Source of the DNA: Lentzea atacamensis
Lineage (GTDB): Bacteria > Actinomycetota > Actinomycetes > Mycobacteriales > Pseudonocardiaceae
Direction of reading: 5' to 3'
NCBI RefSeq assembly: GCF_003269295.1
Contig: NZ_QLTT01000004.1
Location: 620,001-684,000 of the forward strand
DNA length: 64,000 nt
In this document: positions 1 to 64,000 of the stretch, in pieces
Layout of the letters: each line of letters begins with the position of its first letter
How positions within the stretch are numbered: position 1 is the stretch's first letter
The notes under the pieces: model-generated
The model's database searches: none
Told to the model about the DNA's origin: nothing
Seen by the model: the letters and a program-made list of their open reading frames with translations, nothing else
Position numbers and translations under genes: made by a program

Positions 1-399
1 AAGTGGCGCGGCGTGATGCTGTTCTTCGTGCTGCCGTGGGCCACCGCGATCGGCCAGTACACGCTGACCGCGAAGTGGCACCGGCTCAGCGACACCCTCG
101 CCGCCGACGGCATCGCGCTCGCCATCGCAGCCCTCGCCTCGTGGTGGCTGCAGCGCAAGGGGTCGCTGACGGTCTACACAGGACCGCGCCGCGCCGGCCG
201 GGTCGTGCTGGTCGTGTTCTGGTCGCTGATCGCCGCGGCGACGCTGGCGCTCGGCCTGATCCTGTGGGGATTTTCGCTGGCCGGAGAGGGTCTTGACGCG
301 GACGAGTGGGTGGTCTACCTGGGTGCGGGGACGTTCGCGTCGGCCGGGTCGCTCCTCGCGGCGCTCACCTTCCTCGCGTGCTGGCGGAGAATTCACTGA
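1..399 (+). CDS. Membrane protein, 5' end outside the window
   Basis: The reading frame is already open at base 1 (KWRG before the first internal Met at 13), so the gene is cut by the window edge. About 130 residues are visible with three to four hydrophobic segments (roughly residues 5-25, 35-52, 65-92 and 105-125) separated by short basic loops. I recognise no family and there is no catalytic motif. It ends in TGA at 397-399, 63 nt before the beta-lactamase start. An integral membrane protein of unknown role. Confidence 0.6.
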   Translation, partial: KWRGVMLFFVLPWATAIGQYTLTAKWHRLSDTLAADGIALAIAALASWWLQRKGSLTVYTGPRRAGRVVLVVFWSLIAAATLALGLILWGFSLAGEGLDADEWVVYLGAGTFASAGSLLAALTFLACWRRIH

Positions 400-462
400 C
401 AACCAGTTGATCTCCCGCGCGTCCTGACAGGTGGAGAGTTCCACAAGAAGGGGGACAGGACG

Positions 463-1341
463 TTGGTTGTTGACCGTCGCTCGGTTCTGGCACTGGGCGC
501 GGGTGCCGCGCTGGCCGTCGCCGTGCCCGCCCAGGCACAGGCGTCGTCGATCAGCGGCAAGCTGCGTGACCTCGAACAGCAGCACGGCGCACGCCTCGGC
601 GTGTTCGCCACCGACACGGGCAGCGGCCGCACGGTGCTGCACCGCGCGGATGAGCTGTTCCCGATGTGCTCGACGTTCAAGACCATCGCGGCCGCGGCGA
701 TCCTGCGCCGCGACCACAACGGCGCCTTGTTGGGCAAGGTGATCCGCTACACGCAGGAGGACGTCACCAAGTCCGGCTACGGCCCGATCACCGGCAAGGC
801 GGAGAACCTCGCGAACGGCATGACCGTCTCCGCCCTGTGCGAGGCGACCATCACCTACAGCGACAACTGCGCGGCCAACCTGCTGCTCAAGGAGCTCGGC
901 GGCCCCACGGCGATCACCCGCTTCAGCCGCTCGATCGGCGACCCGGTGACGCGCCTGGACCGCTGGGAGCCCGACCTGAACTCGGCGGAGCCGGGCCGGG
1001 TCACCGACACGACGTCGCCGCGCGCGATCGGCCAGAGCTACGCGAGGCTCACCCTCGGCCACGCCCTGAACCGCGCCGACGCCGACCAGCTGACGAGGTG
1101 GCTGCTGGCCAACACGACGGGCGGCAACCGCATCCGTGCCGGACTGCCCACGGCCTGGCGCTGGGGCGACAAGACGGGCACCGGCAAGTACGGCACCACC
1201 AACGACGTCGGCATCGCGTTCCCACCGGGACGGTCGCCGATCGTGATCGCCGTGCTGTCGACGAAGTCCGTCCAGGACGCGCCCGCAGACGAGCCGCTGC
1301 TGGCCAAGACGGCCGAGCTGGTGGCGGGGACGTTCAGCTGA
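463..1341 (+). CDS. bla: Class A beta-lactamase, Tat-exported
   Basis: Serine beta-lactamase that hydrolyses beta-lactam rings outside the membrane. The 292-aa product has all class A landmarks: S70-T-F-K73 (nucleophile and general base), S133-D-N135, E168 in the omega loop (RWEPDLN) and K236-T-G. The TTG start is supported by the purine-rich AAGGGGGA stretch about 10 nt upstream; the N-terminus VDRRSVLALGAG reads as a twin-arginine signal followed by an AQA-type cleavage site. A strong GC-rich hairpin follows the gene. There is no adjacent AmpR/BlaI-type regulator, so expression may be constitutive (inference). The four motifs make a penicillin-binding protein unlikely. Confidence 0.95.
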   Translation: MVVDRRSVLALGAGAALAVAVPAQAQASSISGKLRDLEQQHGARLGVFATDTGSGRTVLHRADELFPMCSTFKTIAAAAILRRDHNGALLGKVIRYTQEDVTKSGYGPITGKAENLANGMTVSALCEATITYSDNCAANLLLKELGGPTAITRFSRSIGDPVTRLDRWEPDLNSAEPGRVTDTTSPRAIGQSYARLTLGHALNRADADQLTRWLLANTTGGNRIRAGLPTAWRWGDKTGTGKYGTTNDVGIAFPPGRSPIVIAVLSTKSVQDAPADEPLLAKTAELVAGTFS

Positions 1342-1355
1342 TCGTGACAGACGAT

Positions 1356-1385
1356 CGCGCGGGCCGGCACCGGCCGGCCCGCGCG
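1356..1385 (+). terminator. GC-rich hairpin after the beta-lactamase gene
   Basis: A 12-bp perfect inverted repeat (CGCGCGGGCCGG at 1356-1367 and its complement at 1374-1385) with a 6-nt loop lies 14 nt after the bla stop. There is no T tract, as is common for actinomycete terminators. It separates bla from the glycosidase gene. Confidence 0.6.
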
Positions 1386-1445
1386 CTCTGCGACAACCTC
1401 TGAAACACCCCACGCGCAGGCCCTTCATCTGGTCAGATGGAGCGC

Positions 1446-3515
1446 ATGAGCACCTGGGGGAAAGCAATCGTGCTCGCTTTCGCGCTGCTGGCCACGCTCG
1501 TGGCACCGGCGCACGCGAGCAACCAGATCAGCGTGTCCGCGGCGGAGGTCACCTTGCCGCCTGGCCAGAACACGGCGTCCGTCGGCGTCAGCTGGCACAC
1601 CGACGGCAACCAGACGGTCCAGATCTGGATCCGTGAGACCGGCAAGGCCGCCAAGCTGTGGCGGCACGAAGTCAACGGCAGCGCCACCTGGCCGTACCTC
1701 CACGCCGGCACCACGACGACGTTCGAGCTGCGCGGCGGCCCGAACTTCGCCACCGTGCTGGGCACCACGAGCAGCACGGGACGCCTGCCAGGACGGTTGA
1801 GCGCCGACCGCACGCACCTCGCGCTCGCACCCGGCACCACCGGCACGATCGACCTGTCCTGGGCCACGGAGCTGAGCGATGCCCAGGTGTGGGTGTCGCA
1901 CAACGGAAATCCGCAGAAGCTGTACGCGCAGGGCCCGTCCGGCACCGGCCGGATCACCTGGATCAGCCGTGGCACCACGGTGTTCACGCTCTGGTCCGGC
2001 ACCGGCCAGGAGCACCTCCTCGACACCCTCGTCGTCACCGCGGACTCCGGCGCGACGGCGTCCTTCGACCGGCCCGTGGTCGTCGACCCGGACGGCAACG
2101 GCACCGCGACCGTGCGCTGGACGGGAGGCGAGGCACGGCTCGTCAACGACGACGGCACCGAGACCGTGCTCAGCGGCGGGTCGGCCGCGATCAGCACGCG
2201 CGGCGCGGACCGCAAGGTCGTGCGGGTCTACGAAGGCGGCCAGGTCGTGACGCACGCGAGCGTCACGATCCTGCGCGACGGTCGCGGCTGGGCGGGCTTC
2301 GACTACCTGCCGGAGCACGAGAAGCGGTACCAGGAGTACCTCGACGACGCGGTCTGGCCGCAGGTGCGCGCCCAGGTCGCGCACGACTTCGACGTGATGG
2401 CCTCCACCGGCGGCACCGTCGCCAGGGTCGTGCTGTGGCCGGAGAAGAGCACGAACGCGGCGGCGCAGGCCCGCAACCTCGCCGACCTGGCCGGGATCGC
2501 GAAGCAGCGCGGCATCCGGCTCGTGGTGGCGTTCGCCAACAGCTGGCTGACCAACCCGAACTGGGACGACACCGCGGACAGCCGCAAGAAGTGGGCCGAG
2601 TTCGCGATCACCAGCGCGAACTGGATGAACACCTACATCACCGCGCTCGAACCCGGTGGCGCGGTGCTGTACTACGACCTGCAGAACGAGACGTCCGGTG
2701 TGCGCGGCAACCAGTCGAACCTGCAAAGTGCTTACGTGGCAATGGTATACGACCGCACAGCGGCGCCGAGGGGCAAGCGCGGAGTGTCCGTGATGCACGC
2801 GTCGACCGACGGTGCGGACCTCGCGGCCGCGCTCGTCGGCAAGCCGATGGACTTCGTCGACGTGCACGGCTACGGCAACCTGGATCTTCTCGACGGGGCG
2901 GTGCGCGGGCTCCGGGAGAAGTTCCCGGCCAGCGCGGTGATCGTCGGTGAGATCGGGAAGAGCGCGCCGGGCGAGCAGCAGGAGCGCGAACAAGCCGACT
3001 ACACCGGGCAAACGCTGCAGACGACGGACGGTCTCCAGGTGCCGATCACGATGGCCTGGGAGCTCTACGACGACCCGCGCACGCCACCGCACCCGAACAG
3101 CATCGCCTTCGGCTACCTCGCCCGAGACCGCGCCAAGCCGGGATTCGGCGTGCTGTGCTCCCGCTGGAGCCTCGTGCCCGACTGCGGCGCACCGCGCGAG
3201 GCCACGTCAGCACAGCCGACGACCCTGGAGCTGAGCGCGACCGTCCCGGTGCGGCCCGGAACCCTTGCACCCAACGCGATCCTGCGCGGCAACGGCACGG
3301 CCAGGCTCGTGATCACCGAGCTCGACCCGGCCGGCCGCGAGGTGGCCAGCACGCTGACCGAGCCGGTCGCCATCGGCACCGCGGGCCTGAACTACCTGCG
3401 GCACCAGCAGTCCGACGTGCGGCTGCGCGACGAGACCAGGTCCGTGCGCATCGCCGTGCGGGCGGAGGGTTCGACGCGGCTGCAGGTGGACGCGCTGACC
3501 GCGAGCGTCAGGTGA
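1446..3515 (+). CDS. Secreted clan-A (GH5-like) glycoside hydrolase
   Basis: Exported protein of 689 aa. A signal peptide (residues 1-24, ending AHA) is followed by about 250 residues of beta-rich, Thr/Gly-rich repeats that look like two or three carbohydrate-binding or Ig-like modules, then a TIM-barrel glycosidase domain from about residue 285. The retaining-enzyme acid/base is probably E415 in LQNE and the nucleophile E502 in VGEIG, both at ends of predicted beta strands. A C-terminal beta-sandwich module (about 590-689) follows. An in-frame ATG at 1437 is possible, but the GGAG at 1439-1442 and the signal peptide fit ATG 1446. The substrate is not evident; a beta-mannan or cellulosic substrate is a guess from the neighbouring CAZymes. 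Confidence 0.75.
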   Translation: MSTWGKAIVLAFALLATLVAPAHASNQISVSAAEVTLPPGQNTASVGVSWHTDGNQTVQIWIRETGKAAKLWRHEVNGSATWPYLHAGTTTTFELRGGPNFATVLGTTSSTGRLPGRLSADRTHLALAPGTTGTIDLSWATELSDAQVWVSHNGNPQKLYAQGPSGTGRITWISRGTTVFTLWSGTGQEHLLDTLVVTADSGATASFDRPVVVDPDGNGTATVRWTGGEARLVNDDGTETVLSGGSAAISTRGADRKVVRVYEGGQVVTHASVTILRDGRGWAGFDYLPEHEKRYQEYLDDAVWPQVRAQVAHDFDVMASTGGTVARVVLWPEKSTNAAAQARNLADLAGIAKQRGIRLVVAFANSWLTNPNWDDTADSRKKWAEFAITSANWMNTYITALEPGGAVLYYDLQNETSGVRGNQSNLQSAYVAMVYDRTAAPRGKRGVSVMHASTDGADLAAALVGKPMDFVDVHGYGNLDLLDGAVRGLREKFPASAVIVGEIGKSAPGEQQEREQADYTGQTLQTTDGLQVPITMAWELYDDPRTPPHPNSIAFGYLARDRAKPGFGVLCSRWSLVPDCGAPREATSAQPTTLELSATVPVRPGTLAPNAILRGNGTARLVITELDPAGREVASTLTEPVAIGTAGLNYLRHQQSDVRLRDETRSVRIAVRAEGSTRLQVDALTASVR

Positions 3516-3850
3516 CCGGCACCCAGAGCTCGATCACGGTGTGCGGGCGGTAGAACTCGACGAGCGGCCGGGAGGAGTCCCAGGGCCCCGACGCCTTGAG
3601 CTCCTCCACGGCCGGTCCGATCCGCCCGTACAGCTCGGGCGGCTCACCCTCCAGCACCGTGCGCGCCTCGGGTCCATCGCGACGAACCGCAGCCCGAGCA
3701 CATCTGAGCCGCGAACTTCGCCGTGCCGCGTCAGGGTGTGCGCGGACCGGTTGATCTCTGCGAGCGCCTTTCCCGGTACGTGAATTCGACGCCACTGTCG
3801 AACAGGGCGGGCCGATCGTCGAATGATTCGAACGCGCTCAACGTGTTGTG
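3508..3850 (-). pseudogene. Frameshifted remnant, possibly a GyrI-like effector-binding protein
   Basis: Protein-like sequence is spread over two or three frames on the minus strand. One frame reads VPGKALAEINRSAHTL on to LRFVAMDP (about 3790-3675) and then continues one frame over as ARTVLEGEPPELYGR to the end IELWVPVT at 3508. A further upstream piece (ALFDSGVEFTY) lies in the third frame. Joined, it resembles the C-terminal effector-binding domain seen in AraC/MerR-type regulators, which often end in IEL-hydrophobic-PV, but the match is by eye only. No frame gives a full-length protein, so I call it a pseudogene. It overlaps the glycosidase stop by 8 nt. Confidence 0.4.
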
Positions 3851-3961
3851 CACCGGTTTTGCCGTGCGATCCCCCTTCGCGTTCGCAACCCTAGTCGAAT
3901 GCGGAGGTCGTGGACTACCGTGCAACGCGAATCTCGTTCACGTTCGGCAAAGGCGGCGGCG

Positions 3962-5659
3962 ATGCGGCGAGCGGTGCTCCTGGCAGTCCTGTTCCTCCTC
4001 TCACTGGTGATCACACCGGTGCGAGCGGAGTCGTTCGACGGCTCCGAGCTGCGCGTGTCCGGCGGGGTGTTCCGCGACGAGCACGGCCGTGAGGTCGTGT
4101 TGCGCGGCTTCAACGTCTCCGGCACCGCGAAGCTCGCCGAGTACCGCGGCCTCCCGTTCGCCTCGGTCGCCGACGCGCGCAAGTCCGCGAGCGCGATGAA
4201 GCAGCTGACCGGCGCGAACGCCGTCCGGTTCCTGCTGACGTGGGCGTGGATCGAACCGCAGCGCGGCCAGATCGACCGCGCGTACCTCGACGGGGTGACG
4301 CAACAGCTGCGGGCGTTCACCGATCAGGGGCTCCGCGTCTACCTCGACTTCCACCAGGACCTGTACTCGCGGTACCTGTTCAACAAGGACAGCTGGTACA
4401 CCGGTGACGGCGCGCCCGCGTGGGCGGCAAGCGGTTACCCCAAGGAGTCGTGCGGCCTCTGCTTCCACTGGGGCCAGAACATGAAGAACAACAACGCCGT
4501 CACCGCGGCCACCTACGACTTCTGGCACAACCGCAACGGCGTGCAGGACTCGTTCGTCAACGCGGCCGGCGAGGCGCTCAAGCACGTCAAGCAAGCCTTG
4601 CCCGCGAACGAGTTCAAGCTCGTCGTCGGCGTCGACCCGCTCAACGAGCCCTACGCGGGCAAGTACGACGACGGCCAGACTTCCCAGCAGTGGGAGCGCG
4701 ACCTCCTGATGCCGTTCTACCAGCGTTTCCGCGCTGAGATGGACGAGGCGGGCTGGGCCGCGAAACCCGCGTTCGTCGAGCCGCTGGTGTTCTGGAACCA
4801 GAACGTGGACTTCTTCGCCGAACCCGGCGGCCTCGCACTGGTGCCGACACTGGGCGAGCGGTTCGTGTTCAACGCGCACTTCTACGACGGCAAGGCGCAG
4901 TCGGGCCTGCTGATGCCGGGCAAGGCGGGCGACGGCCAGTACACCCAGGCGTTCCGCACGATCCGCGACCGCGCCACCGCGCTCGGCACCACCTCGATCG
5001 TCTCCGAGTTCGGCCACCCGGTCTCCGGCAACACCTCCGACAAGCTCTCCTCGGTGCTCAAGGGGATCTACCAGGGCCTCGACTCGACCGCTCCGGGCGC
5101 CCGCTGGTGGTCGTCTCCGCGCGGCAGCGTGATCTCGGGCAGCCAGTGGCACTGGGACATCAACTACGGCCGTCACCGCGAGCTGATGAACGACAACCCG
5201 AACAAGGTCATGACCGACGGCGACGCCATGAACGACGAGCACTTCTCGGCGGTGAAGCTCGACGCGTCCGGCAACCCGGTGCTCACCGTCGAACGCGCCC
5301 TCGTCGACCGCGTCTACCCGCAGGCCGTCGCGGGCACCACGCTGGCGTTCGCCTACGAGGACCGCGCCTACCAGACGTGGCAGCAGATCCCGCTGGCCAA
5401 CGTCAGGTCACTGGTCGGCTCGGCGCCGTTCGCGGTGATCGTGTGGGACTCCAACGGCGGCTCGGCGCCGACCGAGCTCCACCTGCCCGGGTCGCTGCGC
5501 TCGCCGCTGGTCATCAGCTCGGCGTCGTCGAGCGTGCAGGGCGACAAGCTCCTGCTCCGTGGTGGCTCGGGACGACAGTTCGCGCTGGTCACGGCTGCCT
5601 CAGGCGGCAACACGGCGGCAGCGGAGGCAGAGCTGCGGCAGTGGTACCAGGGCTGGTGA
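3962..5659 (+). CDS. Secreted GH5 family glycosidase, endoglycoceramidase-like
   Basis: 565-aa exported TIM-barrel hydrolase. The open frame begins at 3848, but ATG 3962 is preceded by a GCAAAGGCGG box and gives a clean signal peptide (MRRAVLLAVLFLLSLVITP, cleavage after RAE). GH5 landmarks: RGFNVSG near residue 48, DFHQD at 129-133, acid/base E229 in DPLNEP and nucleophile E349 in VSEFGHP. The insert with cysteines (KESCGLCF), the QWHWDIN segment and a C-terminal beta-sandwich domain (about residues 430-545) resemble the endoglycoceramidase-related GH5 subgroup, which cleaves glycolipids or beta-glycosides. The exact substrate is uncertain. It lies 3' of another secreted glycosidase. Confidence 0.85.
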   Translation: MRRAVLLAVLFLLSLVITPVRAESFDGSELRVSGGVFRDEHGREVVLRGFNVSGTAKLAEYRGLPFASVADARKSASAMKQLTGANAVRFLLTWAWIEPQRGQIDRAYLDGVTQQLRAFTDQGLRVYLDFHQDLYSRYLFNKDSWYTGDGAPAWAASGYPKESCGLCFHWGQNMKNNNAVTAATYDFWHNRNGVQDSFVNAAGEALKHVKQALPANEFKLVVGVDPLNEPYAGKYDDGQTSQQWERDLLMPFYQRFRAEMDEAGWAAKPAFVEPLVFWNQNVDFFAEPGGLALVPTLGERFVFNAHFYDGKAQSGLLMPGKAGDGQYTQAFRTIRDRATALGTTSIVSEFGHPVSGNTSDKLSSVLKGIYQGLDSTAPGARWWSSPRGSVISGSQWHWDINYGRHRELMNDNPNKVMTDGDAMNDEHFSAVKLDASGNPVLTVERALVDRVYPQAVAGTTLAFAYEDRAYQTWQQIPLANVRSLVGSAPFAVIVWDSNGGSAPTELHLPGSLRSPLVISSASSSVQGDKLLLRGGSGRQFALVTAASGGNTAAAEAELRQWYQGW

Positions 5660-5700
5660 CGGTCGAACTTCAGCGGCAAGGGGCACGTGAGCTTGTTCCG

Positions 5701-5706
5701 TAAACT
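5701..5706 (+). promoter_or_regulatory. -10 box TAAACT, leaderless promoter of the sirtuin gene
   Basis: TAAACT ends 6 nt before the GTG start at 5713, and no Shine-Dalgarno sequence lies between. This is the geometry of actinobacterial leaderless promoters, which initiate at or next to the start codon. Confidence 0.5.
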
Positions 5707-5712
5707 GGCACA

Positions 5713-6609
5713 GTGCGCACGAAACCTACTCTGACCTGGTCATCCTCAGGCCCGTCGCTGCCGCGCACCTCCACCCTCGCCGACGTCGTCCCGATCGTCG
5801 ACGAGGGTGGTGTGCTGGTGCTGAGCGGCGCGGGCCTTTCCACGGAGTCCGGCATCCCGGACTACCGCGGTGAGGGCGGGTCCCTGCGCAAGCACACCCC
5901 GATGACCTACGAGGAGTTCACGACGAGTCCTGCGGGCCGCCGTCGCTACTGGGCCCGCAGCCACGTCGGCTGGCGCACGATCGCCCGCGCCCACCCCAAC
6001 GCGGGCCACCACGCGGTCACCCGGCTGAGCCCGAAGCTGTCCGGTGTGATCACCCAGAACGTCGACGGCCTGCACCAGGCCGCGGGTTCCAGGGACGTCG
6101 TGGAACTGCACGGCGGCCTGGACCGCGTGATCTGCCTGGACTGCAGGGCGCTCTCACCGCGCATCGACCTGGACCGCCGCCTGCGCGAGGCGAACCCGGA
6201 CTTCGCCGCCACCACGGACGAGATCAACCCGGACGGCGACGTCTTCCTCCCCGAGGAAGCGGTCCGCGGCTTCGAGGTCGTCGGCTGTCTGGACTGCGGC
6301 GGCGTCCTCAAGCCGGACGTCGTCTTCTTCGGCGAGAACGTCCCGCGTCCGCGCGTCGAACAGTGCTACTCGCTCGTCGACAACTCGCGCTCGTTGCTCG
6401 TCCTCGGCTCCTCCCTGACGGTCATGTCCGGCCTCAGGTTCGTGCGGCGCGCGTTCGAGGCCGGCCTCCCGGTCGTGATCATCAACCGCGGCGAGACCCG
6501 TGGCGACGCGTTCGCGACGCTGCGCGTCGACCTGCCGTTGGGCAAATCGCTCACCGAACTCGCGGACGCCGTTCTACAGTCCGGGAATGGTGACCTTCCC
6601 GGTCGATGA
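5713..6609 (+). CDS. Sir2-family NAD-dependent protein deacylase
   Basis: Sirtuin of 298 aa that would remove acyl groups from lysine using NAD+. Visible motifs: GAGLSTESGIPDYR at 39-52 (NAD-binding loop), QNVDGLH at 115-121, catalytic His133 in ELHGG, two Cys-x2-Cys pairs (C141/C144 and C192/C195) for structural zinc, then GSSL and the VIINRGE ribose-binding stretch. The STESGIPDYR form resembles the SIRT4-like class II sirtuins. The set of catalytic and zinc residues is complete, so this is a canonical deacylase rather than a defence-type SIR2 NADase. The last 23 nt overlap the DUF4419 gene, implying co-transcription and translational coupling. A leaderless start is likely. Confidence 0.92.
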   Translation: MRTKPTLTWSSSGPSLPRTSTLADVVPIVDEGGVLVLSGAGLSTESGIPDYRGEGGSLRKHTPMTYEEFTTSPAGRRRYWARSHVGWRTIARAHPNAGHHAVTRLSPKLSGVITQNVDGLHQAAGSRDVVELHGGLDRVICLDCRALSPRIDLDRRLREANPDFAATTDEINPDGDVFLPEEAVRGFEVVGCLDCGGVLKPDVVFFGENVPRPRVEQCYSLVDNSRSLLVLGSSLTVMSGLRFVRRAFEAGLPVVIINRGETRGDAFATLRVDLPLGKSLTELADAVLQSGNGDLPGR

Positions 6610-7969
6610 CGTCACGCCCGTCACCGACGCCCTGCCCACGAGCCCGTTCGCCGCGCATTTCCCGGACGCGCTCGTGGCCGGCGGTGATGCGGAGGTCCTG
6701 AAACCCGACGGCGTCCACCCGCTGATGAGCGCCGTGGCGAAAGCGTTCGCCGAGCACCGTCCACTCGTGCTGACCCCGGACGCCATCTGGCTGACCATCG
6801 CCCGCGGTGTCGCGCAGCACGTGAAGCTGCACGCCGAGGAACTCCGCCAGCTGCTCGTGAGCCACGACGGCAAGAAGCGGCTCGAGGTTTTCGTCGACGG
6901 CCCGATGCCAGCCGACGCGCAGTCATGGGCCCACGTCGTGGAACTGTTCGCGAAGCAGATCGGCGACACGACGTTCGAGTGCGACTTCAGCACCAGCACC
7001 GATGTCGAACGGGTAGCGGGCCGCGTCGCGCTGATGGACGCCTACTCGCCGTACTACGCGTTCTGGATGATGTGCGTCTGCGGCATCCCGTCGATCACCC
7101 TGACCGGCACGGTGGACGACTGGCGCAAGATCCGCGCCCGCGTCGACGACCTCGGCGTTCTCGGCCTTGGCAAGTGGGTCCGGTCGCTCGCGCCGATCAT
7201 GGACGAGTTCGTGCGAGCCTCCCAGGGGCGCCACGACACCGCGTTCTGGCAGCGCATCTACAACCCGGCCGACGCGTACGGCGGCGAGATCGTGACGGGC
7301 TGGATCACCCGGTTCTACCCGTACCTGGCGATCGGCGGCACGACCGGTGAGCCGAATCCCATGCTCGACCTGCGCCTCAGCGAGCCCCGCGACCGGACCG
7401 ACACCGGCATCAGCACGAGCAACGTGCCCAACACGCTGTGCCGCGCCACGATCAACGTCAACGACCTCCACGACAACCGCGTGGTGGCCGTGGACGCGGG
7501 ACTGGTCGGCGTGGCACAGGACCCGGACGGCGCGCTCCGCCCGGTGGCCGGCTGGGTGCTCGTCGAAGCGCCCGCGGACATCGAGACCGTGCTCGATCGG
7601 CTGGTGGCGGAACACGAGACCACCCCGCCGGTGCAGAGCGGGTTCGGACCGTCCGGTGGCGGCGACGCGATCGCCCTGCACAACCGGATCGGCTCGGCCT
7701 CCCTGTTCGGCGGCGCCTGGCGACTGCGCCCGCACACCGGGACGGCCTACGTGCGGTCCGGCCGGCACGACGCCCAGGTGCTGTTCGACCTCGCGGACGG
7801 CAGGAGGATCGCCGAGACCCTCGACTCGTACTGGATCGTGCTGCGTGACGGCGACGACCCGGCGACCGTGCCGGTGCTCGGCACGTCCCTGGCCCACCTG
7901 CTCGACGCGGCCATGGACTCCGGCGGCGACATCTCCCACCTCGAGGTGAAGAAGCTGGCCGACCTCTAG
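6587..7969 (+). CDS. DUF4419 family protein
   Basis: 460-aa cytoplasmic protein of unknown function. The open frame reaches back to 6500, but ATG 6587 gives the natural N-terminus and overlaps the sirtuin by 23 nt. The conserved segment LTPDAIWLTIARGVAQHV (about residues 65-82), the FSTSTDVERVAGRVALMDAYSPYY block and the WQRIYNP/GWITRFYPYL block match my memory of the DUF4419 family, which is scattered in fungi, plants and bacteria. There are no membrane segments and no recognisable catalytic motif. The overlap with sir2 suggests a functional link, for example as deacylase substrate or partner (inference). Confidence 0.7.
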   Translation: MVTFPVDDVTPVTDALPTSPFAAHFPDALVAGGDAEVLKPDGVHPLMSAVAKAFAEHRPLVLTPDAIWLTIARGVAQHVKLHAEELRQLLVSHDGKKRLEVFVDGPMPADAQSWAHVVELFAKQIGDTTFECDFSTSTDVERVAGRVALMDAYSPYYAFWMMCVCGIPSITLTGTVDDWRKIRARVDDLGVLGLGKWVRSLAPIMDEFVRASQGRHDTAFWQRIYNPADAYGGEIVTGWITRFYPYLAIGGTTGEPNPMLDLRLSEPRDRTDTGISTSNVPNTLCRATINVNDLHDNRVVAVDAGLVGVAQDPDGALRPVAGWVLVEAPADIETVLDRLVAEHETTPPVQSGFGPSGGGDAIALHNRIGSASLFGGAWRLRPHTGTAYVRSGRHDAQVLFDLADGRRIAETLDSYWIVLRDGDDPATVPVLGTSLAHLLDAAMDSGGDISHLEVKKLADL

Positions 7970-8322
7970 TTCTGGGTCCGGAAGCGGTCCAGCACCCGCC
8001 GTTCGCGCTTGGTGGGCCGCCCGGCACCCCGGTCCCGCCGCGCGATCGGGATGTCCGGCGGTGGCGGGGGAGTGCGGTCGATGAAGCACGTGGCCGCGTC
8101 CGCCGCACCCACCCGCTTCTGGATCACCCGGACGACCTCGACGATCCGGACCTTGTCCCCGACACGGGCACGGACCTGGTCTCCCGGAACCACGACCGTG
8201 GAGGGCTTCGCGGGCTTGTCGTTGATGCGCACGTGGCCGCCACGGCACGCCGCCGCGGCGTCCGGGCGGGTCTTCGTCAGCCGGACCGCCCACAGCCAAC
8301 GGTCGATGCGCGTGGACTCCAC
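7966..8322 (-). CDS. S4-domain RNA-binding protein (Hsp15/HslR-like)
   Basis: 118-aa basic protein. The N-terminal S4 fold is clear: RIDRWLWAVRLTKTR, GHVRINDKPAKPS, then VPGDQVRAR. The C-terminal tail is Pro/Arg-rich (RTPPPPP, then RRDRGAGRPTKRERR) as in Hsp15-type heat-shock proteins that bind stalled 50S-peptidyl-tRNA complexes. GTG at 8322-8320 is taken as the start because it opens directly onto the S4 motif. It converges on DUF4419 with a 4-nt overlap and is divergent from the chorismate mutase gene. Confidence 0.88.
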   Translation of the reverse strand: MESTRIDRWLWAVRLTKTRPDAAAACRGGHVRINDKPAKPSTVVVPGDQVRARVGDKVRIVEVVRVIQKRVGAADAATCFIDRTPPPPPDIPIARRDRGAGRPTKRERRVLDRFRTQN

Positions 8323-8349
8323 CCCGACATCATGGCACTCTCGGAGATC

Positions 8350-8886
8350 ATGAAGATCCTGGCGGTCGCACTCACCCTCGCCGCGTCGCTCACCCCCGTC
8401 GGCCCGCTCGGTGAGCTCACCGACCTCGCCGTGAAGCGCGTCCAGGTCGCCGATCTGGTGGCAGCGGCCAAGTTCGGCACACCCCAGCCGATCGACGACC
8501 CGGCGCGCGAACAGCAGGTGCTCGACACCGTCCGCACCAAGGCCGCGCAGCTCAGCCTCGACCCGGAGAACGCAGCGAGGTTCTTCCGCGCCCAGATCGA
8601 GGCGAACAAGCTGGTGCAACGCGGCCTTTACGCGCGCTGGACCGAGCACCCGGAGGAGGTCCCGTCGAGGCGCCCCGACCTCGGTACCGAGGTGCGGCCG
8701 ATCCTCGACCGCCTCACCACCGACATCCTGAACGAGCTCAAGGACACCGAGCAGCTGCGCAAGCCCACGCTGAGGTGCGAGATCCACGCGACGTTCGCGG
8801 AACGGTCGGCGGTGGTGCTGCATCACCTCGACCCGTTGCACGAGAACGCGCTGGCCGAGGCGATGCGGCCGGTCTGTTCGAAGTAG
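8350..8886 (+). CDS. Secreted chorismate mutase, AroQ-gamma type
   Basis: 178-aa exported enzyme that would convert chorismate to prephenate outside the cytoplasm. After a signal peptide (MKILAVALTLAASLTP), the sequence has the all-helical AroQ-gamma pattern: RVQVADLVAAAKFGT with the active-site Lys, then IDDPAREQQVL, and RFFRAQIEANKLVQ with Arg/Gln/Glu. It resembles the exported mycobacterial chorismate mutase. Two cysteines near the C-terminus (RCEIH and VCSK) could form a disulphide. ATG 8332 is an alternative in-frame start; 8350 has GGAG just upstream and gives a better signal peptide. No periplasmic dehydratase partner is nearby. Confidence 0.88.
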   Translation: MKILAVALTLAASLTPVGPLGELTDLAVKRVQVADLVAAAKFGTPQPIDDPAREQQVLDTVRTKAAQLSLDPENAARFFRAQIEANKLVQRGLYARWTEHPEEVPSRRPDLGTEVRPILDRLTTDILNELKDTEQLRKPTLRCEIHATFAERSAVVLHHLDPLHENALAEAMRPVCSK

Positions 8887-9434
8887 ACGGTCAGGCGGGA
8901 GGCGGCTGGGGGAGCGGGTGGGCGCTGGTCACGACGGCGCGACCGAAACGTGGCGAGACCGCGCTGGTCGTGGGTGCCACGGGCGGTGTCGGCACCGCGC
9001 TGGTCCCGTTGCTCGCCGCCGCGGGTGTGCGGGTCGTCGCCACGGCCACCGCCGCGGACGCCGATCTGCTGCGCGCCCTCGATGCCGAGGACACCATCGG
9101 CTACACCGACGCCTGTCCGCGCCAGGTCGACGTGGCGTTCAACCTGGCGCTACCTGGTGATCGGCTGGCCGGGATCGCTGGAGCGGTCCGCACGGGCGGC
9201 AGGTTGTTCACCATCACCCACCCGCTGCCCGTGCGGGGCCGGGACGACATCGACGTGGAGTTCGTGCTCGACCTCGACGTCCGGCTCGGTGGCATGCGCG
9301 AGGTGGCCGAACTGGCCACGAGTGGTGCGCTGCCCGCGACGATCGGACGCCGTTACGTCCTCGGCGAAGGGCCGAGGGCGTGCGCGGACCTCGTCCGGGA
9401 ACACACCACGGGCAAGCTCGTCGTCACGGTGTGA
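8886..9434 (+). pseudogene. Truncated zinc-type alcohol dehydrogenase/quinone reductase, C-terminal half only
   Basis: Reading on directly from the chorismate mutase stop is a frame with a clear medium-chain dehydrogenase nucleotide-binding domain: GETALVVGATGGVGTAL (Rossmann GxxGGVG), VVATATAADADLLRAL, then GGRLFTI and a C-terminal GKLVVTV. The N-terminal GroES-like substrate domain (about 120-150 residues in the family) is missing, and no convincing start codon or RBS precedes the Rossmann motif. I read it as a 5'-truncated remnant. Translation from an internal GTG near 8967 is the alternative. Confidence 0.6.
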
Positions 9435-9765
9435 CGGCGTCCATACTGTCCACTGTGGACTTGAGGCCGAGCATCCTGGCGAGGCCCGAGATCTCGAGCA
9501 CCTGTGTCACCTGTGCGGACGCGGCGGACAACCGCAGCCCGCCCGCCGCGGCCGAGGCACGGGCGTGTCCGCGCACAAGTGCGCTGATTCCGCTGGAGTC
9601 GCAGAAGGTGACGGCGGAGAGGTCCAGGACGACGTAGCGGTGGCCCTGGTCGAGGAGGCGGTCGAGCCGGGCGAGCAGCCGTTCCGCGCCAGAGGTGTCG
9701 AGCTCCCCGGAAACCACGAGGGTGGTGGAGGCAGGCGTCGACTCGGTGACCGTGACAACGAGCAT
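9424..9765 (-). CDS. STAS-domain anti-sigma factor antagonist
   Basis: 113-aa single-domain protein of the SpoIIAA/RsbV family, which frees a sigma factor by binding its anti-sigma kinase and is switched off by serine phosphorylation. Visible: the beta-strand start VVTVTESTPASTTLVVSGEL, then VVLDLSAVTFCDSSGISAL, where the phosphorylatable Ser (S58) sits in DSSG at the expected position. No anti-sigma kinase or sigma factor gene is adjacent, so it is an orphan. It converges with the truncated dehydrogenase (11-nt overlap). A 9-bp palindrome lies 30 nt upstream of its start. Confidence 0.9.
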   Translation of the reverse strand: MLVVTVTESTPASTTLVVSGELDTSGAERLLARLDRLLDQGHRYVVLDLSAVTFCDSSGISALVRGHARASAAAGGLRLSAASAQVTQVLEISGLARMLGLKSTVDSMDAVTP

Positions 9766-9795
9766 CCCGCTGAGTTACCCGGGCAGCGTGGAACG

Positions 9796-9817
9796 AAACC
9801 GGTCCACTGACCGGTTT
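9796..9817. promoter_or_regulatory. Palindrome AAACCGGTC-N4-GACCGGTTT
   Basis: A perfect 9-bp inverted repeat with a 4-nt spacer lies between the leftward STAS gene and the rightward microgene/peroxidase. Because it is between divergent genes, an operator is more likely than a terminator. No matching regulator is known from the window. Confidence 0.35.
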
Positions 9818-9877
9818 TCAAGTTGTTCGGTCAAGCACACCAGGGGTTCTCTCGCAGAAGATCGCGAAGGAGGCCAC

Positions 9878-10020
9878 GTGCCCGTGCCGGACGCTCCGGC
9901 CGAAAAGATCAAAGATTCGACGCGAAGGTGTACCACACGGCCGCTGAGATATTTGCTGCCGAGATGGCGGAACTGCCGGTGTTCACGAATATTCCGGACC
10001 ACCTCGTATCCGCTGTGTGA
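9878..10020 (+). pseudogene. Frameshifted microgene upstream of the haem peroxidase
   Basis: A textbook ribosome-binding site (GAAGGAGG at 9866-9873) precedes GTG 9878, which opens PVPDAPAEKIKD. About 13 codons in, the protein-like sequence jumps frame and continues as FDAKVYHTAAEIFAAEM to LPVFTNIPDHLVSAV, stopping at 10020. Restoring one T at the GATTCGAC site would give a continuous protein of about 47 aa with balanced composition. Either a recent one-base deletion, a sequencing error or programmed frameshifting would explain it. I recognise no family. Confidence 0.4.
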
Positions 10021-10142
10021 CGACCTTTTGGTTGTAGCCAAAAGCTTCGACGACAATTTAGGCCGTCTGGAGACTGGCGGTGGGGCAGGTGCTTGTTGGG
10101 GAGAACAGGTCGCCTGGGTAAGAGGGGATACAGGGGGAATAT

Positions 10143-11804
10143 ATGAAGAGGCACGTGCGCGACAGTTTCTTCGTCGTGGGCGAAGGTGTGCTGGAATTCG
10201 ACGACAAAGGTGAGGCCACCACGCGTCAGCCCTCCACGGCGGAGGAGTTGCGCAGGTTCCGCTTCTCCCGGCTGGGGCCGAAGGGCCCGCGGACGGACGA
10301 GGCACTGCGCGAGGCGCTGGCACTGGCGATGACGCCGGGGCGGGAGGTCGCACAGCCCGACTCGGAGAACCCGGCCGTGCCGGCGGGGTTCACCTACCTC
10401 GGCCAGTTCGTCGACCACGACCTGACGATGGACCGCACCGAGTCGCAGCTCGGCCAGGACGTCAACATCGACGATCTGATGCAGGGCCGCTCACCGGCGC
10501 TGGACCTCGACTCGGTCTACGGCCGCGGTCCGCGCGACAAGGACGACCAGATCTTCTACGCCGAGGACGGCGTGAAGCTCAAGATGGGCACCACCACCGC
10601 GCTGGGGCCGGGATTCCCTCCGTTCGAGGGCTTCGACCTGCCGCGCCGCGGAGGGACCGCGGGCACGCCGGCGGATCGGCGGGCGCCGCTGATCCCGGAC
10701 CCGCGCAACGACGAGAACCTGGTGATCGCGCAGACTCACCTGGCGTTCATCCGCTTCCACAACCGCGTGGTCGACGAGCTCGCGCTCACCGGCCTCACCG
10801 GTGACCGGCTGTTCCGCGCCGCCAAGGAACTCGTGGTGCGGCACTACCAGTGGATGCTGAAGACGGACTTCCTGCCGCGCATCGTCGACCCGGCGATCGT
10901 GGACGACGTCTTCACCAACGGCCGCAGGTTCTTCGAGGTGCCCGGCAGGCACTACGGCCGGGACAACACGCCGACGATGCCGATCGAGTTCTCGGTCGCG
11001 TCCTACCGGCTCGGCCACAGCATGATCCGCGAGGAATACGAGTGGAACCGCGTGTTCAACTCGCCCGCCGGCCTGGCGGGAACGCTGTTCCTGCTGTTCG
11101 TGTTCACCGGCACCGCCGGCAACTTCGACCCCACTTCGCAGGCGCCGGAAGACCTGGACGACGTGAACAGGGGCGAGCTCTTCACGTTGCCCAGCAACTG
11201 GATCGCGGACTTCCGCCGCCTCTACGACTTCACCGAGGCGGACCGGGACGACCTCGTGCCACCGGCGGAGTCCGGCGGCGGCAACGTCACCAAGCGGGTC
11301 GACACTCTGCTGGTGAACCCGCTGCGTGGGCTGCCGGCCGGCACGTTCGGCGGTCGTGGGACGCAGTTCCCCGAGATCCAGCGCAACCTCGCGTTCCGCA
11401 ACCTGACCAGGGCGAACATGATGGAGCTCGCCACCGGTCAGCAGATCGCGGAGCTGTTCGGGGCCGAGCCGCTCACCGCCGAGCAGATCCTGACCGGCAA
11501 CGGCGGCGCGAACCTCGACTCGCTGACCGAGGAGCAGAAGGCGGAGCTGGCCGAGGCGACGCCGTTGTGGTTCTACGTCCTGCGTGAGGCGGAGTTCAAC
11601 AACGGGCTGATGGGCCCGGTCGGCGGGCGGATCACCGCGGAGGTCTTCCACCGCGCGATGGAGGGCAGCCGGATTTCGATCGTGCGCTCGCCGTACTGGC
11701 GGCCCACGCTCGGCCCGGACTCCAGCACGTTCCGCATGGTCGACCTGATGCTGTTCGCCTTCGAAGGCAAGGCGGACCTGCTGAACCCCCTCGGGGACTC
11801 GTAG
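10143..11804 (+). CDS. Animal-type haem peroxidase family protein
   Basis: 553-aa protein of the peroxidase-cyclooxygenase superfamily. Landmarks: distal His92 in GQFVDHDLT, the calcium/haem-ester region around DPRNDENL, and proximal His292 in YRLGHSMI, followed by the EEYEWNRVF segment. The size fits short bacterial members, which contain the catalytic core only. No signal peptide is visible (MKRHVRDSFFVVGEG), suggesting a cytoplasmic or non-classically exported enzyme. It could oxidise halides, phenols or lipids with H2O2; the substrate cannot be read from sequence. ATG 10143 follows a GGGGGA box. An inverted repeat follows the stop. Confidence 0.88.
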   Translation: MKRHVRDSFFVVGEGVLEFDDKGEATTRQPSTAEELRRFRFSRLGPKGPRTDEALREALALAMTPGREVAQPDSENPAVPAGFTYLGQFVDHDLTMDRTESQLGQDVNIDDLMQGRSPALDLDSVYGRGPRDKDDQIFYAEDGVKLKMGTTTALGPGFPPFEGFDLPRRGGTAGTPADRRAPLIPDPRNDENLVIAQTHLAFIRFHNRVVDELALTGLTGDRLFRAAKELVVRHYQWMLKTDFLPRIVDPAIVDDVFTNGRRFFEVPGRHYGRDNTPTMPIEFSVASYRLGHSMIREEYEWNRVFNSPAGLAGTLFLLFVFTGTAGNFDPTSQAPEDLDDVNRGELFTLPSNWIADFRRLYDFTEADRDDLVPPAESGGGNVTKRVDTLLVNPLRGLPAGTFGGRGTQFPEIQRNLAFRNLTRANMMELATGQQIAELFGAEPLTAEQILTGNGGANLDSLTEEQKAELAEATPLWFYVLREAEFNNGLMGPVGGRITAEVFHRAMEGSRISIVRSPYWRPTLGPDSSTFRMVDLMLFAFEGKADLLNPLGDS

Positions 11805-11830
11805 CCCGACAACTGATCTTCCTCGTCCGT

Positions 11831-11862
11831 CCTGTCCGGCTGGGTGGTGGCAGCCGGACAGG
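11831..11862 (+). terminator. 12-bp hairpin after the peroxidase, abutting the doxX-like RBS
   Basis: CCTGTCCGGCTG at 11831-11842 pairs perfectly with 11851-11862 across an 8-nt loop. It lies 26 nt after the peroxidase stop and its 3' arm runs into the GGAGAGGGAG ribosome-binding site of the next gene. It may terminate the peroxidase transcript and also limit access to the downstream RBS in read-through RNA. Confidence 0.5.
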
Positions 11863-11874
11863 AGAGGGAGATTG

Positions 11875-12336
11875 ATGTTGCGTCCAGAAACCACACGCCG
11901 CGAAAGCACGGAAGAACGCCTCACCCGTTTCGCGGGTGGCGCCGGAATTCCACTGCTGCGCATCGGACTCGGGGTCGTGTACCTCTGGTTCGGCGTGCTG
12001 AAGCTCTTTCCCGGTGGCAGCCCTGCCCAGGATCTCGTCGAACGCACGGTCTCCGCGCTGACGTTCGGGATCATCCACGGGGATTTCGCGAGACTGAGTG
12101 CCGCGATCACCGAAATCGGGATCGCACTGGTTCTGCTGAGCTTCCGCGCACCACGATTGTGCGCGGTCCTGCTGATCGGTCACGTCGTGCTGGTGTCGAC
12201 ACCGCTGGGGTTGTTCCCCGGCGAGATGTGGACCGGTCCGCTGCAGGCGTCCTTCGAAGCCCAGTACATCCTGAAGAACCTGGTGACCGTCGCCGCCGCG
12301 GTGGTCATCGCCTCATCGCACCCGAGGGTGCGATAG
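11875..12336 (+). CDS. DoxX-like small membrane protein
   Basis: 153-aa integral membrane protein with four hydrophobic helices: about residues 24-45 (GIPLLRIGLGVVYLWFGVLK), 68-90, 95-115 and 128-148. The first helix pattern LRIGLGVVYLWFGVLKLFPG is typical of the DoxX/DUF417-type quinone-like membrane family. The start is ATG 11875, 4 nt after GGAGAGGGAG; a TTG at 11872 is also in frame. It may be co-transcribed with the peroxidase if the intervening hairpin is leaky. Molecular role unknown. Confidence 0.7.
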   Translation: MLRPETTRRESTEERLTRFAGGAGIPLLRIGLGVVYLWFGVLKLFPGGSPAQDLVERTVSALTFGIIHGDFARLSAAITEIGIALVLLSFRAPRLCAVLLIGHVVLVSTPLGLFPGEMWTGPLQASFEAQYILKNLVTVAAAVVIASSHPRVR

Positions 12337-12337
12337 C

Positions 12338-12376
12338 GCGGGAGCCGCTCGATCCCCCAGGTCGGGCGGCTCCCGC
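12338..12376. terminator. 11-bp inverted repeat after the doxX-like gene
   Basis: GCGGGAGCCGC at 12338-12348 and its exact complement at 12366-12376 are separated by 17 nt and lie just after the stop at 12336. Probable terminator ahead of the leaderless MFS promoter. Confidence 0.5.
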
Positions 12377-12381
12377 TGCGG

Positions 12382-12387
12382 TACTTT
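12382..12387 (+). promoter_or_regulatory. -10 box TACTTT, leaderless promoter of the MFS gene
   Basis: TACTTT ends exactly 6 nt before ATG 12394, with no RBS between. Same geometry as the other leaderless sites in this window. Confidence 0.45.
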
Positions 12388-12393
12388 CCGACC

Positions 12394-13623
12394 ATGGGGG
12401 GCTCATTCGCGCCATTGGCGCATCCGGCTTTTCGTTGGCTGCTCACGGCCCGTGCGACGACCATGGCGGGCAGCGCGATGGCGCAGATCGCGCTCGTGTT
12501 CGCCGTGCGGGACGTGACCGAGTCGATCACCACACTCGGTGTCGTCGTGGCGGCGCGCTCGATCGCGAACGTCGTGTTCCTGCTGTGGGGCGGTGTCGTC
12601 GCGGATCGCCTGCCCCGCCAGTACGTGCTCGTGGGTTCGTCCGCGGTGTCCATGGCCAGTCAGGCCCTGCTCGCCGTCCTGGTGCTGACCGGAACCGTGT
12701 CCATCCCGGCGTTCGTGGTGCTGGCGGCGGTCAACGGCATGTCGACCGCCTTCTCCTTCCCGGCCTCCGCGGCACTCGTTCCGCAGACGGTGCCTGCCGA
12801 GCTCCGGCAACGGGCCAACGCCCTGCTGCGCCTCGCGCTCAACTCCTCGATGATCGCGGGTGCGTCGCTGGGCGGCCTGCTGATCGCGTTCGCCGGACCG
12901 GGCTGGGGCCTGGTGGTGGACGCGTTGTCGTTCGGCCTGGCCGCGCTCGCCTTCTCCTTCGTGCGCGTGCCGGCCGCCCGCGTCGCCGCCGAGCACAAGC
13001 CGGGTGTGCTGTCCGAGCTGCGGCTCGGCTGGACCGAGTTCGTGTCGCGGACCTGGGTCTGGGGCGTGGTCGTGGCCTTCTTCTTCGTCAACGCGGCCTA
13101 CGCCGGCGGCACGATGGTCCTCGGCCCGGTCATCGCGGACACCGTGATCGGGCGCGAGACGTGGGGCCTGGTGCTGTCAGCGCAGACCGCGGGCATGCTC
13201 GCCGGAGCGTTCGTCGCGATGCGCATCCGCGCGCGGCGCCTGCTCCTGTTCGGCGTGGCATTCGTGATGGGGTTCGCGGGACTGCCGCTGGCGCTCGCCC
13301 TCCACCCGGAACCCTGGTTGCTCATGGTCGCCTCGTTCGTCTGCGGCGCGTGCATGCAGCAGTTCGGGGTGGCCTGGGAGACCTCGCTCCAGCACCACGT
13401 GCCGGGCGAACGACTCGCGCGGGTCTACTCCTACGACATGCTCGGGTCGCTCGCGGCCGTGCCGCTGGCCCAACTCGTGGTCGGGCCGGTGTCGAGCGCC
13501 GCGGGTATCACGGCGACGCTGCTCGGCTGTGCCGCGATCCCAGCGCTTGCGACGGTGGCGATGGTCGCCTCCCCGTCGGTGCGGTCCGTCGAGAACGCTC
13601 CAGCGGTTCAGGCGGTCCGCTGA
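12394..13623 (+). CDS. Major facilitator superfamily transporter
   Basis: 409-aa polytopic membrane protein with about 12 hydrophobic segments. The loop between helices 2 and 3 reads LLWGGVVADRLPRQ, the MFS motif A (GxxaDrxgRr). N-terminal PLAHPAFRWLLTARATT and the later FFFVNAAYAGGTMVLGPV resemble the MFS_3/enterobactin-exporter-like group common in actinomycetes. It would act as a proton-driven exporter of a small molecule, perhaps a drug or siderophore (inference). The gene ends at 13623, 34 nt before the lipoprotein. Confidence 0.85.
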   Translation: MGGSFAPLAHPAFRWLLTARATTMAGSAMAQIALVFAVRDVTESITTLGVVVAARSIANVVFLLWGGVVADRLPRQYVLVGSSAVSMASQALLAVLVLTGTVSIPAFVVLAAVNGMSTAFSFPASAALVPQTVPAELRQRANALLRLALNSSMIAGASLGGLLIAFAGPGWGLVVDALSFGLAALAFSFVRVPAARVAAEHKPGVLSELRLGWTEFVSRTWVWGVVVAFFFVNAAYAGGTMVLGPVIADTVIGRETWGLVLSAQTAGMLAGAFVAMRIRARRLLLFGVAFVMGFAGLPLALALHPEPWLLMVASFVCGACMQQFGVAWETSLQHHVPGERLARVYSYDMLGSLAAVPLAQLVVGPVSSAAGITATLLGCAAIPALATVAMVASPSVRSVENAPAVQAVR

Positions 13624-13657
13624 CCGTCACCGTCCGGGTTGTGCCAGAGTGCGCGGC

Positions 13658-14119
13658 ATGGGGAGAGCGCTGGGGACACTGGCCGTTCTGCTGCTCTGCG
13701 CCGGATGCGGCGCGGGTGAGGTGGCGACGCAGCCACCGCCTACGACGACTGTGCCCTCTGGACACGCGGTGGTCGTGCCGCAACCGGCACCCACGAGCCT
13801 GGCTCCGAAGTCCTGCACGCCGGACCCCGCCACCGTGCGGGCGGTGCCTGCCCCGCTGATCCCGAAGGTGGTGCGGGAGCCGTTGCCGCCAGAGGGAAAC
13901 GTCGCGGGAACCGAGCTCGCCGCCAAGATCCGGCCGGTGCTCGAGCGGGTGTGCGCGTCCGGTGACTTCTCGCCCGAGGCAACCCGGAAAGCGCTTGCTG
14001 GTTACGATGCGCGGGTGTTCCGGCCCGACGAGTCGATCACCGGTGTGGCGTTCGTGATCACCGTGCCAAGAGCCTGCGTGCTTGGCGAATTGAGACCGGA
14101 AACGTGCGGATCTCCGTAG
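13658..14119 (+). CDS. Small exported lipoprotein, unknown function
   Basis: 153 aa. The N-terminus MGRALGTLAVLLLCAGCG is a lipoprotein signal with the lipid-modified Cys in the CAGC lipobox. A Pro/Thr-rich linker follows (about residues 24-55), then a compact C-terminal region with cysteines (CTPD, ERVCASGD, RACVLG, ETCG) that may pair in disulphides. The open frame runs upstream to 13529, but ATG 13658 is the only start that gives a lipoprotein signal. I recognise no domain. Confidence 0.65.
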   Translation: MGRALGTLAVLLLCAGCGAGEVATQPPPTTTVPSGHAVVVPQPAPTSLAPKSCTPDPATVRAVPAPLIPKVVREPLPPEGNVAGTELAAKIRPVLERVCASGDFSPEATRKALAGYDARVFRPDESITGVAFVITVPRACVLGELRPETCGSP

Positions 14120-14192
14120 AAGGGACTACGAAGTCAGCGCGATGCGAATGATAAAGTACAACTGTTTCAGATCCACTCGACTGGGGGAGTGA

Positions 14193-15611
14193 ATGAAGCT
14201 CAAGCGGTTCACCGTGCTGTGCACCGCGCTCACGCTGACGGGTGCCACCCTGGCACCGGCCGTGGCTTCCGCGGAAGACCACTCGTTGGCGGAGCGTCTG
14301 CGTGAGGCGATCGTCGCGCAGAACTTCAAGGACGTCATCGACCTGACGCCGCCGGAGGCGACCCTCGCCACCGCGCGGTCGGCGGAGCAGCGGGAGAAGT
14401 ACGACCCGAGCCCGGCCGAGCTGATGAACAAGGCCCAGGCGCGGATGACGATGTCGGCGGAGGCAGCGGGCAAGCCGTTGCACCAGACGCCGAACATGGA
14501 CGCGGCGATCATCGAGCTCAACGAGTACGGCCGGCCGAAGCAGGTCGCGAACGTGCTGCTCAGCCCGCAGTACCCGAACGGCGTCGTCGTGCCGGTCAAG
14601 AAGCCCGGACTGTCGACCGACCAGGTTCGTTACCGCTGGTGGGACGACACCGAGTGGGACGTCAACGGCGGCAAGGGCACGCGTGACGTGCTGGCCGGCC
14701 GGGAGAACGCGCCGATCGACTTCTCCTCGCCGTACCCGGCGTCGGTGCTGAAGCTGATGGTGGGCTTCGGTGTGCTGCGCCTGGCCGACGAGGGCAAGGT
14801 CGACCTGGACGCCGACTACGTCTACGACCCGAACCCGGTGCGCCCCGCGTGCGGCGGCAAGTCGGTGAAGAAGATCCGTCAGCACTTCGACGAGATGATC
14901 ACGAAGTCGCAGAACGAGTCGACCTGCGCGCTGATCAAGATGATCCACGATCTGAACGCGTGGGACCACGTCAACCAGACGTTCGTCAACCTCGGCATGC
15001 CCACGCTCATGGTCACCGAGACCATTCCCGGCAACGGCGGCCGCTGGATCGGCTCGAACATGAGCGGCCTCGACACCGCGAAGCTCCTGCTGCTCATCAA
15101 CGGCGGTGGCCCCGGTGCACTGTGGACGACCGGCAAGGGCAAGGCGGTCACCAGGAACGAGCTGTCGCTCTCCTCGCGGAAGTTCTTCCAGGAGACGCTG
15201 CTCGGCCAGGGCCACAACGAGATGCTGTCCACCTCGAACTGGTGCGGCCGCGACTACCCGACCCAGGGTCTGCCGCAGCAGGTTCCGTCGCGCTGGATCA
15301 GGCCGGACGGCACCGTGAAGGTCGGCGACGCGGTCTACGACCGTGACGTCCGCCCGTGCAACGAGACCGCCGAGGTGACCTTCGCCCACAAGACGGGCTG
15401 GGTCGACACCACCGGTTCAGACGCGGGCATCGTGAAGTCGTTCCGCGGCAAGAACAAGCGCAACTACATCGTGGTCGTGTTCTGCAACCTCGGCACCGAC
15501 TACGTCGACGCCAACCGCCCGGCCGACCCGCCCGGCGTGTTCCCCGTGCTGTACACCCAGAAGTACGCCCAGCTCGGCAAGGCGATCGACAACATCATGA
15601 AGAACATGTAG
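14193..15611 (+). CDS. Exported SxxK serine hydrolase (class A beta-lactamase fold)
   Basis: 472-aa secreted protein. A signal peptide (to ASA, about residue 27) is followed by a roughly 130-residue N-terminal region, then a penicillin-recognising domain with S184-V-L-K187 (YPASVLKL), S239-Q-N241 and K400-T-G402. This is the set found in the beta-lactamase2/D-Ala-D-Ala hydrolase superfamily. The motif spacing is much longer than in true beta-lactamases, and there is an insert with paired cysteines (RPACGG, NWCGRDY, RPCNET). It is more likely a cell-wall peptidase or a distant relative than a resistance enzyme. ATG 14193 follows CTGGGGGAG. A canonical terminator closes the transcript. Confidence 0.85.
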   Translation: MKLKRFTVLCTALTLTGATLAPAVASAEDHSLAERLREAIVAQNFKDVIDLTPPEATLATARSAEQREKYDPSPAELMNKAQARMTMSAEAAGKPLHQTPNMDAAIIELNEYGRPKQVANVLLSPQYPNGVVVPVKKPGLSTDQVRYRWWDDTEWDVNGGKGTRDVLAGRENAPIDFSSPYPASVLKLMVGFGVLRLADEGKVDLDADYVYDPNPVRPACGGKSVKKIRQHFDEMITKSQNESTCALIKMIHDLNAWDHVNQTFVNLGMPTLMVTETIPGNGGRWIGSNMSGLDTAKLLLLINGGGPGALWTTGKGKAVTRNELSLSSRKFFQETLLGQGHNEMLSTSNWCGRDYPTQGLPQQVPSRWIRPDGTVKVGDAVYDRDVRPCNETAEVTFAHKTGWVDTTGSDAGIVKSFRGKNKRNYIVVVFCNLGTDYVDANRPADPPGVFPVLYTQKYAQLGKAIDNIMKNM

Positions 15612-15622
15612 TTCTGGCACCG

Positions 15623-15660
15623 AAAAGGGCCGTCTCCCGTCTGTGGAGGCGGCCCTTTTT
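15623..15660 (+). terminator. Rho-independent terminator
   Basis: AAAAGGGCCGTCTCC pairs with GGAGGCGGCCCTTTTT around a short loop, giving a strong stem with one bulge and a T run. It lies between the convergent serine hydrolase and nitrile-hydratase alpha genes and can serve both directions. Confidence 0.85.
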
Positions 15661-16250
15661 CACACCGCCGCGGTGCCGATCAGCCCGTTGCGCGTCACTT
15701 TCGTCGCGAGCTCCTCTTCGGACAGTTGCTCGGTGCCCCCAGGCCGCCGCGGCAGCACCATGTATCGCGACTCGGCGTTCGCGTCCCACACCCGGATCTC
15801 CGTGTCGGCGGGCAGTTCCAACCCGAACTGCGCCAGCACCTCCCGCGGATGGCTGACCACCTTCGACCGGTAGGCCGGACTCTTGTACCAGGTGGGCGAC
15901 GGCCCGAGCAGTGCGATCGGATAGCAGCTGCAAAGCGTGCACACCACCACGTTGTGCACCTTCTCGGTGTTCTCCACGACCCGCAACCGTTGAACCTGAA
16001 GCCCGCCGCCCATCGACAACCCGACCGCGGGCAACGCCTCGTTCGCGTTCTCGAGCAGCCTCGCCTTGAACTCCTCGTCCACCCAAGACCGTGCCACGAC
16101 CCGGAACCCGTTGGCAGGCGTGGCCTTGTGCGCGAACGCCTCCAACGCCCGGTCAAGTTCAGTCGCGTCCAGCAACCCCTTCTCCTCCAGGATCGCCTCC
16201 AGCTCGCGAACGCGCGCGGCGATGGGGGAGTCGTCGTGATCGTCACTCAT
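15660..16250 (-). CDS. Nitrile hydratase alpha subunit / thiocyanate hydrolase gamma-like
   Basis: 196-aa metal-binding subunit. The claw-setting motif is C104-T-L-C107-S108-C109-Y, in which the two inner ligands are normally oxidised to sulphinate and sulphenate. The Thr in CTLCSC is typical of cobalt-type enzymes. Flanking family blocks are present: ARSWVDEEFKARLL, VVENTEKVHNVVVCTLCSCYP, WYKSPAYRSKVVSHPR and RVWDANAESRYMVLPRRP. Such enzymes hydrate nitriles to amides or, in thiocyanate hydrolase, thiocyanate to COS. ATG 16250 overlaps the preceding gene by 8 nt. Last gene of a four-gene leftward operon. No metallochaperone or activator gene accompanies it. Confidence 0.9.
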   Translation of the reverse strand: MSDDHDDSPIAARVRELEAILEEKGLLDATELDRALEAFAHKATPANGFRVVARSWVDEEFKARLLENANEALPAVGLSMGGGLQVQRLRVVENTEKVHNVVVCTLCSCYPIALLGPSPTWYKSPAYRSKVVSHPREVLAQFGLELPADTEIRVWDANAESRYMVLPRRPGGTEQLSEEELATKVTRNGLIGTAAV

Positions 16251-16509
16251 CGCTGAGGTACTCCTCCCAAAGAGACAGTGTCACCGTGTGATCCCCCTGC
16301 CCGAACAGTTCCCGCGCCGTGAACCGCACCAGATAAACCGGCTGCGGCCGCTCAATCCCCCGCGCCCTCAGGTCCGCGAGCGGATGCACGCCGTCATCAC
16401 CGATCACCACGCCCACCCGCCCACGCGCGTAGCCGGGCAGCCGAGTGTGATGATCCGGGTCCACAGCGGACGTCCGCACCCGGTCACCCTCCCGGAACCG
16501 CTCAGACAT
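16243..16509 (-). CDS. Nitrile hydratase beta subunit, C-terminal half as a separate gene
   Basis: 88-aa protein equivalent to the C-terminal SH3-like barrel of nitrile hydratase beta: FREGDRVRTSAVDPDHHTRLPGY, then GRVGVVIGD and PVYLVRFTARELFG ending in LSLWEEYL. Ordinary beta subunits are a single chain of about 220 aa; here this part has its own start (ATG 16509) overlapping the N-terminal-half gene by 8 nt. Thiocyanate hydrolase and the ToyJKL-type hydratase split the beta chain in the same place. It should assemble with the two neighbouring gene products into an alpha/beta-N/beta-C unit. Confidence 0.88.
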   Translation of the reverse strand: MSERFREGDRVRTSAVDPDHHTRLPGYARGRVGVVIGDDGVHPLADLRARGIERPQPVYLVRFTARELFGQGDHTVTLSLWEEYLSDE

Positions 16510-16753
16510 GCCCCTTCTCCTTCAGGAGCGTCTGAATGGCCCGGAACCAGTTCTCGTAGTACGACGACTCGTGTGACATCGTCCGCTCAACCGCGTCCCG
16601 GAACTCGTCCAGGTTGTAGACACCGCGCCCGACCAGCGCCCGGTTCATCGCGAAGACGTGCGCCTCCCAGTCCGCGTGGAACGCGGGCTCGTCCAACTCC
16701 TCCTCGACCGGCCCGAACCCGTCCTGCCCGCCGACGTCGTTGATCCTCGGCAT
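16502..16753 (-). CDS. Nitrile hydratase beta subunit, N-terminal half as a separate gene
   Basis: 83-aa helical protein matching the N-terminal domain of nitrile hydratase beta: MPRINDVGGQDGFGPV (the family's INDVGG...GFGPV start), HADWEAHVFAMNRAL and the ERTMSHESSYYENWFRAIQTLL helix pair. The start ATG 16753 has an excellent AGGAGGTGAG site, which lies inside the end of the upstream SDR gene, so the two are co-transcribed with a 1-nt gap. The chain stops just where the beta C-terminal barrel would begin and that barrel is the next gene. Confidence 0.88.
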   Translation of the reverse strand: MPRINDVGGQDGFGPVEEELDEPAFHADWEAHVFAMNRALVGRGVYNLDEFRDAVERTMSHESSYYENWFRAIQTLLKEKGHV

Positions 16754-16754
16754 C

Positions 16755-17681
16755 TCACCTCCTGCGCTCAACCAGATTCTGCGCCGCCTCGGCCCAGTTC
16801 GGAAAGCGGAACTCGAACCCGGCCTCCTCGAGCCTGCCCGGCACGACCCTCCGGCTCTTGAGCAGCAACTCGGTGTCACTCCTGATCGCGAACGCCCCGA
16901 CCTCCGCCATCAGCCGGTTCGCCGGCAGTCCGACGGGCACGCGCCAGGCCTTTCGCAACTCCCGCATGAAGTCCTTCTGCGGCAACGGCCCAGGCGCCGC
17001 GAGGTTGACCGCACCCTCGATCGGCTCCCTGATCAGCAGCGCAACGGCCCGCACGAAGTCGTCGTCGTGAATCCACGACACGTACTGCCTCCCACCGCCA
17101 ACCGCTCCGCCAAGCCCGAGCCGCACCAGCCACGACAGGTAGTCGAACGCCCCACCCCGGTCCGGACTCATCACGATCGCAGCTCTCATCGCGACCTTGC
17201 GGGTCTCCGGAGTGTCCGCCTTCTCGAGCTCGGCCTCCCAGTTCTTGGCAATCTCAACGCTGAACCCCCAGTACCCCGGCACGCCCTTCTCGTCCCCGCC
17301 GACGATCCCGGTCGCCTCGTCGTTGGGTGCGTCGAACCGATGCGCGTAAATCGTCGCCGTGCTCATCTGCAACCACACCTTCGGCGGCCTGGCGGCCCGA
17401 GCAATCGCTTCCCCCACCACCCGCGCCGACTCGACCCGCGACCGCATCATCTCGTCGAGGTTCTCCCGCGTGTACCGGCAACTGACACTCCGCCCGGCCA
17501 GGTTGATCACCACGTCCGCGCCGTCGATCTCACTCGCCCACGCCCCGAGCGTCCGCCCGTCCCACCGAACGCCGCTGCCACGGCTGACGATCACCACCTC
17601 ATGACCGGCCGCGGTCAACGCCCTGCGCAGCACGCCACCGATCTGGCCGGTGCCGCCTGGAATCACGATCTTCATCATCAT
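16755..17681 (-). CDS. TIGR01777/SDR-family NAD(P)-binding epimerase-like protein
   Basis: 308-aa extended short-chain dehydrogenase relative of the YfcH/SulA-type group. N-terminal Rossmann motif IPGGTGQIGG (GxxGxxG), GADVVINLAGRSV, STATIY and a family-typical C-terminal DUF1731-like segment (PNRLMAEVGAFAIRSDTELLLKSRRVVP). Members are NADP-binding; substrates are mostly unknown. Three consecutive ATG codons (17681, 17678, 17675) could start it; the AAGGGGG box at 17684-17690 favours 17675 by spacing. It is the first gene of the operon with the split nitrile hydratase, which may mean a shared pathway. A 95-bp inverted repeat begins 51 bp upstream. Confidence 0.82.
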   Translation of the reverse strand: MMMKIVIPGGTGQIGGVLRRALTAAGHEVVIVSRGSGVRWDGRTLGAWASEIDGADVVINLAGRSVSCRYTRENLDEMMRSRVESARVVGEAIARAARPPKVWLQMSTATIYAHRFDAPNDEATGIVGGDEKGVPGYWGFSVEIAKNWEAELEKADTPETRKVAMRAAIVMSPDRGGAFDYLSWLVRLGLGGAVGGGRQYVSWIHDDDFVRAVALLIREPIEGAVNLAAPGPLPQKDFMRELRKAWRVPVGLPANRLMAEVGAFAIRSDTELLLKSRRVVPGRLEEAGFEFRFPNWAEAAQNLVERRR

Positions 17682-17731
17682 CGCCCCCTTCGGTGGCGAC
17701 GCTAGCCCGCTGAACCTGAGAGTCCGGGTTC

Positions 17732-17826
17732 GGCGGCTTCGCCGACCCGGCACATGCCCTCCTTCGTCGGGCGTGTGCCGGACCGAATTTCTGTGGTCGG
17801 CTTTTGTTGGTGGTTGCGGGGCGTGG
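17732..17826 (+). repeat. Left 95-bp inverted repeat of the HNH element
   Basis: This segment is repeated in inverted orientation at 19585-19679. The outer 55 bp are identical, followed by one A/G change, another identical run (TTTCTGTGGTCGG), a divergent 9-13 nt patch and a final identical GTGGTTGCGGGGCGTGG. Each copy contains a 13-bp stem-loop (CCGGCACATGCCC ... GGGCGTGTGCCGG with one G-T pair). The arms face outward around the DUF222/HNH gene. Confidence 0.85.
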
Positions 17827-17982
17827 TCTGTTTGCTTTCTTTGTGTTTCGGTTGCGTAGATGGTTGCTAGTGGTTGCGTGGCGTCTAGAGAGAGTTTGTG
17901 CGCACGGTGCCATATGATGGTTGACCTGCTGGTTCACTCGATGGTGTAGTGCTCGTCCCCCTTTGTTGTCTTTGATCTCGAA

Positions 17983-17988
17983 TAGAAT
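17983..17988 (+). promoter_or_regulatory. -10 box TAGAAT of the HNH gene
   Basis: TAGAAT ends 7 nt before ATG 17996 with no RBS between, in an AT-richer pocket than the surroundings. Probable leaderless promoter located inside the inverted-repeat element. Confidence 0.45.
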
Positions 17989-17995
17989 TGTGGGC

Positions 17996-19129
17996 ATGGA
18001 AGCGGTCGAGGTTCTCGATGCTCTCGCCTATCACGAGAAACAAGTCGCCTATCATCAGGCGCAGGGATTGCGCATCCTCGCGGATTACGCCATCGCGTGC
18101 AAGGGCGAGGAATTCTTCGACGCCGAGATCGCGGCCGGGATGCGGTGGACCTCACGCTGGACCACCGACCAGATCACCCTGGCCCTGGACCTGGCCACCA
18201 AACTCCCGCGCACGCTGGACGCCCTGGAGAAGGGTGACATCGACCTCTACAAGGCCCGCGTCGTGCACGACAAGACCGTGCCGCTGTCGTCTGAGCTGGC
18301 GGCGGAGGCGGAGGAGCTGGTGCTGGCCAAGGCGGAGGGCAAGACCGGCGCGCAGCTGCGGCAGCTGACCAGCCGGGTGGTGATGCGCGTCGACCCCGAC
18401 GGCCACCAGGACCGGGCCGAGTTGCGCAAGGCGCAGCGGTGCACGGGGTTGTCGGTGACGCCGGAGGACGGCATGGCCCAGTTCTGGGCCTATCTCCCGG
18501 CCGCGCGGGCCACCGCGTGCTATGAGCGCGTGGACACCATCGCCCGCGGCCTGCAGACCCCGGCCGACCCGCGCACCCTCGACCAGATCCGCGCCGACGT
18601 GGTCGCGGACCTGCTGCTGGCCACCCCGGACAAGACCAGCGCGGTGAAGGTCGAGCTGTACGTGACCGTGTCGGCGGCGACGCTGCTGGGGTTGTCGGAG
18701 CAGCCGGGTGAGCTGGCCGGGTACGGCCCGATCAGCGCCGACCTGGCGCGGGAGCTGGCCGGTGACGCGACTTGGCGGCGGCTGCTCACCGACCCGACCA
18801 CGGGTGAGGCGCTGGAGTTCGGCACCAGCACCTACCGGCCACCGGCGAAGCTGCGCCGGTTCGTGTGGACGCGGGACCGCACCTGCCGGTTCCCCGGTTG
18901 TATGCGGCCCGCGTACAAGTCCGACCTCGACCACACGGTGCCGTTCCCGGAAGGGCCGACCTCGGAGGCCAACCTCGGCCCGTTCTGCCGCCACCACCAC
19001 CGCGTCAAGCACCGCACGGCCTGGGAAGTCAGCCAACCCGAACCCGGCAGGTTCTACTTCCGCAGCCCCGCCGGAAAGACCTACCAACGCGAACCGGAAC
19101 CGGTACTGGGCGACCCACCACCGTTCTAA
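17996..19129 (+). CDS. DUF222 / HNH endonuclease (13E12-repeat family)
   Basis: 377-aa protein. The N-terminal three quarters is the helical DUF222 region (VEVLDALAYHEKQVAYHQAQ to about residue 290). A C-terminal HNH nuclease follows: RDRTCRFPGCMRPAY, then the DHTVPFPEGP catalytic stretch (Asp-His) and NLGPFCRHHHRVKH. This is the architecture of the actinobacterial 13E12-repeat proteins, multi-copy genes often linked to phage integration sites or mobile loci. ATG 17996 is chosen over the upstream open frame because of the -10 box. The gene sits alone between 95-bp inverted repeats and is followed by a tandem-repeat tract. Confidence 0.9.
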   Translation: MEAVEVLDALAYHEKQVAYHQAQGLRILADYAIACKGEEFFDAEIAAGMRWTSRWTTDQITLALDLATKLPRTLDALEKGDIDLYKARVVHDKTVPLSSELAAEAEELVLAKAEGKTGAQLRQLTSRVVMRVDPDGHQDRAELRKAQRCTGLSVTPEDGMAQFWAYLPAARATACYERVDTIARGLQTPADPRTLDQIRADVVADLLLATPDKTSAVKVELYVTVSAATLLGLSEQPGELAGYGPISADLARELAGDATWRRLLTDPTTGEALEFGTSTYRPPAKLRRFVWTRDRTCRFPGCMRPAYKSDLDHTVPFPEGPTSEANLGPFCRHHHRVKHRTAWEVSQPEPGRFYFRSPAGKTYQREPEPVLGDPPPF

Positions 19130-19175
19130 CCCCCGCCCCACGAACGGGTTGCGATCCAAGGAAAATCCCTCGATC

Positions 19176-19560
19176 GCAACCCGGCCTTTGGCGACCGTCA
19201 ACGCAGCCGGCGTCCCACCGCATCGGCCTGGGTCGAACCCGCGTTTCTGGCGGCCGTCAACGCAACAGCGCTACCCGCATGGGTCTGGGTTGCAACCCGC
19301 CCTTGGGGACACCGGCGTAACCGGCGTTCCACCGCATCGGCCTGGGTCGAACCCGCCCCCTCTGGGCGCCCGCCAACGCAACCGGCTCCAGCCGCATCGG
19401 TCTGGGTCGCAACCGGCCCTTTTGGCGACTGCCCGCGCAACCGGCGGCCCAACCACATCGGCCTGGGGCGCAACCCGTCCTTTTGGTGGCCGCCAACGCG
19501 ACCGGCTCCACCCGCGTCGGTCTAGGGCGCAACCCGACCCCTGGCGACCACCTACGCAAC
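19176..19560 (+). repeat. Seven imperfect tandem repeats of 57-61 bp
   Basis: Units begin GCAACCCG or GAACCCG at 19176, 19235, 19292, 19349, 19409, 19470 and 19529 (last one partial). Consensus order within a unit: GCAACCCG, C/T-rich TTTTGGCGAC, CAACGCAACCGGC, CCGCATCGG, CTGGGTC. They lie between the HNH stop and the right inverted repeat and encode no sensible protein. Alternate units start GA or GC, suggesting a partial two-unit higher-order period. Confidence 0.85.
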
Positions 19561-19584
19561 TGCCGCCACCCGCACGCCACATGC

Positions 19585-19679
19585 CCACGCCCCGCAACCA
19601 CTTACGGAACCCGACCACAGAAACTCGGTCCGGCACACGCCCGACGAAGGAGGGCATGTGCCGGGTCGGCGAAGCCGCC
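19585..19679 (-). repeat. Right 95-bp inverted repeat of the HNH element
   Basis: Reverse complement of 17732-17826, same length and same internal stem-loop. Together the arms bound 1948 bp carrying one gene and a minisatellite. I see no obvious short target-site duplication directly outside the arms. Confidence 0.85.
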
Positions 19680-19708
19680 CAAACCGCGACCCGGGCCACC
19701 CGCCCTGC

Positions 19709-19810
19709 CCAACGCAATTCGCGCTACTCGCTCTGCCTAGCGCAGTCCGTGCCACCGGCCTGCGCTACTCGCTCTACCCCAACGCAACCCGTGCCACCGA
19801 TCCGCGCCAC
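19709..19810 (+). repeat. 41-bp period direct repeats right of the element
   Basis: GCGCTACTCGCTCT occurs at 19721-19734 and again at 19762-19775, each followed by a CGCA...CCGTGCCACCG stretch; degenerate copies continue to about 19810. The stretch 19680-19942 holds no gene I can support and is unusually rich in CCAACGC-type words like the tract inside the element. Confidence 0.55.
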
Positions 19811-19942
19811 CGCCCAACCCCAACGTCACCAACGCCACCGACCTGCGCCGCCCGCCAACTCCCGCCCGCCAACGCACGCACGCCAGCCCTCCACGTGCGC
19901 CCGCCACGTACGCCCACCCACGCCCCACTGGCGGCCCACCCG

Positions 19943-20347
19943 TCAGACCGGATGCCGAGCCACCAGCACCATCGCGTCCAACACCCGCCACCAATCCTGC
20001 TCACCCGCGTCCACCACCCGTCCAACGGCAGCCAACGCAGCAACCACATCCGCCGGATCAGCACCGATCTCAGCCGCCACCCGCCGAAACCGCTCACTCC
20101 GCCCCACCCGGACAAGCGACGGCGGCACCGGCGGAGGCGCCTCCTCGGCACCCTCCCCGAACGAGATGCGCAACTCGGTCCCCAGCGCACCGGCCAACCG
20201 CGCCAGCGCCCCGGTGGTCGGGTTGCCGCGCCCGTTCTCAAGGTTCGCGATGTACGGCACGGAAAGCCCGGCATCAGCGGCAACCGAGGCGACAGTGCGC
20301 CCGCTGGCCTGACGAAGGGCACGAAGCGTCGGTCCGAGAGAGTCCAC
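19943..20347 (-). CDS. XRE-family transcriptional regulator
   Basis: 134-aa repressor-type protein. Residues about 5-65 are a Cro/C1 helix-turn-helix: LGPTLRALRQASGRTVASVA, then GLSVPYIANLENGRGNP, where SVPYIANLENG is the recognition helix. The remainder (about 75-134) is helical without a known sensor domain and ends WWRVLDAMVLVARHPV. GTG 20347 is the plausible start. It is transcribed divergently from an MFS gene across only 48 bp containing a repeated CTATCTTG element, so it probably represses itself and the transporter. Confidence 0.85.
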   Translation of the reverse strand: MDSLGPTLRALRQASGRTVASVAADAGLSVPYIANLENGRGNPTTGALARLAGALGTELRISFGEGAEEAPPPVPPSLVRVGRSERFRRVAAEIGADPADVVAALAAVGRVVDAGEQDWWRVLDAMVLVARHPV

Positions 20348-20352
20348 GAAGC

Positions 20353-20390
20353 CTATCTTGACAGAACACAGAACGCCTGTCTCTATCTTG
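20353..20390. promoter_or_regulatory. Operator-like repeats overlapping the MFS promoter
   Basis: CTATCTTG occurs at 20353-20360 and 20383-20390, 30 bp apart (about three helical turns), with GACAG...CTGTC inverted between them. The second copy contains TATCTT (20384-20389), a -10 box ending 6 nt before the MFS ATG; TTGACA at 20358-20363 overlaps the first copy. XRE binding here would block the promoter. Confidence 0.6.
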
Positions 20391-20395
20391 TGAGT

Positions 20396-21589
20396 ATGAG
20401 TGCCTGGGGGATGAGGGACTTCCGGTTCCTGTGGACCGGACGGGCTGTCAGCCTGCTCGGATCGTGGTTGCTGGTGGTGGCGGTACCGGCGCACATGTAC
20501 GCGCTGACCGGATCGGTGTTCGCCACCGGCCTGACACTCGCCGCCGAGTACCTGCCGGCGTTGCTGCTCGGCCCGATGGCCGGCGTGCTCGTCGACCGCT
20601 GGGACCGGCGGCGGGTGATGATCGCGGCAGACGTGTTCCGCGCCGGCGCTGTCGCGGTGATGCTGATCGGGACGCCGGCTGCGATCTACGTCGCGGTGAT
20701 CGCGGAAAGCGTTGGCGCGGTGGTGTTCCGGCCCGCGGCTCAGGCGCACGTGCCGGCTGTGGTGGGGACTGGTCGCGCGTTGAGCAGCGCCAACTCGTGG
20801 AACGCCGCCACCGACGCCGTGGTGCGGCTGGTCGGGCCGCCGCTCGGGGGAGTTCTGCTCGTGTGGGCCGGTTTCGAGGTCCTGATCGGACTGGACGTGG
20901 CGAGCTACCTGGTCTCGGCCGTGGCGATCGCCTGCACTCGCAGGAGATCCTCCGAGAAAACAGGACGATCAGGGTTGAAGGCTGGGCTGAAAGCGTTGGG
21001 GGAGTTGAAACTCGCGCGGACGTTGTTGCCGCTCACCGGTGTGTTCCTGGCGGCCAACGCGGCGTTGAGCGCGTTGCTGGTGCCGTTCGGGGTGCGGAAC
21101 CTCGGTGGCAGCACTCAGGTCGGCATGGTGCTGTCGGCGCTCGGCGTCGGTTTCCTGGCCGGGGCGGTCGCAGTTCGATGGCTCGATCGGGTGCAACTGC
21201 GGACGGTGCTCGCGGGCGCGCAACTGGGGACGGCGGGCGGGTTCGCGGTTCTGTTCAGCGCCCAGGAACTCGGGATCGCGATGATCGCCGCGGTGGTGAT
21301 CGGCGCGTTCGGATCGATCACGGTGGTGGCGCCGCAGACGGCGTTGCAGAGGGTGGCGGACAACGAGTACCTCGGGCGGATCAGTGCGGTGTTCCTCGCG
21401 GTGGAGGCGTTGGCGACGCTCATCGGGGCGATCGTCGGGCCGTGGGTCGCGGAAAGTGTTTCGCTCAGCTTCGCGGCCATGGGTGCTGCTGTGATCACGG
21501 CGGTCGGGGCGTTGGTCGGCGCTGTGACCGTTCCTCGGGTTATGCTCGCGCCGAAACGCTCAAACGAACAGGCGGACTCCCATGCGTGA
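20396..21589 (+). CDS. MFS efflux transporter
   Basis: 397-aa, about 12 hydrophobic helices. N-terminal MRDFRFLWTGRAVSLLGSW and LLLGPMAGVLVDRWDRRRVM (motif A) place it in the MFS_3/DHA3-like drug exporter group. The open frame reaches 19658, but that part lies in the repeat region; ATG 20396 gives the proper N-terminus and is leaderless. It overlaps the next regulator by 8 nt. It is probably controlled by the divergent XRE protein. Confidence 0.85.
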   Translation: MSAWGMRDFRFLWTGRAVSLLGSWLLVVAVPAHMYALTGSVFATGLTLAAEYLPALLLGPMAGVLVDRWDRRRVMIAADVFRAGAVAVMLIGTPAAIYVAVIAESVGAVVFRPAAQAHVPAVVGTGRALSSANSWNAATDAVVRLVGPPLGGVLLVWAGFEVLIGLDVASYLVSAVAIACTRRRSSEKTGRSGLKAGLKALGELKLARTLLPLTGVFLAANAALSALLVPFGVRNLGGSTQVGMVLSALGVGFLAGAVAVRWLDRVQLRTVLAGAQLGTAGGFAVLFSAQELGIAMIAAVVIGAFGSITVVAPQTALQRVADNEYLGRISAVFLAVEALATLIGAIVGPWVAESVSLSFAAMGAAVITAVGALVGAVTVPRVMLAPKRSNEQADSHA

Positions 21590-22610
21590 ACCCGGCGAGG
21601 TGAGGCGGCAGCGGATTCTGGCCGTCGTCGCGTCGCGGGGCACGGTCAAGGTGAGCGATCTGGCCAGCGAGCTGGACGTCTCGATCGTCACGATCCGGCG
21701 TGACGTCGAGGAGCTGGCCAGGCTCGGCAAGTTGCGCCGAGGGCACGGTGTCGCGCGGTCGCTCGGCCCGGTTCAGCATCCGCAGCCGGTGAAACCGGCG
21801 AACGGTGCGGTGGCGCTGGTCGTGCCGGAGCGGCACGCGTACCTGTACGAGACGATGAACGGCGCGCGCAAAGCTCTGGAAGAAGCGGGCATGCGGGTCG
21901 TGCTGCACATCGCGCCGCAGGTCAAAGGCGCGGAGAAACCGATCGTCGAACGAGCGCTCGCCGAACCGGTCCAGGGTCTGCTCATCGCACCGCGGTGGCG
22001 CACCTGCGAAGAGGAGTCGGCCGACGACTGGCTCGCCGAGACCGGTGTGCCGACGGTGCTGATGGAACGCCGGCCCAGCGGGCGGCTCAGGGCGATGAAC
22101 TCGGTGTGCTCGGACCACTGGTACGGCGTGCACCTGGCCGTGAAGCACCTGACCGATCTCGGCCACCGGCGGATCGTGCTGGCCGCGCGCGACGACAGTC
22201 CGACGGCGAGAGCGCTCAGGCGAGCCTTCAAGGAGATCTCCAAGGACCTCGAAGACGCCATCACGGTCGGGAGCTCACCGGACACCGGGCTCGTCGGCAT
22301 CCTCAGGGCACATCGGGCGACGGCCGCGATCCTGCACGGCGACGTGGATGCGTTGATGCTGGTCCAGCAGCTGACGGACGCCGGGATCAAGGTGCCGCAG
22401 CGGTGCTCGGTGGTGGCGTACGACGACGTGGTCGCGGCACTCGGCAGCATTCCGCTGACGGCGGTCGCGCCGCCCAAGACCGAGGTGGGGCAGGTGGCCG
22501 CCCAGCTGCTCCTGCGGCAGCTGCGCAACCCGGGTCAGAGCGCGGAACGCGTTGAGCTGCTGCCCGAGTTGAAGGTCCGGTCATCGACTGAGCGTTTGAA
22601 CGTTTCTTGA
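21582..22610 (+). CDS. DeoR-type HTH fused to LacI-type sensor: sugar regulator
   Basis: 342-aa regulator. An N-terminal DeoR helix-turn-helix (RRQRILAVVASRGTVKVSDLA, then DVSIVTIRRDVEELARLGKLRRGHG) is joined to a periplasmic-binding-protein-like effector domain (ALVVPERHAYLYETMNGARK, then GVPTVLMERR, HLAVKHLTDLGHRRIVLAARD and VPQRCSVVAYDD). The DeoR-HTH/LacI-sensor combination is known in actinobacterial sugar operons. It lies 24 nt before the ABC binding-protein gene and probably controls that operon. It overlaps the end of the MFS gene by 8 nt. Confidence 0.87.
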   Translation: MREPGEVRRQRILAVVASRGTVKVSDLASELDVSIVTIRRDVEELARLGKLRRGHGVARSLGPVQHPQPVKPANGAVALVVPERHAYLYETMNGARKALEEAGMRVVLHIAPQVKGAEKPIVERALAEPVQGLLIAPRWRTCEEESADDWLAETGVPTVLMERRPSGRLRAMNSVCSDHWYGVHLAVKHLTDLGHRRIVLAARDDSPTARALRRAFKEISKDLEDAITVGSSPDTGLVGILRAHRATAAILHGDVDALMLVQQLTDAGIKVPQRCSVVAYDDVVAALGSIPLTAVAPPKTEVGQVAAQLLLRQLRNPGQSAERVELLPELKVRSSTERLNVS

Positions 22611-22634
22611 CGCAAAAGCGATCAGGCGATCAGG

Positions 22635-23942
22635 ATGCGAACCATGCGCCTGAGTCGTCGCACACTCCTCGCGGCGGGCCTCACGGCACCACTGGCGGCC
22701 TGTTCCACTCCGCAACGCCGCGGTGCCGGAGGCCCGGTAGAGATCACGTTCTGGTCGGCCCTGCGCGGTAGCCAGCAGGTCGTCGACGCGTTCAACTCCT
22801 CGCAGAGCCGGATCAGGGTGATCTTCCAGCAGATCCCCTCCGGTCTGCAGGGCGGCTACGCGAAGCTCAGCAACGCAGCCCGCGCCGGCAACGCGCCCGA
22901 CGTCGCGACCATCGAATATCCGCAGGTGCCCGGCTTCGCCATCGACGGCGTCGCGCGGGACATCACCGACCTCGTCACCGACCGGCTGAAGCAGAAGCTG
23001 CTGCCTCAGGCGCTCAAGCTCACCACGTTCGACAACAGGGTGTTCAGCGTCCCGCTCGACATCGAGCCGATGGTGCTGCACTACCGCGCCGACCTGTTCG
23101 ACCAGTACGGCCTGAGGGTTCCGCGAACCTGGGACGAGTTCGCCGAACTCGCGAAAACCGTGCGGGACAAGGACTCCGCGAAGCGGCTCGTGCTGTTCCC
23201 GACCGACGGCGCCATGCAGTTCGCGTGCTTCGCGTGGCAGGCGGGCGCGAAGTGGTTCGACACGGCCGGCGGCACCTGGCGCGTCACCATGACCGACGAA
23301 CCGACGAGGAAGGTCGCTGCGTACTGGCAACGGCTCATCGACGACGACCTGGTGTTCCGCAACGCCGTCGAGAGCAGGCAGTCCGACGCGCAGATCGGCC
23401 AGGGGCTCGTCGTCACCCGGCTGACCGGCGCGTGGGACGCGGGTGCGCAGATGCGGGCGCGGCCGGGTCAGAAAGGCAAGTGGCGCATCGCTCCCATGCC
23501 CGTCTGGGACGAACCCGCGGTGGGCACGCACGGCGGGTCGACGTTCGCGATCACCAAGGACTCCGCGCAACCCGAGGCCGCGATGGAGTTCATCGAGTGG
23601 CAGGTCAGCGACCCCGCCGCGCTGACCGCCAGGCTGAAGAGCGGCACCAGCAGCCAGTACCCGGTGGCGCCCGGCCTCGTCGAGACCGGCAGCAAGGCGT
23701 TCCCGCGCGAGTACTACGGCGGTCAGGACGTCTACCAGCTGTTCAAGCAGGAAGCCGACAAGGTGCGGGACGGCTGGGTGTGGGGGCCGCGGATGAGCGC
23801 GACGCAGCGGGTGATGCAGGACGGGTTCGCCAAGGCGGGCGCCGGGCGGACCACCCTGATCGAGGCCGTGCGCGAAGCCCAGAACGGCACCATGCCCGAC
23901 CTCAAGGCACTGGGACTGTCCACTGAGGAGGGAGAGCGGTGA
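22635..23942 (+). CDS. Sugar ABC transporter substrate-binding lipoprotein (Tat-type signal)
   Basis: 435 aa (432 if ATG 22644 is used). The N-terminus RLSRRTLLAAGLTAPLAAC combines twin arginines with a lipobox Cys, so it is probably Tat-exported and lipid-anchored. The body is a type 1 extracellular solute-binding protein: EITFWSALRGSQQVVDAFNS, VFSVPLDIEPMVLHYRADLF, RVPRTWDEFAELAKTV and GGSTFAITKDS. These match carbohydrate (glycerol-phosphate/maltose-like) binding proteins. First gene of a five-gene operon with 4-nt overlaps. No ATP-binding subunit is present; actinomycetes commonly share MsiK. Confidence 0.9.
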   Translation: MRTMRLSRRTLLAAGLTAPLAACSTPQRRGAGGPVEITFWSALRGSQQVVDAFNSSQSRIRVIFQQIPSGLQGGYAKLSNAARAGNAPDVATIEYPQVPGFAIDGVARDITDLVTDRLKQKLLPQALKLTTFDNRVFSVPLDIEPMVLHYRADLFDQYGLRVPRTWDEFAELAKTVRDKDSAKRLVLFPTDGAMQFACFAWQAGAKWFDTAGGTWRVTMTDEPTRKVAAYWQRLIDDDLVFRNAVESRQSDAQIGQGLVVTRLTGAWDAGAQMRARPGQKGKWRIAPMPVWDEPAVGTHGGSTFAITKDSAQPEAAMEFIEWQVSDPAALTARLKSGTSSQYPVAPGLVETGSKAFPREYYGGQDVYQLFKQEADKVRDGWVWGPRMSATQRVMQDGFAKAGAGRTTLIEAVREAQNGTMPDLKALGLSTEEGER

Positions 23943-24814
23943 AGGGCAAGCTCGCCTGCGCCGTCCTGCTGGCGCCGTTCTTCCTCCTGCTGGTCACGGT
24001 GTTCCTGGTACCGGTCGGCACCGCGGTGTGGCTGAGTTTCTTCGGCGCCGACCAGCCGGGCCTGGGCTTCGGCCCGGAACGCACGGTTTTCGTCGGCCTG
24101 CGCAGCTACGTCGCGGTGCTCAGCGACCCCACGTTCCTGGGCAGCCTGCTGACCGTGGTGCTGTACTGCCTGATCTACATCCCGCTGATGGTCGTCGGCG
24201 CGCTGACCCTGGCACTCCTGCTGGACTCCGGCGTGGCGAAGCTCAGGAGCTGGGCCCAGATGGGCCTCTACCTGCCGCACGCCGTCCCCGGCATCATCGC
24301 CGCGCTGATCTGGCTCTACCTCTACACACCCGGCATCAGCCCGATCATCGACCTCTTCGCCAAGGCCGACATCAGGATCAGCTTCCTCGGCGTGGACACG
24401 GTGCTGCCGTCGATCGTGAACATCGCGCTCTGGAGCAACCTCGGCTACAACATGGTGATCTTCTACGCCGCGCTGCAGGCCGTGCCGCGCGAGGTGCTGG
24501 AAGCCTCCGTGGTCGACGGCGCCGGCCCGGTCAAGCAGGCCATCCGGATCAAGGCACCGCTGGTCAGGGCCGCGATCGTGACGGTCACGATGTTCACGCT
24601 CATCTGGGCGCTGCAGCTGTTCACCGAACCGGTGCTGCTGAGCCAGTCCACGCCGATGATCAGCACCAGGTTCTCCCCGAGCATGTACATCTACGATGCC
24701 GCCTTCACCCGGAACAACTACGGTCTCGCCGCGGCCGCGTCGGTGATCCTGCTGGCCTTCACGATCGCGCTCTCCTACGGCGTCACCCGCTGGACGAACA
24801 GGAAGGCCGCCTGA
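23939..24814 (+). CDS. Sugar ABC transporter permease (MalF-like)
   Basis: 291-aa inner-membrane subunit with six predicted helices. The EAA loop that docks the ATPase reads EVLEASVVDGAGPVKQAIRIKAPLV near residue 180-205. GTG 23939 overlaps the binding-protein stop by 4 nt. Pairs with the next permease to form the channel. Confidence 0.92.
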   Translation: MKGKLACAVLLAPFFLLLVTVFLVPVGTAVWLSFFGADQPGLGFGPERTVFVGLRSYVAVLSDPTFLGSLLTVVLYCLIYIPLMVVGALTLALLLDSGVAKLRSWAQMGLYLPHAVPGIIAALIWLYLYTPGISPIIDLFAKADIRISFLGVDTVLPSIVNIALWSNLGYNMVIFYAALQAVPREVLEASVVDGAGPVKQAIRIKAPLVRAAIVTVTMFTLIWALQLFTEPVLLSQSTPMISTRFSPSMYIYDAAFTRNNYGLAAAASVILLAFTIALSYGVTRWTNRKAA

Positions 24815-25647
24815 TGACCCTGCTCGGCCGGACCACGGTCAACCTGGTCGTCGGCATCTCGGTGCTCTACACCCTGCTGCCGGTGCTGTGGCTGGTGCTC
24901 GCCGCCACCAAGAACGTCGACGCCCTGTTCGAGAGCGACCTGTTGTCGCTGAGCAACTTCTCGTTCGCCGACAACGTCAAAGACCTCTTCACGATGGACA
25001 AGGGCCTCTACAGCCGCTGGTACGTCAACAGCGTTCTGTACGCCGTCGTCGGTGCCGCCGCCAGCGCGTTCATCTCGGTCGCGGCGGGCTACGCCTTCGA
25101 CAAGTACTCCTTCCGGCACAAGGAGAAGCTCTTCGGGCTGGTGCTGGCGGCCGTGATGGTGCCGCAGACCGTGCTCGCGCTGCCGCTCTACCTGATGGCG
25201 TCGGAAACCGGGCTGGTCAACACCTTCTGGGCGGTGTTCATCCCGGTGCTGTTCAACCCGTTCGGCGTCTACCTGGGCCGGATCTTCAGCCAGGGTTATG
25301 TACCGGACGAGGTGCTGGAGGCCGCCCGCATCGACGGCGCCGGCGACCTCGCCACGTACTTCAAGGTGGCGCTGCGGATGCTCGGACCCGGCGCGGTCAC
25401 CGTGTTCCTGTTCCAGCTCACCGCGATCTGGAACAACTTCTTCCTGCCGATGGTCATGCTGTCCGACCAGAAGCTGTACCCGGTGAGCCTCGGGCTCTAC
25501 CAGTGGAACAGCGCGGCGAGCGTGTCGCCCGAGTACTACCCGGTGGTGATCATGGGTTCACTGCTCGCGGTGCTGCCGCTGATCCTGGCGTTCATGCTGC
25601 TGCAACGGTTCTGGCGAGCCGGCCTGACCGCGGGAGCCGTCAAGTGA
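24814..25647 (+). CDS. Sugar ABC transporter permease (MalG-like)
   Basis: 277-aa, six helices. EAA motif: EVLEAARIDGAGDLATYFKV around residue 167-186. ATG 24814 overlaps the previous stop in an ATGA. Typical second permease of a carbohydrate ABC importer; the pair would use an external ATPase. Confidence 0.92.
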   Translation: MTLLGRTTVNLVVGISVLYTLLPVLWLVLAATKNVDALFESDLLSLSNFSFADNVKDLFTMDKGLYSRWYVNSVLYAVVGAAASAFISVAAGYAFDKYSFRHKEKLFGLVLAAVMVPQTVLALPLYLMASETGLVNTFWAVFIPVLFNPFGVYLGRIFSQGYVPDEVLEAARIDGAGDLATYFKVALRMLGPGAVTVFLFQLTAIWNNFFLPMVMLSDQKLYPVSLGLYQWNSAASVSPEYYPVVIMGSLLAVLPLILAFMLLQRFWRAGLTAGAVK

Positions 25648-26594
25648 GGGGCGCGGGTGCGATGTCGGCGGAGGCCGCCGCCACCGTCCTCGCGCCCGTG
25701 CTCGGCGACTTGAAGGCGATCTGCGACTTCGGGCCCGTCACCCAGAACCTCGGCGAACTCCCGGACGTCGACCTGCTCGTCACCGGCTGGGGCTGCCCGC
25801 CGATCACCGCGGAAGCCCTGGAACGGTTGCCCGGCCTCAAAGCGATCGTGCACACGGCCGGTTCCGTCAAGGGCTTCGTCACGGACGCCTGCTGGGAACG
25901 CGGAATCGCGATCTCCTCCGCGGCCTCGGCCAACGCGTTGCCCGTCGCCGAGTACACCGTCGCGATGATCCTGCTGACCGGCAAGCGCGTGCTGGAACGG
26001 GCTCGTGACTACCGGGCCACCAAGCAGATCGGCCACTACGACCTCCCGCCGACCGTCGGGAACTACGGGGCCACCATCGGCATCCTGTCCGCGTCGATGA
26101 TCGGCCGTCGGGTGATCGAGCTGCTGCGGCCGTATGATTTCCACGTGCTGGTGCACGACCCGTTCGTGACCGAAGTGGACGGTGCCGAGTCCGTGGGCAT
26201 CACCGAGCTGTTCGGGCGCAGCGACGTGGTCAGCGTGCACACGCCGTTGCTGCCGGAGACCAGGGGACTGGTGAGCCGCGAGCTGCTCGGGCTGCTCAGG
26301 GACGACGCGGTGCTGATCAACACCGCCCGCGGCGCCGTCGTCGACCAGGAGGCGCTCGCCGCCGAGGCCGGCCGGATCCGGGCGGTGCTCGACGTCACCG
26401 ACCCCGAGGTGCTGCCCGCCGACCACCCGTTGTGGCACAACGACAACGTCCTCATCACACCCCACCTGGCCGGTTCGCAGGGCAACGAATGGCTCCGCCT
26501 GGCCCACCACGCGGTCGCCGAGGTGCGCAGATGGGTCGCGGGAGAGCCCTTCATGACCCCGGTGCCCGCAGAACGAAGGGAACGCATCGCGTGA
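25644..26594 (+). CDS. D-2-hydroxyacid dehydrogenase family protein
   Basis: 316 aa with GTG 25644 (4-nt overlap with the permease); ATG 25662 is an alternative with GAGGGG upstream. NAD(P)-dependent fold: IVHTAGSVKGF, NALPVAEYTVAMILL, a dinucleotide motif altered to GATIGILSASMIGRRVIELL (one expected Gly is Ala/Ser: GILSAS instead of GxGxxG), then SVHTPLLPETRGLV, LINTARGAVVDQEAL (catalytic Arg), DVTDPEVLP (Glu) and a final ITPHLAGSQG (catalytic His). It may reduce or oxidise a hydroxyacid derived from the imported sugar. The unusual dinucleotide loop is worth noting. Confidence 0.85.
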   Translation: MRGAGAMSAEAAATVLAPVLGDLKAICDFGPVTQNLGELPDVDLLVTGWGCPPITAEALERLPGLKAIVHTAGSVKGFVTDACWERGIAISSAASANALPVAEYTVAMILLTGKRVLERARDYRATKQIGHYDLPPTVGNYGATIGILSASMIGRRVIELLRPYDFHVLVHDPFVTEVDGAESVGITELFGRSDVVSVHTPLLPETRGLVSRELLGLLRDDAVLINTARGAVVDQEALAAEAGRIRAVLDVTDPEVLPADHPLWHNDNVLITPHLAGSQGNEWLRLAHHAVAEVRRWVAGEPFMTPVPAERRERIA

Positions 26595-28324
26595 AGCTGC
26601 CAGCCGAGGACCGCGTGCTCAGCCCTCACACCGGCCTCACCCGCGCGCATTGGGTGGCCGCCGCCGATGAGCTGCTGGGCTCCGCCTGGCGGTACGCGTC
26701 ACCCGACCAGGCCTTCCTCGACCTGCCCGGCCGGCCTTCGCGCAGCGGTGTGCGGTCGGACGGTCTGGAGGGGTACGCCCGCACGTTCCTGGCAGCGGCC
26801 TTCCGCACGGTGCACGGCGACGATCCGCACAACTGGCTGGAGCGCTACGCCGCCGGCCTGGTCGCGGGCACGGCTGGGGAGTGGCCCGCCATCACCGACG
26901 TCGGCCAGCCGATGGTCGAGTCCGCGTCGGTGGCACTGGGCCTGCGCCTGACCAGGCCGTGGCTGTGGGACAAGCTGTCCGGGGCTCAGCAGGACCGCGC
27001 CGAGTCGTGGCTGCGGGAGGCGCTGCGGCACGTCCCGGCCGCCAACAACTGGTACTTCTTCCCGTACACCGTGGCCTCGTTCCTCGAGTCCGCCGGTCGC
27101 GGCGACGACGACACGCAACGCGCGAAACAGCGCGCGATGGAGCTGCTCGAAGGCTGGTACCGCGGCGACGGCTGGTACTCCGACGGGGACGGCCGCGCGT
27201 TCGACCACTACAACGGCTGGGCGCTGCACCTCTACCCGGCGCTGGACGCGTTCCTCGACGGCAGGCCGATCACCACGCACCTCAAGGAGCACCTGGAGAG
27301 CTTCCACCTGCTGTTCGGCGCGGACGGCGCACCGATCTACTTCGGACGGTCGCTGACCTACCGGTTCGCGGCCGCCAGCGCGATCGCTCTCGGCGCGGTC
27401 ACCGGTGAGACACCGCTGATGCCCGGCCACTCTCGTCACCTCATCAGCAACGCGCTCAAGTACTTTCTCGACCGGGGATCGCTCACCGACGGCCTGCTCA
27501 GCCTCGGCTGGCACGGCCCGCACGAGGCGACCCTGCAGCACTACTCCGGACCGGCCTCGCCGTACTGGGCCTCGAAGGCGTTCGTCTGCCTGCTCGCTGG
27601 CCCAGATCATCCATTGTGGACCGAACAGGAAGAACACGACGACTCGGACCGCACGCTCGCGCTGCCGGGCCCAGGTCTGCTGATCCAGAAGCACAACGGC
27701 GTGACCAGGCTGCACAACCACGGCAGCGACCACGTCCGGCCGTTCGAGGGCGAGTACGCGACCGACGACGACCCGCTCTACAGCCGCTTCGCCTACTCGA
27801 CGGCCACTGGACCGACGTCGAAGCACAACGCCCCCGACAACCACATCAGCCTCGTGATCCGGGGTGACCGCAGCGTCCGCAGGCGGATCCACCCAATGGG
27901 CGCGCGGGACAACTGGGCCGCCTCCTGGCACCTCCCGGTGTTCGGCGCGAAGCAGCCGATGGTGCCGGGACTGCGCATCGAAAGCGTCACGGCCGTCTGG
28001 GACGACCAGGAGCTGCGCATCCACCGGGTGATCGGCGCCCCGCCCGGCACGAGGGCCGAGCTGACCGGCTGGGCGACGCAGCTACCCGCCCCGCTGGTCG
28101 GGGTCCGGGGCTGGACCGGCGTCGAACGGCAGGCAGCGCCGCAGGGAACGGCGTTCACCGGCGCGGTCAGCGTTCCCACGCTGACCGCGGAGATCGAGGG
28201 CACGGTGACGCTCGCCGCGGTGGCCGTCCTCAACGGCACGGTGGCGGAAGCCGACTGGGAAGCACGCGTCGACGAGGTGCTCAGGTCGACTCTGGACGCG
28301 CCGGAGCGGGAGGTCTCAGGCTGA
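26591..28324 (+). CDS. DUF2264 domain protein, probable glycan-active enzyme
   Basis: 577-aa cytoplasmic protein (no signal peptide). Long helical N-terminal region with the family blocks RAHWVAAADELLGSAWRYAS, GLEGYARTFLAAAFR, NNWYFFPYTVASFLE and YSDGDGRAFDHYNGWALHLY, consistent with an alpha/alpha toroid as in polysaccharide lyase-like enzymes. A beta-rich C-terminal domain follows from about residue 370. DUF2264 proteins are usually next to sugar transporters; related families act on uronic-acid-containing glycans, but activity here is inference. GTG 26591 overlaps the dehydrogenase by 4 nt. It is the last gene of the operon and converges on the LacI gene (9-nt overlap). Confidence 0.82.
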   Translation: MKLPAEDRVLSPHTGLTRAHWVAAADELLGSAWRYASPDQAFLDLPGRPSRSGVRSDGLEGYARTFLAAAFRTVHGDDPHNWLERYAAGLVAGTAGEWPAITDVGQPMVESASVALGLRLTRPWLWDKLSGAQQDRAESWLREALRHVPAANNWYFFPYTVASFLESAGRGDDDTQRAKQRAMELLEGWYRGDGWYSDGDGRAFDHYNGWALHLYPALDAFLDGRPITTHLKEHLESFHLLFGADGAPIYFGRSLTYRFAAASAIALGAVTGETPLMPGHSRHLISNALKYFLDRGSLTDGLLSLGWHGPHEATLQHYSGPASPYWASKAFVCLLAGPDHPLWTEQEEHDDSDRTLALPGPGLLIQKHNGVTRLHNHGSDHVRPFEGEYATDDDPLYSRFAYSTATGPTSKHNAPDNHISLVIRGDRSVRRRIHPMGARDNWAASWHLPVFGAKQPMVPGLRIESVTAVWDDQELRIHRVIGAPPGTRAELTGWATQLPAPLVGVRGWTGVERQAAPQGTAFTGAVSVPTLTAEIEGTVTLAAVAVLNGTVAEADWEARVDEVLRSTLDAPEREVSG

Positions 28325-29317
28325 CTCTCTGCGGACCAAGGAGGTCGGCAGGATGAGCGACGTCGGCGTGTCGCCGTCGATCAGCCGCAGCAACATCCTG
28401 GTCATCTCCCGGCCGAGCGCGTCGATCGGCTGCCGCACGGTCGTCAACGCCGGCGTGGTGTGCTGTGCGGTCACGATGTCGTTGAACCCCACCACGGCCA
28501 CGTCCGACGGCACCTGAACGCCACGGGACGCCAGCACGGACAACGCCCCGGCCGCCATCGCGTCCGACGCCACGAACACCGCGTCCAGGTCGGGGAACCG
28601 GTCGAGCAGGTCCGTCATCGCCGCCTCCCCGCCAGTCTCGGTGAAGTCGCCGTGTGCGACCCGCGAGTCGTCGAGCCCGGCCAGCACCACGGCCTCGCGA
28701 TACCCGAGGTACCGCGCGACCCCGACGTGCTGGTCCTGCGCCCCCGTGATCGTCGCGATCCGCTTGCGCCCCAGCGAGATCAGGTACTCGACGGCCTCGC
28801 GCGCGCCACCCCGGTTGTCCGCGTCGACGTAGAAGCGCGGCTCGTGATCGAGCGACCGGCCGCCGTGCACGACCGGCAGCCCGCTGGACTCCGCCAACGC
28901 CGACAGCGGGTCGTTCTCCTTCAACGCGAGCAGCATCACTCCGTCCGCCGCACGTGACTTGAAGATCCGCGAGAGCCTGGCCCGGCCCTTGTCCGAGGCG
29001 GCCAGCACGAGCTGCAGCTCGAGGTCGGTCTCCTCGACCACCGCGTTCACCCCGGTGACGACCTGAGCGAAGAACAGGTTCGCGAACAGCCCCGGATCGT
29101 CGCTTGAGATGGCCAGCACGACGGACCCGCGGCGCTGCCCGGCGAGCGACTGCGCCGTCCTGTTCGGCACGTAGCCCAGCTCGTCGATCGCGCGCTCGAC
29201 CGCGTCACGGGCCTTGCGGCTCACGTGCGGGGCGTTGTTGATCACGCGCGACACGGTGCCGATGGACACACCCGCGTGTTTCGCCACGTCGTCGACGGTG
29301 ACCGGCCGGTTGGACAT
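28316..29317 (-). CDS. LacI-family repressor of the cellulose/cello-oligosaccharide cluster
   Basis: 333-aa regulator. The N-terminal HTH reads VTVDDVAKHAGVSIGTVSRV with hinge LGYVPNRTAQSLAGQR, followed by a sugar-binding sensor (VVLAISSDDPGLFANLFFAQ, then VVGFNDIVTAQHTTPALTTVRQP). It is the last gene of a leftward operon with two permeases and a binding protein. Operator-like GGAAGCG(C/A)TTAC sites lie in the divergent promoter region at 32.3 kb. The position resembles CebR in the Streptomyces cellobiose system. It probably represses until cello-oligosaccharide or a similar ligand appears (inference). Confidence 0.9.
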   Translation of the reverse strand: MSNRPVTVDDVAKHAGVSIGTVSRVINNAPHVSRKARDAVERAIDELGYVPNRTAQSLAGQRRGSVVLAISSDDPGLFANLFFAQVVTGVNAVVEETDLELQLVLAASDKGRARLSRIFKSRAADGVMLLALKENDPLSALAESSGLPVVHGGRSLDHEPRFYVDADNRGGAREAVEYLISLGRKRIATITGAQDQHVGVARYLGYREAVVLAGLDDSRVAHGDFTETGGEAAMTDLLDRFPDLDAVFVASDAMAAGALSVLASRGVQVPSDVAVVGFNDIVTAQHTTPALTTVRQPIDALGREMTRMLLRLIDGDTPTSLILPTSLVRRESA

Positions 29318-29331
29318 GGGAGTAGTCTGCC

Positions 29332-30138
29332 TCAAGCCTTGATCGCCCCCTCCATGATCCCGCCGATGATCTGCCGCCCGAACACCACGAACACCACCAG
29401 CAGCGGCACGGTCGACACCAGCGCGCCCGCGAACATCAGGGTGTAGTCGGTGTAGTAGGTGGTGGACAGCTGCGACAGCGAGAACTGCACGGTCGGGTTG
29501 TCCGCCTCCAGCACGGCGAGCGGCCACAGGAACTCGTTCCACGTGCCCATGAACGTGAACAGCCCCAGCACCGCCGCCCCAGGCCGCAACGCGGGCAGCA
29601 CGACGGTCCAGTAGATCCGGAACGTCGAGCAGCCGTCCACCCGCGCCGCCTCGATCAGCTCGTCCGGCACCGCCTTCTCCGCGTACTGGCGCATCAGGAA
29701 CACGCCGAACGCGGACACCAGCGACGGCACGATGATCGCTTCGAGCTGGTTCTGCCAGCCCAGCTCCACCATGATCAGGTACAGCGGGATGATGCCCATC
29801 TGCACCGGGATCATCATGGTGCCGAGAACGACCAGCAGCAGCGCGTTGCGGCCGCGGAACCGCAGCTTGGCGAACGCGAACCCGGCCAGCGAGCTGAAGA
29901 ACACCACCGACACCGTCACCACGGCCGACGACAGCGCCGAGTTCCCCATACCCAGCAGGAAGTTCGCCTGCTCTGCGTCGAACAGCCTGCCGACGTTGCC
30001 CGCGAGGTTCGGGCCGGGCAGCAACGGCGGCGGCCAGTCGCCCACGACGTCGTTGGCCCGCGTCGCCACCACGAACAGCCAGTACAGCGGGAACGCGGAC
30101 AGCACGATCGCCGCGGCCAGCGTCAGCCTGACCATCAT
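29332..30138 (-). CDS. Sugar ABC transporter permease (MalG-like)
   Basis: 268-aa membrane protein with six helices and the EAA loop ELIEAARVDGCSTFRIYW. ATG 30138 follows GAGGAG at 6 nt and overlaps the upstream permease by 4 nt. It carries the family-typical C-terminal IIGGIMEGAIKA. Partner of the next permease in the cello-oligosaccharide-type importer. Confidence 0.92.
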   Translation of the reverse strand: MMVRLTLAAAIVLSAFPLYWLFVVATRANDVVGDWPPPLLPGPNLAGNVGRLFDAEQANFLLGMGNSALSSAVVTVSVVFFSSLAGFAFAKLRFRGRNALLLVVLGTMMIPVQMGIIPLYLIMVELGWQNQLEAIIVPSLVSAFGVFLMRQYAEKAVPDELIEAARVDGCSTFRIYWTVVLPALRPGAAVLGLFTFMGTWNEFLWPLAVLEADNPTVQFSLSQLSTTYYTDYTLMFAGALVSTVPLLVVFVVFGRQIIGGIMEGAIKA

Positions 30139-31016
30139 CGGCTTCTCCTCGTGATCAGGAAGTTCACCACGGCCAGCAGCGTGATCAACACGAAGATCAG
30201 CCACGCCACGGCGGAGCCGTAGCCGTAGTCGAAGTCGCGGAACGCCTTTTCGAACATGAACATCGACAGGGTCTGGAACTGCCGCAGGCTGCCACCGGAG
30301 ATCGCGAACCCACCCTGCCCGAAGATCAGCGGCTCGGTGAACAGCTGCATGCCCGCGATCGTCGACATGATCACGGTGAACAGGATCGCCGGCCGGATGT
30401 TCGGCACGGTGATGCTGAAGAACTGCCGCACCTTCGACGCGCCGTCCACAGTGGCCGCCTCGTACAGGTCGCGCGGCACCGCCTGCATCGCGGCCAGGTA
30501 GATCAGCGCGTTGTAGCCGGTCCAGCGCCAGTTCACCATCGTCGCGATCGCCGTCCACGACGACCACTTGTCGGCGTGCCAGTCGACCGGCTGCACACCG
30601 AGCAGGCCGAGCAACCCGTTCGCCATGCCCGCGTCGCGGTCGAAGATCTGGCTGAACACGATGCCCACCGCCGCCACCGACGTGACGATCGGCAGCAGCA
30701 CGCCCATGCGCAGGAACGTGAGCCCGCGCAGCTTCTGGTTGAGCAACGACGCCAGCACCAGCGCGCAGAACAGCTGCGGCACCGTCGCGAGCACCAGCAT
30801 GCCGATCGTGTTGTACGTGGCGTTCCAGAAGTCCGGATCGCCGAACAACGTGACGTAGTTGTCCAGGCCCACGAACGCGCCCGGCCCGGCGATGTCCCAC
30901 TCGTGCACCGACACCCAGGCCGTGTACACGAGCGGGAACAGCCCGAACGCCGCGAAGATCACGAAGAACGGCGCGACGAACAGGTACGGCGAGAGCCGCT
31001 CGGTAACGGACCTCAT
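30135..31016 (-). CDS. Sugar ABC transporter permease (MalF-like)
   Basis: 293-aa membrane protein with six helices: N-terminal RLSPYLFVAPFFVIFAAFG, and the EAA loop DLYEAATVDGASKVRQFFSI near residue 200. ATG 31016 lies 11 nt after the binding-protein stop. The same operon lacks an ATPase. Confidence 0.92.
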   Translation of the reverse strand: MRSVTERLSPYLFVAPFFVIFAAFGLFPLVYTAWVSVHEWDIAGPGAFVGLDNYVTLFGDPDFWNATYNTIGMLVLATVPQLFCALVLASLLNQKLRGLTFLRMGVLLPIVTSVAAVGIVFSQIFDRDAGMANGLLGLLGVQPVDWHADKWSSWTAIATMVNWRWTGYNALIYLAAMQAVPRDLYEAATVDGASKVRQFFSITVPNIRPAILFTVIMSTIAGMQLFTEPLIFGQGGFAISGGSLRQFQTLSMFMFEKAFRDFDYGYGSAVAWLIFVLITLLAVVNFLITRRSR

Positions 31017-31027
31017 CGGGAGGGACT

Positions 31028-32263
31028 TCACCTGACCAGCCGCTTCGCGTCGTCGACGGCCTTGGCCCAGGCCTCGTCCGGAGTCAGCTTCCGCTGCTCC
31101 ACGGCGGTCAGCGCGTTCACGACCCGGTCGTTGATCGCGATGTTGTCCGGGCCGAGGTAAACGGGCTTCAACGCCTTGACGCTCTCGCCGAAGATCTTGC
31201 CGACCGGCGCGTCGCCGAAGTACGGGTTGGTGAACTCGCGCACCGCCGGGTCGTCGATGGCCTGCGGTGACGACGGGAAGTTGTTCTTCGACTTGAACGC
31301 CGCCGTCTGGCCCTTCGCGCTGGTCAGGAACTTCGCCAGCTCGGCGGCCTGCTTCTGGTGCTTGCTCTGCTTCGGCACCGCGAGGAACGAGCCGCCGCGC
31401 ACCGCGCCGTCGCCAGGCACCCGCGTGACGTCCCACTTGCCCTTGAGTTCCGGCCCCGACTGCTTCTCGATCGTGCCGAGCATCCACGACGGGCAGGGGA
31501 TCGTGGCGAACGCGCCGTTCTTGAAGCCCGCGTTCCACTGTGGACTCCACTGGTCGACGTTGGCCGACAGCCCGGCCTCGATCATCCGGACCGTCGTCTC
31601 CCACGCCTTGAGCACACCGGGATTGCTGTCGATGACCAGCTTGTTCGACGTGTCGTAGTACGTGTGATCGCCTTGCTGCATCAGGACGTTCTGGTAGACG
31701 CCGCCGGAGGAGTCGAAGAACTTGGTGCCCTTGAACCGCTTCCCGACCTCGATGTAGTCGTCCCACGTCGGCCACAGCGCGCCGACCTGGTCACGATCGG
31801 CCGGCAACCCGGCCTGGGCGAACAGGTCCTTGCGATAGCACATGCCCTGCGCGCCGACGTCCGTGCCGAGCCCGACGATCTTGCCGTCACCCGTGACGGC
31901 CTGCTTCCACTTCCACGGCAGGAAGTTCGGCTCCAGCTCGGCGGCTCCGTGCTCGCGCAGGTCCGCGAACTGGTCCGGCCTGGCCATGAACTGGACGAGG
32001 ATGCCCTCCTCCAGCGCGACCACGTCGCCCGCGCCCTTGCCGGTCTGCATCCACTGCTGCAGCTTCGGCGTGTAGTCGCCGAGCTTGCCGATGTTCTCCT
32101 CCTTGATCTTGATGCCGGGGTGGGACGCCTCGTACTCGCGGTAGAGGTCCTCGTAGCCGAACTGGCTGAACGTCTTGACGATCAGGGTCGTGCCGTCGTC
32201 GGTGGCTTGCGCACCACACGCGGAGAGCGCGACCACAGCGGCGAGCGCGAAGAGTCTGGACAT
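31028..32263 (-). CDS. Sugar ABC transporter substrate-binding lipoprotein (CebE-like position)
   Basis: 411-aa lipoprotein, signal MSRLFALAAVVALSACG with lipobox SAC. Type 1 solute-binding features: TLIVKTFSQFGYEDLYREYE, GDVVALEEGILVQF, GMCYRKDLFAQAGLP, TWDDYIEVGKRFKG and FLAVPKQSKHQKQAAELAKF. First gene of the leftward SBP-permease-permease-LacI operon and divergent from a GH9/GH6 cellulase pair, which points to cello-oligosaccharides as ligand (inference from context). Confidence 0.9.
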   Translation of the reverse strand: MSRLFALAAVVALSACGAQATDDGTTLIVKTFSQFGYEDLYREYEASHPGIKIKEENIGKLGDYTPKLQQWMQTGKGAGDVVALEEGILVQFMARPDQFADLREHGAAELEPNFLPWKWKQAVTGDGKIVGLGTDVGAQGMCYRKDLFAQAGLPADRDQVGALWPTWDDYIEVGKRFKGTKFFDSSGGVYQNVLMQQGDHTYYDTSNKLVIDSNPGVLKAWETTVRMIEAGLSANVDQWSPQWNAGFKNGAFATIPCPSWMLGTIEKQSGPELKGKWDVTRVPGDGAVRGGSFLAVPKQSKHQKQAAELAKFLTSAKGQTAAFKSKNNFPSSPQAIDDPAVREFTNPYFGDAPVGKIFGESVKALKPVYLGPDNIAINDRVVNALTAVEQRKLTPDEAWAKAVDDAKRLVR

Positions 32264-32292
32264 CGGGTACCTCCAGGTCCGGCGGATGTTCC

Positions 32293-32304
32293 GGAAGCGA
32301 TTAC
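32293..32304. promoter_or_regulatory. LacI-type operator-like site GGAAGCGATTAC
   Basis: Half-palindromic AAGCGATT core, differing by one base from the site at 32349. It lies 30 bp upstream of the binding-protein start. LacI-family operators commonly centre on a CG within AAGCGCTT. Confidence 0.5.
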
Positions 32305-32348
32305 GGTCTTTTGAAGTGCTGTGATGTGGCGTACAGTTCGCCGAAATT

Positions 32349-32360
32349 GGAAGCGCTTAC
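32349..32360. promoter_or_regulatory. LacI-type operator-like site GGAAGCGCTTAC
   Basis: Contains the perfect 8-bp palindrome AAGCGCTT within GGAAGCGCTTAC. It lies 44 bp before the GH9 start and on the shared divergent promoter region. Likely target of the LacI repressor encoded at 28.3-29.3 kb. Confidence 0.6.
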
Positions 32361-32403
32361 AGAACCTTAACCACGAGATCACGCATCTGTGAAGAGGCCA
32401 CCG

Positions 32404-34473
32404 ATGACTGCTGGACTCAGACTCACCGCGATCGGGCTGCCGGTCGTGCTCGTGCTGACCCTCGCCGCCCCGGCGCACGCCGCCGGGTACGAGCGCGTGC
32501 TCAACGGCTCCTTCGACGCGGGCAAGACCCCGTGGTGGAGCAGCGGGAACACGCCGTCACGGGTCGTCGACGGCCGCCTGTGCGCCGACATCCCGATCGG
32601 GACGATCAACCCGTGGAACTCGATGATCGGTCAGAACGACGTGCCGCTGGAGGCAGGTCAGCCGTACACACTCCGGTTCACGGCGTCAGCCACGAAACCG
32701 GTCACGATCCGCGCGGTCGTCCAGTCCACCCTGAACAAGCCGGTCACGCTGTCGGCTGCGCCGCAGACGTTCGAGTTCACCGGCAGTTCGACGGTGTCGG
32801 ACATCCACCAGCAGGTGTCGCTGCAGATGGGCGGTGCGGCCGAGCCGTACACGCTGTGCGTTGACGACGTGTCGCTGACCGGTGGCGCGATCCCCCCGGG
32901 CGGTGGCTGGACGTACGGCTCACCGGTGCGGGTCAACCAGCACGCCTACGCGGTGGACGGTCCGAAGCGCGCCACGATCGTGCACCCGTCGACGGAACCG
33001 GTGTCGTGGCAGCTGAAGGACGCGTCAGGCCAGGTTGTCCGGAGTGGACGGACAGAGGTTCGCGGCGACGACGCTGTGTCCGGTGACCACGTGCACATCG
33101 CCGACTTCTCCCGGTACCGCCTGGCAGGCAACGGTTTCATGCTGTTCGTGGGGGAGGAGGTGTCGCTGCCGTTCGACATCACGCGTGATCCGTATGGGCA
33201 GCTGAGCCGGGACGCGCTGGCGTACTTCTACCACAACCGCAGCGGCACTCCGATCGAGCCGGCGCGCGTCGGCGAGGCCTACGCGCGACCCGCCGGGCAC
33301 CTCAGCGACGCGTCAGTGCCTTGTCTGCCCGGCGTGTGCGACTACTCGCTGGACGTGCGCGGCGGCTGGTACGACGCGGGTGATCACGGCAAGTACGTGG
33401 TGAACGGCGCACTGGCGGCGTGGCAGCTGATGGACTCGTACGAACAGTCCCCGCGCCCGGACGTGCTGGACGAGGCACGGTGGGAAGTCGAGTTCCTGAT
33501 GCGCATGCAGGCGCCGAACGGCATGGTGCACCACAAGATCCACGATCTGGCCTGGACACCGCTGCCGACCCTGCCGCACCTCGATCCACAGCCGCGCTAC
33601 CTGCACGGCGTCTCCACGGCGGCTACGCTGAACCTCGCCGCCGCCGCCGCCCGGTGTGCGCGAGTGATCACCGGCCTCGCGGGCCAGTGCCGGACCTCGG
33701 CCGAACGGGCGTGGCAGGCGGCGAACGAGAACCCGGCCGTGTACGCGCCGCGCGAGGACAACGTCGGCGGTGGCCCCTACGACGACACCGACGTCCGCGA
33801 CGAGTTCTCGTGGGCGGCAGCCGAGCTGTACGCGCTGACGGGGGACCGGAAGTACCTGGGACGCATCAACACCAGGCTCACGAGCGCGGGTTTCTCGTGG
33901 AAGGACACGGGTGCGCTGGCCGACCTGACGATCCTGCGGGTGCCGTCCCTGTTCCCGGTGGCGAAGGTGATCACCGCACGGCTGAGGCTGCTCGGCGTCG
34001 CCAACGGTTACGTCAAGTCGTTGCGGGAACAGGGCTATCCCGACCCAGCGCCCGGCTACGTGTGGGGTTCGACCAGCTCCACCGCGAACGCCGCGATGAT
34101 CATGGCGCTGGCGCACGAGATCACGCACCACCCGAAGTACCGGGACGCGGTGCTGGAGTCGTTCGACCACTTGCTGGGCCGCAACGCCGTGAACCGGTCG
34201 TTCGTCACGGGCTACGGCGAACGGGACGTCCGCAACCAGCACCACCGCCACTGGGCGCACCAGCTCGACCCGAAGCTCCCGAACCCGCCCGCGGGTGCGT
34301 TGGCGGGCGGCCCGAACACCGGCCTGCAGGACCCGGTGGCGCAGCAGAACCTGCGTGGCTGCAAGCCCGCCAAGTGCCACATCGACGACATCGGCTCGTG
34401 GTCGACGAACGAGGTCGCGATCAACTGGAACTCCGCGCTGGCCTGGGTGGCCGCGTACGCAGATTCCCGTTAA
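32404..34473 (+). CDS. GH9 endoglucanase with N-terminal CBM and Ig-like domain
   Basis: 689-aa secreted cellulase. Signal peptide to AHAAG, then a CBM4/9-like module (about residues 28-160, starting YERVLNGSFDAGKTPWW), a CelD-type Ig-like domain (about 170-260) and a GH9 catalytic barrel. The catalytic-base region is WYDAGDHGKYV (Asp324/Asp327) and the acid Glu670 lies in STNEVAINWNSALAW at the C-terminus. The family His/Asp block is FVTGYGERDVRNQHHR. An inverting endoglucanase on cellulose or related beta-glucan. GTG 32389 is in frame, but ATG 32404 has GAAGAGG at 6 nt. Confidence 0.93.
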   Translation: MTAGLRLTAIGLPVVLVLTLAAPAHAAGYERVLNGSFDAGKTPWWSSGNTPSRVVDGRLCADIPIGTINPWNSMIGQNDVPLEAGQPYTLRFTASATKPVTIRAVVQSTLNKPVTLSAAPQTFEFTGSSTVSDIHQQVSLQMGGAAEPYTLCVDDVSLTGGAIPPGGGWTYGSPVRVNQHAYAVDGPKRATIVHPSTEPVSWQLKDASGQVVRSGRTEVRGDDAVSGDHVHIADFSRYRLAGNGFMLFVGEEVSLPFDITRDPYGQLSRDALAYFYHNRSGTPIEPARVGEAYARPAGHLSDASVPCLPGVCDYSLDVRGGWYDAGDHGKYVVNGALAAWQLMDSYEQSPRPDVLDEARWEVEFLMRMQAPNGMVHHKIHDLAWTPLPTLPHLDPQPRYLHGVSTAATLNLAAAAARCARVITGLAGQCRTSAERAWQAANENPAVYAPREDNVGGGPYDDTDVRDEFSWAAAELYALTGDRKYLGRINTRLTSAGFSWKDTGALADLTILRVPSLFPVAKVITARLRLLGVANGYVKSLREQGYPDPAPGYVWGSTSSTANAAMIMALAHEITHHPKYRDAVLESFDHLLGRNAVNRSFVTGYGERDVRNQHHRHWAHQLDPKLPNPPAGALAGGPNTGLQDPVAQQNLRGCKPAKCHIDDIGSWSTNEVAINWNSALAWVAAYADSR

Positions 34474-34490
34474 CAGAAAGGAGATCCACA

Positions 34491-35420
34491 ATGAGGTGGA
34501 TCATCTGTCTGGCAACATTTCTGTTCCTCTTACCGGTGCCCGCACACGCGGCGAATCCGATCGACCTGACCAGCGGGTTCTACGTGAACCCCAACTCGTC
34601 GCCCGCGGTGTGGGCACGCAACAATCCCGGCGACTCCAGAGCGTCCCGGATCCAGGCGTCCATCGGCTCCAAACCGATCGCGCGGTGGTTCGGCAACGAC
34701 GCGAACATCGGCAGCACCGTGGCGAACTACGCGGGTGCTGCGGACGGCAACGACAAGCTGCCCGTCCTCGTCGCCTACAACCTGCCAGGCCGCGACGCGT
34801 GCGGCGGTCACTCCGGCGGTGGGGCGGGCACTCCGGCGGCCTACCGGACGTGGATCTCCAGCTTCGCGGCGGGCATCGGCACGAAACCGGCGGTGGTCGT
34901 GATCGAACCGGACGCGCTGGGCGACTTCGAATGCATGACCCGGGCCCAGATCGACGAGCGCAACGGCATGCTCGTCTACGCCACGCAGATGTTCCAGCAG
35001 AAAGCGCCCAACACCTACGCGTACCTGGACGGCGGCAACGCGGGTTGGGTACCGGCGGCGACGATGGCCTCGCGCCTGAACGCCGCGGGCGTCCGCAACG
35101 TGCGCGGCTTCGCGGTGAACGTGTCGAACTACTACACGACCAGTGCGTCCGTCGGCTACGCCAACTCGGTCGTGTCGGCGCTCGGCGGCGGACCGAGGTT
35201 CGTCGTCGACACCAGCCGCAACGGCAACGGCAGCAACGGTGAGTGGTGCAACCCCGGCGGCCGCAGGCTCGGCGTCACCGCGCAGGTCGGCGGCGGTGCG
35301 GAGATGTTGTTGTGGGTCAAGACGCCCGGCAACTCCGACGGCGAGTGCGGCGTCGCGCCGACGGTGCCCGCCGGGCAGTTCAGCCCTGATCTGGCCGTGA
35401 GGCTGATCGACGGCATCTGA
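34491..35420 (+). CDS. GH6 endoglucanase
   Basis: 309-aa secreted cellulase of catalytic-domain size only (no CBM). Signal MRWIICLATFLFLLPVPAHA. GH6 motifs: PVLVAYNLPGRDACGGHS (Asp102), VVVIEPDALGD (proton-donor Asp141), YLDGGNAGW, GFAVNVSNYYTT, FVVDTSRNGNG and EMLLWVKTPGNSDGEC. Cysteine pairs match the family disulphides. It starts 17 nt after the GH9 stop with an AAAGGAGAT site, so the two cellulases are one operon. Inverting hydrolysis of beta-1,4-glucan; the short form suggests an endoglucanase. Confidence 0.94.
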   Translation: MRWIICLATFLFLLPVPAHAANPIDLTSGFYVNPNSSPAVWARNNPGDSRASRIQASIGSKPIARWFGNDANIGSTVANYAGAADGNDKLPVLVAYNLPGRDACGGHSGGGAGTPAAYRTWISSFAAGIGTKPAVVVIEPDALGDFECMTRAQIDERNGMLVYATQMFQQKAPNTYAYLDGGNAGWVPAATMASRLNAAGVRNVRGFAVNVSNYYTTSASVGYANSVVSALGGGPRFVVDTSRNGNGSNGEWCNPGGRRLGVTAQVGGGAEMLLWVKTPGNSDGECGVAPTVPAGQFSPDLAVRLIDGI

Positions 35421-35458
35421 CCGGGGTAACGCGGCGGCGACCAGGTCGATGTACCGAT

Positions 35459-35935
35459 GTGCGCATCACCCTTCTCGCCGCCGCGTTCCTGCTCGCCGCC
35501 TGCACGTCGGAGCCCGAGGCCTCGCCGCAGGCCCCGGCACCCCAGACGACCGTCGAGCAACCACCTGGCAAGGGGCCGAACTGCGCAAACGCCAACTCGT
35601 CCGTGGTCGGCAAGGCGCTGGGGCTGAGGCTGCAGGGTCAACAGGAAACCGTCGACAAGACGGTCACCACCTGCACGTACGTCGGATCCGGCATGCCCGT
35701 CGAGGTCCGCTTCACCACGAACGCCACCGCCGCGTCGTTCGCCAAGGGCAAGCCGGAGAAGGCCAAGGCCATCGAGGGCTTCCACGACGAGGCGTACGAG
35801 GCGACGGCGGGCGGCGCGGAGACCGCGCAGCACACGGTCGCCGCGCGCAAGGGCAGGACCCAGATCGAAGTGATGTCACCGGCGGGCGTGGAGCCGTCGA
35901 AGAAGCTGATCAGCGACCTGTTCGGGCGGATCTAG
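35459..35935 (+). CDS. Small exported lipoprotein, unknown function
   Basis: 158 aa with GTG start. MRITLLAAAFLLAACTS is a lipoprotein signal with LAAC lipobox. A Pro-rich linker follows, then a globular region with two Cys (NCANAN and TTCTYVG) and the HDEAYEATAGG stretch found in several actinobacterial surface lipoproteins. No domain recognised. It ends by overlapping the convergent methyltransferase by 4 nt. Confidence 0.65.
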   Translation: MRITLLAAAFLLAACTSEPEASPQAPAPQTTVEQPPGKGPNCANANSSVVGKALGLRLQGQQETVDKTVTTCTYVGSGMPVEVRFTTNATAASFAKGKPEKAKAIEGFHDEAYEATAGGAETAQHTVAARKGRTQIEVMSPAGVEPSKKLISDLFGRI

Positions 35936-36339
35936 ACGGTGCCGGTCCGAACGGGCGCGTCGAAGAACGAGCGCACGCGGGCACCCGGTGCGAGCCACGG
36001 CCGCACCAGCTCGTGCGCGCGCTCCGGGTCGCGGTGGAACAGCCCGACCCGCACGGCGAAGACCAGGTCGAAGCGGCGGTCGCCGAGGTTCATGTCCTCC
36101 AGCGACGCGATGAGGAACTCGGCCTTCCCCGACGCCACGTAGACGGCGTTGCGGCGGGTGGCGGCCTCGATCATCTTGGTGGAGCGGTCGATCGCGGTGA
36201 GCGTGCCCGTGGTCAGCAGCTGGCACACCATGGTGGCGGCCACGCCCTGGCCGCAGCCGATCTCCAGGACCCGGTCGTGCGGGCGGACCGCGAGTTGGTC
36301 GACCACACTGCGCAGACGCTCGCTCATGGTCCACATCAT
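35932..36339 (-). CDS. Small SAM-dependent methyltransferase
   Basis: 135-aa class I methyltransferase: motif I VLEIGCGQGVAATM, motif II-like TAIDRSTKM, and FDLVFAVRVGLFHRDP. At 135 aa it is much shorter than the usual 200-250 and lacks the C-terminal sheet. The end is RSFFDAPVRTGTV, so it may be minimal or truncated. ATG 36327 is an alternative start. Substrate unknown. Confidence 0.75.
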   Translation of the reverse strand: MMWTMSERLRSVVDQLAVRPHDRVLEIGCGQGVAATMVCQLLTTGTLTAIDRSTKMIEAATRRNAVYVASGKAEFLIASLEDMNLGDRRFDLVFAVRVGLFHRDPERAHELVRPWLAPGARVRSFFDAPVRTGTV

Positions 36340-36349
36340 GCGTCAGCGC

Positions 36350-36383
36350 GACGGGCGGGGCCACCACCGCGGCCCCGCCCGTC
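36350..36383 (-). terminator. 13-bp perfect hairpin after the PhnB-like gene
   Basis: GACGGGCGGGGCC at 36350-36362 pairs exactly with 36371-36383, loop 8 nt, 7 nt past the stop of the leftward gene. Probable terminator. Confidence 0.65.
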
Positions 36384-36389
36384 ACAAGA

Positions 36390-36797
36390 TCAGCCCAGAC
36401 CGCCCAGGTTGACCATCCAGCTCACGCCGAACTTGTCGGTGAGGTCGCCGTACTCGTCGCCCCACATCTGCTTCTCCAGCGGCGTGCCGATCTTGCCGCC
36501 GTCCGCGAGCTTGGCGAAGTACTCCTTCAGCACCTCCTCGTCGCCCGACAGGGAGATGGTGATGGTGTCGCCGGGGTTGTAGGGCATGCCCGGCGGCGTG
36601 TCGGAGGCCATCAGCGTGTAGCCGGCGTCGGTCTCCAGCTGGGCGTGCATGATCTGGTCGGCCTGCGGTGAGTCCTGCATGCCGAACTCGCCGAAGGTGT
36701 TCATCTTCAGCTCACCGCCGAAGATCGACTGGTAGAACTCCATCGCCTGACGCGCGGTGCCGTCGAAGCGCAGGTACGGGTTGAGGCGAGTGGCCAC
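36390..36797 (-). CDS. PhnB-like VOC (glyoxalase-fold) protein
   Basis: 135-aa metalloprotein-like fold: RLNPYLRFDGTARQAMEFYQ, IFGGELKMNTFGEFG, MHAQLETDAGYTLMASD, and C-terminal WGDEYGDLTDKFGVSWMVN. These are the hallmarks of the PhnB/3-demethylubiquinone-like VOC subfamily, whose members often lack a known reaction. GTG 36797 is the start because AAAGGAG lies 8 nt upstream. Confidence 0.88.
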   Translation of the reverse strand: MATRLNPYLRFDGTARQAMEFYQSIFGGELKMNTFGEFGMQDSPQADQIMHAQLETDAGYTLMASDTPPGMPYNPGDTITISLSGDEEVLKEYFAKLADGGKIGTPLEKQMWGDEYGDLTDKFGVSWMVNLGGLG

Positions 36798-36881
36798 CGG
36801 AATCGCTCCTTTGGAAGAGACGGACCCGCATGCTCCCAAACCCTTGCCACGCCTACAACTTGAAGTTGCCCAAGAAGGTTT

Positions 36882-38027
36882 TTACTCCGTGACTCCCGGG
36901 TCACCCTGTGCGACCTTGCCCGCGTACACGAGTGTGGCTTCCGGTGTGAGCGGGTGGAACGTCCCGGCACGCACGTCGCGGTACGCGCGTTCCAGCGGTG
37001 AACGCCGGAAGAAAGACCGTCCACCGAGGACCTCCATCGCGAGGTTCACGACCTCGACGGCCTCGACCACGGCGTGGCGCTTGGCCAGCATCACCGTGGT
37101 GACCGACTCCGCGCCGGCCGTGTAGTCGTCGCCCAGCTCCTCGATCGAGCCCATCAGCGACCACCACGCGGTGCGCAGCTTGTAGTCCATCAACCCGATC
37201 TGCCGCACGGCGTTCTTCGACGTCGACTTCACGGCCACGTCCCGGGCGCCCGCCGCGATGCCGAAGTACGTCGCTCCGCACACCGGCGCGAAGTGGACGA
37301 CCGCGGCGAAGAGAGGCGCGCCGAACTCCCCGTACGGCCGGCGCGCCGCGATCTTGTCGGCCGGGATGAACACGTCCTCCAGCACCACGTCGTGGCTGGC
37401 GGTGCCACGCATGCCGAGCGTGTCCCAGGTTTCCTCGATGCGCACGCCGTCGGCGTTGAGAGGCGCGCTGAAGTGCAGCACCTCCTCGCCGAGCACGGCA
37501 CTCGTCGCGACGACGTTCGCGCGCGGCGACTGGCTGCAGAACGTCTTGCGTCCCGAAACGAGGAACCCGCCGTCGACCGGTGTCGCCGTGGTCGTGGGCC
37601 ACAGCCAGTCGGAACCGCCGCTGGTCGCGATGACCAGGCCTTCCGCGGCCACGCGCCGCAGCACCCCCTCCGCGTCCGGCGCTCCCTTGCGTCGGCGATA
37701 GCCCTGCATCAGCGTCAGATACAGGTGCATCGTGACGGCCAGCGCGGTCGCGCCGTCGTGCCGGGCGAGCTCCGCCTGCGCGTAGCAGACCTGGCGCATC
37801 GTGGCGCCGAGACCGCCCAGCTCCTCGGGTACGGCCAACGCCAGATATCCCTCTTCGCGCATCGCCTCGTACGCCTCGGCCACGAACGTCGCGTCACGGT
37901 CGTGCCCGGACGCGTGGGCTGCCGCGATCGCGCCGATGCGGGCGGCCATCGGCACGAACTTCGTGTCGTCGTGTCTGGTGACGGTGGGGAACGTGCCGGT
38001 CACGCGTGGTGTCTCAAGTGTTGTCAT
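36882..38027 (-). CDS. Acyl-CoA dehydrogenase family flavoprotein
   Basis: 381 aa. Features: N-terminal helical domain (EAYEAMREEGYLALAVPEEL), FAD-binding middle domain (ATSGGSDWLWPTTTATPVDG, TFCSQSPRANVVATSAVLG, WDTLGMRGTASHDVVLEDVF) and C-terminal helices. The GMRGTASHDV block and the absence of the usual catalytic Glu context suggest the DszC/hydroxylase-like side of the family rather than a classical fatty-acyl dehydrogenase, so a flavin-dependent monooxygenase is possible. It is divergent from the HxlR gene across a 288-bp region filled with tandem repeats and is the likely target of that regulator. Confidence 0.82.
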   Translation of the reverse strand: MTTLETPRVTGTFPTVTRHDDTKFVPMAARIGAIAAAHASGHDRDATFVAEAYEAMREEGYLALAVPEELGGLGATMRQVCYAQAELARHDGATALAVTMHLYLTLMQGYRRRKGAPDAEGVLRRVAAEGLVIATSGGSDWLWPTTTATPVDGGFLVSGRKTFCSQSPRANVVATSAVLGEEVLHFSAPLNADGVRIEETWDTLGMRGTASHDVVLEDVFIPADKIAARRPYGEFGAPLFAAVVHFAPVCGATYFGIAAGARDVAVKSTSKNAVRQIGLMDYKLRTAWWSLMGSIEELGDDYTAGAESVTTVMLAKRHAVVEAVEVVNLAMEVLGGRSFFRRSPLERAYRDVRAGTFHPLTPEATLVYAGKVAQGDPGVTE

Positions 38028-38122
38028 GGGACGAACGTAAGAACCGTCAAGCGCCGCAGGTAGTTCTGAAAGTGAACCGGACGGCGGTAACGAAACGCGC
38101 GCCGCGGCGGAGACTTCCATTT

Positions 38123-38315
38123 GTGAGGACGTATGCGCAGTGTTGTCGAGCGCCGCAGGCTGTCCCTTAGGAGCGGAGGCTAGGCCTTGAGGACGTGTGC
38201 ACAGTGTTGTCGAGCGCCGCAGGATGTCCCTTGAGAGCGGAGGCTGGGCCTTTGAGGACGTGTGCACAGTGTTGTCGAGCGCCGCAGGCTGTCCCTTGAG
38301 AGCGGAGGCTGGGCC
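38123..38315 (+). repeat. Three tandem 64/65-bp copies of the hxlR start region, each a 15-codon leader ORF
   Basis: Copies begin at 38123, 38187 and 38252; the fourth, at 38316, is the real start of the HxlR gene (match over about 19 nt, then unique sequence). Each copy has a start (GTG/TTG), a 15-codon ORF reading RT(Y/C)AQCCRAPQ(A/D)VP, a stop, a GCGGAGG ribosome-binding site and 7-8 nt to the next start. Copies 2 and 3 are nearly identical. Possible tandem leader peptides or a recent slippage expansion. Confidence 0.85.
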
Positions 38316-38978
38316 TTGAGGACGTATGCGCAGTACTGCCCGATCGTCCGCGCCGTGGAGGTGCTGGGCGACCGGTGGACGTTGCTGATCGTGCGGGACA
38401 TGCTCATCGGTGCCTCGCGCTTCAACGAGCTGTCGCGCGGTTTGCCCGGACTGTCACGCGCCCTGCTGTCCCGGCGCCTCAGGCAGCTCGCGACCGCGGG
38501 CCTGGTGCAGCGCACCGGCGACGGCTACACGTTGACGCCGGCGGGTGAAGCGTTGCGCCCCTTGGTGTTCGGCCTCGCCGACTGGGGCGCCCGGTACGCG
38601 TTCGGCGACCCGCGCGCCGACGAGCTCGACCCCGAGGTGCTGATGTGGTGGATGCACGGCCGCATCGACACCGGCACGCTGAGCCGCCGCGCCAACATCG
38701 AGATCCGCATCAACGACCGGCGCCGCACGTTCTGGCTCGTCGTCGAACCCGGCGACGCCTCCGTCTGCTACACCGATCCCGGGCTGGAGGTCGACGCGGT
38801 GATGGCGTCCGACCTCGCGACGCTCTACCGCATGTGGGAGGGCGAGGTCGAGCTGCTCGACGCCGTCCGCGCGGGCACGATCGAGCTGACCGGCCCGCGC
38901 TGGGTGGTGCGCGGCCTGCCGGTGTGGCTGAAGCTCAGCCCTGTCGCCGAGCACGTGCGCGCTGCTCGCGCGACCTGA
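38316..38978 (+). CDS. HxlR-family winged-helix regulator with C-terminal domain
   Basis: 220 aa from TTG 38316. The N-terminal HxlR domain reads YCPIVRAVEVLGDRWTLLIV, RFNELSRGLPGLSRALLSRRL and a wing QRTGDGYTLTPAGEALRP. Cys8 is the conserved HxlR N-terminal Cys that senses thiol stress in some members. The C-terminal half (about 110-220) resembles an SCP2-like lipid-binding fold (RRTFWLVVEPGDASVCYTDP, WEGEVELLDAVRAGTIELTG). TTG is chosen because GGAGG lies 7-8 nt upstream and the tandem copies conserve it. It probably controls the divergent acyl-CoA dehydrogenase and itself. Confidence 0.87.
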   Translation: MRTYAQYCPIVRAVEVLGDRWTLLIVRDMLIGASRFNELSRGLPGLSRALLSRRLRQLATAGLVQRTGDGYTLTPAGEALRPLVFGLADWGARYAFGDPRADELDPEVLMWWMHGRIDTGTLSRRANIEIRINDRRRTFWLVVEPGDASVCYTDPGLEVDAVMASDLATLYRMWEGEVELLDAVRAGTIELTGPRWVVRGLPVWLKLSPVAEHVRAARAT

Positions 38979-39924
38979 GCTCGTCGATCCGGACGTCACA
39001 CGCGCGGGCGTCCTCCAACCGGCCCAGCCTGCCCAGCACACGACCGCGGATCAGCAACGACTCGTGGTCCTCCGCCAGCTGCACGGCCAGATCGGCGTGC
39101 TTCAACGCTTCCGGATAGCGGGCCTGGCCGAACAGCTCGTTCGCCCGTTCGACGTGCACGGCTGCCAGCGCTCTCGCCTTGTTCCGGAGCAGCGGGTGCT
39201 TGCCGAACACCCTCGGCTCGGCCTGCAGGATCTCGCTGCCGCGTTCGTCCAGCAGCGTGGCGAGCGACCGGTGCTGCCCGAGCCGGTCGTGCAGGTGCGC
39301 GGCGGCCGCCGGGTGGCCGTTGCGGGCGTACCAGTTCGCGGCCCGCTGGTAGTTCACTGCGACGGGCTCGACCGACTCCGCGACGGCCGGCACCAGCGCG
39401 CCGTCCACCAGCACGCCCAGCCTCGTCAGCTCCACGATCGCCGCCGGATCGACCCCGAGCTCGACGCACAGCGCCCACCGGACCGGCCCGAGCCGCGCGA
39501 ACGTCGTGACCAGGTGCCGGGCTTTCGCCGACAACGCCGGCAGGACCGTGGCGAGCACGTAAGCCTCGTGGTCCGGCCAGCGCCGGGCGAGCGCGGGCCA
39601 TCCCAGCGTCGCCCGGTACACCTCGGGCGCGACCGCGGACTCGGCCAGCGCGAGCTCGGCCGGACCGATCTGTTCGGAGTTCTCCCACTCGAACGGCGTG
39701 CGCGTGATCAGCGTGACCTGCTCACACGGCGTGCGCTTCAGCCACTCGCGCAGCTCGTCGGGCGGCACGGACGGCTCGTCCAGCACGACCTGCGGAGCCC
39801 ACCGCCGCGTCCGGATGAAGTCCGCCGCCGCCTCGCCCGCACACCACCGCGCTTGGCGCGACCTGCGCCTGACCGTCTCCGTCTTGCCGTAGCCGGGGGC
39901 CGCTGCCACCACCGTCAACCGCAC
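38935..39924 (-). CDS. MalT/LuxR-type (LAL) STAND ATPase without HTH
   Basis: 329 aa. The N-terminus LTVVAAAPGYGKTETVRRR carries a Walker A (APGYGKT) and VVLDEP a Walker B; LGWPALARRWPDH and the PALSAKARHLVTTFARLGPV segment match the winged-helix part of MalT-type ATPases. C-terminal repeats (ANWYARNGHPAAAAHLHDRL, HVERANELFGQARYPEALKHADLA) look like TPR. Typical LAL regulators are about 900 aa and end in a LuxR HTH; none is present here. Either a stand-alone signalling ATPase or a truncated regulator. It overlaps the HxlR gene end by 44 nt (convergent). Confidence 0.75.
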   Translation of the reverse strand: MRLTVVAAAPGYGKTETVRRRSRQARWCAGEAAADFIRTRRWAPQVVLDEPSVPPDELREWLKRTPCEQVTLITRTPFEWENSEQIGPAELALAESAVAPEVYRATLGWPALARRWPDHEAYVLATVLPALSAKARHLVTTFARLGPVRWALCVELGVDPAAIVELTRLGVLVDGALVPAVAESVEPVAVNYQRAANWYARNGHPAAAAHLHDRLGQHRSLATLLDERGSEILQAEPRVFGKHPLLRNKARALAAVHVERANELFGQARYPEALKHADLAVQLAEDHESLLIRGRVLGRLGRLEDARACDVRIDELRSREQRARARRQG

Positions 39925-40125
39925 CTTCCCACCCCTTCCGCGACGGCTGGCCCGTCACAGCAAGGGAGGGCCCGGGGTCACCGTGGATATGGGTGAACCG
40001 GGTGACGCACGTGAGCAAACGGTCGCGGGCCAGGAGTGGTCCCGTGCCTTTGGCCAGGGCATTCTCGTCTCGGCGAAACTTTTTGAAGATTTTCTGGGCG
40101 TGGTTGTCGATCCGGTGCGGTGGTC

Positions 40126-40140
40126 GTTCGACGCATCAGT
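40126..40140 (+). promoter_or_regulatory. Conserved upstream motif of the doxX pair, copy 1
   Basis: GTTCGACGCATCAGT, 32 bp before the doxX-like ATG. A near copy lies before the deleted duplicate at 40703. Shared 5' sequence marks a duplication and is probably a promoter or operator. The rest of 39925-40125 holds nothing else I can assign. Confidence 0.45.
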
Positions 40141-40172
40141 GGAAGGACACCACAGCCCAGGAGGAACCTGAC

Positions 40173-40604
40173 ATGAGCGCCACGATCGCCACCCCCGCCG
40201 CCCGCAAGTTCGCCGTCGGCCGTTACGCCACGATCGTCACCCGTGTGCTGACCGGTCTGCTGTTCGCGACGACGGGCTTGAACGGGTTTCTGATGTTCAT
40301 GCCGGCGCCGGATCCGAGCACGTTGGCACCGGAGGGTGTGGCGTTCAGCGGTGCCCTGTACGCGACGGGGTACATGTTGCAGCTGGCGTCCGGTGTTCAA
40401 CTGGTCTCGGGTGTGCTGCTGCTGGTCGGCCGGTTCGTGCCGCTGGCGTTGGCGATGCTGGCCCCGATGGTCGTGAACATCGTGCTGTTCCACGTGTTCC
40501 TGGAGCCGTCCGGCACGGTGATGGCGGTTCTGGTCGCCGCCGCCGAGATCGGCCTGGCGTGGGCGTACCGCGACAAGTTCCGCCCGATGCTGCAGCCTCG
40601 CTAG
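40173..40604 (+). CDS. DoxX-family membrane protein
   Basis: 143-aa protein with four membrane helices: ATIVTRVLTGLLFATTGLNGF (first, including the DoxX TG..G pattern), GALYATGYMLQLASGVQLV, LLLVGRFVPLALAMLAPMVVN and VMAVLVAAAEIGLAWAY. The N-terminus MSATIATPAARK is soluble. The open frame extends to 39993, but ATG 40173 has AGGAGGA at 7 nt. A very long hairpin follows. Function unknown; DoxX relatives take part in respiratory or thiol redox chemistry. Confidence 0.8.
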   Translation: MSATIATPAARKFAVGRYATIVTRVLTGLLFATTGLNGFLMFMPAPDPSTLAPEGVAFSGALYATGYMLQLASGVQLVSGVLLLVGRFVPLALAMLAPMVVNIVLFHVFLEPSGTVMAVLVAAAEIGLAWAYRDKFRPMLQPR

Positions 40605-40605
40605 A

Positions 40606-40662
40606 CCGCACAAGCGAAATCCCCCGCCGGCCACGTGCCGGTGGGGGATTTCGCTTGTGCGG
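40606..40662 (+). terminator. Very long hairpin after doxX
   Basis: The 20-nt arm CCGCACAAGCGAAATCCCCC pairs perfectly with the 3' arm ending at 40662; the pairing continues inward over CGCCGGC/GCCGGTG with one G-T, leaving a 5-nt loop. About 26 bp of stem with no T run. A strong terminator or an RNA-processing/small-RNA hairpin. Confidence 0.7.
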
Positions 40663-40702
40663 CCAGGATTTCTGCCCGGCGATGTCGAAACTGGAGTGTC
40701 TG

Positions 40703-40717
40703 GTTCGACGTATCTGT
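40703..40717 (+). promoter_or_regulatory. Conserved upstream motif of the doxX pair, copy 2
   Basis: GTTCGACGTATCTGT, 29 bp before ATG 40747; matches the 40126 copy at 13 of 15 positions and, like it, is followed by GTGAAGG/GTGGAAGG. Confidence 0.45.
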
Positions 40718-40746
40718 GAAGGGAAAATCCTTGGAAGGGAACGGGA

Positions 40747-41001
40747 ATGTCCACCACCCGCTGCGCCACCGTCATCACGCGAGTGCTGGTCCGCAGCCGG
40801 TTCGCGCCCGCGGTCCTGACCCTGCTGAACGTCCTGCTCGACACCAGCCACCTCGTCACCGCGCTCGTCGTGGCACTGGCCGAGATCGCCGTGGCGCTCT
40901 CCTCCCAGAGCTGGCCGAAGGCGGGCACCGCGAGCCCGGTCCAGACGGAGACCAGGTCCTACCGCGCGACGAACGCCGCCAGCAGCGCCTGCACCTCGTA
41001 G
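40747..41001 (+). pseudogene. Internally deleted doxX duplicate
   Basis: 84 codons from ATG 40747. The start MSTTRCATVITRVLVRSRF parallels the doxX N-terminus (ATIVTRVLTGL), and LTLLNVLLDTSHLVTALVVA to LAEIAVALSSQSW parallels the last helices of the full gene (MVVNIVLFHVFL...AAAEIGLAW). The middle two helices are gone and the C-terminal tail is out-of-family and overlaps the opposite PH gene. A degenerated tandem duplicate, less likely a functional two-helix miniprotein. Confidence 0.6.
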
Positions 41002-41336
41002 ACGTCGACGCCCTTGCCGAACTGCTTGGAGATCGGCGCGTCACCGCCGGAGACCCAGATCTTGAGCTCCGCGTCCAGGTCGAAGTGACCGGCGGTCTCC
41101 ACCGCGAACTGCGTGATCGCCCGGTACGGCACCGAGTGGTATTCGACCGTCTTGCCCGTCATGCCCTGTTTGTCGACCAGGATCAACCGCCGGTCCGTGA
41201 ACAGGAACGAGTCGCGCACCAATTGATACGCCGCGTGGACCTGCTCCCCCTGCGCCAAAAGCCGCCCGAACTCACTCGCGGCCGCCCTCGGGTCGAGCTT
41301 TGACGCGTTCCCCATCATTCCGCTGAGAAGTCCCAT
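40959..41336 (-). CDS. Bacterial PH-domain protein
   Basis: 125-aa protein of the bacterial pleckstrin-homology type (bPH_1): QLVRDSFLFTDRRLILVDKQ, then VEYHSVPYRAITQFAVETAG and AELKIWVSGGD, the classical FTDRRLI...PY..I signature. No membrane segment. The family may organise membrane or protein complexes; role unknown. Its 3' end overlaps the deleted doxX copy by 43 nt on the other strand. Confidence 0.88.
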   Translation of the reverse strand: MGLLSGMMGNASKLDPRAAASEFGRLLAQGEQVHAAYQLVRDSFLFTDRRLILVDKQGMTGKTVEYHSVPYRAITQFAVETAGHFDLDAELKIWVSGGDAPISKQFGKGVDVYEVQALLAAFVAR

Positions 41337-41459
41337 ACGTCCACGTTTACCAGGCTTTCCGAAAGGCTGGCCGAACGCTGGGCTGCTCCTGTCCGGACGC
41401 TTCCGTGCGTTACCCGAAAGTGGTTGTCAACAGCCACTCGATCGGGAAGGACCTAAACG

Positions 41460-41957
41460 ATGCGTAAGCACCTGGTTGGAGCCGCCGCCCTCGCCGGAGC
41501 CGCGCTGCTGGTGACCGGATGCTCCGGTGCCGCAGGCAGCGTCGCGCAGCAGGCGCCGAAGGCCGACGAGAAGCCGACCAACGAGCAGATCGCCGCGCTG
41601 TTCAACGACTGGAACGCCGCCCTGAAGACGGGTGACCCCCAGAAGGTGGCCGATCACTACGCTCCGAACGCAGTGCTGCTGCCGACGGTGTCGAACAAGG
41701 TGCGCAGCACGCGTGCCGAGATCGTCGACTACTTCGAGCACTTCCTGCAGAACAAGCCGAGCGGCACGATCCTCGACTCGCACATCGCCGTGCTCGACAA
41801 CGACGACGCGATCGACGCGGGCACCTACCGGTTCGCGCTCAACCAGGACGGCAAGCCGACCGCTGTGGACGCCCGCTACACGTTCGTCTACGAGAAGATC
41901 GACGGAAAGTGGCTCATCGTGAACCACCACTCGTCGGCGATGCCGGAGAAAGTCTGA
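41460..41957 (+). CDS. SnoaL/CaMKII-association-like lipoprotein (SgcJ/EcaC-type)
   Basis: 165-aa lipoprotein: MRKHLVGAAALAGAALLVTGCS with lipobox VTGC. The mature part is an NTF2-like fold: EQIAALFNDWNAALKTGDPQ, VADHYAPNAVLLPTVSNKVR, IVDYFEHFLQNKPSG and YTFVYEKIDGKWLIVNHHSS, which fits the SgcJ/EcaC (CaMKII-association) group. An extracytoplasmic form suggests ligand binding rather than catalysis. It overlaps the end of the convergent histidine kinase gene by 44 nt. Confidence 0.8.
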   Translation: MRKHLVGAAALAGAALLVTGCSGAAGSVAQQAPKADEKPTNEQIAALFNDWNAALKTGDPQKVADHYAPNAVLLPTVSNKVRSTRAEIVDYFEHFLQNKPSGTILDSHIAVLDNDDAIDAGTYRFALNQDGKPTAVDARYTFVYEKIDGKWLIVNHHSSAMPEKV

Positions 41958-43182
41958 TCCGCACGCAGAGCCCGCCGCCAGGCGCGTCCTCCAGCGTCAC
42001 GGTGCCGCCGTCGTCGGTCACGAGCTGCTTGACGATGGCGAGCCCCAGGCCGGAGCCGCCCTTGCCGGTGAGGCCCTGACCGCGCCAGAACCGGTCGAAC
42101 GCCCGCAGCCGATCGGCTGCGGGCAGGCCGGGGCCGGAGTCGATGATCTCGAGCACCGCCGGCCGCGTGGTGCGGACCATGATCGTCCCGCCGTCCGGTG
42201 ACACCTCCAGCGCGTTGGACAGCACGTTGTCCAGCACCTGCTCCAGGTGACCCGGCGTGGCGAGCACGCGGAGGTCGAACCCTTCGGAGACCAGCGAGAT
42301 GGAGCGTTCGTCAGCCGACGCGCGCCACGCCGTGAACCGGTCGGCGATGACGTCGTTGACCCACACCGGTTCCGGGTGCCCGACGGTGGCCTCGGCGCGG
42401 GCCAGCGCCAGCAGGCCGTTGACCAGCCGGCTCATCCGCACGACCTCGGCCGTCGCCCGATCCACGTCCTCGCGCACGTAGTCGTCGTCCACCCCGTCGG
42501 CGACGTTGTCCAGCGACAGCCGCAACGCCGTCAGCGGGGTCCGCAACTGGTGCGAGGCGTCGCCGATGAACGCGCGCTGCGAGTTGACCAGCGTGCTGAT
42601 CGTCTCGGTGGCGTTGTTCAACGTGCGCGCGAGCGTGCGGGTCTCGGGCGGCCCGGTCTCCTCCGCGCGTGCGGCGAGGTCACCGTCGCGCAGGCGGCCG
42701 GCCATGTCGTTGAGCTCCCGCAACGGCCGGGTGACCCGTTTCGCGAGCCACCAGCCCAGGAACGCCGCCGCGATCAGCACGGTGATCGCGAGCGCGGCCC
42801 GGAAACCCCAGATCTGCCAGAGCCTCTGCACGATCCGGTCGTCCGGATAGGACAGCCGGATCGCGCCGACGACGGTGCCGTCGGCCCGGCGCGCGGGCAC
42901 GGTGAGGGTGAGGCCGTTGCGGTCCCAGACCTTGTTCTCCGGCTGCGGGCCGAGCACCTCGATCCGGCCGGGGGTCTCGTGTTCGTACGCGTCGGCGAGC
43001 GCCCGCAGCGACCGCGTGTCGCCGGTAGCCAGCAGCAGTGCCGCGGTCTGGGCCTCCCGGCGCGCGGTGTTCTCCGCGTCGTCGTACAGCTGGCTGTTCA
43101 ACGTGAACGCCACTGGCACCGTGAACGCCGCGATAGCCACCGCGACCAGGAGCACGTAACTCCAGACGAGTTGGCGGATCAC
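41914..43182 (-). CDS. Sensor histidine kinase
   Basis: 422-aa transmembrane kinase. TM1 about residues 8-28, extracytoplasmic sensor about 29-125, TM2 about 126-146, HAMP (RVTRPLRELNDMAGRLRDGD), HisKA with phospho-acceptor His211 in DASHQLRTPLT, and HATPase_c (NVLSNALEVSPDGG as N-box, IDSGPGLP, GGSGLGLAIVKQL). It pairs with the response regulator encoded just upstream; the genes overlap by 4 nt. The signal is unknown. Confidence 0.93.
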   Translation of the reverse strand: MIRQLVWSYVLLVAVAIAAFTVPVAFTLNSQLYDDAENTARREAQTAALLLATGDTRSLRALADAYEHETPGRIEVLGPQPENKVWDRNGLTLTVPARRADGTVVGAIRLSYPDDRIVQRLWQIWGFRAALAITVLIAAAFLGWWLAKRVTRPLRELNDMAGRLRDGDLAARAEETGPPETRTLARTLNNATETISTLVNSQRAFIGDASHQLRTPLTALRLSLDNVADGVDDDYVREDVDRATAEVVRMSRLVNGLLALARAEATVGHPEPVWVNDVIADRFTAWRASADERSISLVSEGFDLRVLATPGHLEQVLDNVLSNALEVSPDGGTIMVRTTRPAVLEIIDSGPGLPAADRLRAFDRFWRGQGLTGKGGSGLGLAIVKQLVTDDGGTVTLEDAPGGGLCVRIRLSPASPTSGGSR

Positions 43183-43835
43183 GGGAGCACCAGCCGGAAA
43201 CCCACACCACGCACGGTCTCCAGCGAGGCCGCGTCACCCAGCTTGCGGCGCAGCACACCCACGTGCACGTCCAGCGTCTTGGTGGGACCGAACCAGTTCT
43301 CGTCCCACACCGCCTCCATGATCTGCTCGCGGGTGAACACCGCGCCCGGCTCCTCCGCCAGGAACGCCAGCAGGTCGAACTCCTTCGGCGACAGCTCCAC
43401 CTCGGCCCCGTCGAGGTGTACGCGCCGCGTCCGCCGGTCTATGCGCAACCGGCCGCGTTCCTGCGTCGGCTCCTTCTGGCTCGGTTGCACGCGCCGCAGC
43501 ACCGCCCGCATCCGTGCCACGACCTCGCGCACGCCGAACGGTTTGGTGACGTAGTCGTCGGCGCCGATCTCCAGCCCGACCACCCGGTCGACCTCGTCGG
43601 ACCGCGCGCTGATCACGATGATCGGCACGTCACTGCGGGATCGCAGCTCCCGGCACACGTCGAGACCGTCCATGTCCGGCAGCCCGAGGTCGACCAGCAC
43701 GAGGGCGAAGTCGCCGTCGGCCGTCAGCGCGTCGGCCCCGTTACGCACCCATTGCACGTCGAAGCCGTAGCGCGACAGCCCGCGTGTGAGCGATTCCGCG
43801 ATCGGCTCGTCGTCTTCCACCAGCAGCACCCGCAT
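43179..43835 (-). CDS. OmpR/PhoB-family response regulator
   Basis: 218-aa. Receiver domain with acidic pair E7-D8-D9, phospho-acceptor Asp49 (LVLVDLGLPDMDG), Thr/Ser ISAR and Lys in TKPFG; the C-terminal winged helix reads LSPKEFDLLAFLAEEPGAVF and VHVGVLRRKLGD. First gene of the two-component operon. Targets are not evident from the window. Confidence 0.94.
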   Translation of the reverse strand: MRVLLVEDDEPIAESLTRGLSRYGFDVQWVRNGADALTADGDFALVLVDLGLPDMDGLDVCRELRSRSDVPIIVISARSDEVDRVVGLEIGADDYVTKPFGVREVVARMRAVLRRVQPSQKEPTQERGRLRIDRRTRRVHLDGAEVELSPKEFDLLAFLAEEPGAVFTREQIMEAVWDENWFGPTKTLDVHVGVLRRKLGDAASLETVRGVGFRLVLP

Positions 43836-43844
43836 GGGCGCAGA

Positions 43845-44378
43845 TCATTCCACTGACAGGGGCAGGGCGTTCCCCAGCCTGATGCCGCTCCACCCGAGCG
43901 TGCTCGGCACGACGGCGTCCCAGAACGGCCACAGGTTCGGCAGCACCCGCAGCGCGATCCCCGCCTCCTCGTGCAACTCGAAGAGGTCCCCGACCCGCTC
44001 GGCCGGCCCCAACGGCGTGACCGGCTCGACGGCGACGACAGCGGCGTCGCCGAAAGGCCGGAACACGTCGGCGGGCAGCCGGTACGCGTACAGCGAGACG
44101 GTCCGCATCCGCTCAAGCCACCCGTACTCGACCGCGTGCACCCGCTTACCGCATCCCGGCCCGATGATCCGCTCGCGGTCCTCGTCCGAAGAAGAAGGCA
44201 CGACCCACGCCATGGCCCGCGGGCACTGCCGGGGAAACCAGTAGTCGGGGCAGCGGTCGAAGCCGACCGCCCACACGTACTCCTCCGGCTGCCGTGCGGT
44301 GGCCGCGCGGTGCGGCACGAACCTCGTGATCGCCGGATCCTCCGAAAAGTGCAGTACCTCACCGGGTTCGGGTCGCAT
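43845..44378 (-). CDS. Hypothetical protein, DUF6886-like
   Basis: 177 aa. Opens LHFSEDPAITRFVPHRA, then VWAVGFDRCPDYWFPRQCPR and CGKRVHAVEYGWLERMRTVSLYAYRLP. This matches my recollection of the DUF6886 family (proteins beginning with an LFHFSEDP-like motif), function unknown. No membrane or catalytic signature. It lies 9 nt upstream of the response regulator and could be the first gene of that operon. Confidence 0.65.
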   Translation of the reverse strand: MRPEPGEVLHFSEDPAITRFVPHRAATARQPEEYVWAVGFDRCPDYWFPRQCPRAMAWVVPSSSDEDRERIIGPGCGKRVHAVEYGWLERMRTVSLYAYRLPADVFRPFGDAAVVAVEPVTPLGPAERVGDLFELHEEAGIALRVLPNLWPFWDAVVPSTLGWSGIRLGNALPLSVE

Positions 44379-44396
44379 GTGGTCATACTGGCCCGC

Positions 44397-45416
44397 ATGC
44401 GGAGGCTGACGCTCGCGGTTTTGCTGGTCCTCACCGGTTGCTCCTCAGGCGGCGACGAGTCGGTCGGTTTCACCGCCGTCGACCTCACCGCCGCACCGGA
44501 AGCCCTGGCCGCGCACGGCGACATGCTCGTTATCGGCACCCGCCCCACGGACCACCCCGAGCTCGTCACCCGTGCCAAGGACGGCACGCTGAGCAACGCG
44601 AGGCTCACCCCGGCCACCCCGTACGGCAAGGAAGCGCACTGGTACGGCATCACCTCCGACGGCTCCACCATCACCGGCGTCGGCGGCGAACGCGGCGGCG
44701 CGCACGGCAACGTCCGGTGGAGCGCCTGGACCGGCGACACCCACCAGATCACCGAGAAACCGCAGGGGTTCAGCACGTTCGGCGGCTACGGCGCGGGCGA
44801 GCTCATCGGCGTGGTCCGCACGAAGCAGGGCCCGCTGATCATCGGCACCTGGCAGAGCGCCAAGGCGGGCCTCGACATCGCGATGTGGACGTACGCGGCG
44901 GACACGTGGAGCCGCCAGCCCTCGGCGGGCACCGTCCTGGAGAGCTCGCAGGAGCTCCTCCGCTTCCCCCTCGCCGTCACGCCCGACGGTGACGGCGCCC
45001 TCGTCGTGGGCTGGCAGATCGCCAAGGGCACGGTGAGCGCGGCGGTCTGGCGGTTCGACGGCAGGACCTGGACCACGGAGACCCTCCCGGACGGCGACGC
45101 CGCGCTGGCCGCCCGCTGCTGGGACGGCACCTGCCACGTCGTCGGCCGCAGCAAGGGCAAGCTCGCCTGGTGGTCCGGCCCGGAGTGGAAAAAGCTGACC
45201 ACCCCGGACATCCCGGTCGGTGACAACCAGAACCTCGCCGCACCCGTCCCGGTCAACGGCACCCCGACGCTGTTCGTCGACCACAACGGCGTGAAACTGG
45301 TGTCCGAAAAGGACGAACGGCCGGCGGACGGCCCGACCGGCGAGGTCAAGGCGGCCGAGGTGGCCGGCGGTCAGGTCTTCGTGATCGCGGGCGACCGCCT
45401 GTGGCGCGTCACCTAG
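44397..45416 (+). CDS. Lipoprotein with beta-propeller-like repeats
   Basis: 339 aa. Signal MRRLTLAVLLVLTGCSS (lipobox LTGC). The mature protein has repeated short beta segments of the form GDGALVVGWQ / WRFDGRTWTTETLP / CHVVGRSKGKLAWWSGPEWK, suggesting a beta-propeller-like sensor or binding domain. No catalytic residues seen. It overlaps the marR remnant at its end (convergent). Confidence 0.65.
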   Translation: MRRLTLAVLLVLTGCSSGGDESVGFTAVDLTAAPEALAAHGDMLVIGTRPTDHPELVTRAKDGTLSNARLTPATPYGKEAHWYGITSDGSTITGVGGERGGAHGNVRWSAWTGDTHQITEKPQGFSTFGGYGAGELIGVVRTKQGPLIIGTWQSAKAGLDIAMWTYAADTWSRQPSAGTVLESSQELLRFPLAVTPDGDGALVVGWQIAKGTVSAAVWRFDGRTWTTETLPDGDAALAARCWDGTCHVVGRSKGKLAWWSGPEWKKLTTPDIPVGDNQNLAAPVPVNGTPTLFVDHNGVKLVSEKDERPADGPTGEVKAAEVAGGQVFVIAGDRLWRVT

Positions 45417-45850
45417 CCGGCAACGCCCGCAGGGTCTCCAGCCGTCCAGCACGACCTTCCGCTCCGCGGGGGAGGCCGCTTCCAACGCCGCGGTGAGCCG
45501 TCCGTAAGGCCCTTCGGACAGCTCACGCGTGTACCCGTGCACCGGCTCGGTCACCCGCACGTGGGTATAGCGGCGGTCATGGGGGTCGGCCTCCCGCGTC
45601 ACGAGCCCGGCGCCTGCAGCCGATCCACGATCCCGGACGTCGTCGAGTGCGACAGGCTCAACCGCCGCGCCAGCTCGGTCACCGTCGCCGACCCCTCGGT
45701 CACCAGTGACCTGATCAAGCTGACCTGCGGCGCGGTCAGCCCGCTGCGCGCCCGGTCACCGCCCGGCTCGATCGACGTCGTCAGCAACTCCTGCCGCAAC
45801 GCGCGCAAGTGCGCCATCACGGATTCCGCGTCCTGGAAAGCGCCGACCAT
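45409..45850 (-). pseudogene. MarR-family regulator with two frameshifts
   Basis: The N-terminal part reads well (VMAHLRALRQELLTTSIEPG, then LTAPQVSLIRSLVTEGSATV and LSLSHSTTSGIVDRLQAPG) but hits a stop at 45599. One frame over, the wing continues GLVTREADPHDRRYTHVRVT to AERKVVLDG, and a second shift gives the expected end LETLRALPAR before TGA at 45411-45409. Two single-base changes restore a normal MarR protein of about 145 aa, so the gene is disrupted. Confidence 0.75.
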
Positions 45851-46237
45851 GGCGCGGCCACCCAGACCCGGACAACGCCCCGAGGTTCACCGACTCGGTG
45901 CTGCTCGGCAAATCGCACCAAGCCAGCTGCTGAGCCTCAACCCGCAGGCGATCTCGTCCTGCTCGGCATCGACCAGGCCAAACGCGACGAGGACCGCTTC
46001 CCCGACCCGGCGGCCTTCACGCCACGCGAGCCCAACCCGCACCTCACCTTCGGCCGCGGCCCGAGGTCCTGCGTCGGCGCACCGCTCGCGCGCGTCGAGC
46101 TGACCGAGGTCTTCGGCGCCCTCGTCACGCGGTTCGAGACGTTCGTCCTAGCGGTCGACGTGGCGCAACTCACCCGCAGGGCGGAACAGCTGGTGGGCGA
46201 AGTGGCCGAGCTCCCGGTGCGCTGGACGGCCCCGTGA
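45851..46237 (+). pseudogene. Cytochrome P450, C-terminal fragment
   Basis: Only the haem-binding end survives: DLVLLGIDQAKRDEDRFPDP, AFTPREPNPHLTFGRG, then FGRGPRSCVGAPLARVEL with the haem-ligand Cys, and a final ELPVRWTAP. The roughly 300 N-terminal residues, including the I helix and ExxR, are missing, and upstream sequence changes frame. A truncated remnant next to a broken marR. Confidence 0.75.
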
Positions 46238-46640
46238 CCTGGTCCGCATCGATAAAGTAACCCTGCACGCTCAAGGCGCTCCGCAGCGTGATGCCCGGTT
46301 TCGGATCGCATTGCGCTGCTTGTCCCACATCTTCCGGTCATTGCATTCACCCGGATGCGTCAGGTCCATCCGTGCCTGCGGCAGGAACTTCACGGTGAAT
46401 ACAGCGATCTGGACGCACAATGGTCACGCTTGGACACACAATTGCCGAGAGTCAACTGTTGATGTGGCTGTTCGCCCGCCCATTCCGCCACGCATGGGTG
46501 ACTATGGCCCGGTCAGTGGGCCCCCGTGTAATGGTGGGGGTGGGCGGCGGTCCGCCAGATCGGCGGTTAATCTCTTGCAACTCGTCCACTGCAATCCAGT
46601 GCGCCGACGTCGCAACCACCGGGGAGAGGACTGAACACGG
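46238..46640 (+). promoter_or_regulatory. 403-bp leader of the peptide ABC operon with a direct repeat
   Basis: No gene is supported here. TGGACGCACAATGG at 46410-46423 is repeated as TGGACACACAATTG at 46431-46444, 21 bp apart (two turns), a candidate regulator-binding pair. Composition is less GC-rich than the genes. A CCGCC-AGATC-GGCGG hairpin lies near 46553-46567. A GGGGAGAGG box precedes the GTG at 46641. Confidence 0.4.
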
Positions 46641-47618
46641 GTGGCCGGATTTCTGTTGCGGCGGTTGGTCAACTACGTGGTGCTCGCCCTCGTGGCGACG
46701 TTCCTCGCGTTCACGTTGGCCTCCGTCACCTTTGACCCGATCGGGGTGCTGCAGCAACGCAACCCACCGCCACCGGCAGCGTCGATCGAGGCCAAGAAAC
46801 GAGACCTCCACCTCGACCAGCCGATCCCGCAGCGGTTCGTGACCTGGATGGGCGGTGTGGTGCAGGGCGACTTCGGCCGCACCATCGCCGACCGCCCGAT
46901 CACCGACGAGCTGGGCAGGCGCATCGGCGTGAGCTTGAGGCTGTTCCTGCTCGGCATCACGATCGGCATCCTGTTCGGCGTGCTGCTCGGCGTGGTGAGC
47001 GCGATCAGGCAGTACAAGTTCAGCGACTACTTCGCGACCTTGTTCTCCTTCATATTGCTGTCGACGCCGGTCTTCGTGCTGGGCACGTTGCTCAAGATGG
47101 GCGCGCAGGGCATCAACGACTCGATCGGCACCAACGTGCTGATCTTCGTCGGTGAGCAGACACCAGGCTTCCAGGGCAACTGGTTCGAGCACCTCGGCGA
47201 CCGGCTGCAGCACCTGATCGTGCCGACCCTCGCGATCGCGCTCGGCCAGATCGCCTACTACAGCCGCTACCAGCGCTCGTCGATGCTCGATGTGCTGGGC
47301 AGCGACTTCCTGCGCACCGCGCAGGCCAAAGGCCTCACCCGCCGCAAGGCGCTGTTCAAGCACGGTTTGCGCACCGCGCTGATCCCGATGGCGACGCTGT
47401 TCGCGTTCGGTTTCGGCCTGCTCGTGGTCGGCGGCACCTTCACCGAGCGGATCTTCGGCTGGTTCGGCATGGGTGACTGGCTGGTCACCGGCATCTCGGC
47501 GCAGGACACGAACGTGACCGCCACGGTGACGCTGTTCGTCGCGGTGTGCGTGCTGTTCTCCGGCTGGCTCGCCGACGTGCTGTACGCCGCGCTCGACCCC
47601 CGAATCCGTGTGAACTAG
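46641..47618 (+). CDS. Oligopeptide/dipeptide ABC permease (DppB-like)
   Basis: 325-aa inner-membrane subunit, about six helices. N-terminal GFLLRRLVNYVVLALVATFL, then RDLHLDQPIPQRFVTWM and GDFGRTIADRPITDEL, and the EAA-type loop DFLRTAQAKGLTRRKALFKH. GTG start. First gene of a four-gene importer operon whose binding protein comes last. Confidence 0.92.
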   Translation: MAGFLLRRLVNYVVLALVATFLAFTLASVTFDPIGVLQQRNPPPPAASIEAKKRDLHLDQPIPQRFVTWMGGVVQGDFGRTIADRPITDELGRRIGVSLRLFLLGITIGILFGVLLGVVSAIRQYKFSDYFATLFSFILLSTPVFVLGTLLKMGAQGINDSIGTNVLIFVGEQTPGFQGNWFEHLGDRLQHLIVPTLAIALGQIAYYSRYQRSSMLDVLGSDFLRTAQAKGLTRRKALFKHGLRTALIPMATLFAFGFGLLVVGGTFTERIFGWFGMGDWLVTGISAQDTNVTATVTLFVAVCVLFSGWLADVLYAALDPRIRVN

Positions 47619-47634
47619 GCAAGGTGACGACGAC

Positions 47635-48612
47635 GTGACCGTGATCCTCAACGAGGGCGACTCCGCGGGAACCGCCGGCGCCGCCTCTGGCAGCCCCGTC
47701 GACGCCGCGCCCGAACCGGGCAAGGCGATGACGCGTGGCCGGCTGGTGCTCATCCGCTTCATGCGCAACAAGCTGGCGCTGGTCGGCCTGGCCATCATCG
47801 TGGCGATGTACCTGCTCGCGTTCCTCGGGCCGCTGCTGACGCAGTGGTCCTACGAGGACCGCGACTACACCGCGTTCCTGCAGCCGCCCTACGCCGACCA
47901 CATCTTCGGCACCGACAAGATCGGCACGGACATGTTCGCGCTCACCATGCGCGGACTGCAGAAGTCGCTGATCATCGGTCTGCTGGTGGCGCTGATCTCG
48001 ACGACGGTGGCAGCCATCGTCGGCGCGGCGGCCGGCTACTTCCTCGGTGTCGCCGACAAGGCGCTCATGTGGGTGGTCGACCTGCTGCTCGTGTTGCCGT
48101 CCTTCCTGATCATCGCCATCCTCAGCCCGTGGTTCCGTGGCAAGTCGTGGTGGCTGCTCGTGCTCATGCTGGCGGCGTTCCAGTGGATGATCACCGCGCG
48201 CATCGTGCGCGGTATGACGCTGACGCTGAAAGAGCGCGAGTTCGTGAAGGCTGCCCGGTTCATGGGGCAGCCGGCACGGACGATCATCGCCAAGCACATC
48301 GTCCCCAACATGGCGTCGCTGCTGATCATCGACGCCACCATCAACGTCGGCTCCGCCGTGCTCGCCGAGACCGGCCTGAGCTACTTCGGTTTCGGCGTGC
48401 AGTCGCCCGACGTCTCACTCGGCACGCTGATCGGCGGCAACGCCGAGTCCGCGACGACCTTCCCGTGGCTGTTCCTGTTCCCGGCGGGCTTCCTCGTCGT
48501 GTTCGTGCTGGCGGTGAACTGGGTCGGCGACGGTCTGCGTGACGCGCTCGACCCCACCTCCACGCGCGTGCGCAAGCGGGAGAAGAAGGACACCAAGGAG
48601 AAGGCCGCCTGA
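47635..48612 (+). CDS. Oligopeptide/dipeptide ABC permease (DppC-like)
   Basis: 325-aa membrane subunit. A long cytoplasmic N-terminus precedes [40 protein letters not shown] is the DppC GTDxxGRD-like block; EAA loop [21 protein letters not shown] charged C-terminal tail follows. Overlaps the ATPase gene start in an ATGA. Confidence 0.92.
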
Positions 48613-50741
48613 TGACCAGTTCGGAGATCCTGTTCGACTCGCCGGCCGACCCGGTGGTCGAAGGACCGGTTCTGCAGGTCGAAGACCTCCACGTGTCCTT
48701 CCCCAGCGAGGCGGGCCGCGTGCAGGCCGTGCGCGGGCTGAGCTACCAGGTCTCGCCCGGCGAGGTCCTCGGCATCGTCGGCGAGTCCGGTTCGGGCAAG
48801 TCGGTGTCGTCGCTCGCGGTCATGGGCCTGCTGCCCTCGTCCGCGCGCATCACCGGCTCCATCAAGTTCCAGGGCCGTGAGCTCATCGGCCGCACCGACA
48901 CGGAGCTGTCGAAGATCCGCGGCCGGCGCATCTCGATGGTGTTCCAGGACCCGCTGTCCGCGCTGACGCCGGTCTACACCGTCGGCGACCAGATCGCCGA
49001 GGCGATCCTGGTGCACCGCGGCGGCGCCGTCTCGAAGCAGGCCGCCAACAAGCGCGCGGTCGAGCTGCTCGACCTCGTCGGCATCCCGAACGCCGCCGAA
49101 CGCGCCAAAGCGTTCCCGCACGAGTTCTCCGGCGGCATGCGGCAGCGCGCGGTGATCGCCATGGCGATCACCAACGACCCCGACCTGATCATCGCCGACG
49201 AGCCGACCACCGCGCTCGACGTGACGGTGCAGGCCCAGGTGCTGCAGCTGCTCGAGACCGCGCAGGAGGTCACCGGCGCGGGCATCGTGATCATCACCCA
49301 CGACCTCGGCGTCGTCGCCGGGTTCGCGGACCGGCTGATGGTCATGTACGCGGGCCGCGCCGTGGAGACCGGCAAGGTCGACGAGATCTACCAGCAGCCG
49401 CGCATGCCGTACACGCTCGGCCTGCTCGGCTCGATCCCGCGCCTCGACGTCGGCGAGAAGCAGCCGCTCGTCCCGATCACCGGCCAGCCACCGTCGCTCA
49501 CGGACCTTCCTCCGGGATGCCCGTTCGCGCCGCGCTGCCCGATGGTCGTCGACGCCTGCCACACCGCGGAACCGCCGCTGATCGAGGTGGACGGCTCGGC
49601 CGAGCACCACGCCGCGTGCATCCGCACAGGTGAGATCGCCGCGACCGACGCCGAGGGTGCCGAGGCGGCCGCCGAGATCTTCGGTGCCGAGGTCGTCGAG
49701 GAGGCCGAGATCGCCAAGGTGCCGCGCGAGCAGCGTGACACCGTGCTGGAGCTCGACCACCTGGTCAAGGAGTACCCGATCAACAAGGGCGTGGTGTTCA
49801 AGCGCCGCGTCGGCACCGTGCACGCCGTGGCCGGCATCTCGTTCGACATCCGCGAGGGCGAGACCCTCGGCCTCGTCGGCGAGTCGGGCTGCGGCAAGAC
49901 CACGACGCTGATGGAGATCCTCGGCCTGCAGAAGCCGATGGCCGGCGAGATCTCCGTGCTCGGCACGAACGTGTCCTCTTTGGACTCCAAGCGCCGCAAG
50001 GCGATCCGCCGCGACATGTCGGTCGTGTTCCAGGACCCGATGGCGTCGCTCGACCCGCGCCTGACGATCAACGACGTGATCGCCGAGCCGATGCAGGTGC
50101 ACGGCTACGGCAAGGACGAGATCAACCGGCGCGTGCCGGAGCTGATGCGTCTCGTCGGCCTGCGCCCGGAGCAGCTCTCCCGGTATCCGGGCGAGTTCTC
50201 CGGCGGTCAGCGGCAGCGCATCGGCATCGCGCGGGCGCTCGCGCTGGAACCGAAGCTCGTCGTGCTCGACGAGCCGGTGTCCGCGCTCGACGTCTCCATC
50301 CAGGCGGGTGTCATCAACCTGCTGGAGGAGCTGAAGGCCAAGCTCGGCCTCGCGTACCTGTTCGTGGCCCACGACCTGTCGGTGGTGCGCCACATCGCGG
50401 ACCGCGTGGCCGTGATGTACCTGGGGAAGATCATCGAGATCGGCGAGGTGGACTCGGTGTTCGACGCGCCGCGCCACCCGTACACGCAGGCACTGCTGTC
50501 GGCGATCCCGATTCCCGACCCCGTCAAGGAACGCCAGCGGGAGAGGATTCTCCTGACCGGCGATCTGCCGAGCCCGGCGAACCCGCCGTCCGGCTGCCGG
50601 TTCCGCACCCGGTGCTTCCTGCACGCCTCGCTGCCTCCCGAGAAGCAGCGCACGTGCATCGAGCTGGAACCGCCGCGCGAGGTGCAGGCCCCCGACCACG
50701 AGGCCGCCTGCCACTTCGCCCAGATCCGTCAGGTCCTCTGA
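48612..50741 (+). CDS. Fused double ATPase of the oligopeptide ABC transporter (DppD-DppF)
   Basis: 709 aa with two complete nucleotide-binding domains. Domain 1: Walker A GESGSGKS (57-64), signature SGGMRQR (about 173), Walker B LIIADEP and the C-terminal Cys-containing oligopeptide_HPY ([11 protein letters not shown]). Domain 2: Walker A GESGCGKT (about 423), signature SGGQRQR (about 530), Walker B LVVLDEP, then [12 protein letters not shown]. In most operons these are two genes; the fusion guarantees one of each per transporter. Confidence 0.93.
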
Positions 50742-50817
50742 GTCTCAGATGACCTGCGAGCACGAAGGAACAGTGTCCCCGGCAACTGGTGTCCGGGCAC
50801 GAGGGAGGTTCACGACA

Positions 50818-52506
50818 GTGAGTCGACGTACCAAGGTGGGAGTGACCGCGCTGGTCGCGGTCGCCCTCACGCTTACCGCGTGTGGGGGGCCCAGCAAGAC
50901 GGACTCCGGGCTCAAGGGCGCGGACAACGCGGTGGGTCAGGCGGACATCAACCCGCAGGACGCGTCCAAGGTCAAGGACGGCGGCGAGTTCCGCTGGCCG
51001 GTTGACCAGCTGCCGGACAACTGGAACTACAACCAGCTCGACGGCACCAACGCCGACGGCCGGCGCATGATCGACACGATGATCCCGAACCTGTACCGGC
51101 AGAAGGCCGACTCCACGATCGAGATCAACAAGGACTACCTCGAGGACGCGAAGGTCGCCTCCACCGACCCGCAGGTCCTCGAGTTCAAGATCAACCCGAA
51201 GGCCAAGTGGTCGGACGGCACCCAGCTGTCGTGGCAGGACTTCGAGGGCATGTGGAAGGCCCTCAACGGCACCGACAAGACCTTCGAGGTCGCCGGCACC
51301 ACCGGCTACGAGGACATCGAGAAGGTCGAGAAGGGCGCGACCGACCAGGACGTCAAGGTCATGTTCAAGAAGAAGTTCGCCGAGTGGAAGGGCCTCTTCT
51401 CGCCCCTCTACCCGAAGGCCGCCTACGCGACGGCCGAGGAGTTCAACAAGGGCTGGGCCGACGCCCCGAAGATCACCGCCGGTCCGTTCAAGATCGGCAC
51501 GATCGACCGCACCGGCAAGGTCGTCACCGTCGTCCGTGACGACGCGTGGTGGGGCCAGAAGCCGAAGCTGGACAAGATCACGTTCCGTCAGGTCGACCGT
51601 CCCGCTGTCGCGGACGCGCTCGCCAACGGCCAGATCGACTTCTTCGACATCGGCTCGAGCGTCGACAACTTCGCCAAGGCGAAGACCATGCAGGGTGTCA
51701 CCATCCGTCAGGCGATCTCGCCCGACTACTCGCACATCACGTTCAACGGCGCGGACACCTCGATCCTCAAGGACCCGAAGCTCCGCGTCGCGCTGATGCG
51801 CGGCATCGACACCAAGACCATCACGCGCGCGCTGCTCGGCCAGATGCTCAAGGGCGACGCGCAGGTCACGGGTAACCACTTCTTCCTGCTGGGCACGAAG
51901 GAGTACAAGGACAACTCGTCCATCGCGTCGTTCGACAAGGAAGCCGCGAAGAAGCAGCTCGACGAGCTGGGCTGGAAGCTCGAGGGTGAGACCCGGAAGA
52001 AGGACGGCAAGGAGCTCGTCGTCCGCTACGTCATCCCGACGCCGAACCCCGTTTCCGACCAGATCGCGAAGCTCGTGCAGTCGCAGCTGAAGGAGGTCGG
52101 CGCCAAGGTCGACATCCAGGCCGTTCCGTCGACCGACTTCTTCAAGCAGTTCGTGAACGTCGGCAACTTCGACATGACCGGCTTCCGCTGGCTGGCCTCG
52201 GCCACGCCGATCTCGGACGGCAAGGGCATCTACTACCTCGACCCGAACAGCACCAACCAGAACTACGGTCGCATCGGTTCCGAAGAGGTCAACAAGCTGC
52301 TCGACCAGGCGAACGGTGAGCTCGACGACACCAAGCGCGCCGAGCTCGCGAACGAGGCCGACAAGAAGATCTGGGAGCTGGGCCACCAGCTGCCGCTCTA
52401 CCAGCTGCCCGGCGCGGTCGCGGTGAAGAGCAACGTGGCGAACTTCGGTGCCGTCGCGTACGCGAACCGCCCGTACGACTACATCAACATGGGCTTCACC
52501 CAGTGA
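50818..52506 (+). CDS. Family 5 oligopeptide-binding lipoprotein
   Basis: 562-aa lipoprotein. GTG 50818 (with GGGAGG at 9 nt) gives the signal SRRTKVGVTALVAVALTLTACG, lipobox LTAC; the open frame from 50749 is too long. SBP_5 features: GGEFRWPVDQLPDNWNYNQ, KWSDGTQLSWQDFEGMWKAL, GPFKIGTIDRTGKVVTVVRD, and C-terminal NYGRIGSEEVNKLLDQANGE. Binds peptides or similar solutes and feeds the permeases encoded just upstream. It has its own strong terminator. Confidence 0.92.
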   Translation: MSRRTKVGVTALVAVALTLTACGGPSKTDSGLKGADNAVGQADINPQDASKVKDGGEFRWPVDQLPDNWNYNQLDGTNADGRRMIDTMIPNLYRQKADSTIEINKDYLEDAKVASTDPQVLEFKINPKAKWSDGTQLSWQDFEGMWKALNGTDKTFEVAGTTGYEDIEKVEKGATDQDVKVMFKKKFAEWKGLFSPLYPKAAYATAEEFNKGWADAPKITAGPFKIGTIDRTGKVVTVVRDDAWWGQKPKLDKITFRQVDRPAVADALANGQIDFFDIGSSVDNFAKAKTMQGVTIRQAISPDYSHITFNGADTSILKDPKLRVALMRGIDTKTITRALLGQMLKGDAQVTGNHFFLLGTKEYKDNSSIASFDKEAAKKQLDELGWKLEGETRKKDGKELVVRYVIPTPNPVSDQIAKLVQSQLKEVGAKVDIQAVPSTDFFKQFVNVGNFDMTGFRWLASATPISDGKGIYYLDPNSTNQNYGRIGSEEVNKLLDQANGELDDTKRAELANEADKKIWELGHQLPLYQLPGAVAVKSNVANFGAVAYANRPYDYINMGFTQ

Positions 52507-52522
52507 CGTGTAGTTAGCTGTT

Positions 52523-52556
52523 GAACGGCCCGGCGGGTCTTCCCGCCGGGCCGTTC
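52523..52556 (+). terminator. Terminator of the peptide ABC operon
   Basis: Perfect 15-bp stem (GAACGGCCCGGCGGG and complement) with a TCTT loop, 16 nt after the stop. Confidence 0.85.
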
Positions 52557-52564
52557 GCTTCTGT

Positions 52565-53455
52565 TTGGAGCTTGTCTTGTTGCGTTCCCGGGTTCGTGCG
52601 CTGCGCCATGGTGTTCTTGCCACGGCGGTCGTGTTGTTCGTCTGCTTCGTCGTCGCGCTGTTCTCGTGGCTGTCCTATTCGGACGACCGCGATCTGTTGT
52701 CCTCCATGACTTCGCGCGAGGTCGGCAACGTCGTCTCGTTCGCCGACGGCGCTGTGGAGGTGCGGTGGCCGACCGGGTCCGCTCGTGTTCCCCACGAGAA
52801 CGGCGACCGGATCGTGGGCAGGCAGACGCAGGTGGCGTTCGATCCCGCGCACCCCGATCGCGCGGTGATTCCCGGCGCGGACCTGTTGCTGGAGACCGAT
52901 CGCGCGCTGGGTGGCGTGACGTTCTCGATCGCGGTGGCGTTGCTGGTGGTGCTCGCCGGTCTGGTGCGGGGGTTCCTGGCCGTCCGGTCCGCGCGTGCCG
53001 AACCGGTCACCGTGTCCGTGCGGCGGATCCGGTTGCAGTCGGGGCTGATGGTGCGGTCGTGGCTGGAGATCGACGGCCCGGCCGAGCGGTGGCTGCCTGT
53101 CTACTACGACCCGGTGCTCGTGACGCTGCCGTCGCCCGTCGACGTCGAGCTGCGCGGCGGCCGGGTCGCCGTGGTGGACGGCGCGACGATCTACCCGTCG
53201 GGCCGGCCGGTGCACAAGCACCCGCGCGGCAGGCGGATCGACAACCCCGTGCAGCCCGACCCGGAGACGCGGGCTCCCCGCGGCCTGACGGCTCAGCTGC
53301 GGGTGGACGCGGTGTTCGTCGTGCCCGCGCCGATCGTGGGCCTGTTCTGGGCTTACCTGGACGGCAGCGGTTTCACGGGCTGGATCACGGCGACGGTGAT
53401 CGCCGCCGCGCTGGGCCTGTGGTGGGGCGCGTTCCGCGGTTCCGACCCGTCGTAA
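52565..53455 (+). CDS. DUF3592-like membrane protein
   Basis: About 296 aa from TTG 52565 (start uncertain; later TTG codons are possible and no strong RBS is visible). Helices near residues 17-38 and 116-138, and a pair near 255-285. Between the first two lies a small beta domain REVGNVVSFADGAVEVRWP...RVPHENGD, as in DUF3592 proteins; the cytoplasmic middle part (VSVRRIRLQSGLMVRSWLEI) resembles a second beta domain. It precedes the caspase gene by 43 nt in the same direction and may be its partner, though this is only context. Confidence 0.65.
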   Translation: MELVLLRSRVRALRHGVLATAVVLFVCFVVALFSWLSYSDDRDLLSSMTSREVGNVVSFADGAVEVRWPTGSARVPHENGDRIVGRQTQVAFDPAHPDRAVIPGADLLLETDRALGGVTFSIAVALLVVLAGLVRGFLAVRSARAEPVTVSVRRIRLQSGLMVRSWLEIDGPAERWLPVYYDPVLVTLPSPVDVELRGGRVAVVDGATIYPSGRPVHKHPRGRRIDNPVQPDPETRAPRGLTAQLRVDAVFVVPAPIVGLFWAYLDGSGFTGWITATVIAAALGLWWGAFRGSDPS

Positions 53456-53498
53456 TGCTTTGGACCGGTTGAGCGACCTCCTTCCGTAGGAGGCCGCT

Positions 53499-55916
53499 AT
53501 GACCGACGTGACTCTGCGCGTCCACGAGGACGGGGCCGACGACGAGCGCATCGAGCAGCTCACCGCCTTCCTGCGGTCCGAGCTGCGGGAACTGGCCCCT
53601 GTCTCCAGCGTTCCCGGTGAGGCTCCCGAGGGCGCCAAGGTCCTCGACGTGGCCGAGCTCGGCACCATCCTCACCACCGTCTCGCAGTCCACGGTCCTGG
53701 CCGCGCTGATCAACGCCGTGTCCTCGTGGCTGGGCCAGCGCCGCGAGCGGTCCGTGACCGTGGCAGCCGACGGCGACGAGCTGGAACTGACCGGCGCCCC
53801 CACGGAAGCCGAGCGCGCTCGAGCCGCGGAGTGGCTGGAAAGACGCCGTCCCAAGCGCTACGCGTTGATCATCGCGAGCTACGAGTTCACCGACCCCGGC
53901 CTCTCCGCCCTGCGCGCCCCGGCCCACGACGCCGCCCGCCTCGGTGAGGTCCTGGCCGACCCGCGCATCGGCGGCTTCGACGTGCGCACCCTGATCAACA
54001 CCTCCGCCCCCGAGGTGAACGAGGCCGTCGAGGACTTCTTCGCCGACCGCGAGCCGGACGACCTCCTGGTCCTGCACTTCTCCGGCCACGGCGTGAAGGA
54101 CGAGGCGGGCGAGCTGCACTTCGCCACCTCCGGCACCAGGCTCAACCGCCTCGCGGGCACCGCGGTCTCCGCCGATTTCGTGGCCCGCCGCATGAACCGC
54201 TCACGCTCCCGCCGCATCGTCCTGCTGCTCGACTGCTGCTACTCCGGCGCGTTCGGCAGGGGCATGGTCGCCCGCGCCGGCGGCTCCGTGGGCCTGGAGG
54301 AACAGTTCGGCGGCAGCGGCAGGGCCGTGATCACGGCTTCGTCGTCCATGGAGTACGCGTTCGAGGGCGCCGCGGTGGCCGACTCCTCCGAGGGCGAGCC
54401 GTCGGTCTTCACCTCGGCCCTGGTGGAGGGCCTGGAGTCCGGCGACGCCGACCGCGACCAGGACGGCCACGTCGGCCTGGACGAGCTCTACGAGTACGTC
54501 TACGACAGGGTCCGCCGCGTCACCCCGCACCAGACTCCGGGCAAGTGGATGCTCGACGTGCGCGGTGACCTGCGCATCGCCCGCCGTGCCCGTCCGGTCT
54601 CGGTACCCGCCGCGCTGCCCTCCGACCTGCAGGAAGCCATCGACCACACACTGCCGGGCGTGCGGGCCGGCGCGATTCCCTCGCTGGTCCGGATGCTGTC
54701 GGTGGCACACGAGGGCCGGGTGCTTGCGGCGCGGCTGGCGTTGCGGCGGCTGGCGGAGGACGACAGCCGGATGGTGGCGACGGCGGCGGCGAAGGCCCTG
54801 GAGGAGCGGACGCGGCCTGGCAGTTCCGGCGTTCCCGCGCCGACCTCGCTGATCGCCTCGCGGGAGAGCGCCGCTCCCGATGCGGCCAAGGCTCGCGCAG
54901 GCGTCCCCTCCGATCGGGAACCCCCGCGTTCCACGGTACTCAGTGGGTCTGACACCCCGGCGAGCGCCGATCGAGCGGGCGGCGGTGGTCAGGCGGACCG
55001 GCCTGACGAACGAGACACCGGACGCGGGCGGTCTGGGCTCACCGCGTCGGGTGCCGGCTCGGCCACGCAGGGACTGAGCGCCGCACGGGTACCGGACTCC
55101 GCGACCAGGCCCGCCGCCACGCCGCCGAGCCTCAAGACCGCTGTGCCGCGCCTGACCGCCGGCCTGGCGCTGGTGCTCCTCGTAGCCGGTCTCATGGCAG
55201 TCTCCGGCGGACTGCTGGCTCACCTGAGCGACACCACTCCCAGCACCGCGCTGTTCGGCACGCTCTGGCCGTGGGCGCTGGTCGCGGCGATGTTCGTCCT
55301 GACCTGCCGCGACCACCCGTGGGTGCCCGGCGCGGCCCTCGGCCTGCTGGCGGGCACGACCGGCCTGCTCGGCGGCAGCGGCGGGAACTACCCGTGGTTC
55401 CTGCTGGGCATGGCCGCGGTGATCATCGCCGTCGCCTGCCAGACCAGCCCCGCGTGGCTGGCAGCCGCGGGAGCCGTGCTCGGCGCGGCAGGACTCCTCC
55501 TGGTCGCGGACTCGGCGGACACCCTGGAAACGATCAACGGTGACGCCGAGGACGTCGCGTTCCTCGTCCTCGCGGTAGGACTCCTGGGCCTGGCGGGATA
55601 CCGCGTGTGGCGCGAACGAGCGTGGGTCAGCGCGATCGCACCGGCCCTTCTGCTGCTCGACGCGATCCTCACCCTGACAGGCGGCGTCCCGCTGTACGTC
55701 ACCCACGCCGGTTTCGCCGGCCTCATCGCGGTGCCGCTGATCGCCACACTGACCAGCGGCACCGCCAGGTTCGCCGGCTACGTCACCGTCGCGGCCGGAC
55801 TGCTGGTGCGCGCCAACGAGTACGTGTCCGCCAGCGAACCCTCGTTCACCAGCGTCGCCCACGTGACCCTGCCCCTGGCCGCGGCGTTGGTCGCCTACTT
55901 CTCGCGTTCGCGCTGA
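53499..55916 (+). CDS. Caspase-like (C14) protease with EACC1-like N-terminus and C-terminal membrane region
   Basis: 805 aa. Residues 1-112 look like the effector-associated EACC1 domain (TLRVHEDGADDERIEQLTAF, then SWLGQRRERSVTVAADGDEL). Residues 118-345 are a caspase domain: KRYALIIASYEFTD, catalytic His197 in HFSGHG and probable catalytic Cys247 in LLDCCYSG, followed by a DADRDQDGHVGLDELYEYV stretch as in bacterial metacaspases. A helical HEAT-like segment (375-436), a disordered Ser/Pro linker (440-548) and seven to eight hydrophobic helices (551-805) follow. EACC1 is known as a shared component of actinobacterial NTP-dependent conflict systems; a membrane-tethered suicide protease is inference. 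ATG 53499 follows AGGAGG. Confidence 0.85.
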   Translation: MTDVTLRVHEDGADDERIEQLTAFLRSELRELAPVSSVPGEAPEGAKVLDVAELGTILTTVSQSTVLAALINAVSSWLGQRRERSVTVAADGDELELTGAPTEAERARAAEWLERRRPKRYALIIASYEFTDPGLSALRAPAHDAARLGEVLADPRIGGFDVRTLINTSAPEVNEAVEDFFADREPDDLLVLHFSGHGVKDEAGELHFATSGTRLNRLAGTAVSADFVARRMNRSRSRRIVLLLDCCYSGAFGRGMVARAGGSVGLEEQFGGSGRAVITASSSMEYAFEGAAVADSSEGEPSVFTSALVEGLESGDADRDQDGHVGLDELYEYVYDRVRRVTPHQTPGKWMLDVRGDLRIARRARPVSVPAALPSDLQEAIDHTLPGVRAGAIPSLVRMLSVAHEGRVLAARLALRRLAEDDSRMVATAAAKALEERTRPGSSGVPAPTSLIASRESAAPDAAKARAGVPSDREPPRSTVLSGSDTPASADRAGGGGQADRPDERDTGRGRSGLTASGAGSATQGLSAARVPDSATRPAATPPSLKTAVPRLTAGLALVLLVAGLMAVSGGLLAHLSDTTPSTALFGTLWPWALVAAMFVLTCRDHPWVPGAALGLLAGTTGLLGGSGGNYPWFLLGMAAVIIAVACQTSPAWLAAAGAVLGAAGLLLVADSADTLETINGDAEDVAFLVLAVGLLGLAGYRVWRERAWVSAIAPALLLLDAILTLTGGVPLYVTHAGFAGLIAVPLIATLTSGTARFAGYVTVAAGLLVRANEYVSASEPSFTSVAHVTLPLAAALVAYFSRSR

Positions 55917-56824
55917 GCCTTGCGCCGCTTGCCCTCGTGCATCGCGACCACCCGCGCGACCGGGATGCCGTGCCCTTCGGTGACCAGGTCGTCCGGCAGC
56001 CGCTGCGGCTCGGGCATGAGCTCGCTCCACGGGTCGCCGTCGAACCGCGTCCTGACGGTGAAGTCGGCCGGGGTGACGTCGGCGAGCGAGTCCCACGGCA
56101 CCGGGAACGAGATCGGCAGGCCTTCCCGCAGCCGCGGGCTGTAGGCGGCGACGACCGTGGCACCCCACGCCCGCGTCGAGTCGAGGAACACCTTCCCGTC
56201 CCGGTCGGCCCGGATGTAGGCGGTCGTGGCGAGCGACGGATCGAGCTTCTCCGCCCGTGCCGCCACCGCCCGCGTCGCCGCGGCCACGTCGTCCGGATCG
56301 TGCTTCTCCAGCGGCACGAAGATGTGCACACCCTTGGCACCGCTGGTCTTCACCGCGCCCTGAAGGCCCGCCTGAGCGAGCGCCTCGCGGATCAGGAACG
56401 CCGACCCGGCCACGACGTCGAAACCGGCACCCTCCGGCGGGTCGATGTCGAGCACCATGTGCGTCTGGTGGTCGTCCCCAAAATGATCCTTGAGGAACAA
56501 CGGCACGTGGTACTCGACCGCGCGCTGGTTCGCGAACCACATCAGCGTCTGCTTGTCGTCGCACAACGCGTACTTGATCTGACGGTGCGACGTCTCCGCC
56601 CAGACGTCGACGGTCTTGACGAACGAGGGCGTGTACTTGGGGACGTTCTTCTGCATGAACGGCTCCTGGCCGCGCAGGATCCGCCACACCGACAGCGGCC
56701 GTCCCGCGAGCACGGGCACGAACCGGTCGGCGACGAAGTCCAGGTACTCCACCAGGTCGCCCTTGACCGTGCCACCGAAGAGCGGCTGGTCGAGACTGGA
56801 GAACTTCACCTGGTCACTGCTCAT
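55895..56824 (-). CDS. LigD-type primase-polymerase (PolDom), paralogue 2
   Basis: 309-aa archaeo-eukaryotic primase-fold polymerase as in the NHEJ ligase LigD. Motifs: DIDPP (metal-binding D-x-D in HMVLDIDPPEGAGF), TSGAKGVHIFVPL (SGxKGxH) and VFLDSTRAWGATVVAAYSPR with the third Asp. ATG 56824 overlaps the upstream paralogue by 11 nt. There is no ligase or nuclease domain. It could fill gaps or add nucleotides at breaks together with Ku and a separate ligase encoded elsewhere. Confidence 0.9.
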   Translation of the reverse strand: MSSDQVKFSSLDQPLFGGTVKGDLVEYLDFVADRFVPVLAGRPLSVWRILRGQEPFMQKNVPKYTPSFVKTVDVWAETSHRQIKYALCDDKQTLMWFANQRAVEYHVPLFLKDHFGDDHQTHMVLDIDPPEGAGFDVVAGSAFLIREALAQAGLQGAVKTSGAKGVHIFVPLEKHDPDDVAAATRAVAARAEKLDPSLATTAYIRADRDGKVFLDSTRAWGATVVAAYSPRLREGLPISFPVPWDSLADVTPADFTVRTRFDGDPWSELMPEPQRLPDDLVTEGHGIPVARVVAMHEGKRRKAQREREK

Positions 56825-57758
56825 CGGGAACCTCGAGTTCGTCTCTGGCGGCCCACTCCAGCAGCGGTTCGATCGACCACACCGCGTCGTCGATGCCGGC
56901 GTGCAGGTCTCCCAGTTCGGCGTAGCGCTTCGGCACGGTGGCGATGGTGAACTCGCGCGGGTCGACGTCCGGGATCTCGTCCCACCGGATCGGCGTCGAC
57001 ACCGTGGCCTCGGCGACACCGCGCACCGAGTAGGCGCTGGCGATCGTCCGGTCACGCGTGTTCTGGTTGTAGTCGACGAAAACGAGCGAAGGATCCCGGT
57101 CCTTGCGCCACCACGTGGTCTCCACGTCGTCCGGTGCCCGGCGTTCGACCTCGTGCGCGAACGCCAAAGCCGCCTTGCGCACGTCCTGGAACCCGTAGTC
57201 GGGCTTGATCCGCACGTAGACGTGCAGGCCCTTGCTGCCCGACGTCTTCGGGAACCCGACCGCGCCGAGCTCCGCGAGCACCTCCTCGACCACCAGAGCC
57301 ACCCTGCGCACCCTGTCGAACGGGCACGTCGGGCCGGGATCGAGGTCGATGCGCCACTCGTCGGGTTTCTCGGTGTCGGCGGCACGGGAGTTCCACGGGT
57401 GGAACTCCACAGTGGACATCTGCACGGCCCAGATCACGTCGGCGATGTGCGTGACGCAGAGTTCGTCCGCATGGCGGTTGTAGCGCGGAAAATGCACCCG
57501 CACGGTCCGCACCCACGGCGGCGCGCCGTGCGGAAGTCTTTTCTGGTGCACTTTCTCGCCGGTCACGCCCTCAGGGAAGCGGTGCAGCATGCACGGCCGT
57601 TCCCGCAGCGCGCGGACGATTCCGTCGCCGACGGACAGGTAGTAGTTCGCGAGATCCAGTTTCGTCTCGCCGCGCGCGGGAAAGTAGACGCGGTCGGGGT
57701 TGGAGATCCGCACGACGCGGTCCTCCACCTCTAGCTCCACAGCCGGGGACTTGCCCAT
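56814..57758 (-). CDS. LigD-type primase-polymerase (PolDom), paralogue 1
   Basis: 314-aa polymerase domain. Motifs: ISNPDRVYFP near the N-terminus (family start), DEWRIDLDPGPTCPF (D-x-D), TSGSKGLHVYV and LVFVDYNQNTRDRTIASAYS with the third Asp. It is closer to the mycobacterial-type PolDom pattern than its neighbour. The two paralogues are translationally coupled. No Ku gene is in the window. Confidence 0.92.
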   Translation of the reverse strand: MGKSPAVELEVEDRVVRISNPDRVYFPARGETKLDLANYYLSVGDGIVRALRERPCMLHRFPEGVTGEKVHQKRLPHGAPPWVRTVRVHFPRYNRHADELCVTHIADVIWAVQMSTVEFHPWNSRAADTEKPDEWRIDLDPGPTCPFDRVRRVALVVEEVLAELGAVGFPKTSGSKGLHVYVRIKPDYGFQDVRKAALAFAHEVERRAPDDVETTWWRKDRDPSLVFVDYNQNTRDRTIASAYSVRGVAEATVSTPIRWDEIPDVDPREFTIATVPKRYAELGDLHAGIDDAVWSIEPLLEWAARDELEVPDEQ

Positions 57759-58107
57759 GCCGCCACGCTAGCCGTTTCCAGGCGTTTCCTCAGCCCGAAC
57801 GGTGTCTGCATCGACGCCGCGGTGCCCACGCCCGGTGCCGGCCTCGGCAGGACCGCAGGTCAGAGCCTCTGCTCGAGGACATTCGCTCGTTGGCCGACCG
57901 GGTCGCCCCGTTGCTGACCCGCGCCCGGGCGCGCGGGTGCTCTCACGTGTCCACCCTGATCGGTGACGCCGGCCGGAAGGCTTCCGCGAACGGGGCCGGC
58001 AACGTCGTGATGTCCTTTGTGGACGGTTCCCTGAGGGTCGGCGTCACGCCTGATGTCGCAACAGAGATCCATCTGCCTGTGATTCGCAGCCGCTGTAGTT
58101 TGCGGGT
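57759..58107. other. 349-bp gap with a possible coding remnant
   Basis: No intact gene. On the plus strand a short run with coding-like composition (LLEDIRSLADRVAPLLTRAR, then VVMSFVDGSLRVGVTP) spans about 57860-58060 without a start or family match; it may be a decayed gene. TAGTTT at 58096-58101 is the -10 box of the next gene. Confidence 0.35.
58096..58101 (+). promoter_or_regulatory. -10 box TAGTTT, leaderless promoter
   Basis: Ends 6 nt before GTG 58108 with no RBS between. Confidence 0.45.
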
Positions 58108-58749
58108 GTGGATCTTTTTTCGCTTTCTCTGGGGGAACTGCTCACCACCGTCGGTGAGCTCACGGACGACGACTTCGAACGGCCGTCCGGTTGCGCGGGC
58201 TGGCTGGTGCGGGATCTGGTGTGCCACCTCGTCATCGACGCGCAGGACGTGCTGATCACGCTGGTCACGCCCACCGCGGATCCCGTGACGCACGACTCCG
58301 TGACCTACTGGAAGGTCGCGCACGAGCCTTCTGACGATCCGCTGGCGGCGCTGACCGTCCGGCTCGCCGCCGCGTACGGCGAGCCGCGGCTGCTGAAGTT
58401 CCACGTCGACGACGTGGGCCAGGCCGCGGTGCGGGCCGCCCAGCTCGCCGATCCGACGCTCAAGGTCAGCACCCGGGGCATGGTGCTGGGCACGGCCGGC
58501 TACCTGGGCGCCTACGTCTGGGAGTGGACGCTGCACCACCTCGACCTGGTCATGCACCTGCCGGACGCGGCCGGTCCGCCTGCGGAGACGCTGGCCCGGT
58601 GTCGCGAGATGCTGGAGCAGCTCGCCGGTGGTTTCCCGGCTTCGTGGTCGGACGAGGACGTGCTGCTGGTTGGAACAGGACGGCGCGCCCCGACCGAAGC
58701 GGAGCGCGCAGAACTCGGAGACCTCGCGATCCCGTTCGTCCTGGGCTGA
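58108..58749 (+). CDS. Mycothiol-dependent maleylpyruvate isomerase-fold protein
   Basis: 213 aa. The DinB-like four-helix N-terminal domain (LTDDDFERPSGCAGWLVRDL, then VCHLVIDAQDVLI) is followed by VWEWTLHHLDLVMHLPDA, which carries family His residues (HL...HH..D). These are metal and mycothiol-binding in characterised relatives. It would catalyse mycothiol-linked transfer or isomerisation, substrate unknown. Consistent with an actinobacterial host. Confidence 0.82.
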   Translation: MDLFSLSLGELLTTVGELTDDDFERPSGCAGWLVRDLVCHLVIDAQDVLITLVTPTADPVTHDSVTYWKVAHEPSDDPLAALTVRLAAAYGEPRLLKFHVDDVGQAAVRAAQLADPTLKVSTRGMVLGTAGYLGAYVWEWTLHHLDLVMHLPDAAGPPAETLARCREMLEQLAGGFPASWSDEDVLLVGTGRRAPTEAERAELGDLAIPFVLG

Positions 58750-58781
58750 GAACTGCCGGGCGTCGAAACCCTGACCACGGC

Positions 58782-59162
58782 CTACTGGGACTCGTCCTCG
58801 AGGCGCGCCTTCTCCGCGAGCCGTGCCTCCTCGGCACGGAACTCCTTGTAGGTCTCTCGCTCGCGCACCAGCCAGTCCGGGTTCTCTTCCTTGATCGCGT
58901 TGATCTGGTCGGTGGTGAGCGCCTCGGTGATGCCGGCACGCACCAGGCCGCTGGTCGAGATGCCGAGCTTCTGCGCGATCAGCTGCTTGGGGTGCGGGCC
59001 GTTGCGGCGCAGCTCCCGCAGCCACTCCGGCGGGTTGGCCTGCAGCTCGTTGAGCTCGTCGCGCGACACGAGACCCGCACGGAACTCCTCGGGCGTGGCC
59101 TCGAGGTACACGCCCAGCTTCTTGGCGGCGGTGGCGGGCTTCATGGTCTGCTGCGACTTCAT
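58782..59162 (-). CDS. DUF5997 family protein
   Basis: 126 aa: TMKPATAAKKLGVYLEATPE, EFRAGLVSRDELNELQANPP, then WLRELRRNGPHPKQLIAQKL and SGLVRAGITEALTTDQINAI, a helical, basic protein that looks nucleic-acid-binding. It matches my recollection of DUF5997, commonly paired with a LysR-substrate-domain gene, as here (divergent, 39 bp apart). Function unknown. Confidence 0.75.
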   Translation of the reverse strand: MKSQQTMKPATAAKKLGVYLEATPEEFRAGLVSRDELNELQANPPEWLRELRRNGPHPKQLIAQKLGISTSGLVRAGITEALTTDQINAIKEENPDWLVRERETYKEFRAEEARLAEKARLEDESQ

Positions 59163-59189
59163 GGCACAAAGAGTAACCGCAGCGTCCGG

Positions 59190-59195
59190 TAGCCT
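59190..59195 (+). promoter_or_regulatory. -10 box TAGCCT, leaderless promoter
   Basis: Ends 6 nt before GTG 59202, within the 39-bp divergent region shared with the DUF5997 gene. Confidence 0.45.
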
Positions 59196-59201
59196 CAGCA
59201 C

Positions 59202-59903
59202 GTGACCGGATCGTTCACGCTCGCGTACGTCCCAGGTGTGACGCCGGGCAAGTGGGCACGGGTTTGGCAGGAACGCCTGCCGGAGACCTCGCTGACCCTC
59301 GTACAGGTGACCGCCGCCGAAGCCGCTGGGAAAGTGCGGTCCGGTGAGGCCGACGCCGCGCTGCTCAGACTGCCCGGCGACCGCGAGGGCCTGCACGCGA
59401 TCCCGCTCTACACCGAGACCACCGTTGTCGTCTTCCCCAAGGACCACGAGTTCGCGGCCGCCGACGAACTGTCCCTTCAGGACCTGAAGGAGCACGTCCT
59501 GTGGCAGCCGCTCGACGACACGCTGGAGTGGGACGAACCGCCGGGGCAGCCGCCGGTCGAGCGTCCGGAGACCACCGCGGACGCGATCGAGATCGTGGCC
59601 GCCGGTGTCGGGCTGCTGGTCGTGCCGCAGTCGCTGGCGAGGCTGCACCACCGCAAGGACCTGAAGTACGTGCCGCTGAGCGACGCGCCGCAGTCACGGG
59701 TGGCGCTGTCGTTCCCGAACTGCGACGAGAACCCCGAGCTGGTCGAGCACATGATCGGCATCGTCCGCGGCCGCACGGTCAACAGCACCCGCGGACCGCA
59801 GCAGGAGCCGGCCAGGAAACAGCAGCAGCAGCAGCGACGGAACCCCGCACCCCGGCAGCAGAAACAGCCGGCCAGGCGCGCGAAACCCCGCCGCGGTCGT
59901 TAG
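59202..59903 (+). CDS. LysR substrate-binding domain protein without HTH
   Basis: 233 aa. Residues about 1-190 are a type 2 periplasmic-binding fold as in LysR effectors: FTLAYVPGVTPGKWARVWQE, GEADAALLRLPGD, TETTVVVFPKDHEFAAADEL, and DAIEIVAAGVGLLVVPQSLA. The DNA-binding HTH of LysR regulators is missing. The C-terminal 40 residues are Gln/Arg/Lys/Pro-rich (KQQQQQRRN, then KPRRGR), which could bind nucleic acid. It probably works with the divergent DUF5997 protein, which may supply DNA binding (inference). Confidence 0.85.
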   Translation: MTGSFTLAYVPGVTPGKWARVWQERLPETSLTLVQVTAAEAAGKVRSGEADAALLRLPGDREGLHAIPLYTETTVVVFPKDHEFAAADELSLQDLKEHVLWQPLDDTLEWDEPPGQPPVERPETTADAIEIVAAGVGLLVVPQSLARLHHRKDLKYVPLSDAPQSRVALSFPNCDENPELVEHMIGIVRGRTVNSTRGPQQEPARKQQQQQRRNPAPRQQKQPARRAKPRRGR

Positions 59904-60044
59904 TGCGGTCGTGCACGGTGATCGTCTGACTCCGTCGTACCCGAACCGCTGTTCTTCCAGCGGCAACACCGCGTAGCCGGGAAGACGCCGGGTTTGCCAC
60001 GGCCCTGCCGATTCACCGCAGACGTGCGAAAGAGGGGAGGGATC

Positions 60045-60953
60045 GTGCTCTTCGACGTCGGTCGCCTGCTGCACGAGGAGTTCCTCCCCGTCTACCGCGC
60101 CGCCGCCGACACCGACGGGTGGGAGGACATGGCCGTGTCCGTCGCGCACCGCGCCGGCTCGCGCCTCGCTTCGGCGAAGATCTCCATCGCGCACATGGTG
60201 ATGGCGCTGCGGTCGACCGACAGGTTGCTGACCGAGGCCATGCTGGACGACGGCGGTGACGCCCGTGCGCTCGCCGCTGCCGGTACCGCTTTGGCCGCCG
60301 AGCTGATGTCCGCGTTCTGCGCCGGGGACGACGGGCTGGCGGACGCGGTGCTCGCCGGAAGCGCGCCCGACGGCGCGGCCGCGTTCTACACAGTCGTCTC
60401 GGTGCGCGGCGCCTTGCCAATCCGGGTGGTAAGCGCTTTCCGTGACCGTGGGCCAGTGCTTCTGGCGACATCCGGGCACCTTCTGCTGCCCGCCGCCGAA
60501 GCGGCGGCACTGTCGTTGTGCCTGGACGTGCAGAAGGAGTTCGGCGGTGAGGTGTGGTTCTCCGTCGCGGAACGGCCTGTCGCGCGCATGGCGTTGGCGC
60601 GCAGGGAAGCCGACGAGATCGATGCGCTGGTCGCGTCACTCGGCCGTCCACCCGGGGTGTACCGGATCGACGACGTGCTGCTCGAGAGCGCCGTGATGGA
60701 GACCCCGGAGGCGCGCGACGAGCTCGGGAAGGTCCTCGCGCCGTTGCTGGCCAACCCCGTTCTCGTCGAGACGGTCCTCGCCTTGCTCGAAGCGGACGGC
60801 AACCGGGCGGTGGCTGCCAAGAAGCTGTTCATCCACCGCAGCACGATCGACTACCGGTCGTGGCAGATCGAGCAGCTCACCGGACTGTCCCCCGTCAACC
60901 CTCGCGACCTCGCCGTTCTCGGCACTGCGATCGGTATGGGCGGCGAACGTTAA
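60045..60953 (+). CDS. PucR-like helix-turn-helix regulator, paralogue 1
   Basis: 302 aa from GTG 60045, which has AGGGGAGG 5 nt upstream; the frame extends to 59994. The N-terminal helical region (VGRLLHEEFLPVYRAAADTD) and central alpha/beta region lead to a PucR C-terminal HTH: LVETVLALLEADGNRAVAAK, then FIHRSTIDYRSWQIEQLTGL. Activator or repressor of unknown target. Homologous to the next gene. Confidence 0.82.
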   Translation: MLFDVGRLLHEEFLPVYRAAADTDGWEDMAVSVAHRAGSRLASAKISIAHMVMALRSTDRLLTEAMLDDGGDARALAAAGTALAAELMSAFCAGDDGLADAVLAGSAPDGAAAFYTVVSVRGALPIRVVSAFRDRGPVLLATSGHLLLPAAEAAALSLCLDVQKEFGGEVWFSVAERPVARMALARREADEIDALVASLGRPPGVYRIDDVLLESAVMETPEARDELGKVLAPLLANPVLVETVLALLEADGNRAVAAKKLFIHRSTIDYRSWQIEQLTGLSPVNPRDLAVLGTAIGMGGER

Positions 60954-61037
60954 GGCTGTCCCAAGCCATCTGTGCCAACTGTCGACAGTTGCCTACCGTC
61001 CTGGTGTGACACCGCAAGCACTCCAGGGAGGCGACGC

Positions 61038-61793
61038 GTGACCACCGTGGTGGACAGCCGACTGCTCAACGACGTGCTGCGTGACATCCTCAGCCCGTTC
61101 GACCTGCCTCCCGTGGAGGACGTGGCCACCCGCCGTCAGCTCGCCAGGGCACTGCTTTCCGGTCGCGACAACGGGTTCGAGGGCCTCGCACTGGCCTACG
61201 CGGTGGTCGCGTTCAGCGCGTCCACTGAGGACGGTGTGGCCGAAGTGCTCGCGGCCGTGCGGGACAACGCCGACGTGCTCGTGCTCGACGGCACTCGCGG
61301 CGGCTACCTCTTGCTGCCGTGCGCTCAGGACCAGCACGCCGGACTGGCCAGGGAACTGCACGACCGCGTCGGCGGCGAGGTGTGGATGGCGGTCGCGTGG
61401 GCTCCCCGGCGCGACCTCGCCTCCGCCCGTGCGACGGCGGCGGACGTGCTGCGGATCGCCAACGGCCGTGCGCCGGGCGTCTACGAGCTGCGCCACGTGT
61501 TGGCGGACTTCGCGGTGCTGCGCCAGCCGCACGTCTCCGAGCGGCTGGCCCGCATGATCGAACCAGTGGTGGCGCAGCAGCCGCTGCTGGACGCGTTGCG
61601 GGCGTTCATCTCCGAGGACGGCAACCGGGCGGCGGCGGCGCGGCGGCTGGACATCCACCGCAGCACGCTCGACCACCGCCTGCGGCTGGTTGAACGGCTC
61701 ACCGGCCACCGCCCGGCCTCACCGCGCGCGCTGCTGACGCTGAGCGTCGCGCTGACCGCCCACTCGTGCCCGGAAGTGCCGCTGCCTCACTGA
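61038..61793 (+). CDS. PucR-like helix-turn-helix regulator, paralogue 2
   Basis: 251 aa from GTG 61038 (GGGAGG at 7 nt). Central segment GYLLLPCAQDQHAGLARELH and GEVWMAVAW parallel GHLLLPAAEAAALSLCLDVQ and GEVWFSVAE of paralogue 1; the C-terminal HTH is LLDALRAFISEDGNRAAAAR, then DIHRSTLDHRLRLVERLTG. It lacks the first 60-70 residues of paralogue 1. A tandem duplication 84 bp apart. It ends by overlapping the convergent YciI gene by 7 nt. Confidence 0.82.
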   Translation: MTTVVDSRLLNDVLRDILSPFDLPPVEDVATRRQLARALLSGRDNGFEGLALAYAVVAFSASTEDGVAEVLAAVRDNADVLVLDGTRGGYLLLPCAQDQHAGLARELHDRVGGEVWMAVAWAPRRDLASARATAADVLRIANGRAPGVYELRHVLADFAVLRQPHVSERLARMIEPVVAQQPLLDALRAFISEDGNRAAAARRLDIHRSTLDHRLRLVERLTGHRPASPRALLTLSVALTAHSCPEVPLPH

Positions 61794-62209
61794 CTCCGCG
61801 CACTGATCTGCTCGCGGAGCCGGTCCTCCTGCGCCTTCTGCTCGTCCGTCATGACGTCCTCGAACGCCTCGGCGCCGTGGACCTGCCGGATCTCGACCTC
61901 GCCGCTCTGGAACGGCGCCTTCTTGAGCCACTCCACGGCGTCCTGCAGCGAGGGCAGCTCCCAGATCCAGAACCCGGCGATCAGTTCCTTGGTCTCGGCG
62001 AACGGGCCGTCGATGACCGTCGTCGCGCCCTTGGCGTCGAACGCGACCCGCGCGCCCTTGGAGCTCGGGTAGAGGCCGTCGCCCGCGAGCATCACACCGG
62101 CCTTCACCAGCTCCTCGTTGTAGTTGCCCATCGCGGTCAGCTCCTCGGCCGTGGGCATCTGGCCGTTCTCGGACTCGGGGGACGCCTTGACGATGACCAT
62201 GAACCGCAT
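61787..62209 (-). CDS. YciI-family protein
   Basis: 140 aa. Starts MRFMVIVKASPESENGQMPT, then AMGNYNEELVKAGVMLAGDG, GPFAETKELIAGFWIWELPS and AVEWLKKAPFQSGEVEIRQV, the DGPFAETKE signature of the actinobacterial YciI/DGPF group. Ferredoxin-like fold with a His/Asp pair in YciI; these DGPF proteins are often linked to ECF sigma factors. No sigma gene is adjacent. Confidence 0.92.
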   Translation of the reverse strand: MRFMVIVKASPESENGQMPTAEELTAMGNYNEELVKAGVMLAGDGLYPSSKGARVAFDAKGATTVIDGPFAETKELIAGFWIWELPSLQDAVEWLKKAPFQSGEVEIRQVHGAEAFEDVMTDEQKAQEDRLREQISARSQ

Positions 62210-62314
62210 CTCGATCTCCTCGTGTCTGGTGTGTCCGTGCGTTTCTACCGACGCGTCGATTGGGGCTCCCGGCTTTCGACGAGCTTGACCGAATTGTGAC
62301 CGGCGTCACGCGGC

Positions 62315-62320
62315 TACGCT
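62315..62320 (+). promoter_or_regulatory. -10 box TACGCT, leaderless promoter
   Basis: Ends 6 nt before ATG 62327, no RBS between. Confidence 0.45.
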
Positions 62321-62326
62321 GGCCGC

Positions 62327-62719
62327 ATGCGCGAAGACGTCGACTGGATCCTCGAGAACTGCCAGGTCTGGGCCATCGTCGGGCTCGCGGACAACCCGTC
62401 CCGCGCGGCCCACGGCGTGGCCAGGTTCCTGCAGCAACGCGGCAAGAAGATCGTGCCGGTGCACCCGTCCGCCGAGACCGTGCACGGCGAGCAGGGCTAC
62501 CCGACGCTCTCGGACATCCCGTTCCCCGTCGACGTCGTGGACGTGTTCCGCCGCTCGCAGGACGCCGGCCGGTTCGCGGACGAGGCGGTGTCGATCGGCG
62601 CGAAGGCGGTGTGGTTCCAGCTCGGAGTGGTGGATCCCGAGGCGTACGAACGGACCAAGGCCGCCGGGCTGCGGATGGTCATGGATGTCTGTCCCGCGAT
62701 CGAGTGGCGCTCCGGTTGA
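62327..62719 (+). CDS. CoA-binding (YccU-type) protein
   Basis: 130-aa Rossmann-like protein: CQVWAIVGLADNPSRAAHGV, FLQQRGKKIVPVHPSAETVH, GYPTLSDIPFPVDVVDVFRR and AVWFQLGVVDPEAYERTKAA ending MDVCPAIEW. This is the small CoA-binding domain family (as in YccU). Role unknown; some bind CoA and may regulate acetylation. Leaderless. Confidence 0.93.
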   Translation: MREDVDWILENCQVWAIVGLADNPSRAAHGVARFLQQRGKKIVPVHPSAETVHGEQGYPTLSDIPFPVDVVDVFRRSQDAGRFADEAVSIGAKAVWFQLGVVDPEAYERTKAAGLRMVMDVCPAIEWRSG

Positions 62720-62728
62720 CCAAGTAGC

Positions 62729-62734
62729 TAGTCT
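62729..62734 (+). promoter_or_regulatory. -10 box TAGTCT before the StrR-like gene
   Basis: Ends 5 nt before GTG 62740. Confidence 0.4.
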
Positions 62735-62739
62735 GCGGC

Positions 62740-63693
62740 GTGAGGTTCCCGGACACCTGGGGGTACTGGGGACACCAAGCCTGGGGGGCTTTGTTTCGCA
62801 TGCTCGTCGACATCAACGTGCTGCAGCCCGCGGACTCGCCGCGACTCGGTGGCTGCAGCGAGGAGTTCGTTCGTTCGCTGGCGTCCTCCGGTGCCGCGCT
62901 CGCGCCGATCGTGGTGCACCGGGGTTCCATGAGAGTCGTCGACGGAGCGCACCGCCTGCGGGCGGCCGCGCTGCGCGGGGAGAGATCCGTCGAGGTCGAG
63001 TACGTCGACGGACCGGCGGAGGACGTGTTCGTCCTGTCCGTCTCCCTCAACGTCGCGACGTTGTCCACCGCTGACCGCGAGGCCGCCGCCCGGCGCCTGC
63101 TGCGGTCGCGCCCGCAGTGGTCCGACCGGGCCATCGCGGCGTCCACCGGCCTCGCCGCCAAGTCCGTCGGGGTGCTGCGGCGCGCCGTGGGTGGCCGCGC
63201 CGCCAACCGGGTGGGGCGCGACGGCAAGGTCCGGCCGGTCAACTCGGCCGCCGGGCGGCGGCTGGCCGGAGAGATGATCGAGGCACAACCATCGGCGTCG
63301 TTGCGGGACATCGCCCGCGCGGCCGGGGTGTCGCCGGGGACCGTCCGGGACGTCCGGCGGCGGCTCAGCGCCGGGCTGGATCCCGTGCCGGAACGGATGC
63401 GGGCCGCCGAGCAGGCCGAGGTCGAGGTCCCGGCGGCACGGACCGAGGTGCGGGCACCGGGCGCGACCCTGCCGATCCTGCGGCGCGATCCGTCGTTGCG
63501 GTTCAACGAACACGGGCGGCTGGTGCTGCGGTGGCTGGAGGCGCACGCGGTGTCCTCCGGGGAGTGGGCCGCGGTCGTGGACGGGGTTCCGTCGCACTGC
63601 CGCGAGCTCGTCGCGGACATGGCGCGCGGCTGCGCCGAGGTGTGGGCCCAGATGGCAGAAGCCCTGGAACAGGAAAGCCGGCGCACCGCCTGA
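62740..63693 (+). CDS. StrR-like regulator with ParB N-terminal domain
   Basis: 317 aa (297 if ATG 62800 is used). A ParB-like N-terminal domain (ADSPRLGGCSEEFVRSLASS, then PIVVHRGSMRVVDGAHRLRA; the VDGAHRLRAA loop is at 67-76) is followed by two HTH segments: WSDRAIAASTGLAAKSVGVL and SASLRDIARAAGVSPGTVRD. The order and wording closely follow StrR-type activators of aminoglycoside and glycopeptide clusters rather than chromosome-partition ParB; the C-terminal third is divergent. Leaderless start probable. Target genes are not in the window or not recognisable. Confidence 0.8.
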   Translation: MRFPDTWGYWGHQAWGALFRMLVDINVLQPADSPRLGGCSEEFVRSLASSGAALAPIVVHRGSMRVVDGAHRLRAAALRGERSVEVEYVDGPAEDVFVLSVSLNVATLSTADREAAARRLLRSRPQWSDRAIAASTGLAAKSVGVLRRAVGGRAANRVGRDGKVRPVNSAAGRRLAGEMIEAQPSASLRDIARAAGVSPGTVRDVRRRLSAGLDPVPERMRAAEQAEVEVPAARTEVRAPGATLPILRRDPSLRFNEHGRLVLRWLEAHAVSSGEWAAVVDGVPSHCRELVADMARGCAEVWAQMAEALEQESRRTA

Positions 63694-63697
63694 GCCG

Positions 63698-64000
63698 CTA
63701 GTCGCCGAAGAGGATCTCGCTGATCTCGCCGGCCACCTCGCGGCCCGCCGCGGGACGCAAGCGGGACAACAGCTTGCTGAACGCCGTCAGGTCGACGTGC
63801 ACGGTCGCCGACTGCACCTGGCGGATGTCGTCCAGCAGCCCGACGACGAGCTCGCACGCGTGGTCCACGTCGCCCGCCGCGGCGTGGGCCAGCGCGCGGC
63901 GCAGGCCGAAACGGGTGCGGGCGCGCAACGCGGTCGGCGAGATCAGCGGGACCTGCTTGTCCAGGATGGCGGCAGCCTCGGCGTGGCGGCCGAGATCGTG
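63698..64000 (-). CDS. TPR-like protein, C-terminal end (5' outside the window)
   Basis: The frame is open to base 64000. The visible 100 residues are helical repeats (HDLGRHAEAAAILDKQVPLI, RTRFGLRRALAHAAAGDVDH, then DIRQVQSATVHVDLTAFSKL) ending EISEILFGD. This resembles the C-terminal TPR part of XRE-HTH/TPR regulators that are abundant in Pseudonocardiales; the HTH would be beyond the edge, so this is inference. It converges on the StrR-like gene with a 4-nt gap. Confidence 0.6.
   Translation of the reverse strand, partial: HDLGRHAEAAAILDKQVPLISPTALRARTRFGLRRALAHAAAGDVDHACELVVGLLDDIRQVQSATVHVDLTAFSKLLSRLRPAAGREVAGEISEILFGD

Follow-up and report, generated by a model that had tools for sequence, protein, structure and literature searches.

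The multi-copy DUF222 family is already known from Mycobacterium, where DUF222/HNH coding sequences occur in several copies per genome as 13E12/REP13E12, reportedly described first by Gordon in 1999. Phage T4 is likewise familiar for single HNH genes, its free-standing mob homing genes, which occupy scattered intergenic positions. For M. tuberculosis, gene conversion among REP13E12 loci has been reported (PMC13061034), and the DIVE paper counts 'REP13E12/HNH endonuclease/DUF222' among repetitive elements (PMC10589994). Hairpins beside coding sequences have been described in REPtrons, where a REP and an inverted REP surround the coding sequence and tnpA_REP is in most cases single copy (PMC8266576), and in IscB/HEARO, presented as a compact, mobile-element-linked HNH nuclease by structured hairpins (PMC9755519).

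The locus studied here lies in a window of 64 kb, the whole stretch of Lentzea DNA that was analysed. It is like 13E12/REP13E12 in its DUF222/HNH coding sequence and its several copies per genome, and the hairpin-tipped inverted ends, unoccupied sites and deletion derivative found here for Lentzea are features that the mycobacterial copies may or may not share. With REPtrons and IS200/IS605 (TnpA_REP, HUH) it shares a gene bordered by palindromic hairpins; however, the Lentzea product is a DUF222/HNH protein in which Pfam finds no HUH Y1 transposase, its gene is multi-copy whereas tnpA_REP is mostly single copy, and unlike REP sequences the window-type hairpins stand beside DUF222 genes and are not dispersed alone. 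A compact HNH nuclease adjoining structured hairpins is also a feature of IscB/HEARO, from which the Lentzea units depart by their symmetric ends, by the lack of RuvC and of a match to the HEARO RNA (RF02033), and by an IscB model score far below cut-off. They resemble T4 mob genes in being single intergenic HNH genes and differ in their defined hairpin ends and chromosomal multiplication. A literature search, with most subscription journals outside its scope, returned no report of hairpin-ended DUF222 elements, and an earlier description is possible.

The window element spans 17725-19686 (1.96 kb), and its features are collected in Table 1. Its two ends form an inverted repeat of 102 nt that is 92% complementary, and the local-alignment score of the upstream against the reverse-complemented downstream side was 175, compared with a maximum of 44 in 200 first-order Markov pairs. 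Inverted repeats around one DUF222/HNH gene and a minisatellite had been noted at this place, and all of these parts are there, although the proposed arm length of 95 bp and limits of 17732-19679 were slightly short, and the supposed 13-bp internal stem-loop measured 11 bp, with an additional outer hairpin. Read from outside to inside, each arm consists of the mini-hairpin CGGC-TTC-GCCG with its 4-bp stem, ACCC, the 11-bp main hairpin (GGCACATGCCC/GGGCGTGTGCC, including one T.G pair, around the loop TCCTTCGTC) and a segment ending in GGTTGCGGGGCGTGG. GGTTGCG was observed three times on the left side (Markov mean 0.10, maximum 2 in 1000 sequences) and CGCAACC seven times on the right (mean 0.36, maximum 4 in 1000 sequences); as both counts lie above the Markov maxima, the subterminal parts are therefore inverted arrays too. 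The TAGAAT box, kept or nearly kept in the copies compared, fits a candidate leaderless promoter, and no second gene-like frame was apparent between the window arms. A TTCACTCGATGGTG-like (TTCAC) box was present upstream of 26 of 40 Lentzea copies versus 1 of 58 copies from other genera. Just outside the right arm, at 19687-19942, lies another CA-rich repeat strip with a period of about 41, which is shorter in genome G008 and differs from the sequence of G002 and G014, both of them without the element.

Table 1. Coordinates of the element's features, numbered from the first letter of the window.
Feature	Position	Strand	Basis or remark
Left arm (left end, LE), read outside to inside	17725..17826	+	Inverted repeat; copies in Lentzea
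Left-arm outer mini-hairpin CGGC-TTC-GCCG	17734..17744	+	CGCC-TTC-GGCG in other copies
Left-arm main hairpin, 11-bp stem, loop TCCTTCGTC, T.G pair	17749..17779	+	
Three subterminal GGTTGCG sites (17812, 17850, 17872)	17812..17878	+	Markov comparison
TTCACTCGATGGTG, candidate operator/protein-binding site in the arm-promoter interval	17933..17946	+	Sole match in the 64-kb window
TAGAAT, -10-like box, 7 nt before ATG	17983..17988	+	
DUF222/HNH gene, 377 aa (P0001)	17996..19129	+	Pfam DUF222; invariant HNH-region residues; ATG at 17996, stop ends at 19129
Minisatellite, period about 59/120, holds CGCAACC sites	19174..19560	.	
CGCAACC sites	19175, 19377, 19408, 19436, 19469, 19528; seventh at 19593 in right arm		
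Right arm (right end, RE)	19585..19686	-	Inverted repeat
Right-arm main hairpin	19632..19662	-	
Right-arm outer mini-hairpin	19667..19677	-	

The gene product, P0001, matched Pfam DUF222 with an E value of 2.5e-27. Pfam HNH was not called in P0001 itself; the protein has the invariant Cys/His residues of its relatives' HNH region, and HNH (PF01844) scored above cut-off in four of the five relatives scanned. Twelve columns were invariant in 37 proteins, including C297, C302, H313, C331 and H334 of the HNH region. Pfam analysis of P0001 and the five relatives revealed DUF222 and HNH only, with no known transposase domain of the DDE, HUH, Tyr or Ser type. A defence system was also considered and set aside, as a PADLOC search with four proteins gave no match. 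Four families of copies from single genomes, with 4, 8, 14 and 12 members, had median dN/dS values of 0.05, 0.34, 0.24 and 0.24, which places the related proteins under purifying selection, and the within-genome copies are mostly old (median dS 0.31–0.37).

The AlphaFold model of P0001 had a mean pLDDT of 85, reaching 96 over the N-terminal 147 residues. Foldseek found no match for the whole model at E <= 0.001 in PDB or BFVD. For the N-terminal part, the five best matches were ParB/Spo0J/Noc chains, with probabilities of 0.82–0.95 and E values of 0.34–0.78, none reaching E <= 0.001; Spo0J was also weakly matched by profile (E 0.069). ParB-type proteins bind palindromes, and a connection between this N-terminal likeness and the TTCAC box may serve as a lead, nothing firmer.

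Sixteen of 24 Lentzea genomes contain the 102-nt arm, and a 30-nt hairpin pattern gave 38 matches in 13 of the 24, its reversed control giving none. Forty-four arms were scored in the window and in 39 loci taken around arm matches and other own-genome DUF222 matches; for 40 of them the distance to a DUF222 ORF or fragment is at most 1 kb, and the remaining four comprise three at contig ends and one, in L072, where other DNA separates arm and gene. The arm is thus neither confined to this locus nor detached from DUF222 genes, the two outcomes that would have spoken against the original prediction, and a dispersed terminator or REP repeat unlinked to the gene is ruled out by the 40 arms. The intervening DNA in L072 (4079-5368) amounts to about 1.3 kb, with one frame that looks by eye like an IS110-type transposase.

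A gene stands between two arms at five loci (the window, L047, L048, L052 and L060, the second arm of L060 being partial). A search for copies with and without the gene had been suggested, and one without an intact gene was seen once: L056 retains both arms, separated by 241 nt, but between them only the promoter and the gene's first codons, and is an internal-deletion derivative. Only the 5' arm is present in nine copies from L. alba (G003) and L. kentuckyensis (G013), whose between-site homology stops at the stop codon, and only the 3' arm in two from L. aerocolonigenes (L046 and L049), which start at TTTCACTCGATCGTGA; two arms are therefore not required for a unit at several sites. In the 23 loci compared, flanks were alike beyond the element only at orthologous sites, and no second gene recurred with the arms. 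Another idea, that the evolution of the ends follows the genome and not the protein, was considered because G019 looked that way, and was dropped because the window-type arms did not: median arm identity was 0.822 within a genome between protein groups (n=13), 0.889 within genome and group (n=42), 0.835 between genomes within a group (n=333) and 0.824 between genomes and groups (n=347). A 174-nt remnant of the 5' part of the gene, 94% identical, was noticed in the window's own genome (L043:4009-4182, G000:C1). After the gene of L067 (below 2704), transposase-like sequence was seen by eye directly 3' of the stop, and it is missing in the counterpart L058.

A search for unoccupied sites had also been suggested, and such sites were found in relatives. 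Four insertion sites (window, L048, L060 and L064/L066) were scanned for arm and DUF222 gene, and most relatives had neither. At the window site the arm was present in 4 of 22 loci (G000, which is the window's genome, G008, G013 and G003); without the element, the flanks are 58 nt apart in G002 and 258 nt apart in G014, and in most other genomes the right-hand gene is not adjacent. All occupied junctions fall in the strip CTGAGAGT..TTTCAG, no more than about 20 bp from one another. Because the pair G000 and G008 is unlike the pair G013 and G003, two insertions or a later replacement must be assumed. At the L048 site (arm in 2 of 21 loci) the right flank alone was alignable, next to a terminator-like palindrome. 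At the L060 site (2 of 22 loci) the flanks are 9–298 nt apart without the element in 11 genomes, and about 1.1–1.4 kb apart without arm or DUF222 gene in eight others. At the L064/L066 site (2 of 6 loci), G011 lacks the element and has two apparently convergent genes that almost touch. Target duplications, which were to be looked for together with such sites, were not found by eye at these four sites or at the ends in G019, with flanks mostly too diverged for base-exact reading.

At least one DUF222 match was present in 23 of the 24 Lentzea genomes, with 23 in G001, 19 in G008, 18 in G019 and 15 in G003. Two families were fetched from G019, one of six loci (one of them cut by a contig end) and one of eight. 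The right end of these elements lies about 200 nt after the gene, and the left end about 235–275 nt before it at 11 of 13 readable ends, L139 and L146 being shorter. Both families largely use one common hairpin with differing proteins (58% identity to P0001 for L122, 23% for L141). Hairpin half-sites numbered 31 across the 24 genomes, all in G019, and 20 of them form 10 inverted pairs 1.44–1.55 kb apart. A site search from L124 matched G019 alone. Inverted repeats of 112–453 nt flank the gene at all 14 loci fetched from G001 (of 23 matches), and inverted repeats with a score above 44 were found at 9 of 12 loci in G008. In the window's own genome, contigs C8 and C15 (G000:C8:1-247 and G000:C15:1-170; L041 and L042) start at the same base, inside a 425-aa-type element, and are 97% alike over 146 nt; further near-identical copies have probably been collapsed in this assembly. 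Outside 19 of 25 G019 ends, an ORF of 60 codons or more stops no further than 45 nt away, versus 17% of 600 random points, and with a minimum of 100 codons the figures were 16 of 25 versus 10%. Judged by these frames, the G019 elements sit after gene ends, be it through target choice or through selection.

In 39 window-type arms (15 distinct cores), pairs 2 and 3 of the main stem change on both sides (GC to AT, CG to TA), and the mini-hairpin alternates between CGGC/GCCG and CGCC/GGCG from copy to copy. The G019 stems reach 27 bp, with two-sided changes at four inner pairs when both palindrome strands are counted. The hairpin stems covary, and in this comparative sense the ends are structures. 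The T.G pair at stem position 7 is kept in 37 of the 39 arms; one functional strand was argued from it and then abandoned, because some A.C mismatches also occur. An asymmetric CCCTT/CCCCTT bulge appeared in the predicted folds of 5 of 5 Lentzea ends of the 405-aa family, 3 of 3 in G056 and 3 of 4 in G089, and was absent from the predicted folds of three G030 ends. One hairpin of L142 (G019) has an inverted loop, CCTA versus TAGG. One end of L146, also in G019, carries a window-type hairpin with the loop TCCTTCGTC, so both hairpin types exist in one genome.

We consider the window element to be one copy of an insertion-sequence-like mobile element whose presumed mobilising enzyme is the DUF222/HNH protein, with a probability of about 58%. 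As in insertion sequences, there is a discrete unit with defined ends at several unrelated sites, and the sites are unoccupied in relatives. Sequence comparison establishes the hairpin ends in inverted orientation, the DUF222/HNH gene, the unrelated sites and the absence from most relatives, and it lends good support to the mobility of a unit with these ends; paired copies, one deletion derivative and unoccupied sites bear out the proposal that the hairpins are its termini. That the DUF222/HNH protein moves the unit is the simplest reading, because no other gene recurs with the arms, and we infer likewise that the unit is nuclease-driven, as originally suggested. Against this reading stand the one-arm copies, the age of most within-genome copies, the scarcity of inverted repeats and of the TTCAC box in other genera, and the weak N-terminal fold match; no target duplication or excision product was seen, and some of the similarity could be due to gene conversion among the copies.

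A possible course of events can be proposed. The protein's helical N-terminus, with its weak likeness to ParB/Noc, would recognise the subterminal GGTTGCG/CGCAACC repeats, the TTCACTCGATNGTG box or both, and cleavage by the C-terminal HNH domain would take place either at the tips of the hairpins or in a target close to a host gene's 3' end. Repair or replication would then paste a copy into the target with no evident duplication of it. In addition, transcription might be stopped by the hairpins in both directions, so that insertion after a stop codon might be harmless.

The strongest rival, which we nonetheless consider improbable, is a free-standing homing endonuclease gene: the HNH nuclease would cut the element-free intergenic allele and the gene would be copied in by homologous double-strand-break repair, with the hairpins as flanking or regulatory sequences and spread to new sites a rare event. 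HNH is a usual homing-nuclease fold, and the motif, the one-gene units and the boundaries, which coincide with the stop codon (G003/G013) or lie at or close to it (G030, G056 and G075), all agree with homing, as does the window site, where occupation of one intergenic strip in four genomes with junctions so close together suggests re-insertion. However, homing poorly explains why so many unrelated sites in a genome share their defined ends, a plain homing gene would not be expected to conserve hairpin tips and subterminal repeats, and no common target sequence was recognised by eye.

Rather less probable still is a unit moved in trans by another transposase, for example a hairpin-reading HUH/Y1 enzyme, with the DUF222 gene as cargo or helper. 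Such a passenger would fit the resemblance of the hairpin ends to REP/IS200-type ends, and the L056 derivative, in which both ends persist without an intact gene; yet the flanks of the 23 loci offer no recurring second gene as its mover, and the proteins are under purifying selection. That same selection, together with the old divergence, the position of the ends after gene ends and the gene conversion reported between M. tuberculosis REP13E12 loci (PMC13061034), could instead point to a gene family with a host role, its arms serving as bidirectional terminators or regulatory hairpins and its copies stemming from old duplication and gene conversion. We regard this as very unlikely, because the ends are sharp and their flanks unrelated, most relatives lack the element at the same sites, its presence is patchy (49 of 80 family genomes) and near-identical copies are collapsed in the window's genome. 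An RNA-guided nuclease of the HEARO/IscB type, with the arm as guide RNA, can practically be dismissed: the hairpins are structured and covary and the HNH part is weakly similar to IscB (one profile far below cut-off, another at E 0.012), but 14 loci gave no Rfam match at gathering (the window region just two unrelated ones far below it), six proteins scanned with Pfam had no RuvC domain, and the hairpins are symmetric ends rather than one 5' RNA with a variable guide.

Beyond Lentzea, PF02720 was found in 49 of the 80 family genomes at E <= 1e-8, with at least 24 matches in eight of them, and in one of the 14 named control genomes. Multi-copy units with sharp ends, several of them with large hairpins, are also formed by other DUF222 families of Lentzea and of its family at large (loci L348 and L349 of G029 were left out of the locus analyses). 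Inverted repeats were found at 8 of 12 loci in G089 and 1 of 10 in G075, at none of 18 in G030, 10 in G056 and 8 in G052, and, scoring above 39, the maximum for mismatched pairs, at 0 of 24 other-genus loci chosen for their similarity to P0001; such ends are thus only one of several architectures. Phage or plasmid carriage was rejected as an explanation, as a query from the 405-aa family matched 2 of 50,697 phage records and P0001 matched 11 of 72,556 plasmid records. A wider and more tentative proposal, which we put at somewhat short of even odds, is that DUF222/HNH genes form an unrecognised class of autonomous bacterial transposable elements, with an HNH nuclease that has a ParB-like DNA-binding part as their sole protein and with covarying hairpin ends or, in some lineages, a left hairpin and a stop-codon region at the right. 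If true, there would be a class of transposons that relies on an HNH enzyme, such an enzyme could join the known ways of moving DNA, and the 13E12 repeats of actinobacteria would be accounted for. The family is rich in DUF222/HNH genes, and Pfam still names the domain 'unknown function'; if they are read as mobile elements with hairpin ends, the domain acquires a role that can be tested, and the assembly breaks at such loci would be explained.

The stop-codon architecture differs in detail between genomes. The 18 loci of G030 (L290-L307), some of them cut by contig ends, have a left hairpin and a conserved part that ends shortly after CGCAACACCATGCAC; the last codons and the stop, at variable distance after CGCAACACCATGCAC, seem to be taken from host DNA, and several of the left flanks carry direct repeats GCGAGTTCCGCGCTGTGCA. 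Copies in G056 end at the stop codon, and in one G075 family the similarity extends 7 nt past it, with one pair of recent copies 98.8% alike. The coding parts of L330-L333, in G075 as well, are very similar, and their 5' regions differ (L330/L332 versus L331/L333); such a mosaic suggests that the left end has been exchanged.
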